Positions 1 to 21,493 of a stretch of 21,493 bases of DNA are shown one piece after another (position 1 is the stretch's first letter; the number at the start of each line of letters is the position of its first letter). The notes beneath the pieces were generated by a model. That model was given only the letters and a program-made list of their open reading frames with translations. It searched no databases and had not been told where the DNA came from. The translations under genes and the position numbers were made by a program. This stretch comes from a virus, in IMG/VR virus record IMGVR_UViG_3300000116_000294, positions 1 through 21,493 of that record, one strand, 5' to 3'.

Positions 1-111
1 AGCTGCTTTATACGCTTTACTACCTTTACGAGCACTCTTTTCACCACGCTTTCTCTTAGCGTTAATATTATCCCATAGACCCTCTGTAAAGTATTCTTTA
101 AATGGTTTCAT
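1..111 (-). CDS. Small basic phage protein, 3'-truncated by window edge
   Basis: The 37 visible codons start at an ATG (109-111) that overlaps the TGA of the upstream gene as ATGA, a translational-coupling arrangement. The peptide begins MKPFKEYFTEG, then LWDNINAKRKRGEKSARKG. The first ten residues fit the T4 internal-protein capsid-targeting peptide (T4 IPI begins MKTYQEFIAE), with a possible head-protease cleavage after Glu10 (F-T-E|G). The following LWDN-x-x-AKRKRGE stretch is strongly basic and looks DNA- or RNA-binding. I have a general impression of similar LWDNI-AKRKRGE proteins in marine phages but know no function. The gene continues left of the window, so length and C terminus are unknown. 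Being a real gene is well supported by the coupled start; the role is inference. Confidence 0.7.
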   Translation of the reverse strand, partial: MKPFKEYFTEGLWDNINAKRKRGEKSARKGSKAYKAA

Positions 112-1322
112 TTTCTTGTGCTTGTTTGGCCTCCGCTAAAGTTAGCTCTACTAAATTCCAATCTATCGACGAGCTTAACAGCACCACCAGCCTTACTAAC
201 GGCAACATAACCTTCTGGTGCAGTAACCTTTAAGGTACCATCTTCATTATCTAAAAAATGTTTAGTGTTGTAAGTAGCATTGTTATATTTGTTAACAAAA
301 ATCTGTTTAGCTTGTGATAGCAAACGACTCACCTTAAAGATATTAACTATATTATCTTTTGACTGTTGAACTTCTGCTAACTTCTTTTTAAAGCTTTCTT
401 CTACCTTAAGCTTTCCAGCTTTTGACTTACGCTTTTCAATTTCCTTAGTCATTCTCGACTTAAACCAATCAACAAACCCGTTAAATGACATTTCTGCATC
501 CTCTAAGAACTTACCTTGCTGTATTTCAGAGTTAACATATATGTTCATTAGATCTAAAGGTAAGTCTTTATACTTTACCTTAATAGAGTCTGCTGTTTTA
601 ACTAAATCTTTAACTTGTTTAGCTTCATCCTTAGTTAAAGTAACAGTTCCTGTAGTATCAGTAAAGACTGCATCGTCAACCCATACACCAGGTACCTTTT
701 TAAGACCTTTAACGTTAATACCATACTGTGGAGGACTATCTAAATCGTTATAACCAGTATGGAAAACAATACCAAACACGGAATTTGCTATTTCTTGACC
801 TAATTTAGAGTCTGTCTCTACAGCATACTTAATGGTGTTAGGTTTAAAGGTGTAGTGAGGTACTCCATCAATAGTCTCTTTACCAATCATAGAGGTATCA
901 AACATAAAGTCACCTTGAAGTATACCTTTAATACCCAACTTAGGTAAGTATTTGAGAGCTTTCTTTAACTTATCAGCTAACCCAGGTGCATGCCCATGAT
1001 TCATTTCAATATCATTGTCAGAATAGTTAATCTTAGGCTCTCTATTGAATATAGATTTTGTACCTACAAAGAACTTACCTGTATCAGGATGCTTTCCAGC
1101 AAATATAGCTGGAGCTCCATCCCATTTAACAGAAGTGTTAACTTTTCTCTTACTCTTACCTTGTAAATGTGAAAGTAAATCGGTAATAAACCCACGTGCC
1201 GTACCATAACCCGCTTCTCCCTTAGTGAGAATTAATTCTTCTAAGTGTGTTAGGTGTGTGTTAGCTTTAGTAGCTTCTTCTATGAGCTGATATTGCTCAA
1301 AATATAGTTTAAAGTTCTTCAT
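108..1322 (-). CDS. Putative nucleotidyltransferase/ligase-like phage protein (DUF6267-like)
   Basis: A 404-residue protein. It shows a set of motifs in the order of covalent nucleotidyltransferases (DNA/RNA ligases, capping enzymes): motif I K66-W-D-G, with K66 the candidate AMP/GMP-accepting lysine; a motif Ia/III-like VGTKS (86-90); a motif III/IIIa-like LQGDFMF (135-141); a motif IV-like EGYV (370-373); and a motif V-like VKLV (382-385), followed by DRLEFSRANF. Residues 225-360 are an insertion rich in Lys and Glu with helical character, larger than in small RNA ligases. The N terminus MKNFKLYFEQ...LIEEA resembles a T4 capsid-targeting peptide with an L-I-E cleavage site near residue 16. 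It starts 2 nt after the stop of the 514-residue gene, so the two are co-transcribed. I think this matches the uncharacterised family DUF6267; that name is from memory. Activity (ligase, capping-like or inactive fold) is not established. Confidence 0.75.
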   Translation of the reverse strand: MKNFKLYFEQYQLIEEATKANTHLTHLEELILTKGEAGYGTARGFITDLLSHLQGKSKRKVNTSVKWDGAPAIFAGKHPDTGKFFVGTKSIFNREPKINYSDNDIEMNHGHAPGLADKLKKALKYLPKLGIKGILQGDFMFDTSMIGKETIDGVPHYTFKPNTIKYAVETDSKLGQEIANSVFGIVFHTGYNDLDSPPQYGINVKGLKKVPGVWVDDAVFTDTTGTVTLTKDEAKQVKDLVKTADSIKVKYKDLPLDLMNIYVNSEIQQGKFLEDAEMSFNGFVDWFKSRMTKEIEKRKSKAGKLKVEESFKKKLAEVQQSKDNIVNIFKVSRLLSQAKQIFVNKYNNATYNTKHFLDNEDGTLKVTAPEGYVAVSKAGGAVKLVDRLEFSRANFSGGQTSTRK

Positions 1323-1324
1323 AA

Positions 1325-2869
1325 TTAATGTACTTCTATGTGAAATCCTTGATCATCTGGTCTAATACCGAAAAATAGATGTTTTTTGGCCATTAGTTTA
1401 ATTAACTCAATAGCTGGTGTATTAATAATAGTATCATATCTTATTGATGCTGCCGTACCATCAGGTTTGTATACCAGTAACCACTTAAAAGGTTCAATAT
1501 GAGTCATGTAGTGCTTAAGATGCCACCCTCCTACTAAGTTAGCAATTTTTTGTCTAGGCGAATCACCAGGTATTGTATCAATAACATCGGATACAGCACC
1601 TTTAGGTAACTCTGAATTAAATTTTACACTTTTCTTACCAAACGAAACACCAGAGTATTTCTCCAAAAACTCAGGCACACTCATATCCGCTAAAACACTT
1701 GTACTTGTACTTTTAAGTTTATTAGCTGCTATCTCAGAGGGTGGGTTCGGCAGGCGTTTCCATTTTTTTTCTATCGCAAACCAAGCGTCATGCTTAAACT
1801 CCGGATAAGCCTTATTTATATATTTCTGGAGTTCTTCTAGTTGGTCTAAAGAAAAAATAGTCTGCGCCTTATCCTTAAAATTTAAATCACTCGTAATATT
1901 ATCCGGGAGCGGCTTTCTTATATCTTTATATATAGTTTCACGCGCCTCTTCGCGTTCATCTGCTATTGATATATTTCGCTGACTTATACCTGGACTTTTA
2001 CCATAAAATAATTGCTCTAACGCTCTAACGCTAGCTGATTTAATACCTTTACCTATTCTACCTTCTTGTTTTTTGAGCTCAATACTATCTCTATCACCAG
2101 AAGATAATAAAATATCACCTGACCCTTGAGGCTTAACACCACCATATAGGAAAGCCAATAAAGCCTCACCAGGACCAGCTGCACCTCTAGTTGCTGCTAA
2201 ATCACTTGCTGGTCTCATTATTTGTAAAAATCTACCTACATCTGTATCTAAAGCAAAATAAATTTTGTTATCATTATTTTCTGGATCCATAGACGACCAT
2301 ATGTTAAATGTACCATCACCTGCAGAATCCAGGTAAGATACAAAGGCTTTTTGTAATTCACCAGATGATATAATACCAAGTATTCTAACAAGTTCCGCTT
2401 TTACTGTCCGAGCATTTACTTTTTTATTATTATTTTTAAGTGTCAATTTAGCACTATCTATTAAAAACTGTTGAATCTTTTTTAATGTTGAGTTAAAACT
2501 ACTAACAGGCTCATCAAAAATCGTAGCTTTATTAGCAATTTTCTCTATTACTTCTGATATAGTGCCCATATCAGCCATACTCTTAACCTCATCATAGGTA
2601 TCTTGGAGCTGCTTTTTAGTGAGTCTATCAGAACCTACCCACTTACCATCAATCTTCATGATCATCGGGTTCCTAGACGTACTTACCTTAGCAATATCTT
2701 TTAATTCACGTGCGTTTACATCAGATAACTCAATTTGTTCTGTTTTACCCTCGTCATATTCAATAGTAACCTTAGCCTCACCTACTACATGTAAATTTTT
2801 ATTATCAGGTACTTCTTTACCTCTTACCCGACCATATAAATCAGCTAAATCTTTTCTATTATAGTTCAT
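1325..2869 (-). CDS. Large hypothetical late protein with PD-(D/E)XK-like signature
   Basis: A 514-residue protein I do not recognise by name. The mid-region contains a plausible PD-(D/E)XK nuclease core: E235 in GPGEALLAF, D252 in GSGDILLSS, and E264-L-K266 in SIELKKQEGR, i.e. Asp-x11-Glu-x-Lys with a preceding helix Glu, the spacing typical of restriction-endonuclease folds. Conserved-looking surroundings include MRPASDLAATRGAAGPGE (218-235). The N-terminal 100 residues hold a short beta-rich segment (KVTIEYDEGKTEQIEL) and the C terminus (445-514) is mixed alpha/beta. The start overlaps the stop of the upstream 110-residue gene by 4 nt (ATGA), and the next gene follows after 2 nt, so it is a central member of the leftward unit. 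Unlike its neighbours it lacks a capsid-targeting-like N terminus (MNYNRKDLADLYG). A structural role is the alternative. Confidence 0.72.
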   Translation of the reverse strand: MNYNRKDLADLYGRVRGKEVPDNKNLHVVGEAKVTIEYDEGKTEQIELSDVNARELKDIAKVSTSRNPMIMKIDGKWVGSDRLTKKQLQDTYDEVKSMADMGTISEVIEKIANKATIFDEPVSSFNSTLKKIQQFLIDSAKLTLKNNNKKVNARTVKAELVRILGIISSGELQKAFVSYLDSAGDGTFNIWSSMDPENNDNKIYFALDTDVGRFLQIMRPASDLAATRGAAGPGEALLAFLYGGVKPQGSGDILLSSGDRDSIELKKQEGRIGKGIKSASVRALEQLFYGKSPGISQRNISIADEREEARETIYKDIRKPLPDNITSDLNFKDKAQTIFSLDQLEELQKYINKAYPEFKHDAWFAIEKKWKRLPNPPSEIAANKLKSTSTSVLADMSVPEFLEKYSGVSFGKKSVKFNSELPKGAVSDVIDTIPGDSPRQKIANLVGGWHLKHYMTHIEPFKWLLVYKPDGTAASIRYDTIINTPAIELIKLMAKKHLFFGIRPDDQGFHIEVH

Positions 2870-3198
2870 GAATTAATATCTGTAGTTAAACCTAACGATC
2901 TTTTAGTATCGACTGGGCTTATTTCAAGCATATTTTTTATATTCTCTAGAACATCTTTTGGTCTATCTCTTAAAAGTGTAGCCTGTAGCTCCTTAACAAT
3001 GTTAGCTTCAGTTTCATCAGGCTTATGTAAGAAAGCTTTTATTACTAACTCAATAAGAAACCTTTCTCCTTCTGAAGTAAGTACTTCAGGTTCAGGTGCA
3101 GGTGGCTGTTCGGCAGCATCAGTAGCATCTACAGGCTCTTGCTCATCTTGCTCGATGAGTGCCTTCATATATTTTTCGAATAATCTATTAGTTTTCAT
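2866..3198 (-). CDS. Small acidic hypothetical late protein
   Basis: A 110-residue protein of unknown function. Residues 1-17 (MKTNRLFEKYMKALIEQ) form a short basic/amphipathic helix ending in L-I-E, resembling a capsid-targeting peptide with its protease site. Residues 17-42 are acidic and Pro/Ala-rich (EPVDATDAAEQPPAPEPE), probably a disordered linker. Residues 43-100 look helical, with ERFLIELVIKAFL and NIVKELQATLL. The start overlaps the previous stop by 4 nt and its own stop overlaps the next start by 4 nt, so translation is likely coupled. No enzymatic motif is visible. Small head-internal or assembly protein is an inference from the N terminus and context only. Confidence 0.68.
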   Translation of the reverse strand: MKTNRLFEKYMKALIEQDEQEPVDATDAAEQPPAPEPEVLTSEGERFLIELVIKAFLHKPDETEANIVKELQATLLRDRPKDVLENIKNMLEISPVDTKRSLGLTTDINS

Positions 3199-3602
3199 TG
3201 TGCTGCTTTTGTTAATGCTTGTTCAAGTTCTTTTGTAGCTTTCTGAAAAACAGGTATAGCCTTCTTGTTTACCTTCTCCCTATCCTTTACCGCTTTTTTT
3301 GCTGCTTGAGCACTAGTACCTAATATTTTTCCAGCTAAACCACCCGCACCACTTTTAGCTTTAGATGCTAGGTTACTAACAGCGCTATCTACATTATCCT
3401 TACTAGTCATTGCCAGCATTTCATTATCTTCTGACTCTCCGGTCATTTCCTCTTTAAACGCTTGAAAGTTGTCAAAAGCAAAATCACCACCTGTAATAGT
3501 GAACTGGTTCTCTACTCTACCGGATGGATCTGTTAAGGTCACAGTATATTCACCATGCTCTCCCGGTTGATTCTCTGCAATAAGCTTTAAAAACTTCTTC
3601 AT
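3195..3602 (-). CDS. Hypothetical late protein with internal-protein-like N terminus
   Basis: A 135-residue protein. It begins MKKFLKLIAENQPG, closely matching the pattern of the T4 internal-protein targeting peptide, with I-A-E|N as a candidate prohead-protease site. Residues 15-50 are predicted beta (YTVTLTDPSGRVENQFTI), residues 70-105 are Ala/Gly/Ser/Lys-rich and low complexity (KAKSGAGGLAGKILG), and residues 105-135 are a basic helix. A late-promoter octamer CATAAATA lies 5 nt before the ATG (3608-3615), so this gene probably starts its own late transcript. It is followed, with 4-nt overlaps, by the 110- and 514-residue genes. The family is unknown; a head-internal or DNA-associated protein is the most economical guess. 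Confidence 0.7.
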   Translation of the reverse strand: MKKFLKLIAENQPGEHGEYTVTLTDPSGRVENQFTITGGDFAFDNFQAFKEEMTGESEDNEMLAMTSKDNVDSAVSNLASKAKSGAGGLAGKILGTSAQAAKKAVKDREKVNKKAIPVFQKATKELEQALTKAAQ

Positions 3603-3607
3603 ATCTT

Positions 3608-3615
3608 TATTTATG
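3608..3615 (-). promoter_or_regulatory. T4-type late promoter variant (CATAAATA)
   Basis: A one-mismatch late octamer on the minus strand, again exactly 5 nt before the ATG (3600-3602) of the 135-residue gene. It spans the stop codon of the upstream 163-residue gene. The identical spacing to the 4824 element supports it. Confidence 0.55.
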
Positions 3616-4102
3616 GTAGAAGTGATAGTTTTATATTGATATTATTCATAAGTTCAGCCTCTAGTTGCTGTAACTCATATCTCTTCAAAAAATTACGAAA
3701 CTTACGGAAACTAACAGCTGATGCATCAACATTTGCGAAGGCTAAGTAATCTCTCTCGCTTAAAAACATCTTAAATGTATTATCTCCATACGTTATATTA
3801 GTGGGCAGTGCGTTAAATATACGCCTAACAAGTGTATTTTCTATCTTCTCATTGATTTGGTAGTAAAACCACTTCTTCTTACGGTCTTTTGAGCAAATAC
3901 TAATAAGCTTATTTGTAATAAAGTGTATACCAAGCTTATTCTTGTCTTTTCTACTGAGTTTTAGTTCATTCTCCGTAATATACCACGTATATTCATTGTA
4001 GGAGGCCTCTAGCAGTCGATTTAAGTTAATAAAAACATAACCTCTGACGTTATCTTCTTCTTTTTCCAATTCGAACGTTGATAATTCCATTGTAATACTC
4101 AT
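3611..4102 (-). CDS. Hypothetical protein, overlaps the GIY-YIG gene
   Basis: A 163-residue protein (159 if the Met codon at 4088-4090 is used). It contains YVFINLNRLLEAS, EYTWYITENELKLSRKD, KKWFYYQINEK and a C-terminal helix KFRNFLKRYELQQLEAELMNN. It is rich in aromatic and basic residues, with no catalytic motif that I can identify. Either start lies inside the 3' end of the upstream GIY-YIG gene, giving a 41-53 nt out-of-frame overlap; no later in-frame Met would remove the overlap without losing most of the protein. Its stop lies within the late-promoter element of the next gene. The order nuclease then unknown protein could be a two-gene unit, but no function follows from sequence. Confidence 0.65.
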   Translation of the reverse strand: MSITMELSTFELEKEEDNVRGYVFINLNRLLEASYNEYTWYITENELKLSRKDKNKLGIHFITNKLISICSKDRKKKWFYYQINEKIENTLVRRIFNALPTNITYGDNTFKMFLSERDYLAFANVDASAVSFRKFRNFLKRYELQQLEAELMNNINIKLSLLP

Positions 4103-4448
4103 CTTTTAGTAAAACCTCACGTTCTACCTGTAGCTTCATCTCATTATAAGAGAGTTCCCATTTACTATCACAACTTATAAGTATTTCAAACTTAAATTTA
4201 TCCTTACCAAGCTTAATTATGTCTTTATTTAGCTCATTTGATGAAGAAGTATAAGTTCTCCAATCAGTTTCAACGATTTGATGCCGTTTATTCTTTTTAC
4301 CCTTAAGAGGTGGTCGTTTACGTACTGATTGGCACTGCTTCTTACCAATATACTTACGATTATTAGTGAGATTCGTTATCTCGTATATAAAACCGTACGG
4401 AATAGTATCTTCTGTAAGCAATCCCTGCCAATGTCCTAGATCAGCCAT
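4050..4448 (-). CDS. GIY-YIG family endonuclease
   Basis: A 132-residue protein counted from the ATG at 4446-4448. That start overlaps the preceding stop as ATGGCTGA and is preferred over an upstream in-frame start at 4490 lying wholly inside the previous gene. The N-terminal GIY-YIG nuclease core is clear: PYGFIYEITNLTNNRKYIGKK (residues about 17-37) holds the GIY variant GFIY and YIG, followed by a basic segment (QSVRKRPPLKGKKNKRH) with the expected Arg. A C-terminal Glu (QVEREVLLKDEYYNG) and Asn (GIINVR) complete the usual metal-site and Asn positions. It is of the small stand-alone type found in phages as homing or host-DNA-degrading nucleases; it does not resemble T4 DenA beyond the fold. 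No separate DNA-binding module is visible, so the target is unknown. Confidence 0.85.
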   Translation of the reverse strand: MADLGHWQGLLTEDTIPYGFIYEITNLTNNRKYIGKKQCQSVRKRPPLKGKKNKRHQIVETDWRTYTSSSNELNKDIIKLGKDKFKFEILISCDSKWELSYNEMKLQVEREVLLKDEYYNGIINVRIGKRRR

Positions 4449-4818
4449 TGTTGATCTCGTAACAATTACAATGCTCACAATCCGGACCACATTTACACTC
4501 TTTTATCGGCATTCCACAACAAGCATCCGGACACATTCCCTCTTCATCTTCTTCTCCGGTTAAGAATACTCCATCTATACCCTTCTTCTTTTTATCTTTC
4601 TTTTTCTTAGATAATAACCACTTCTTGTTTGTACCCCTACCTAACATCTTTGGTCTTGCATCACCAGGTGCGTATGTATCTCCTGAGTTAATTTGACCAT
4701 CTGGATTAAAAATAGTACCACCTTGCGCCGATGCTCCAAGAGCTCCACCTCCGGTAGAAATATCCTCAGCTAGTAACTTAAAGAACCTCTCTTCAAATTT
4801 ACCTCTTGACTCTTGCAT
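4441..4818 (-). CDS. Late protein with Cys-rich C-terminal tail
   Basis: A 125-residue protein counted from the ATG at 4816-4818; the in-frame codons upstream lie beyond the late promoter and inside uvsY. It starts MQESRGKFEERFFKLLAEDIS, an amphipathic helix with an L-A-E|D site resembling a head-targeting peptide. A Gly-rich stretch (STGGGALGASAQGG), a lysine-rich stretch (LLSKKKKDKKKKG, about 68-80) and an acidic patch (GEEDEEG) follow. The last 30 residues contain eight cysteines (96-119: CPDACC, ECKCG, DCEHCNC), which suggests a small metal-binding knuckle. A perfect T4 late octamer TATAAATA lies 5 nt upstream, making this the first gene of the leftward late block. Function unknown. Confidence 0.72.
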   Translation of the reverse strand: MQESRGKFEERFFKLLAEDISTGGGALGASAQGGTIFNPDGQINSGDTYAPGDARPKMLGRGTNKKWLLSKKKKDKKKKGIDGVFLTGEEDEEGMCPDACCGMPIKECKCGPDCEHCNCYEINNG

Positions 4819-4833
4819 ATTTATATTTATACT
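4806..4833 (+). promoter_or_regulatory. Sigma70-like promoter of uvsY
   Basis: TTGACT (4806-4811), 16-nt spacer, TATACT (4828-4833); each box has one mismatch to consensus. The expected start point, 6-7 nt downstream, is at about 4840, the first base of the GTG start codon. The -10 overlaps the opposing late octamer (4824-4831). Confidence 0.7.
4824..4831 (-). promoter_or_regulatory. T4-type late promoter (TATAAATA)
   Basis: A perfect TATAAATA octamer on the minus strand, separated by 5 nt from the ATG of the Cys-rich-tail gene (4816-4818). In T4 this octamer occupies -13 to -6, so +1 would be the A of the ATG. It is a likely target of the gp55 encoded in this window. Confidence 0.7.
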
Positions 4834-4839
4834 AAGTTT

Positions 4840-5235
4840 GTGGAATTGCTTAAAAAATTTATTGAAGATGTCGGTAAAGATCTTGTACTTGATGATTTCA
4901 ATCTTAAGGAAGCTCAAATGAGGCTACCTGCTCGTAAGCATTTCTGGGTTGCTAGGTTAATGGAAGCCAAAATTAAGCGAGGTGAGCTACTTAATAAGAA
5001 AAAGGCTCTTAAGAAGACTTTAACGAAAGGAGTAATTGAAACTTCACCTGTTAAAATAAGTCAAGCTGCAGCTGAATCAGCAGCTGAACGGCATGATGCT
5101 GTGCAGGAACTTACATCTAAGATATATGAATGTAATATGATCATTGAATATCTAGAGAAAGTAGAAAAGGTTATGGGTCAAATGGGATTTGATATAAAGA
5201 ACATAATAGATGTTCAGAAGATGGAGCAGTTATAG
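4840..5235 (+). CDS. uvsY: UvsY-like recombination mediator
   Basis: A 131-residue protein from the GTG at 4840 (MELLKKFIEDVGKDLVLDDF). T4 UvsY loads the UvsX recombinase on gp32-coated single-stranded DNA. The length is close to T4 UvsY (137), and the pattern matches at both ends: N-terminal LxxL-x8-DLVLDDFNLKEA, and C-terminal EKVMGQMGFDIKNIIDVQKMEQL, parallel to the T4 tail ending GFAIKHIQDMRAFE. I preferred GTG 4840 over the in-frame TTG at 4813 because the TTG lies between the -35 and -10 of a strong sigma70-like promoter (4806-4833), whose predicted +1 falls on 4840. uvsW follows after 1 nt, as in T4 where the two are also neighbours. Divergent from the late block. Confidence 0.88.
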   Translation: MELLKKFIEDVGKDLVLDDFNLKEAQMRLPARKHFWVARLMEAKIKRGELLNKKKALKKTLTKGVIETSPVKISQAAAESAAERHDAVQELTSKIYECNMIIEYLEKVEKVMGQMGFDIKNIIDVQKMEQL

Positions 5236-5236
5236 T

Positions 5237-6670
5237 ATGATACACTTTGATTATATAAAGTCATCCGGTAAGCTTCATATTAAGTGTGATGATTCGTCGC
5301 TATACGATCGAATGCGTGAGCATTTTAGCGTGGAAAATGATGGCGCTAGGTTCGCTAGAAGGTTTAATAGGTTTGCTCCTCGTCGTAAGTATGTGATTAG
5401 TAACTTAGGCTCATGCGAGCTTGGGTTATACTGGGATATTCGACAGTATCTTATTAAGAATCAGATTAATATACAGGTTAACATAACGCCTGCACTTCAG
5501 AAAGCTATAGATGTTGGTTTAGATAAGCCGATGCATAAAGATTTTGCCTTTGACTTACGTGAATATCAAGAAGAAGTTATAGGTAAGGCTATGAGACTTG
5601 GTAGAGGTACATGTGTTCTTGGTACAGGTGCTGGTAAAACATTTACAACAGCTGCTCTAATAGAAAATTACTTTAGATATAGTCCAGATAGAGATACTTT
5701 TAAGTGTATTGTGCTTGTACCTGACCTAGGATTGGTTAAGCAGACTTATGAAGAGTTTGTAAACTGTGGAACAACATACAAATTAACTAAATGGACTGGA
5801 AAAACGAAGCCGGACTTTACTGCGAATGTAATTATTGCTAATATAGGCATTATACAGAGTAGGTTTGAAGATAATGATTGGATAAAGCATATAGATTTAC
5901 TAATAGTAGATGAGTGTCACAAGATAACATCAGGTAATAAGATATCTAAGATAGTAAAGAAGATCAAAACCCCTAACAAATATGGATTTACAGGTACATT
6001 ACCCGAGAAACAGATAGATAAGTGGTCTATTATTGGTAAACTAGGACCGGTTATCTATGAAAAGACGAGTTATGAGCTTAGAATGGAGGATTATCTAGCC
6101 AATGTTAATGTTAAAGTACTTAATCTTAACTATAAAGATAAAATTCGTTATGAAACACAGGATAGATATAGAGAAGAGCTTAACTTTATATATGAATCCT
6201 TTGATCGTAACACTTTTTTGAGTAAGTTAGTAGGTAAACTTCCAAATAACACGCTTATACTAGTTAATCACATTAAACATGGTGAGGCTTTAATGAATTA
6301 CCTTAGCACCTTAGAGGGTAAGCAGGTTTACTTCATTAGAGGTGAGGTAGATGTAGAAGAACGTGATAAAATTAAAGGTATAATGGAAAAGGAACATAAT
6401 GTTATATGTGTTGCTATCAGTGCTATCTTTTCTACCGGTGTTAATATTAAAAATCTTCATAACATTGTATTTGCTGCAGGTGGTAAGTCGTTTGTACGTA
6501 CAGTTCAGTCGATTGGTCGGGGATTACGTAAGCATCATAGTAAAAACAAGCTAGTCATTATTGATATATGCGATAATCTACCATATGGTATAAGACACAA
6601 CGAAAAGCGTAAGGAAATCTATGAGTCCGAAAAGATACGCTATACAGAATCAACTGTAAATTTATCTTGA
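5237..6670 (+). CDS. uvsW: UvsW-like DNA/RNA helicase
   Basis: A 477-residue protein from the ATG at 5237, one nucleotide after the uvsY stop. T4 UvsW is a superfamily 2 helicase that unwinds R-loops and branched DNA, shutting off origin replication and promoting recombination-dependent replication. Visible motifs: an N-terminal UvsW DNA-binding domain (about 1-95), Q-motif-like LREYQEEVI (about 107), Walker A GTGAGKT (129-135), DECH box (225-228), motif III FTGTLP (251-256), motif V AISAIFSTGVNIKNL (about 393-407) and motif VI QSIGRGLRK (424-432). The ending ESTVNLS resembles the T4 end (KTVNL). A possible Shine-Dalgarno GGAG is present at 5223-5226 within uvsY. Length and domain order are normal for the family. 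Confidence 0.95.
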   Translation: MIHFDYIKSSGKLHIKCDDSSLYDRMREHFSVENDGARFARRFNRFAPRRKYVISNLGSCELGLYWDIRQYLIKNQINIQVNITPALQKAIDVGLDKPMHKDFAFDLREYQEEVIGKAMRLGRGTCVLGTGAGKTFTTAALIENYFRYSPDRDTFKCIVLVPDLGLVKQTYEEFVNCGTTYKLTKWTGKTKPDFTANVIIANIGIIQSRFEDNDWIKHIDLLIVDECHKITSGNKISKIVKKIKTPNKYGFTGTLPEKQIDKWSIIGKLGPVIYEKTSYELRMEDYLANVNVKVLNLNYKDKIRYETQDRYREELNFIYESFDRNTFLSKLVGKLPNNTLILVNHIKHGEALMNYLSTLEGKQVYFIRGEVDVEERDKIKGIMEKEHNVICVAISAIFSTGVNIKNLHNIVFAAGGKSFVRTVQSIGRGLRKHHSKNKLVIIDICDNLPYGIRHNEKRKEIYESEKIRYTESTVNLS

Positions 6671-6694
6671 CTTATAAAATATATACTTTATAAT
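6667..6694 (+). promoter_or_regulatory. Sigma70-like promoter of gene 55
   Basis: TTGACT (6667-6672), 16-nt spacer, TATAAT (6689-6694), then 7 nt to the ATG at 6702. It has the same -35 box and spacer as the uvsY promoter. The -35 overlaps the uvsW stop codon. It gives gene 55-47-46 a separate early/middle transcript. Confidence 0.7.
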
Positions 6695-6701
6695 TAGTAA
6701 A

Positions 6702-7139
6702 ATGTCCAAAGAGAAGAAAGCCGAATACTACATTGAACCTAAAGTCTTTAAAGCGAGTTTAAGGAAATATTATGACTCTGATATCTTGACGGATGATCTC
6801 GCCGAGAATATTAAAAAGATTGCGTATGGTTTAAGTTATAACTCGTCATTTATTAATTATTCCTACAAAGATGATATGATTGGTGATGCATTGATTAAGA
6901 TGTATTCGGCTCTCAAATATAAGAAGTATAAATTCGAGAATAACTCTAATCCATTTTCATATTTTACTACAATAGCGTATCATGCCTTTATTAATCGAAT
7001 TAAGAAGGAGAAAAAGCATCATGAAGCTATTAAATCTTATAAAGAGCAAGTTTATGAAGACTATATGTCTGATCCTAATAATACCCACGGTCATGTTTAT
7101 GTAAAACCAGTTGATGGTGATGATGATCCCGACGCTTAG
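6702..7139 (+). CDS. 55: Late-transcription sigma factor gp55-like
   Basis: A 145-residue protein; T4 gp55 has 185. It directs host RNA polymerase to late promoters of the TATAAATA type. The diagnostic part is the sigma region 2-like segment: YKDDMIGDALIKMYSALKYKKYKFEN (about 54-80), then NPFSYFTTIAYHAFINRIKKEKK, closely parallel to T4 [23 protein letters not shown]. The C terminus is acidic (DGDDDPDA) and I see no hydrophobic sliding-clamp-binding motif such as the T4 C-terminal one (SLDFLYE). The gene has its own sigma70-like promoter (6667-6694) and its end overlaps the start of gene 47. Two perfect or near-perfect late octamers in the leftward block are its likely targets. Confidence 0.88.
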   Translation: MSKEKKAEYYIEPKVFKASLRKYYDSDILTDDLAENIKKIAYGLSYNSSFINYSYKDDMIGDALIKMYSALKYKKYKFENNSNPFSYFTTIAYHAFINRIKKEKKHHEAIKSYKEQVYEDYMSDPNNTHGHVYVKPVDGDDDPDA

Positions 7140-8178
7140 AAAGCCTAAAGTAGCTATCATATCTGACCTACACTTAGGTGTTCATTCTAATAGTACTGAA
7201 TGGCATAATTATGCCTTAGAATGGGCCAATTGGTTTAGAGAAGAGTGTGTTCGTAATAAAATCGAAGACATTATTTTTTGTGGTGACTGGCATCACAATA
7301 GAAGTGAAATATCAGTTAATACGTTACAAATATCTGCCGATATACTGGACATCTTATCGGAGTTTAACGTTATCGCTATAACTGGTAATCATGATATTTA
7401 CTACAAGCATAGAACAGATGTAAATTCACTTTCTATATTTAAGAATAGAAAAAATGTAACTGTTTTAGAGCAGTACCAGACTCTAGAAGCATATGATCGT
7501 ATGTTATCGTTCTGTCCTTGGAATACAAACGTTAAAAATATCGAAGAGAGTGATATTATATTCGGTCATTTCGAAATTGAGACGTTTAAGATGAATACCT
7601 ATAAGGTATGTGAAGAAGGTGTTAAGGTAAAGGATCTTTTGAAGAAGTCTAGTTTGATTATATCTGGACACTTTCATACAAGACATGAAAAGACCTTCGG
7701 TGCAGGTACTATTTTATATGTTGGTAACCCTTTTCAAATGGATTTTGGTGATGCTGGTAATCAGAAAGGTTATCATATATTAGATTTAGATACATTAGAG
7801 TATGAGTTTAAGCCCAACCATATATCACCCTGCTATCAAAAAATAGCTTTAAGTGAATTAGTAGAAGAAGGAGAAATTACATCTCATATAGTCAAAAGTG
7901 TTACAAATAATATTGTAAAGCTAAAGATTGATATGAATATTTCGCAAGAAGATTTGGATGTTCTTCTTGGTGTACTTACTAAGCTCAAACCAGAAGGGTT
8001 AACAGTTGATTACGATATTAATTTTAATCGCTTACTAGAAAATACAGAGGATAAAGAGGATTTATCAGGTATTGATGTCGAGCAAGCGATTGAAGAGTTT
8101 GTAAACATGCTTGATATCGACAATAAAAAAGATATAATTGATTATACTCTCGGTCTATATGAAAGAAGTAAACTTTAA
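7114..8178 (+). CDS. 47: Recombination endonuclease subunit gp47 (Mre11/SbcD-like)
   Basis: A 354-residue protein from the first ATG; a TTG at 7111, a GTG at 7117 and ATGs at 7120 and 7123 are equally possible starts. It is the calcineurin-like phosphoesterase subunit of the gp46/47 complex that resects DNA ends for recombination-dependent replication and helps degrade host DNA. Metal-site motifs: D-L-H (18-20) in IISDLHLGV, GDWHH (57-61), GNHD (91-94), and GHFHTRHEK (185-193). The length suits T4 gp47 (339). The start overlaps gene 55 by about 26 nt and the end overlaps gene 46 by 20 nt, so the three are one translationally coupled unit. Confidence 0.95.
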   Translation: MVMMIPTLRKPKVAIISDLHLGVHSNSTEWHNYALEWANWFREECVRNKIEDIIFCGDWHHNRSEISVNTLQISADILDILSEFNVIAITGNHDIYYKHRTDVNSLSIFKNRKNVTVLEQYQTLEAYDRMLSFCPWNTNVKNIEESDIIFGHFEIETFKMNTYKVCEEGVKVKDLLKKSSLIISGHFHTRHEKTFGAGTILYVGNPFQMDFGDAGNQKGYHILDLDTLEYEFKPNHISPCYQKIALSELVEEGEITSHIVKSVTNNIVKLKIDMNISQEDLDVLLGVLTKLKPEGLTVDYDINFNRLLENTEDKEDLSGIDVEQAIEEFVNMLDIDNKKDIIDYTLGLYERSKL

Positions 8179-9964
8179 AAAGGTAAGCATTATAAATTTT
8201 CTATCTGTTGGAGAAGATCCTGTAACAGTAGAGTTTACAAAAGGTTTGCATGTTATAACAGGTGCAAATCGCGATAAGCCAGACCGTAGAAACGCTATTG
8301 GTAAGAGTACAGTAGCTGATTCTATTTATTTTGCTATATTTGGCGATACGCTACGCGAGCTTAAGAAAGATCTTATACCTAATAACATTACTGGTGGTAA
8401 AACACATGTAGAGTTAGACTTCGAGCTTAAATCTACTAAAGGTGTTAGTAATTATAAGATAGTTAGACATCTCAACCCCTCAAAAGTGTTTGTATTTAAG
8501 GACGGTGTTGATAAGACGCGTGATAGTATATCTAATACAAACAAATACATAAGTCAAGTAACAAGCGCAACACCCTCAATCTTCCAGAACTGTGTTATTA
8601 TGACAGTTAACAATGCGATTCCATTTATGGCAAAAAATAAAATCGAGAAGCGTAAGTTTATCGAAGATATTTTTGGTATGGAAGTATTTGGTCAGATGTT
8701 ATCGCATCTAAGAAGTGAATATAACGATATCAAACGGGAGCATGATACAGAATTTACCCGTTTAGAGGAGGTAAGTAAGAGCTGTAACAACTATAAAGAC
8801 CAACGTACAAAAATTCTAGATCGTCGTAAAGAAAAGCATGAATTATATCTCGAACGTAAAGAGTCAAATGAAATGGAACTAAGTAATCTTAAGACTCAAA
8901 CAGTTTCTGTAGATAAAAATAATATAAATAATGTAAAAGAGAGTATAAAAGAGTACGAGAGTAAACTAAATATTTGTGATGAAAAGATAAGTGATCTTAT
9001 TGAAGATATAAGCACTAAAAAGGCAGAAGTAACTCATACAAAAACAACATATGCAAAGATTGGTACATCAGATGAAAAGTGTCCTGTTTGTCTTCGGAAT
9101 ATTGAAGATCATGATACGGAGCATATTGAAATCGAAAGAAAGGCCCTCAAAGAAGAGATTGAGGCGATGGTTGGAGATATAAAGATTGTACAAGAAAAGT
9201 TATCTAAAGCTAAAAATATTAAGTTACGCGTTAATCAAGCTATTACAGGTAGTACTAAAGAGCTTTCACAAATTAAGTTAGACTTACAAGCGCAAGAAAA
9301 TATTAATTTACGTATCGATCAGCTTAATAAGTGGCAAGCTGAGTTAGGTGAAGATATAAAGTCAGTAAACATTACCGAGACTGATATAGATGTAATAATA
9401 GAAAGTACAAATAAAGATTTAGAGTCTTTACAAGCTAAAGTAAAGGAACTACGTGAGCGTTTAGCAAAGTTAGATATTGTTAAGTATGTTGTATCAGAAG
9501 AAGGTGTTAAGTCATACATCGTTAACAAGTTGCTAGAGCTACTTAATAATAAACTACTGCAATATTTACGTAGATTAGATTCAAACTCTATATGTATTTT
9601 TAACGAATACTTCGAAGAGGAAATACTCAATGAAAAGAATAAAGTTTGCTCTTACTTTAACTTCTCTGGAGCAGAAAGAAAGTCTATTGATCTAGCATGC
9701 TTATTTACCTTCGCTGATATTAGACGAATGCAGGGAGGGGTTAAGTATAACATTGCTATATATGACGAGTTGTTTGATTCATCTTTTGATGAGAAAGGTA
9801 TCGAACTTATTACACAAATATTACAAGATCGAGTTGAAGAACTTGATGAATGTTCGATAGTTATATCACATAGAAAGGAATCCATTAAAGCAGTTACAGG
9901 TGAAGTCATTTGGCTTGAAAAAGAAAATGGTATTACTCATCGTATTGATTATAAGGAAATTTAA
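8159..9964 (+). CDS. 46: Recombination endonuclease subunit gp46 (Rad50/SbcC-like ATPase)
   Basis: A 601-residue protein from ATG 8159 (MKEVNFKKVSIINFLSVGED), overlapping gene 47. It is the ATPase partner of gp47. Motifs: an extended Walker A GANRDKPDRRNAIGKST (35-51), in which about eight residues are inserted ahead of the usual NGxGKS core; coiled-coil arms (about 190-300 and 320-450) flanking a zinc hook CPVC (308-311); the ABC signature FSGAERKSIDLA (502-513; T4 has FSEGEKARID); Walker B IAIYDELFDSSFD (532-544); and the switch His in SHRK. Length is close to T4 gp46 (560). The gene has no visible Shine-Dalgarno and probably depends on coupling to gene 47. Confidence 0.95.
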   Translation: MKEVNFKKVSIINFLSVGEDPVTVEFTKGLHVITGANRDKPDRRNAIGKSTVADSIYFAIFGDTLRELKKDLIPNNITGGKTHVELDFELKSTKGVSNYKIVRHLNPSKVFVFKDGVDKTRDSISNTNKYISQVTSATPSIFQNCVIMTVNNAIPFMAKNKIEKRKFIEDIFGMEVFGQMLSHLRSEYNDIKREHDTEFTRLEEVSKSCNNYKDQRTKILDRRKEKHELYLERKESNEMELSNLKTQTVSVDKNNINNVKESIKEYESKLNICDEKISDLIEDISTKKAEVTHTKTTYAKIGTSDEKCPVCLRNIEDHDTEHIEIERKALKEEIEAMVGDIKIVQEKLSKAKNIKLRVNQAITGSTKELSQIKLDLQAQENINLRIDQLNKWQAELGEDIKSVNITETDIDVIIESTNKDLESLQAKVKELRERLAKLDIVKYVVSEEGVKSYIVNKLLELLNNKLLQYLRRLDSNSICIFNEYFEEEILNEKNKVCSYFNFSGAERKSIDLACLFTFADIRRMQGGVKYNIAIYDELFDSSFDEKGIELITQILQDRVEELDECSIVISHRKESIKAVTGEVIWLEKENGITHRIDYKEI

Positions 9965-9972
9965 CATAATTA
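9945..9972 (+). promoter_or_regulatory. Weak candidate promoter of the gene 46-43 interval glycosyltransferase
   Basis: TTGATT (9945-9950), 16-nt spacer, TAATTA (9967-9972), then 7 nt to the ATG at 9980. Spacing equals that of the stronger promoters, but the -10 is poor and the region is AT-rich. Confidence 0.3.
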
Positions 9973-9979
9973 TATAAGA

Positions 9980-11185
9980 ATGATTAACCCATCTCCATTC
10001 CCACAATCACCGTTTGTGTCACCTTTTCCTCAATCACCTCAAATAAAGGTAGAAAAACCTCAACCGAGAGAAGCAGGTATGCCAAGATATCTTAACTATC
10101 TTGCAGACTTATCTGGCTGCGGGCATTGGCGTATACTATGGCCAGAGCAAGTTATTAACGCTACTGGTGTTGGTATATCTCACTCTTTAACAGCGATGGT
10201 ATCAGATCCTCGTTTTTATAAAGGTCTTAAAGCAGTTAAATTGCAGAGACAAGCTTCATCTTCACAGCTACAATTTTTAAAGTTCCTTAAACAAATACAA
10301 CAAGAGGCAGGATTTAAAATTATTTACGAAGTTGATGATGTAGTGTTTAAAGAGGATATACCTGACTATAATAAGTTTAAGTTCGCCTTTGATACGGAAG
10401 AGATAAGATCTAATTGTGTCGAGATGATCAATATGGTTGATGAGGTTACTGTTACTTGTCCTTATATGAGAGACTTGTATAAGAAGCGTACCGGGCAAGA
10501 TAAAATAAGTGTTGTACCAAACTTCGTACCAGACTTTTGGATGGGAAATAAGTTTAATGGACGTAAAGTTGTAGATTCATTTGATAAGAATAAAAAGAAG
10601 CCGCGTATATTGTATACCGGCTCCGGAGCTCATTATGATGTGGATAATAAGGTTGGAGGTAAGGATGATTTTGAAGGTGTAAGAGACTATGTACGTGCAA
10701 CTGTTGATAAGTATCAATGGGTTTTTGTCGGTGCTTACCCACCACAACTAGCTGATTTAGTAACTAGTGGTAAGATTGAATTTTATAGGTGGCAAAACTT
10801 ATTGCAATACCCTCAATTCATTGCTAATCTTAATGCGCAGTTAATGGTAGCGCCTCTGCAGAATAATAGCTTTAATAAAGCTAAGTCCGATATTAAATTT
10901 ATTGAAGCGTGTAATTTAGGGATACCTTGTTTGTGTCAAGATATGGAAACATATTATACAGCACCAGATAGCTTAAAGTTTGGATCAGTACAAGAGCTTT
11001 CTGATAAAGTCGACTCAATTCTCGATTGGAAGAACCGTACAAAGTATTACAAGAACGTTTATAAGTTACGAGAGATAGGCGCTAATCGTATTTTGGAATT
11101 AGAGCCAAACATCGGCTCACATCTTGAAGCGTTAAATACTGAATTTGGTGATCCAAAAAGAAAATATATTCCGTTGTGGCAATAA
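9980..11185 (+). CDS. GT-B fold glycosyltransferase (GT4-like)
   Basis: A 401-residue protein. The N-terminal 30 residues are Pro/Ser-rich with a duplicated heptamer SPFPQSP (residues 5-11 and 14-20), probably disordered. The Rossmann-like halves show IIYEVDDVVF (114-123), VVPNFVPDFW (178-187), PRILYTGSG (208-216), WVFVGAYPP (247-255) and the nucleotide-sugar site KSDIKFIEACNLGIP (302-316), which matches the Glu-rich GT4 C-terminal motif. It lies between genes 46 and 43 in the replication block and is co-directional with them, unlike the other five glycosyltransferases. Substrate is not readable from sequence: phage DNA base glycosylation is suggested only by location, and virion or host glycan modification is equally possible. 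Confidence 0.85.
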   Translation: MINPSPFPQSPFVSPFPQSPQIKVEKPQPREAGMPRYLNYLADLSGCGHWRILWPEQVINATGVGISHSLTAMVSDPRFYKGLKAVKLQRQASSSQLQFLKFLKQIQQEAGFKIIYEVDDVVFKEDIPDYNKFKFAFDTEEIRSNCVEMINMVDEVTVTCPYMRDLYKKRTGQDKISVVPNFVPDFWMGNKFNGRKVVDSFDKNKKKPRILYTGSGAHYDVDNKVGGKDDFEGVRDYVRATVDKYQWVFVGAYPPQLADLVTSGKIEFYRWQNLLQYPQFIANLNAQLMVAPLQNNSFNKAKSDIKFIEACNLGIPCLCQDMETYYTAPDSLKFGSVQELSDKVDSILDWKNRTKYYKNVYKLREIGANRILELEPNIGSHLEALNTEFGDPKRKYIPLWQ

Positions 11186-11201
11186 GGAACTATGCTATAA
11201 T
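11174..11201 (+). promoter_or_regulatory. Candidate promoter of gene 43
   Basis: A perfect TATAAT (11196-11201) with a poor TTGTGG (11174-11179) at 16 nt. The start codon is 10 nt downstream of the -10, giving a leader of about 3-4 nt. Confidence 0.5.
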
Positions 11202-11211
11202 AATGACGTAG

Positions 11212-13773
11212 ATGTCATATAGAAACGTAATATACAATAACCGTGAGAGTGTAATTACTCTCTTTACGTGGGATGAAGATGGTAATCGTATTTCGTACAA
11301 CTCTTCGTTTGAGCCTTATCTTTATACAGAAGACCCTCGGGGAGATAAAACATCGATTTATGGTACTAAGCTTAAGAAGAAGAAGTTTAATAACTCATAT
11401 AACCGAAGCAGATTCTTAACTGACTCCGGGGTTAAAAGAGTCTTCGAAAATACACCCGTGGCGCAGCAATACTTGCTTGATATGTACTGGCAAGAGAACG
11501 AAAAGCCGGAGTTTAGTGAGCATCCACTAAAGTGTTGTTTTTTAGATATTGAGACCTTCTCTGTCGATTCATTTCCAGATATTGACGACCCTACACATAC
11601 AGTAAACGTTATAACTTGTTACGATAACTTTAGTAAGAAGTTTCATACGTTTGGATTAAAGCCTTATACTGGTGCTGGTCGCGAAGACCTCATATACGTG
11701 CATTGTGATAGTGAGCGAGAGCTTTTTATTAAGTTCTTGGAATATCTAGAAGCTGATTACCCGGATATTTTATCTGGTTGGAACAGTGAAGGTTTCGATA
11801 TTCCATATATTATTAACCGCATGGAGCGCATCTTAGGTAACGAATTCGTAAAGCGTATGTCTCCAGTAGGTAACGTATTCTTTCGTATGATGCGTGGTCA
11901 ATTCGGCCAAGAAAAGAAGCGTTATTATATTGATGGTATTGCATGCTTAGACTTTTTAGATATCTATAGACGCTTTTGCTTAAAGTTACGTGAGTCATAT
12001 AAACTCGATGCTATCGGGGAATTAGAGCTTGGTGAGAATAAGGTTGACTACGGTGGTATGAGTCTTGCTCAGCTATCTGAAGAGGATTGGAATACGTTTA
12101 TCGATTACAACATTCAAGACGTTAACCTTCTTGTAAGATTGGAAGATAAACTTCAGTATATGCCCCTACTACGTATGCTGTCGTATGTTGGTTTAACTAC
12201 TCTTGAAGGTGCTATGGGTACTATTCAAGTGATTAATGGTGCGCTTTGTATACGAGCACGAAAACGTGGTGAGATTATTTCTACGTTTGTAAGAGCAGAA
12301 GTAGAGGGTAAGAATCCAGGTGCTTATGTTGCAGAACCGAAGTCAGGTTTTAAAGAACATATTGTATCTTTCGATGCAAACTCTCTATACCCGAACGTTA
12401 TGATATCACTCAATACGTCTCCGGAGACAAAGATAGGTAAAATCGATACATTACAAGATAAGGTTGTTATACAGCATGTTTCTGGTAAGCAGTTCAGTTT
12501 AGATAAGCCTGCATTTGCAAAGTTCCTTAAAGATGAAGATTGTGCTTTATCTAAAGCAGGTATATTATTTTCGCAAAAGAAGAAAGGTATTATACCAGAG
12601 TTCTTAGAGTACTATTATAACAAACGCGTCGTTATTAAGGAAAAGCTATTCAAGTATAAGCAGAAACTTAAGAAAGATCCTAATAATACAGAGCTTAAGT
12701 ATGAGGTCGAACGTCTTAATACTGAGCAGATGGTTATTAAGATTTTGATTAACTCGTGTTATGGTTACATGGGTAATAAACGTGCACCTATCGGTGATGA
12801 CGACATTGCAGCATCAGTAACATTAACCGGACAAGCTGTTATTAAATACTCTAACGAACTTATCAAGGAATATATTAAAGGTAAAGTACCCGATATATCA
12901 AACTACGATCTAGACCAGTGTATTATCTATAACGATACAGATAGTTCGTACGCTTCTATCGCACCACTAGTTAAAAATGATCTTATCAAGTTCTGGGATG
13001 GTGAAGATATACATCAAGAGACATATGACGAGATTCAAAATATTGAAGACTTTCTAAACGAAGGTATCAACAACTGGGCAAGAAAAGCTCTACTAACTAA
13101 AGATAGCCGTTTTATATTCAAGCGTGAATGTATTGCAGATATAGGAGTATTCTTGCAGAAGAAGCGATACGTGATGCATATTCTTGATGATGAAGGTATC
13201 AAAGAAAATAAGTTTAAGTATACAGGCGTTGAGGTTGTACGTACAACCATGCCTAATGCAATCAAACCGTATGCAAAGAAGATCATCGAGACCATGCTGA
13301 CAACGCAGTCTCTTAAGGAGACTAATGCTGTCTTGAACGAGACATATGATACATTTAAGTCGTTGGATCCTGAAGAAGTTGCATTCGTTATGGGAGTTCG
13401 TGGATATGAAAAGCATGCTGTTAAGTGTCGTGGATTCGAGACTGGTAAAGGCATGCCTATTCATGCTAAGTCTGCTTATTACTACAATATGATGCTAGAG
13501 AAACTAAATACTGGAAACAAATATGAAGAAATCAGCTCAGGAGACAAAGTCCGTTACATGTACGTTGAGCAGCCTAATAAGTTTGGGTTGGGTACTATTG
13601 GCTTTAAGTATGATTATCCTGTGGAATTTGCTGATATTTTTAAACCGGACTATGAGAAGATGTTTGAGAAAATTCTGTTCCAGTCTATTCAGCGTTTCTA
13701 TGATAACGTTAACTGGACTATACGCAAACCATCTGATAATGTTCAGGTAGAGCTATTTGATTTATTTGCGTAA
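11212..13773 (+). CDS. 43: Family B DNA polymerase gp43
   Basis: An 853-residue replicative polymerase (T4 gp43 has 898). The 3'-5' exonuclease motifs are intact: Exo I D112-I-E114, Exo II WNSEGFD (190-196) and Exo III YNIQD (299-303). The polymerase motifs are A: FDANSLYPN (387-395), B: K510-ILINSCYG (510-518) and C: YNDTDSSY (573-580, catalytic D575 and D577). A KKRY motif follows (about 647). The C terminus ...VELFDLFA resembles the hydrophobic clamp-binding tail of T4 gp43, so interaction with gp45 is likely. The ATG at 11212 sits about 10 nt downstream of a TATAAT element. The clamp and clamp-loader genes usual next to polymerase in T4 are not in this window. Confidence 0.97.
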   Translation: MSYRNVIYNNRESVITLFTWDEDGNRISYNSSFEPYLYTEDPRGDKTSIYGTKLKKKKFNNSYNRSRFLTDSGVKRVFENTPVAQQYLLDMYWQENEKPEFSEHPLKCCFLDIETFSVDSFPDIDDPTHTVNVITCYDNFSKKFHTFGLKPYTGAGREDLIYVHCDSERELFIKFLEYLEADYPDILSGWNSEGFDIPYIINRMERILGNEFVKRMSPVGNVFFRMMRGQFGQEKKRYYIDGIACLDFLDIYRRFCLKLRESYKLDAIGELELGENKVDYGGMSLAQLSEEDWNTFIDYNIQDVNLLVRLEDKLQYMPLLRMLSYVGLTTLEGAMGTIQVINGALCIRARKRGEIISTFVRAEVEGKNPGAYVAEPKSGFKEHIVSFDANSLYPNVMISLNTSPETKIGKIDTLQDKVVIQHVSGKQFSLDKPAFAKFLKDEDCALSKAGILFSQKKKGIIPEFLEYYYNKRVVIKEKLFKYKQKLKKDPNNTELKYEVERLNTEQMVIKILINSCYGYMGNKRAPIGDDDIAASVTLTGQAVIKYSNELIKEYIKGKVPDISNYDLDQCIIYNDTDSSYASIAPLVKNDLIKFWDGEDIHQETYDEIQNIEDFLNEGINNWARKALLTKDSRFIFKRECIADIGVFLQKKRYVMHILDDEGIKENKFKYTGVEVVRTTMPNAIKPYAKKIIETMLTTQSLKETNAVLNETYDTFKSLDPEEVAFVMGVRGYEKHAVKCRGFETGKGMPIHAKSAYYYNMMLEKLNTGNKYEEISSGDKVRYMYVEQPNKFGLGTIGFKYDYPVEFADIFKPDYEKMFEKILFQSIQRFYDNVNWTIRKPSDNVQVELFDLFA

Positions 13774-13776
13774 GGG

Positions 13777-13782
13777 TATAAG
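13777..13782 (+). promoter_or_regulatory. Candidate -10 element before the 100-residue gene
   Basis: TATAAG lies 7 nt before the ATG at 13790, within the same spacing window as the other elements. No convincing -35 box is seen. Confidence 0.3.
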
Positions 13783-13789
13783 TAGTATT

Positions 13790-14092
13790 ATGGCAGAATC
13801 AAGTTACTTAGATAGTCCAGCAGATGATGGTACTAACAAAGCACATCCAGCGTATTGGCGAGGCCGCGCACGTGGCACAGCAGAAATTTTAAAGATCATT
13901 AAGCGAGTTGCTGAAGGTAATGATCCCGGCGACGGTGAGATTAACTCTCCGGTTATTGAAGCTGCGCGCCGTATTCTTCTTACATATAGAGAAACACTCA
14001 TCCACGCTTCAGATAAATCAACATATTTATCGAAGCAAGCGCAAGAGGCTATTAAAGAGTGTGAAGAGTTAGCTAAGAAGATTGCTATTTAG
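13790..14092 (+). CDS. Small hypothetical protein downstream of gene 43
   Basis: A 100-residue protein from ATG 13790; an earlier in-frame TTG at 13757 lies inside gene 43 and is less likely. It contains an N-terminal KAHPAYWRGRARGTAEI motif and is otherwise helical (EAARRILLTYRETLI, QEAIKECEELAKKIAI). I do not recognise a family with known function. It is the last gene of the rightward replication block. Its TAG shares bases with the TAA of the convergent glycosyltransferase gene (14089-14092), and the apparent terminator lies about 55 nt further on, inside that gene. A replication-accessory role is only suggested by position. Confidence 0.7.
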   Translation: MAESSYLDSPADDGTNKAHPAYWRGRARGTAEILKIIKRVAEGNDPGDGEINSPVIEAARRILLTYRETLIHASDKSTYLSKQAQEAIKECEELAKKIAI

Positions 14093-15783
14093 TTTTCTCT
14101 TCTTTCTTCTGGCTGATAATGCTTTATGCGATCATGCCAGATAGGTGAGGCCAGCAATATTGCTGGTCTTATTTTTTCTTCTTTTGTAAGCTGATATATA
14201 TGTGACATCCATGTTTGTTCAAATGGATTAGCCCACGTGGTATCGATGAACATTTTTTTATTACCCTCTTTACTGACTATCATAGGCCAGTTCGCGTAAT
14301 AAATATCACCATCTATAAAAGATAATTCGTCTATAGTATTTATATTCTTAAATTCCGTAAGTGGTACATTTGGATCAAGTCCTGTCTCCGGTAATTTGTC
14401 ATATTCAGGCCAGAATTTTGTTCTTATATCTTGAGGTACATTATACCAGGAGCATTGCTTATCGTTATCAAAATAAACTTCTGTAAAAGACAACTTTAAG
14501 AAATCATATTTATGAGTTAGCATTATCTTATGAGTAATATTATACAAATCTGGTATATATTTCTTAAACCCATGTCTACAAAACTGACCCTCAAATTCAG
14601 GTGGGTTAGATGTCATATCATCCTCAAAGAAATACATAAAATCAGCATTGGATTTATCAAAATGTTCTGCTGCAGCCTGCCTACCTCCGCAAATTCCAGT
14701 ATTACCTTCTAAGCTAATATATTCAAAGTTATATTGTTGTGCAATTTCTCTATTTTTATTACGTGCTTCTTCATTAGTAGAATTATCCAATAACACTAAC
14801 GATGGTCTCTCTAACCATTCTGGTGTTTTTTTCATAGACTCAATAGTGTGTAGTACTTGTTCAGGAAAATTAAAAGTTAATATATATAGATTTGTCTTTA
14901 TGTTTCGCGCATCGTTATCTGTGGACTCGGTTATATAGTTATTTTCAACTTCACTAAATGTTACATTATTATCTCTTAAAGCTAGCGCAAATTTAACTAT
15001 ATGTCCAGTAATATCTAATTCAAACCGTTGATACAAACTAGGATCGAGATACGACATAACAGTAAAGATAGACTCTTCCGTACCCATTAAATCTTCGCTA
15101 CAAGCTCTATCAAGCAGAGTATAGTATGCCGCGTTAGCATTATTTATTTGTTGTCTCTTACCACCGAAAAGACCACCCCTACATACATACTTAACCTCCT
15201 GGCCAGCATAACTATTTAATGAGTTTATTTCAAATCCATGCACCTCAGGTCTTTTTTCATATGGATAACTTAAAAATAAAAACTTATCACAAACAGTAGT
15301 CAATTTTTCAAGTATATTCTCATTTACTAATAAGTGATAATCTACAGTATTTGTAATACCAGCATCTAACCAATAGAAGTAATCGGTATTAAATGGATTA
15401 AAGCATGTAGCATCATTTAATAAAAACATTTTAGATTGAACAATTGGATTATACCACATATTTGAGGCTTGAGGGGAATCTCTAAGCCAACTGGCGGAAT
15501 CTAGCCACACATCACTTGTTCTTATTTGTTGGGTTCTATCCCAAAACGGTTCATACAACCGCTTTAAGTCAGAAAGCTCCATTACATATACTGAGGTATT
15601 AGATTTATCTCTTTTCTCCCAAACAATATGTTCATATTCTTTTGGTATGTATATAAATAAATTTTGTGGTATATCTAGAAATCTTTTAAAGCATTCAATA
15701 TAATGATCGAAGTCTCTACCTAACCGGTTTATATTCCATAACCCGGTAACTATAGTCATATTTTTATCAATCTGTTGTTTCAT
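14089..15783 (-). CDS. Two-domain glycosyltransferase: HtrL_YibB-like + GT2
   Basis: A 564-residue fusion. Residues 10-280 match the bacterial HtrL/YibB family: TIVTGLWNINRLGRDF (10-25), FYWLDAGITN (136-145) and a RGGLFGGKR segment (202-210). Residues 296-560 form a GT-A/GT2-type domain: LYILTFNFPEQVLHTIESM, LVLLDNST (329-336), LEGNTGICGGRQAAAEH (358-374, the GN-x-G-x-GG-R nucleotide-sugar region) and the metal-binding FFEDDM (385-390). The ATG overlaps the upstream stop as ATGA, so it is the last gene of the five-gene leftward cassette. HtrL-type proteins occur in LPS core loci of enterobacteria, which supports surface-glycan chemistry, but the acceptor here is unknown. Confidence 0.85.
   Translation of the reverse strand: MKQQIDKNMTIVTGLWNINRLGRDFDHYIECFKRFLDIPQNLFIYIPKEYEHIVWEKRDKSNTSVYVMELSDLKRLYEPFWDRTQQIRTSDVWLDSASWLRDSPQASNMWYNPIVQSKMFLLNDATCFNPFNTDYFYWLDAGITNTVDYHLLVNENILEKLTTVCDKFLFLSYPYEKRPEVHGFEINSLNSYAGQEVKYVCRGGLFGGKRQQINNANAAYYTLLDRACSEDLMGTEESIFTVMSYLDPSLYQRFELDITGHIVKFALALRDNNVTFSEVENNYITESTDNDARNIKTNLYILTFNFPEQVLHTIESMKKTPEWLERPSLVLLDNSTNEEARNKNREIAQQYNFEYISLEGNTGICGGRQAAAEHFDKSNADFMYFFEDDMTSNPPEFEGQFCRHGFKKYIPDLYNITHKIMLTHKYDFLKLSFTEVYFDNDKQCSWYNVPQDIRTKFWPEYDKLPETGLDPNVPLTEFKNINTIDELSFIDGDIYYANWPMIVSKEGNKKMFIDTTWANPFEQTWMSHIYQLTKEEKIRPAILLASPIWHDRIKHYQPEERREN
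14148..14178 (+). terminator. Rho-independent terminator of the rightward replication block, inside the convergent gene
   Basis: Stem AGGCCAGC (14148-14155), loop AATATT, GCTGGTCT (14162-14169) with one G-T pair, followed by a T-rich tract TATTTTTTC. The T-tract is on the plus-strand side only, so it serves the gene 43 unit. It lies in the 3' coding part of the HtrL/GT2 gene. Confidence 0.65.
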
Positions 15784-16961
15784 TTTGTATATTTTAAGAA
15801 CTCGTCTGGAACAAAAAACCGCTCTTCTACTTTTAACATTTCTGGATGTTGTGTACCTACGTGCATTGGACCATTCGCGTGTTTTAAAACAGGAAAACTA
15901 GTAACTCCTTTATTTTTATCCCACTTTTTAAAGGTGTTAAATTTTTTATTTTCAGGTTCATAAGGCATAATAATCATATCGATATTTTTAGAAAGGAAAT
16001 AATAAGAAAATAACACATCATCGGAATATGTTTTACCTAAAAAATCCGTAAAGAACTCATCCTTAAATAATTTTCTCTTATATGATACAGATTTATAGTG
16101 CTGTATTAATTTAGTAGTTAGAGGTTTTGTTACACTGACTATAAAGTGATTTCTATTATCATCATAATCTCGAGGATCATACACTCCTTCAGTTTTCGGT
16201 GCAATGCCTCCAGCTCCATCATAGCCACAAACACATTCTTTAAATCGTTCTTGATGTTTACGGTGCTCTTCTACCATTTTATTGTGATATATTAAATCAT
16301 CATCAACAACTAATATTATGGTTTCATCATTTAATACACGCTTTATTGTAGGTATCATTTTTGTTGAAGGTCCGATATCGTCTGTTCTAAAAATTTTGAG
16401 ATGCTCGTATCTTAGCTTAAATTTTTCTAACCACTCTGGTATTATGTATTTTTTGTTTGTAATCTTTGATATATATGGAACGTTAAAGTGCACTTCATAA
16501 TCAGTATCATCTTGCTCACATATTGAAACTAAAACAGCTGGTAAAGAATCTTCATGATCAAATTCTAACCTTTCTGGTACTGTAGTAAGTGTTACTATAA
16601 GAGATGGTTCAATGTGACTTCCATGAATCATTTTAATTTCTTTATAACCTTCATTATATTTAGAGTTTATTTCATTCTTTAATAAAACACGCTGACTATT
16701 ATACTCTCTTATCTTTATGGCACGACGACCTATTTCTTCTAACCCTAAAATATCCTCATTACCCTTCCGTATATCAGATTCATAATTCCATATCTTAGCA
16801 TTTATATCATACAGCTTATCAACGTATGATTTAATATCTTTATAGTTGTCAATTTCTTGCGACAAAGCATCAATCTCGTTATTATTATCAATAGATAGCC
16901 GTTCTTGTTTTAATTTACAGATGCTATATCTATCTACTATATCTCCTATTGCAATTTTCAT
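15780..16961 (-). CDS. DUF6165-like N-terminal domain fused to GT-A glycosyltransferase
   Basis: A 393-residue protein. Residues 1-115 (IGDIVDRYSICKLKQERL ... RVLLKNEINSKYNEGYKEIK) resemble the DUF6165-like domain found next to bacterial polysaccharide glycosyltransferases (family name from memory). Residues 119-390 are a GT-A-like domain: SLIVTLTTVPERL (120-132), DIGPSTKMIPTIK (195-207), an Asp-rich metal site VVDDDLIYH (218-226) and a late SDDVLFSYYF segment. The gene is separated from the GT25 gene by a 21-nt gap holding a TACAAT element, so it may have its own promoter; downstream it overlaps the HtrL-like gene by 4 nt. Donor and acceptor are not readable. Confidence 0.8.
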   Translation of the reverse strand: MKIAIGDIVDRYSICKLKQERLSIDNNNEIDALSQEIDNYKDIKSYVDKLYDINAKIWNYESDIRKGNEDILGLEEIGRRAIKIREYNSQRVLLKNEINSKYNEGYKEIKMIHGSHIEPSLIVTLTTVPERLEFDHEDSLPAVLVSICEQDDTDYEVHFNVPYISKITNKKYIIPEWLEKFKLRYEHLKIFRTDDIGPSTKMIPTIKRVLNDETIILVVDDDLIYHNKMVEEHRKHQERFKECVCGYDGAGGIAPKTEGVYDPRDYDDNRNHFIVSVTKPLTTKLIQHYKSVSYKRKLFKDEFFTDFLGKTYSDDVLFSYYFLSKNIDMIIMPYEPENKKFNTFKKWDKNKGVTSFPVLKHANGPMHVGTQHPEMLKVEERFFVPDEFLKYTK

Positions 16962-16969
16962 GTGTATAT

Positions 16970-16998
16970 ATTGTAAGTTTTTTTATTTATTAAGTAAA
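16970..16998 (-). promoter_or_regulatory. Candidate promoter of the DUF6165-like/GT gene
   Basis: On the minus strand TTTACT (16998-16993), 17-nt spacer, TACAAT (16975-16970), then 8 nt to the ATG at 16961. The -35 lies within the 3' end of the GT25 gene. AT-richness makes chance matches likely. Confidence 0.35.
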
Positions 16999-17765
16999 TA
17001 TTTTTTAATTTTTAAATTTTTATAGTCTATGCTTCCTTCAAAGCATCCCTTAATCCATATTTCGTGATCTACAAATTTATGATCTAAATCAGAATAAGAT
17101 GGTCCTTGAATAAAAATATTTGGAATAGTCATATAAACTTTTAAATCATTATTTAAAATAGGATCTGAGTGTGTATAATCTTTGCTAAATAATCTCCATG
17201 TCTTTTTGTTGTTTAGCTCTGAAATAAATAAATCAATAGGCCATAAGTATGTGCAATGCGTGTTTTCTTCATACTTTAAGTTATCAACAATAAATTTTGC
17301 ATACTTTAAAGAGCCTATATAAGCATGTGACATTACAGTTTTTTCTGGTCTTAAAAACATGTTTGAAATTTGTTTTACTGGTCCTTCCGGTCTAGTACCA
17401 AGCCATAATACGTCAGGTTTATGCTTTAAGAAGTCTTTTTTAATATGCTTTACTACTTTTTTTATATCTACTTCTTTACTTGAACATTTTTCCTGATCAG
17501 GGTATTGTGGTTCGTAAAAAACGTCTAATTTTATATCATCTTCTAAGTATAGAACATAATCCCAATTATTTTTAATTTGTAATTTAGCGATTTCAATATG
17601 TGAAAACGTACAACCATCGCGCTTTTTTATTGCATCAAATCGTTCAACACCCGTTATATTAGTACTCTTAAGAGTATTCCACACACTCTTTAATCTATCA
17701 TTCCTACTTTGTAAATTAATTACAAAACCTGCATCAGCTATTTTCTCACCATACCATTTTATCAT
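16983..17765 (-). CDS. GT25-like (LPS/collagen type) glycosyltransferase
   Basis: A 260-residue protein, the typical length for bacterial GT25 enzymes (LOS/LPS galactosyltransferases). Diagnostic motifs: FVINLQSRNDRL (14-25; family pattern vINL-x-R), FDAIKKRDGCTFSHIEIAK (43-61; family pattern GC-x-SH) and YVLYLEDDIKL (70-80; acidic metal site). The C-terminal half retains WLGTRPEG and SHAYIGS. It overlaps the upstream GlcNAc-transferase-like gene by 4 nt (ATGA). By eye this gene looks more AT-rich than the polymerase gene, with sampled lines of about 22-32% GC against 48% in one gene 43 line, hinting at separate acquisition; this is a spot check only. Confidence 0.85.
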   Translation of the reverse strand: MIKWYGEKIADAGFVINLQSRNDRLKSVWNTLKSTNITGVERFDAIKKRDGCTFSHIEIAKLQIKNNWDYVLYLEDDIKLDVFYEPQYPDQEKCSSKEVDIKKVVKHIKKDFLKHKPDVLWLGTRPEGPVKQISNMFLRPEKTVMSHAYIGSLKYAKFIVDNLKYEENTHCTYLWPIDLFISELNNKKTWRLFSKDYTHSDPILNNDLKVYMTIPNIFIQGPSYSDLDHKFVDHEIWIKGCFEGSIDYKNLKIKKYLLNK

Positions 17766-19048
17766 AATAAATCTTTTGTTAAAGGTTGTTCAAACTTTTC
17801 TGCCCACCCTCTATCTGATGAAACACCCCAAAATATTAATTTAGCCGGTAATTCGTTACTACAAAACATCTTTTCATAATGTATCGTAGTGCCCTTAGAG
17901 ATAAAATCATCTAATCGTTGATCGGTTATATATTCTTGATTTATACCTGTACCGTTTTTATCATCAAAAGATACTAATATACTCTCGTAATCATTTTCAG
18001 GAAGCATATCTTTTGTTATATTAATTAATTGGTAGTGTGATTTAATAAACGTATCTTCCCATTTCGTAAGACCATAATTATTTTGAATTGGGTTAGGTGC
18101 AAATTTATGGTCTATTGTATATTGTTGAAATGCTTTAAGTTTAAAGTTAATTCCTGCATATTTTTCATATTCAGTTAAACTACGAACATGTCCTAGATTA
18201 TAATCTCCTAAATCATGACCACTATCTTCCACTTCTAATAACTGACGTATTCTAGAACGTGCTATATCATTACCCTTCCACCATTGATCGTCACCTCTCT
18301 TGTGTTGATCATCCCAAACTAGCATCCCACTTCGTTCTTCTCTCATAGTAGCATGCCATATAACTACTTTATGTGGATGAAATAAATCATAACCATGAGT
18401 AAAAGATCTAACTGAAAGATTCAGTTCTTCACCGGCGAAGAAAATATTCGGATCGTGTCTAACTTCCTTGGCCCACTTATTAGTTCCGAATGCAAAATGA
18501 CCGCTTAAGAATCTTGCAGGTATAGGTGATTTAAGATCCTGCCAGTTGGGTATACCCCCAGGTCTAATAAAGATAGTTCCAAAAGGGTAGAAGCAACCTG
18601 CCAATGACATCCAAGGTTCCTTTACTCGTTCTTCCGGATCATTATATGGGTTATACATAGGTGAATAACCACCTATAATTGGGTTATAACCTTCGTTAAC
18701 TAATTCATCATGCCAAGATATTAAAGTACTATCCCAGTTTTTAGTAAATCTGTGATGAGAATCTAACTGACATACAAAATCTTCATCAGTAAGTAACTTT
18801 TCATTTATTAAAGCTCTAGCGTATGGTAGACCTTTAGCTTTTGTATAGTGTATTTTTTCTATTTTAAAGCGCTTATCATTTTCATATTCAGATAAATCAT
18901 CAAACCCATCATCTGGATTATATTGCAAGCAAATACCAAAGTGTATTCTTTCTGGAAACTCTGCATTTTCTAAAGCATCCTTTATTGTTGGTATTAACTC
19001 TGGATCTCTATAAGCGGGTAGATGAAGTAGAATAGTTCTTTTATCCAT
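17762..19048 (-). CDS. GlcNAc-transferase-like glycosyltransferase (GT60-like), copy B
   Basis: A 428-residue protein of the GlcNAc family, which includes the Dictyostelium Skp1 hydroxyproline GlcNAc transferase and bacterial/phage homologues. Motifs: LPAYRDPELIPTIKDAL (10-26), the metal-site-like CQLDSHHRF (93-101), HDPNIFFAGEE (198-208), VRSFTHGYDLFHPH (213-226), and GHVRSLTEYEKYAGINF in the C-terminal half. It is clearly a paralogue of the upstream 421-residue gene, sharing all these motifs in order. It overlaps that gene by 8 nt (ATGGATAA) and the GT25 gene by 4 nt. The family transfers GlcNAc in its characterised eukaryotic members; activity in phages is not known to me. Confidence 0.85.
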   Translation of the reverse strand: MDKRTILLHLPAYRDPELIPTIKDALENAEFPERIHFGICLQYNPDDGFDDLSEYENDKRFKIEKIHYTKAKGLPYARALINEKLLTDEDFVCQLDSHHRFTKNWDSTLISWHDELVNEGYNPIIGGYSPMYNPYNDPEERVKEPWMSLAGCFYPFGTIFIRPGGIPNWQDLKSPIPARFLSGHFAFGTNKWAKEVRHDPNIFFAGEELNLSVRSFTHGYDLFHPHKVVIWHATMREERSGMLVWDDQHKRGDDQWWKGNDIARSRIRQLLEVEDSGHDLGDYNLGHVRSLTEYEKYAGINFKLKAFQQYTIDHKFAPNPIQNNYGLTKWEDTFIKSHYQLINITKDMLPENDYESILVSFDDKNGTGINQEYITDQRLDDFISKGTTIHYEKMFCSNELPAKLIFWGVSSDRGWAEKFEQPLTKDLL

Positions 19049-20306
19049 TATTAATAACTCCTTCTATTCTATCTAGCCAACCATTCTTCTTGGACTGAGG
19101 CCAAACGATCCATTTATAAGGTAGCTCTTTGGTTGTAAACTCCCGCCAAATTTGATATGCATCTGTATCACTATTGTATGTATTTTTAATTTCCGTATCA
19201 GTTACATCCTTTCGGTACATTTCATTACCATCTTCATCCTCAAAAGCTAACGCCCAGAATATAAAATCTTCTTCACCGTTAAGACTGCTCTTATTTACAT
19301 CAACACAAAACTTAAACATGTTCAAGAAAGATTCATCATAACCCTTTTTAAGTGTAGGGTTAGGTGGGTAAAAATTATCGTGAGTGTATTGCTGAATACC
19401 CTTATCGCTAAAACGTATACCGGCATATTTTTCATAGTCATCTAAAGATCTTACTTCGCCTAAAATATGCTCACCCCCTTCATTAGATTGGAACTTCTCC
19501 CCGTTAATACCTAACAACTTTCTAACACGAGCATATGACTTCTTGTTAAGTCGTACCCATTGCTTGTGATCATCCCAGTGTTTTGAGCTACCGCTTCTGT
19601 GGTAATGGTGCCACATTATAGGAATATGCATGTGAAATAAATCATAACCATGAGTAAAGGCTCTAACAGCGATAGTTATTTCCTCACCGTGAAAATATAA
19701 TTTAGGATCATGCTGTACTTCCTTTGAAAACTTACCTAAAGTAAAGCAGAAGTGAGCAGAATAAAATCTCGCACGTACTGGGCCAGTGTGATCTTTCCAA
19801 TCAGGTATAGTTTCAGGTATAGTGTGTAATGGACCTTCTGGTGCGAACCGTTGATATCTTAATCTCCACGGCTCGTCAAGCTTTTCTTCTGTCTCTGGAT
19901 CATAAGATGGTAAGTATCCAGTAAGTAAAGGCTTCTTAACACCAGTTAATTGTAACGAGTAAAAAGTATTCTTAAGAATAGTATCCCAACCTTCTACAAA
20001 CCTATGATGTGAGTCTAATTGCAAAGTAAAATCTTCTTTTTTATATTTTTGTTGTATTAAGTTACGTGCCCAGCATGCTCCCTTAGATTTAGCAGCATCT
20101 AAATCAATAATAGTAAATCTATCATCAAGTAAATAGTCATCTAACTGATCCCACTCATCCTCTTTACTATGTTGCCAAGCAATACATATATGTAATGTTT
20201 TTGGCTCATCAGCTTTTTCTAACATATCTTTAAGAGTAGGTAAAAGTTCCTTATCTCTATACGCTGCTATTTGAACAAACACTGTCTTACCTTTATAAGG
20301 ACTCAT
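19041..20306 (-). CDS. GlcNAc-transferase-like glycosyltransferase (GT60-like), copy A
   Basis: A 421-residue protein and the first gene of the leftward glycosyltransferase cassette. Motifs: IAAYRDKELLPTLKDMLEKA (13-32), LQLDSHHRF (95-103), HDPKLYFHGEE (199-209), VRAFTHGYDLFHMH (214-227) and GEVRSLDDYEKYAGIRF. It is the tandem paralogue of the next gene; shared blocks align in the same order with little length change, so the pair probably arose by duplication. It starts at ATG 20304-20306, 11 nt after a TATACT element, facing away from the 116-residue gene; the 71-nt divergent gap probably holds both promoters. The acceptor could be hydroxylated virion protein or a surface glycan; the sequence does not decide. 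Confidence 0.85.
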   Translation of the reverse strand: MSPYKGKTVFVQIAAYRDKELLPTLKDMLEKADEPKTLHICIAWQHSKEDEWDQLDDYLLDDRFTIIDLDAAKSKGACWARNLIQQKYKKEDFTLQLDSHHRFVEGWDTILKNTFYSLQLTGVKKPLLTGYLPSYDPETEEKLDEPWRLRYQRFAPEGPLHTIPETIPDWKDHTGPVRARFYSAHFCFTLGKFSKEVQHDPKLYFHGEEITIAVRAFTHGYDLFHMHIPIMWHHYHRSGSSKHWDDHKQWVRLNKKSYARVRKLLGINGEKFQSNEGGEHILGEVRSLDDYEKYAGIRFSDKGIQQYTHDNFYPPNPTLKKGYDESFLNMFKFCVDVNKSSLNGEEDFIFWALAFEDEDGNEMYRKDVTDTEIKNTYNSDTDAYQIWREFTTKELPYKWIVWPQSKKNGWLDRIEGVINNG

Positions 20307-20343
20307 ATACGTTAATTAGTATAAAAAAATCAAAAAACAATAG

Positions 20344-20371
20344 TTGAAAACCGAAAAACCGCAGCTAATAT
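20344..20371 (+). promoter_or_regulatory. Candidate promoter of the 116-residue gene
   Basis: TTGAAA (20344-20349), 16-nt spacer, TAATAT (20366-20371), then 6 nt to the ATG at 20378. The 71-nt gap is shared with the divergent glycosyltransferase cassette, whose best -10 (TATACT, 20323-20318 on the minus strand) is 11 nt before its ATG. Confidence 0.45.
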
Positions 20372-20377
20372 ATACAT

Positions 20378-20728
20378 ATGTCAGATATTATTACAATTAA
20401 CGATCATATTGGTAGGACAGTTGTTGGGAAGTCGGTTGAAGAGACGGATACCACAGTTACTATTAATAACCCGGTTATTATTCATACACAACCTAATGCC
20501 GAAAATGGTCAACTACAGGTTCAATCGTTTCCATATATCTTTATGGAGTTCTTAACAGATAAAGAAAAGAATAATTGGACGTTCACTAAATCATCTATTG
20601 TGCTTTCGGATGTCGATCTAGATGATCGTATTATTCAACAGTATAATAACATTAATAACCCACAACCACCCGTTACACAACCAGATGCTGCTGGTGGATC
20701 GGATGTAGTTAAACTATTTGACGAGTAA
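20378..20728 (+). CDS. Small hypothetical protein upstream of uvsX
   Basis: A 116-residue protein. Residues 1-85 look beta-rich (RTVVGKSVEETDTTVTINNPVII, GQLQVQSFPYIFMEFLT, WTFTKSSIVLSD), with the strand pattern of a small barrel; an LSm/SH3-like fold is possible but unproven. The tail is Pro/Gln-rich (NPQPPVTQPDAAGG) and ends VVKLFDE, a short hydrophobic-acidic terminus that might bind a partner such as the sliding clamp. The start codon lies 6 nt after a TAATAT element with a TTGAAA box upstream, predicting a leaderless message. It is followed by a hairpin terminator before uvsX. From memory, small unknown proteins in this position occur in cyanophage replication blocks. Confidence 0.7.
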   Translation: MSDIITINDHIGRTVVGKSVEETDTTVTINNPVIIHTQPNAENGQLQVQSFPYIFMEFLTDKEKNNWTFTKSSIVLSDVDLDDRIIQQYNNINNPQPPVTQPDAAGGSDVVKLFDE

Positions 20729-20746
20729 AATAAATCATATTGACCT

Positions 20747-20780
20747 AAACCTTCAGGGAATATTCTCTGGAGGTTTTGTT
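20747..20780 (+). terminator. Rho-independent terminator between the 116-residue gene and uvsX
   Basis: Stem AAACCTTCAGGG (20747-20758), loop AATATT, CTCTGGAGGTTT (20765-20776) with two G-T pairs, then TGTT; the T-run at 20774-20777 is partly in the stem. It has the same hexaloop as the terminator at 14148. Confidence 0.65.
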
Positions 20781-20786
20781 ATCTTA

Positions 20787-20795
20787 TGATATAAT
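20787..20795 (+). promoter_or_regulatory. Extended -10 promoter of uvsX
   Basis: TGATATAAT is a perfect extended -10 (TGnTATAAT), and the ATG at 20802 follows after 6 nt. No good -35 is visible, as expected for extended -10 promoters. It lies just after a rho-independent terminator. Confidence 0.6.
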
Positions 20796-20801
20796 AAATT
20801 T

Positions 20802-21493
20802 ATGGAAAAAGACGTTAAAAAAGCTCTCGATGATATCGATAGTGTTAATCCGTTTGCAACCTATCTATCAGATAGTACATTAAGCCGTGTCGGTGGTTGG
20901 ATCGATACCGGTTCTTATGTTCTCAATGCAATTGTATCAGGCTCTATTCATGGTGGTATACCAAAAGGTCGAGTTACTATGTTAGCTGGTGAATCAATGA
21001 CTGGTAAGTCGTTGTTCGTTATGAAAATACTAGCAGCTGCTCAGAAAGAAGGTCTCATTCCTGTTATATTCGATACTGAAAATGCTATCGACCCTGAAGG
21101 AGCTGAAAGACTTGGGCTTGATGTTAGTAATGTTAAGTATGTACCTTGTATTAGTATTGAACAAACACGTAATGCGTTGTATAAGTTCCTTACTTCAGTT
21201 AAAGAAAAGGGACTTGAAGGTAAGTTTATCATAGCTATCGATTCACTCGGCAATTTACAATCAGAATTATCTCTAGCTCGTATGGGTAAAGATAGTACAT
21301 CAACAGACATGGGTACAAACGCTCGTGCTATGAAGTCGTTAATGCAGACTTGTACTAATTTAGGTGCAGTTACTCAGACTACTATACTTTGTACTAATCA
21401 CGTGTATGATAACCCAGCTGCGTTGTTTCCTTCTATTGAGAAGAACATGCCAGGTGGTAAATCATGTGTATATCTACCATCAGTTACAATTCA
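20802..21493 (+). CDS. uvsX: UvsX recombinase (RecA-like), 3'-truncated by window edge
   Basis: An open frame from ATG 20802 runs to the window end (230 codons visible; the family is usually around 340-390). The translation starts MEKDVKKALDDIDSVNPFAT. Motifs: GSIHGGIPKGRVTMLAGESMTGKS (47-70) with Walker A GESMTGKS (63-70), catalytic-type Glu94 in FDTENAIDP, Walker B KFIIAIDSL (141-149) and an L2-region PGGK (217-220). This is the phage RecA-type strand-exchange protein that UvsY loads and that works with gp46/47 and UvsW in recombination-dependent replication. A perfect extended -10 (TGATATAAT, 20787-20795) lies 6 nt before the ATG, and a terminator separates it from the preceding gene, so it probably has its own transcript. 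Confidence 0.95.
   Translation, partial: MEKDVKKALDDIDSVNPFATYLSDSTLSRVGGWIDTGSYVLNAIVSGSIHGGIPKGRVTMLAGESMTGKSLFVMKILAAAQKEGLIPVIFDTENAIDPEGAERLGLDVSNVKYVPCISIEQTRNALYKFLTSVKEKGLEGKFIIAIDSLGNLQSELSLARMGKDSTSTDMGTNARAMKSLMQTCTNLGAVTQTTILCTNHVYDNPAALFPSIEKNMPGGKSCVYLPSVTI

Follow-up and report, generated by a model that had tools for sequence, protein, structure and literature searches.

Introduction

The internal proteins of bacteriophage T4 are the textbook case of protein cargo inside a phage head, and elsewhere such cargo has been found proteome by proteome. In T4, the capsid-targeting sequences of IPI–III and Alt are cut by gp21, and these proteins combine a short Lys/aromatic propeptide and a hydrophobic-x-Glu site with variable bodies behind a conserved signal (PMC9026906). 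The ejection proteins of the giant phages phiKZ and SPN3US are also propeptide-directed head cargo, with propeptides that are cut after Glu by related, gp21-like proteases (PMC5694885, PMC9026906). Among the cyanophages, the virion of S-CREM2 contains a SAM hydrolase, a kinase, a Cas9-like protein, and a cytidylyltransferase (PMC10665884) with the same type of leader as the proteins described below. The leader is unmentioned in that report, and a search of the open-access literature found no description of leaders for capsid targeting in T4-like phages from the sea.

Here, we describe a gene cassette in a viral DNA fragment of 21.5 kb (the window, 21,493 nucleotides, being the whole stretch that was analysed), from which the head genes of the phage itself are absent. 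The cassette shares with the T4 internal proteins the short propeptide, the hydrophobic-x-Glu site, and the variable bodies. It differs from them in having at least six clustered leader-bearing genes with enzyme-like bodies of up to 514 aa, whereas the T4 proteins are small and basic, in a longer second class of leader, and in an exchange of cargo that could be mapped to the Glu. Most of the phiKZ and SPN3US propeptides are much longer (over 100 residues) than the leaders of the cassette, and the lineage of S-CREM2 is distant; in place of the S-CREM2 enzymes, the window would supply a ligase-fold protein and a PD-(D/E)XK-like nuclease.

We consider it likely that the cassette proteins are head-core cargo behind capsid-targeting propeptides. 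By the logic of T4 capsid targeting, a short propeptide would attach each cargo protein to the prohead's scaffold core, a gp21-type protease would cut after the Glu of the hydrophobic-x-Glu site, and the mature protein would remain in the head alongside the DNA, probably to be ejected into the host. The cargo set would comprise the ligase-fold DUF6267 protein, the PD-(D/E)XK-like nuclease, and a cytidylyltransferase-like protein, to which relatives would add Pol-beta-like and retropepsin-like proteins. Capsid targeting by the leaders is well supported, and cleavage after the leader Glu is strongly inferred. In the phage of the window, the proteins would be packaged, and they would then be injected into the host. 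T4-type capsid-targeting leaders had been proposed in an earlier note on this DNA, and that proposal is supported by the conservation of the junction, the exchange of bodies at the cut, gp21 in relatives, a late promoter box, the register with the capsid site, and the S-CREM2 virions.

Results and Discussion

Organization of the Cassette

The block of putative late genes occupies positions 4831–1 of the window, and all of its features are on the minus strand. The five N-terminal peptides that the earlier note had singled out were all found on this strand at 111, 1322, 3198, 3602, and 4818, and a sixth leader that it had overlooked was identified at 2869. The first gene of the cassette encodes the 4818 protein (4441–4818), the leader of which is MQESRGKFEERFFKLLAE|D (4765–4818). 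It is followed by a gene for a SegE-like GIY-YIG endonuclease (4050–4490; PF19835, 107.7 bits) and by an open reading frame for a 163-aa protein (3611–4102) that gave no Pfam match and no strong PHROG match. Because neither of these two has a recognisable leader, both were dropped as candidate cargo, and the SegE-like protein is probably not carried. The remaining genes encode a 135-aa protein (3195–3602) with the leader MKKFLKLIAE|N (3573–3602), a 110-aa acidic protein (2866–3198) with the leader MKTNRLFEKYMKALIE|Q (3151–3198), a 514-aa protein of a mosaic family (1325–2869) with the longer leader MNYNRKDLADLYGRVRGKEVPDNKNLHVVGE|A (leader type B; 2777–2869), and the DUF6267 protein (108–1322) with the leader MKNFKLYFEQYQLIEE|A (1275–1322). 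A last, partial gene begins with the leader MKPFKEYFTE|G (82–111) and is truncated by the end of the record at base 1.

The T4-type late promoter box TATAAATA was found at positions 4824–4831, and the ATG at 4818 follows it after 5 nt. The same box lies at exactly 5 or 8 nt before the gene in 17 of the 23 distinct relatives of 4818, whereas in the other families of the cassette it precedes only 1 of 94 N-termini. A general excess of the box in the window was rejected (6 found, 5.7 expected), and only the site before 4818 is meaningful. The best reading of these sequences is that the cassette is a late operon. Of 13 longer relatives, five encode a protease of the gp21 family (PF03420, 111–117 bits); the record of the window is not long enough for the head module.

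Copy of the Capsid Arm in the First Protein

The 4818 protein is composed of the leader, a copy of the N-terminal arm of the gp23 capsid protein of its lineage (residues 16–59; 4642–4773), a Lys-rich stretch, and a Cys-rich tail. With the gp23 of near relatives standing in for that of the window phage, which is absent from the fragment, the copy is 67–71% identical to the capsid protein, and an HMM comparison gave an E value of 1.6e-9 to the gp23 of G001. The LAE|D of the 4818 protein aligns in register with the maturation site of the capsid protein, IEE|G or IEE|S.

A similar arrangement is found in gp61.1 of T4, the function of which is unexplained. This protein has the leader MKTFKEFIKE, a copy of the gp23 N-arm of its own phage that extends across the cut site, and a Lys-rich tail; unlike the 4818 protein, it has no Cys-rich tail. 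The bodies of gp61.1 and of the 4818 protein each match the capsid arm of their own lineage and score at background against that of the other. No account of a link between gp61.1 and gp23 was found in the open-access literature. The 4818 protein may link the capsid wall and the DNA. For gp61.1, a protein of a model phage with no known role, the present reading offers a hypothesis that can be tested directly.

Leader Register and Conservation of the Junction

The search motif was a regular expression fixed from the signal of T4 IPIII, which picks IPII, IPIII, and gp61.1 among the approximately 97 open reading frames of the T4 stretches that were scanned. A wider N-terminal pattern (R2) was rejected as too permissive. 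In the window, the leaders at 111 and 3602 are in the exact T4 register, and at 1322 the aromatic residues are in register but the cut site comes later. Those at 3198 and 4818 fit more loosely, and the long leaders of the 2869 family are only loosely T4-like. In the relatives, with Glu or Asp allowed at the last position and with non-redundant N-termini, the T4-register motif was found in 19 of 233 cassette N-termini, compared with 1 of 127 N-termini elsewhere and 1 of 1,071 internal Met positions (binomial P of about 1e-30 for the cassette against the internal-Met rate). The single match outside the cassette is a member of a cassette family.

The leaders diverge, but hydrophobic-x-Glu is retained at the junction with the conserved body, and the conservation in orthologues that follows from the earlier proposal was observed for the DUF6267, 2869, 3198, and 4818 relatives. 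About 30 different leaders precede the DUF6267 relatives, all with hydrophobic-x-Glu directly before the (K)ANTHLTHLEEL body. Relatives of the two leaders that had been ranked as the weakest of the set, 3198 and 4818, were found in 43 and 38 loci, respectively, nearly all with hydrophobic-x-Glu (for example, ALIE|Q, LYNE|D, ILNE|N, RLLE|Q, and GLTE|A for 3198, and LLAE|D, LIKE|D, MLEE|D, and VLKE|S for 4818), and the 4818 leader is the best supported.

It is conceivable that the peptides anchor the proteins on the core or scaffold of the prohead and are never removed, the proteins then being scaffold-associated assembly factors and not injected cargo. In T4, the residues for targeting (positions 4 and 7) are separable from those for processing (positions 8 and 10), and Asp at position 10 blocks processing but still allows targeting (PMC9026906); Asp replaces Glu at this position in some of the leaders (MRTFIEYFED and MQTFKEYYED). 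However, the P1 Glu and the hydrophobic P3 are the most conserved positions of the leaders, gp21 occurs in relatives, and the site of the 4818 protein is aligned with the maturation site of the capsid protein. We regard targeting without maturation as unlikely.

Virion Proteomes of Other Cyanophages

An independent test of the motif was provided by the published virion proteomics of S-CREM2 (PMC10665884). The five S-CREM2 proteins that match the T4-register motif are all virion proteins (P = 0.00065), and these include the SAM hydrolase, the kinase, and the cytidylyltransferase. Conversely, each of the four non-structural, non-lysis virion enzymes (these three and the Cas9-like protein) has such a leader. 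The S-CREM2 counterpart of the 4818 protein, gp160, was also found in the virion. The presence of leader-bearing proteins in virions, as first envisaged from the sequence, is supported by S-CREM2 and not by S-SZBM1, where the same motif gave three matches, none of them among the 30 virion proteins detected in a shallow proteome. The cytidylyltransferase that was detected in S-SZBM1 is caught by a slightly wider motif. The DUF6267 proteins of S-SZBM1 and S-CREM2 have no leader and are outside the virion sets of both. Carry-over could also account for leader-bearing proteins in virion preparations, as the authors of the S-CREM2 study point out (PMC10665884). Capsid-targeting leaders would account for the recurring metabolic enzymes in cyanophage virions that those authors left open.

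HMMs of the 2869, 3198, 3602, and 4102 families gave no match in S-CREM2, S-SZBM1, or the stretches of Pelagibacter phage HTVC008M and Methylophilales phage Melnitz-3, and no close relatives of the orphan 2869 and 3602 proteins were found among isolated phages.

Exchange of Bodies at the Junction

In the mosaic family of gene 2869, seven leader types and 14 body clusters recombine exactly at the Glu. For 133 pairs with the same leader, the identity falls from 1.00 at the Glu to 0.27, 0.08, and 0.05 just after it; for 38 pairs with the same body, it rises from 0.11, 0.18, and 0.32 before the Glu to 0.76, 0.61, and 0.74 after it. Using a pattern that requires Glu to locate the junction, P3 was found to be hydrophobic in 42 of 43 cases and P1' to be Ala in 20 of 43. 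The window and three of its relatives (L003, L004, and L059) have near-identical contexts and different bodies behind one leader. The body of the 3602 protein also differs between relatives.

The starts of these genes might instead be kept as recombination islands, for translation signals shared through gene overlaps and as homology for exchange, in which case the Glu would be meaningless. Several neighbouring cassette genes do overlap by 4 nt, and the four near-identical contexts with one leader are of the kind expected. This reading is weakened by the coincidence of the breakpoint with hydrophobic-x-Glu in all seven leader types, by the same junction in families with a single body (DUF6267 and 3198), and by the enrichment of motif proteins in the S-CREM2 virion, and we judge it to be distinctly improbable. 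The peptides are short and individual matches can be weak, as for S-CREM2 gp37, yet chance or ordinary amphipathic N-terminal helices are already very unlikely given the enrichment and the junction statistics.

Returning to cleavable capsid-targeting leaders, the swap of cargo at the predicted cut point suggests the modular carriage of nuclease-like, ligase-like, and other enzymes in the particle. More tentatively, and with slightly less than an even chance in our estimate, T4-like phages may use a modular platform for delivery from the virion. The propeptide would be fixed by the prohead core of the lineage, the cargo would be exchanged between phages by recombination at the protease site, and nuclease, ligase-like, and nucleotidyltransferase enzymes would accompany the DNA into the host. 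At the head of the platform would stand the small 4818 protein, or gp61.1 in T4, which has a copy of the lineage's capsid N-arm and would connect cargo or DNA with the capsid wall. If leaders can be read and their junctions are exact, head cargo could be predicted from sequence in the abundant marine T4-like phages, and the exchangeable cargo slot would be a place to seek anti-host or anti-defence functions.

Enzyme-like Bodies

The predicted catalytic-signature region of the 2869 protein (2072–2176) has the form GxGE...GD[LI]...E-x-K, with residues G232, G234, E235, G251, D252, E264, and K266. Despite a mean column identity of 17%, E235, D252, E264, and K266 are shared by all 40 of the divergent family members compared, and these residues correspond to the E...D...E-x-K signature of PD-(D/E)XK nucleases. 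Pfam and PADLOC returned only scattered weak matches for the family, and a PDB sequence search with the 2869 protein gave no match. For a model of the protein (pLDDT 63), Foldseek found nothing significant and a second structural comparison nothing usable. The signature suggests that a PD-(D/E)XK-like protein with putative nuclease activity occupies the exchange slot.

The DUF6267 protein matches PF19782 with 324.4 bits (cut-off of 27), and the domain begins at residue 21, downstream of the leader. A KxDG sequence (K66, D68, and G69), the nucleotidyl-transfer motif of ligases, is invariant in 25 members. In the structural model (pLDDT 77), the leader is partly helical at low confidence (pLDDT under 50), and RNA/DNA ligases account for 49 of the best 50 matches shown in a structural comparison (top Z of 8.1). 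Foldseek gave no significant match for this model, and a PDB sequence search with the protein gave none. The earlier label of "ligase-like" is supported by the invariant KxDG and by the ligases at the top of the fold comparison, although not by Foldseek. The model suggests a ligase-like fold, with a predicted enzymatic activity.

Cytidylyltransferases have been repeatedly detected in cyanophage virions (PMC3037559, PMC9146016, PMC9602691). In the relatives of the partial gene at 111, the leader is followed by LWANINAKRKRG... and a cytidylyltransferase-like domain, and a full-length relative of 253 aa (in L002) matches PF01467 (CTP_transf_like) with 28.7 bits against a cut-off of 21.

Gene Content and N-Terminal Leaders

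The plus strand of this 21,493-base IMG/VR virus fragment carries T4-type replication and late-control genes, including UvsY, UvsW, and the late sigma factor gp55, together with gp47/gp46-like proteins and a DNA polymerase by our reading of the gene list. DNA matches to isolated phages are confined to the polymerase gene, and the partners are T4-like Aeromonas phages. Positions 4831 to 1 on the minus strand form a tight operon in which several neighbours overlap by 4 nt. The protein encoded at 4050-4490 is SegE-like GIY-YIG (Pfam SegE_GIY-YIG, 107.7 bits); PHROG 447, which it matches, carries the label NAD synthetase, apparently a misnomer. A run of five large proteins on the minus strand at 14089-20306, adjoining the DNA polymerase gene, reads as glycosyltransferase-like.

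The earlier note had described capsid-targeting-like peptides at the N-termini of five cassette proteins (genes at 111, 1322, 3198, 3602, and 4818). All five were found as described, but the list omitted the 514-aa gene at 2869. A T4-register pattern (M-K/R/Q-x-[FYLI]-x-x-[FYL]-hydrophobic-x-E), fixed from the T4 IPIII signal, was matched in the fetched T4 stretches by IPII, IPIII, and gp61.1 among ~97 ORFs. In 69 related loci found via DUF6267, with either Glu or Asp allowed at the end, the pattern occurs in 19 of 233 non-redundant cassette N-termini, compared with 1/127 elsewhere and 1/1,071 internal methionines. The lone match elsewhere is the retropepsin-like cassette family at another location.

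Conservation and Exchange at the Junction

The DUF6267 proteins (gene at 1322 in the window) begin with ~30 different leaders, including MKNFKLYFEQYQLIEE, MISFKKYFITHGLLTE, MRSFKQFHLNSQLLTE, and MKPFKQYYNTIRLIEE, all of which end in hydrophobic-x-Glu with the conserved body directly after; the Pfam domain starts at residue 21, past the leader. The more distant proteins of Melnitz-3 (MLTLINFSKYITE/D, where the slash marks the predicted gp21-type cut) and HTVC008M (MYNDLLVE/D) start with leaders that are unrelated but end alike. Nearly all members of the 3198, 3602, and 4818 families also have this kind of junction.

The 2869 family (~60 proteins at the same location in relatives) combines seven leader types with 14 body clusters. 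Leader A heads eight body clusters, and body 2 stands behind four leader types. For pairs with the same leader and different bodies (133 pairs), the identities at positions -4 to -1 are 0.74, 0.89, 0.68, and 1.00, and those at +1 to +3 are 0.27, 0.08, and 0.05. For pairs with the same body and different leaders (38 pairs), the values are 0.11, 0.18, 0.32, and 1.00 before the junction and 0.76, 0.61, and 0.74 after it. Because the junction Glu was located by pattern, its value of 1.00 follows from the method; the abrupt change to either side does not. The near-identical genomes of the window, L003, L004, and L059 carry one leader with different bodies. Tandem leaders occur in four related loci (L016, L022, L024, and L031), where a single body is preceded by two successive hydrophobic-x-Glu sites, as in MNDLEKVYAAKVLNE/DISLDS...LYNVVRINE/AKV; they are reminiscent of the redundant cut sites of phiKZ propeptides.

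Identity of the Proposed Cargo

In the 2869 family E...GD...E-x-K is kept in 40/40 members at a mean identity of 17%, and reads in sequence as a PD-(D/E)XK-like nuclease signature; profile and structure comparisons gave no profile or fold match in support of this assignment. If a nuclease shares the head with the genome, it would have to be kept inactive or be unable to recognise the phage DNA. In DUF6267, K66-x-D68-G69 is invariant. In a structural comparison with the DUF6267 model (pLDDT 77), 49 of the 50 rows shown are RNA/DNA ligases (best Z 8.1; Z 6.9 for T4 RNA ligase 2), and Foldseek with the same model returned nothing significant, so that an RNA/DNA-ligase-like fold is likely from the model, not certain. 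The L002 counterpart of the gene at 111 continues into a cytidylyltransferase-like domain, above the Pfam cut-off. Relatives also carry a retropepsin-like protein (PF05618, just under the cut-off) and a Pol-beta-like nucleotidyltransferase (weak match), with leaders such as MKKFKQFFAE/K and MINFKTFFES. The small retropepsin/PF05618-like proteins at L007:11010-11453, L013:4777-5217, and L002:2488-2928 have perfect leaders (MKKFKQFFAE/K and similar), and each is possibly a head-packaged protease.

Virion Proteomes and the Proposed Mechanism

For cyanophage S-CREM2, 52 virion proteins are listed (PMC10665884). All 219 genes were translated and the T4-register pattern applied; the five matches, SAM hydrolase gp6, gp13, kinase gp14, gp136, and cytidylyltransferase gp154, are all among the virion proteins (5/5, Fisher P = 0.00065). 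A looser spacing, tried first, gave 5/7 (P = 0.009). These published data of others place leader-bearing proteins in S-CREM2 virions. Virion protein gp12 (L094:7704-10313), annotated as a Cas9-like nuclease, has a longer leader of 25 residues ending FMAE/A. The section of the S-CREM2 paper on virion enzymes does not mention leaders, and carry-over is left open there (PMC10665884). For S-SZBM1, none of the three T4-register matches is among the 30 virion proteins detected (PMC9146016); the cytidylyltransferase that was detected begins MRFRQFIIE/A. The leaderless DUF6267 relatives S-SZBM1 141 (L099:32478-33671) and S-CREM2 gp87 (L096:8890-9777) are both absent from the published virion sets of those phages. 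Of 13 longer relatives, 5 encode Peptidase_S77 (gp21), ~28-31 kb from DUF6267 in four of them and ~73 kb away in the other; the window is too short for the gene to appear in it.

The mechanism proposed for the window cassette is of the type used by the T4 internal proteins. The leader would dock the cargo protein to the prohead core, cleavage would occur after the junction Glu, and the processed cargo would be retained with the DNA in the head, ejected into the host, and have enzymatic roles. What is new relative to the T4 internal proteins is that the cassette is rich in enzymes, that cargo is exchanged at the cut site, that the capsid arm is copied, and that T4 gp61.1 can be connected with this picture.

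The Capsid-Arm Copy and T4 gp61.1

A profile of the 4818 family alone matches gp23, the major capsid protein, in relatives (E 1.6e-9 and 1.9e-8). Over residues 16-59 the window protein shares 67-71% identity with the N-arm of gp23 from near relatives. Its LAE/D aligns with capsid IEE/G or IEE/S, equivalent to the point where the mature T4 capsid protein starts (FLTE/A); T4 gp23 is cut after residue 65 (PMC9026906). In cross-scoring the copy follows lineage. With window-like gp23 the window protein reaches 154, compared with 101 for the gp23 of the relative G001. For the G001 protein the order is reversed, with 133 for G001 gp23 and 102 for the window-like one. S-CREM2 gp160, detected as a virion protein (PMC10665884), reaches 95 with the gp23 of S-CREM2, T4 gp61.1 has 69 with T4 gp23 and background scores with all others, and S-SZBM1 134 shows a weak tie only. 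A Lys/Arg-rich stretch follows the arm in all of these proteins. We would guess that the copy acts as a tether between the capsid wall and DNA or cargo.

T4 gp61.1 (NC_000866, 18966-19130, L104; MKTFKEFIKE/DMVAGDSGGN...) is annotated as hypothetical and belongs to a PHROG of unknown function. Its capsid-targeting-like leader MKTFKEFIKE is followed by a segment that copies the T4 gp23 N-arm (17/37 identical) and spans the cut site, and then by a Lys-rich tail. On this sequence evidence, gp61.1 is predicted to be a head protein and a gp21 substrate.

Of 23 distinct relatives of the 4818 gene, 17 have the late box TATAAATA ending 5 or 8 nt upstream of it; in the other cassette families this holds for 1 of 94 N-termini. 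The distance from the end of this promoter box to the ATG is equally short in the window (box at 4824-4831), and with the usual T4 late-start spacing, mRNA from this box would be leaderless or nearly so. Several other genes in the relatives G001-G003 have a similar box-to-gene spacing of 2-12 nt.

What the first reader, a model, noticed from the sequence alone, without database searches (positions are those of the whole stretch)
108..1322. Ligase/nucleotidyltransferase-like protein with a large insertion between motifs III and IV
K66-W-D-G, LQGDFMF, EGYV and VKLV occur in the linear order of covalent nucleotidyltransferase motifs I, III, IV and V, but more than 200 residues separate III from IV, including a charged helical stretch. 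T4-like phages already encode classical DNA and RNA ligases. A late-expressed, possibly head-packaged member would be unusual, for example for sealing the incoming genome or repairing host-inflicted nicks.
Basis: partly seen in the sequence, partly recalled or inferred. Interest (0 to 1): 0.7.

Follow-up and report, generated by a model that had tools for sequence, protein, structure and literature searches.

The report
Head-targeted ligase-like enzyme of marine phages
A near-universal but unexplained gene of the abundant marine T4-like phages encodes an unrecognised relative of RNA and DNA ligases with an extra helical block, and in this phage group it carries the tag that T4 uses to pack proteins into the virus head for injection into the host.

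Summary
ORF 108-1322 (-), 404 aa, is Pfam DUF6267, a family without assigned function. K66, D68, G69, K89, D138, E370, G371, K383 and R387 are invariant wherever alignable in about 145 homologues. The AlphaFold2 model (pLDDT 84) aligns best with RNA ligases: all 50 top rows against solved structures are covalent lysine nucleotidyltransferases (best Z 9.4, Naegleria RNA ligase). A helical block (residues 231-347) separates motifs IIIa and IV.

The gene is nearly as common as UvsX in Kyanoviridae-type phages.

Head packaging is supported indirectly. The window clade and many relatives begin with a T4-like capsid-targeting leader. The partner gene directly downstream (fused in 12 loci) is NMNAT-like and is reported in virion preparations of several cyanophages. 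But DUF6267 copies without the leader are missing from three virion lists. The gene directly upstream looks like a rapidly diverging PD-(D/E)XK nuclease.

Most likely: a divergent ATP- or NAD-fuelled polynucleotide ligase, head-packaged in this clade. Activity and substrate are unproven. New variant of a known kind.

The parts
108..1322 (-). DUF6267 ligase-like nucleotidyltransferase, 404 aa
   Evidence: PF19782 E 1.6e-96; AF2 model pLDDT 84.4 aligned to RNA/DNA ligases
1275..1322 (-). Capsid-targeting-like leader MKNFKLYFEQYQLIEE|A (residues 1-16), predicted prohead-protease removal site
   Evidence: Like T4 IPI MKTFKEF..ITE|A and IPII/III MKTYQEFIAE|A; regex in 39 of 71 representatives; disordered in the model, residues 1-21 pLDDT under 50
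1236..1256 (-). Invariant N-terminal HLTHLEE (H23, H26, E28), role unknown
   Evidence: H23 145/145, H26 and E28 146/146
1116..1127 (-). Motif I K66-W-D-G, predicted AMP-lysine site
   Evidence: Invariant in 147 of 147
897..923 (-). Motif III strand ILQGDFMFD (134-142, D138)
   Evidence: D138 147 of 147; Glu in S-T4; strand E134-142
750..776 (-). Motif IIIa-like strand FGIVFHTGY (183-191)
   Evidence: H188 invariant; strand E183-191
282..632 (-). Helical insertion (231-347), five helices
   Evidence: AF2 secondary structure; motif III-IV gap 232-250 in long forms, 156-169 in short cyanophage forms, 68 in T4 Rnl1 and 105 in T4 Rnl2
204..215 (-). Motif IV E370-G-Y-V
   Evidence: 144 of 144 aligned
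162..179 (-). Motif V V-K383-L-V-D-R387
   Evidence: K383 and R387 144 of 144 aligned
1..111 (-). 5' end of the next gene, cut by the contig end: leader MKPFKEYFTE|G then GLWDNINAKRKRGEK; in near relatives it continues into a HIGH-type NMN-adenylyltransferase-like domain
   Evidence: L001:1273-2034; best NCBIfam and PDB matches are NMNATs, below cut-off; HIGH domain in 101 of 144 DUF6267 loci, fused in 12
1325..2869 (-). Upstream partner, PD-(D/E)XK nuclease-like, 514 aa
   Evidence: Only E235, D252, E264, K266 and three Gly are invariant in 17 proteins at about 20% identity; low-confidence model aligns weakly with HhaI and HinP1I
2866..3198 (-). Small acidic protein, weak leader-like start MKTNRLFEKYMKALIEQ
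   Evidence: Sequence only; no family match
3195..3602 (-). Small protein with leader-like start MKKFLKLIAE|N
   Evidence: Sequence only
4441..4818 (-). Small protein, probable start MQESRGKFEERFFKLLAE|D, first gene of the minus-strand cluster
   Evidence: Sequence only

Best explanation
The protein is a covalent lysine nucleotidyltransferase of the ligase superfamily, closest in fold to RNA ligases. It is expected to form a K66-AMP adduct from ATP or NAD+ and pass the AMP to a 5'-phosphate end of a nucleic acid, which is then sealed; the five-helix insertion, rather than an OB or C-terminal domain, would hold the substrate. In the window clade a T4-like capsid-targeting leader takes the protein into the prohead, where the prohead protease cuts after ...LIEE, so the mature enzyme enters the host with the DNA. 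It acts with its immediate neighbours, an NMNAT-like nucleotidyltransferase (possibly remaking NAD+) and a PD-(D/E)XK nuclease. Shown by computation: motifs, fold, leader pattern, gene linkage. Inferred: catalysis, substrate, packaging, injection, partnership.
For: Invariant motif residues in correct order; D/E interchange at motif III. Confident model whose top 50 VIA-align rows are all ligase-superfamily enzymes, best Z 9.4; a phage RNA ligase at Foldseek E 7e-4. hhalign pairs E370/K383 with T4 Rnl1 E227/K240, E 0.025. Leader in 39 of 71 representatives against 7.8% of other ORFs and 2.6% of shuffles; the [L/I]xE site is kept before the core inside longer fused proteins. Adjacent or fused NMNAT-like protein in 101 of 144 loci, its relatives reported in virion preparations of S-SM1, S-SCSM1, S-SZBM1 and S-CREM2. 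Leader-like starts in 4 of 17 virion against 1 of 88 other proteins, p 0.002. Ligase families absent from most of these phages.
Against: No biochemistry. Foldseek E-values against PDB are above 0.1, and neither Pfam nor PDB sequence searches link it to any ligase. Motif V is K-x-V rather than K-x-K. DUF6267 itself is absent from the virion lists or notes of S-SZBM1, S-CREM2 and S-SCSM1, though those copies lack the leader. The leader regex was chosen after seeing the sequences, and the virion association rests on few proteins from selected regions.
Confidence: 0.62

Rival explanations
1. It is the missing DNA ligase of these phages, working in replication and repair inside the cell; packaging is secondary or absent.
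For: Nearly as common as UvsX in Kyanoviridae-type phages; no DNA ligase family detected in 17 of 19 such phages; a review states that g30 homologues are not found in cyanomyoviruses (PMC2984593); cyanophage copies lack the leader and are missing from virion lists.
Against: Two DUF6267 phages (S-CRM01, DLP_6) also have a DNA ligase; best structural matches are RNA rather than DNA ligases; no OB domain; host LigA could serve.
Confidence: 0.35
2. It is an RNA-repair ligase that mends tRNAs cut by host defence nucleases.
For: Closest folds are nick-sealing and tRNA-repair RNA ligases; a kinase-like or HAD-phosphatase-like gene lies near in some loci.
Against: Kinase and HAD genes are in a minority of loci (9 and 15 of 145) and are not clearly Pnkp-like.
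Confidence: 0.3
3. A nucleotidyltransferase that modifies something else (protein AMPylation, 5' capping or a small molecule), as an injected host-takeover enzyme comparable to T4 Alt.
For: Two systematic departures from canonical ligases (D in motif III, K-x-V in motif V); no recognised nucleic-acid-binding domain; linkage with an NMNAT-like gene and other leader-bearing enzymes.
Against: Structural rows are ligases rather than other nucleotidyltransferases.
Confidence: 0.2
4. A catalytically dead internal head or scaffold protein that kept the fold.
For: Leader-bearing T4 head proteins include some without known enzyme activity (PMC9026906).
Against: Active-site residues are invariant across members that share under 40% identity.
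Confidence: 0.05

Closest known systems
T4 RNA ligase 1 and 2 (Rnl1, Rnl2) and Naegleria RNA ligase
   Same: Motifs I, III, IV, V in order; best structural matches (Z 7.6 to 9.4); IV-V spacing 13 as in Rnl1; no OB domain after motif V, as in Rnl1 and Rnl2 (own knowledge)
   Different: No Pfam match to PF09414 or PF09511; Asp in motif III and K-x-V in motif V; about 130-165 extra residues between III and IV; almost nothing after motif V; invariant N-terminal HxxHxE
T4 gp30-type ATP DNA ligase and bacterial NAD+ DNA ligase
   Same: Same superfamily fold (Z 6.0-6.5 to DNA ligases)
   Different: No OB domain, no PF01068 or PF01653 match
T4 internal proteins IPI-III and Alt
   Same: Short N-terminal leader; in IPI-III it ends in [L/I]xE before the mature protein
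   Different: Unrelated mature protein; virion presence not shown for DUF6267
Pfam PF19782 DUF6267 / phrog_455 / T4-GC 71
   Same: Member; cyanophage homologues are labelled T4-GC 71
   Different: The family has no assigned function; no paper in the library names DUF6267

Membership tests
DUF6267 (PF19782) | Profile score above curated cut-off | tested here: met
   324 bits against cut-off 27, profile positions 1-373 of 376
Covalent lysine nucleotidyltransferase superfamily | Motif I K-x-D-G | tested here: met
   K66, D68, G69 in 147 of 147
Covalent lysine nucleotidyltransferase superfamily | Acidic motif III residue on a strand | tested here: met
   D138 in 147 of 147; Glu in S-T4; strand 134-142
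Covalent lysine nucleotidyltransferase superfamily | Motif IV E-G | tested here: met
   E370-G371 in 144 of 144 aligned
Covalent lysine nucleotidyltransferase superfamily | Motif V first lysine | tested here: met
   K383 in 144 of 144 aligned
Covalent lysine nucleotidyltransferase superfamily | Motif V second lysine (K-x-K, usual in ATP ligases; I do not take it as defining for the superfamily) | tested here: not met
   V or I at 385; R387 invariant
Covalent lysine nucleotidyltransferase superfamily | Nucleotidyltransferase fold | tested here: met
   All 50 top VIA-align rows, Z 6.0-9.4; Foldseek alone is weak
Covalent lysine nucleotidyltransferase superfamily | Lysyl-NMP adduct | not testable with these tools
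   Needs purified protein
Rnl1 / Rnl2 families | Match to PF09511 / PF09414 | tested here: not met
   No match
ATP-dependent DNA ligase | PF01068 match and OB domain after motif V | tested here: not met
   No match; only 21 residues follow K383
NAD+-dependent DNA ligase | PF01653 including NMN-binding Ia domain | tested here: not met
   No match
T4-type capsid-targeted internal protein | N-terminal leader ending in [L/I]xE | tested here: met
   Window protein and 39 of 71 representatives
T4-type capsid-targeted internal protein | Present and processed in virions | not testable with these tools
   No proteome of a leader-bearing member found; leaderless cyanophage copies not listed in three virion proteomes
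PD-(D/E)XK nuclease (upstream partner, window 1325-2869) | E..D..ExK active-site pattern | tested here: met
   E235, D252, E264, K266 invariant in A5
PD-(D/E)XK nuclease (upstream partner, window 1325-2869) | Restriction-endonuclease-like fold | tested here: inconclusive
   Model pLDDT 53; HhaI Z 3.9, HinP1I Z 3.5

The most novel reading that the evidence does not exclude
The three adjacent genes form one head-carried cut-and-seal set of marine T4-like phages: a rapidly diversifying restriction-type nuclease, a new NAD+-using ligase with a helical substrate clamp, and an NMNAT that turns the released NMN back into NAD+. It would be injected with the genome, or used in the cell, in place of the missing g30 ligase and perhaps of the missing host-DNA degradation functions.
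Probability: 0.15. Interest if true: 0.88.

Novelty: new variant of a known kind. Interest (0 to 1): 0.7.

Why it matters
It gives a testable enzyme identity to a gene found in nearly all phages of one of the most abundant marine phage families. It bears on an open point in the literature: cyanomyoviruses seem to lack the T4 DNA ligase, and a 2010 review left open that unrecognised distant homologues exist (PMC2984593). If the leader works as in T4, the enzyme would be an injected ligase, which I have not seen described, and its link to an NMNAT-like virion protein offers a reason why cyanophage virions carry that protein.

Tried and rejected
Chance motif match: rejected by invariance. Sequence links to solved structures: none useful; the A2 profile found only coiled-coil and ribosomal matches. 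Profile comparison with T4 Rnl2: no sensible alignment; with Rnl1 only motifs IV-V align, and global mode did not align the other motifs. HAD-hydrolase Pfam hit at E 0.011, residues 217-340: below cut-off and mostly inside the helical block, dismissed. A kinase, HAD phosphatase and ligase end-healing set: looked for, but in a minority of loci and not clearly Pnkp-like. AlphaFold2 of the upstream nuclease: low confidence. Tandem TATAAATA late-promoter matches at 4818-4831 (-): the number in the window equals chance, so late expression is not claimed. My first count of HIGH-domain neighbours was contaminated by other domains and was redone with a core profile.

Full report
What was checked. The window is a 21,493-base virus record with a T4-like gene set (UvsY, a late sigma factor, and by sequence UvsW-type helicase, gp47/46-like, DNA polymerase and UvsX-like genes). 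ORF 108-1322 (-) encodes 404 aa with the motifs at the stated positions. It is a clear member of Pfam DUF6267 (E 1.6e-96) and of phrog_455, function unknown. No paper in the searched library names DUF6267.

Conservation. From 15, then 65, then 147 homologues, K66, D68, G69, K89 and D138 are identical in all, and E370, G371, K383 and R387 in all that align there. The usual second motif V lysine is Val or Ile here, and the invariant R387 stands two residues past it. D138 replaces the usual Glu of motif III; phage S-T4 has Glu there (QGEF). H23, H26 and E28, ahead of the catalytic core, are also invariant and unexplained.

Fold. AlphaFold2 with 65 aligned sequences gave pLDDT 84.4 and pTM 0.80. 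Plain Foldseek against PDB lists T4 Rnl1 and Naegleria RNA ligase first, but at E above 0.1. The VIA-align second look gives Naegleria RNA ligase Z 9.4 (184 residues, 3.6 A), fungal tRNA ligase 8.1, RNA editing ligase 7.9, T4 Rnl1 7.8, T4 Rnl2 7.6, archaeal RNA ligase 7.5, then DNA ligases 6.0-6.5; no unrelated fold appears among the 50 rows shown. A single Z of 7-9 could be a common arrangement, but 50 rows of one superfamily plus the invariant motifs is hard to explain otherwise. In BFVD an Agrobacterium phage RNA ligase follows the DUF6267 relatives at E 7e-4. hhalign pairs E370/K383 with Rnl1 E227/K240 (E 0.025); other motifs did not align by profile.

The insertion. Helices at 231-246, 256-268, 276-297, 301-320 and 322-347 lie between strand 183-191 and motif IV. 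Motif III to IV is 232 residues here and 232-250 in most relatives, 156-169 in short cyanophage forms, against 68 in T4 Rnl1 and 105 in Rnl2 (residue numbers) and 85 in the Naegleria enzyme (from mutant names E227 and E312). The insertion is therefore a family feature that is trimmed in some members. Only 21 residues follow K383, so there is no OB or C-terminal domain.

Leader. Most members start with a short sequence such as MKFTEYLTE|A, MKNFRQFLTE|S or MKNFKLYFEQYQLIEE|A directly before the conserved core. T4 IPII and IPIII start MKTYQEFIAE|A and IPI MKTFKEFTSTTTPVSTITE|A; the first ten residues of IPIII suffice for incorporation and the propeptide is removed by proteolysis (PMC9026906). A pattern written from the T4 proteins with these sequences in view fits 39 of 71 representatives, 7.8% of other ORFs in the same loci, many of them apparent head-targeted enzymes, and 2.6% of shuffles. 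Several misses are near matches; true absences include the cyanophages S-PM2, S-CRM01, S-SZBM1, S-H9-2 and P-SSM4. In longer fused proteins the [L/I]xE site is kept just before the DUF6267 core (L077, L079, L083-L086), as expected for a protease site.

Virion evidence. The neighbour T4-GC 190, annotated cytidylyltransferase or NMNAT, or its relatives, was detected in virions of S-SM1 (PMC3037559), S-SCSM1 (PMC9602691 and record notes), S-SZBM1 (PMC9146016) and S-CREM2 (PMC10665884); the S-SCSM1 and S-CREM2 authors note possible co-purification. In the last three phages it has a leader-like start. In the same three phages DUF6267 (SSCSM1_257, SSZBM1_141, SCREM2_gp87) has no leader and is not among the detected or noted proteins. 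In the regions I had annotated, leader-like starts occur in 4 of 17 virion proteins and 1 of 88 others (p 0.002), a small and selected sample.

Neighbours. A HIGH-type nucleotidyltransferase is present in 101 of 144 DUF6267 loci, fused to DUF6267 in 12 and starting inside its 3' end in much of the window clade. In L001, 98% identical over DUF6267, it is 253 aa with leader MKSFKEYFTE|G and best, sub-threshold, matches to NMN adenylyltransferases. The window's cut-off ORF 1-111 (MKPFKEYFTEGLWDNINAKRKRGEK...) is the start of the same gene. Upstream, 1325-2869 belongs to a position-conserved but fast-diverging set; in 17 members at about 20% identity the only invariant residues are three Gly and E235, D252, E264, K266, the PD-(D/E)XK pattern. 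A low-confidence model aligns weakly with HhaI and HinP1I. A derived pattern fits 69 of 105 upstream genes against 27 of 466 others, but it was derived partly from the same sequences.

Distribution. tblastn finds DUF6267 in 465-468 phage records, almost all Synechococcus, Prochlorococcus, Pelagibacter and Methylophilales T4-like phages. A strict UvsX search finds 474 records with nearly the same counts by organism name; the record lists themselves were not compared. In 19 DUF6267 phage genomes, PF01068 was found only in S-CRM01 and DLP_6, PF01653 in none, PF09414 in none; PF09511 was tested in nine and found in none; T4 as control has PF01068, PF09414 and PF09511 and no DUF6267. A review had noted that cyanomyoviruses lack g30 and left distant homologues as a possibility (PMC2984593). 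A jumbo-phage survey of RNA ligases names Rnl1, Rnl2 and rare divergent forms and does not describe this family in the section read (PMC7824862). Hits in the cellular genome collection are mostly MAG contigs, probably phage, not examined.

Judgement. That this is a ligase-superfamily nucleotidyltransferase I hold at about 0.9. That it seals nucleic acid is about 0.6, that the window clade packages it about 0.7, and that the three genes work together about 0.5. The NAD+ idea rests only on the NMNAT link and is speculative. It is not a member of Rnl1, Rnl2, ATP DNA ligase or NAD+ DNA ligase families by their profiles, though it probably works like them.

Noticed in passing
window 1325-2869 (-) and upstream genes of about 55 loci (e.g. 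L003, L038, L015, L052): The gene upstream of DUF6267 keeps a near-constant N-terminal 25-30 residues (MQWSLEDIYKKQVRGNIPPRKHL and similar) while the rest is often hardly alignable, like a polymorphic effector with a PD-(D/E)XK site.
   Followed up: partly
L001:2488-2928 and the same place in 44 loci: A small retropepsin/RimB-like protein with leader MKTFLQYIEE|KSVLGLIEFF lies a gene or two downstream of DUF6267 in the window clade.
   Followed up: partly
L093, L123, L148, L141, L103, L131, L098, L117: Leader-bearing P-loop kinases (zeta/AAA_33, adenylate kinase) and HAD-like phosphatases near DUF6267 suggest that these phages carry a set of head-targeted enzymes.
   Followed up: partly
L151:5670-8135 (S-CRM01): A kinase-like protein two genes downstream of DUF6267 starts MISFDQFLSE|K; a later paper says a putative protein kinase of this phage was found in virions (PMC10665884).
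   Followed up: no
window 14089-20306 (-): A run of five large minus-strand genes that look like glycosyltransferases or sugar-related proteins, between the polymerase and UvsX regions (judged by eye).
   Followed up: no
window 4050-4490 (-): A SegE-type GIY-YIG homing endonuclease sits inside the cluster of leader-bearing genes.
   Followed up: no
S-PM2 record AJ630128, L150:3989-5768: DUF6267 is annotated as two ORFs, the second fused to the cytidylyltransferase domain; the other S-PM2 record (LN828717) gives one continuous match, and BFVD entry A0A0M6VVW4 is one 591-aa protein, so this may be a frameshift or sequencing difference.
   Followed up: no
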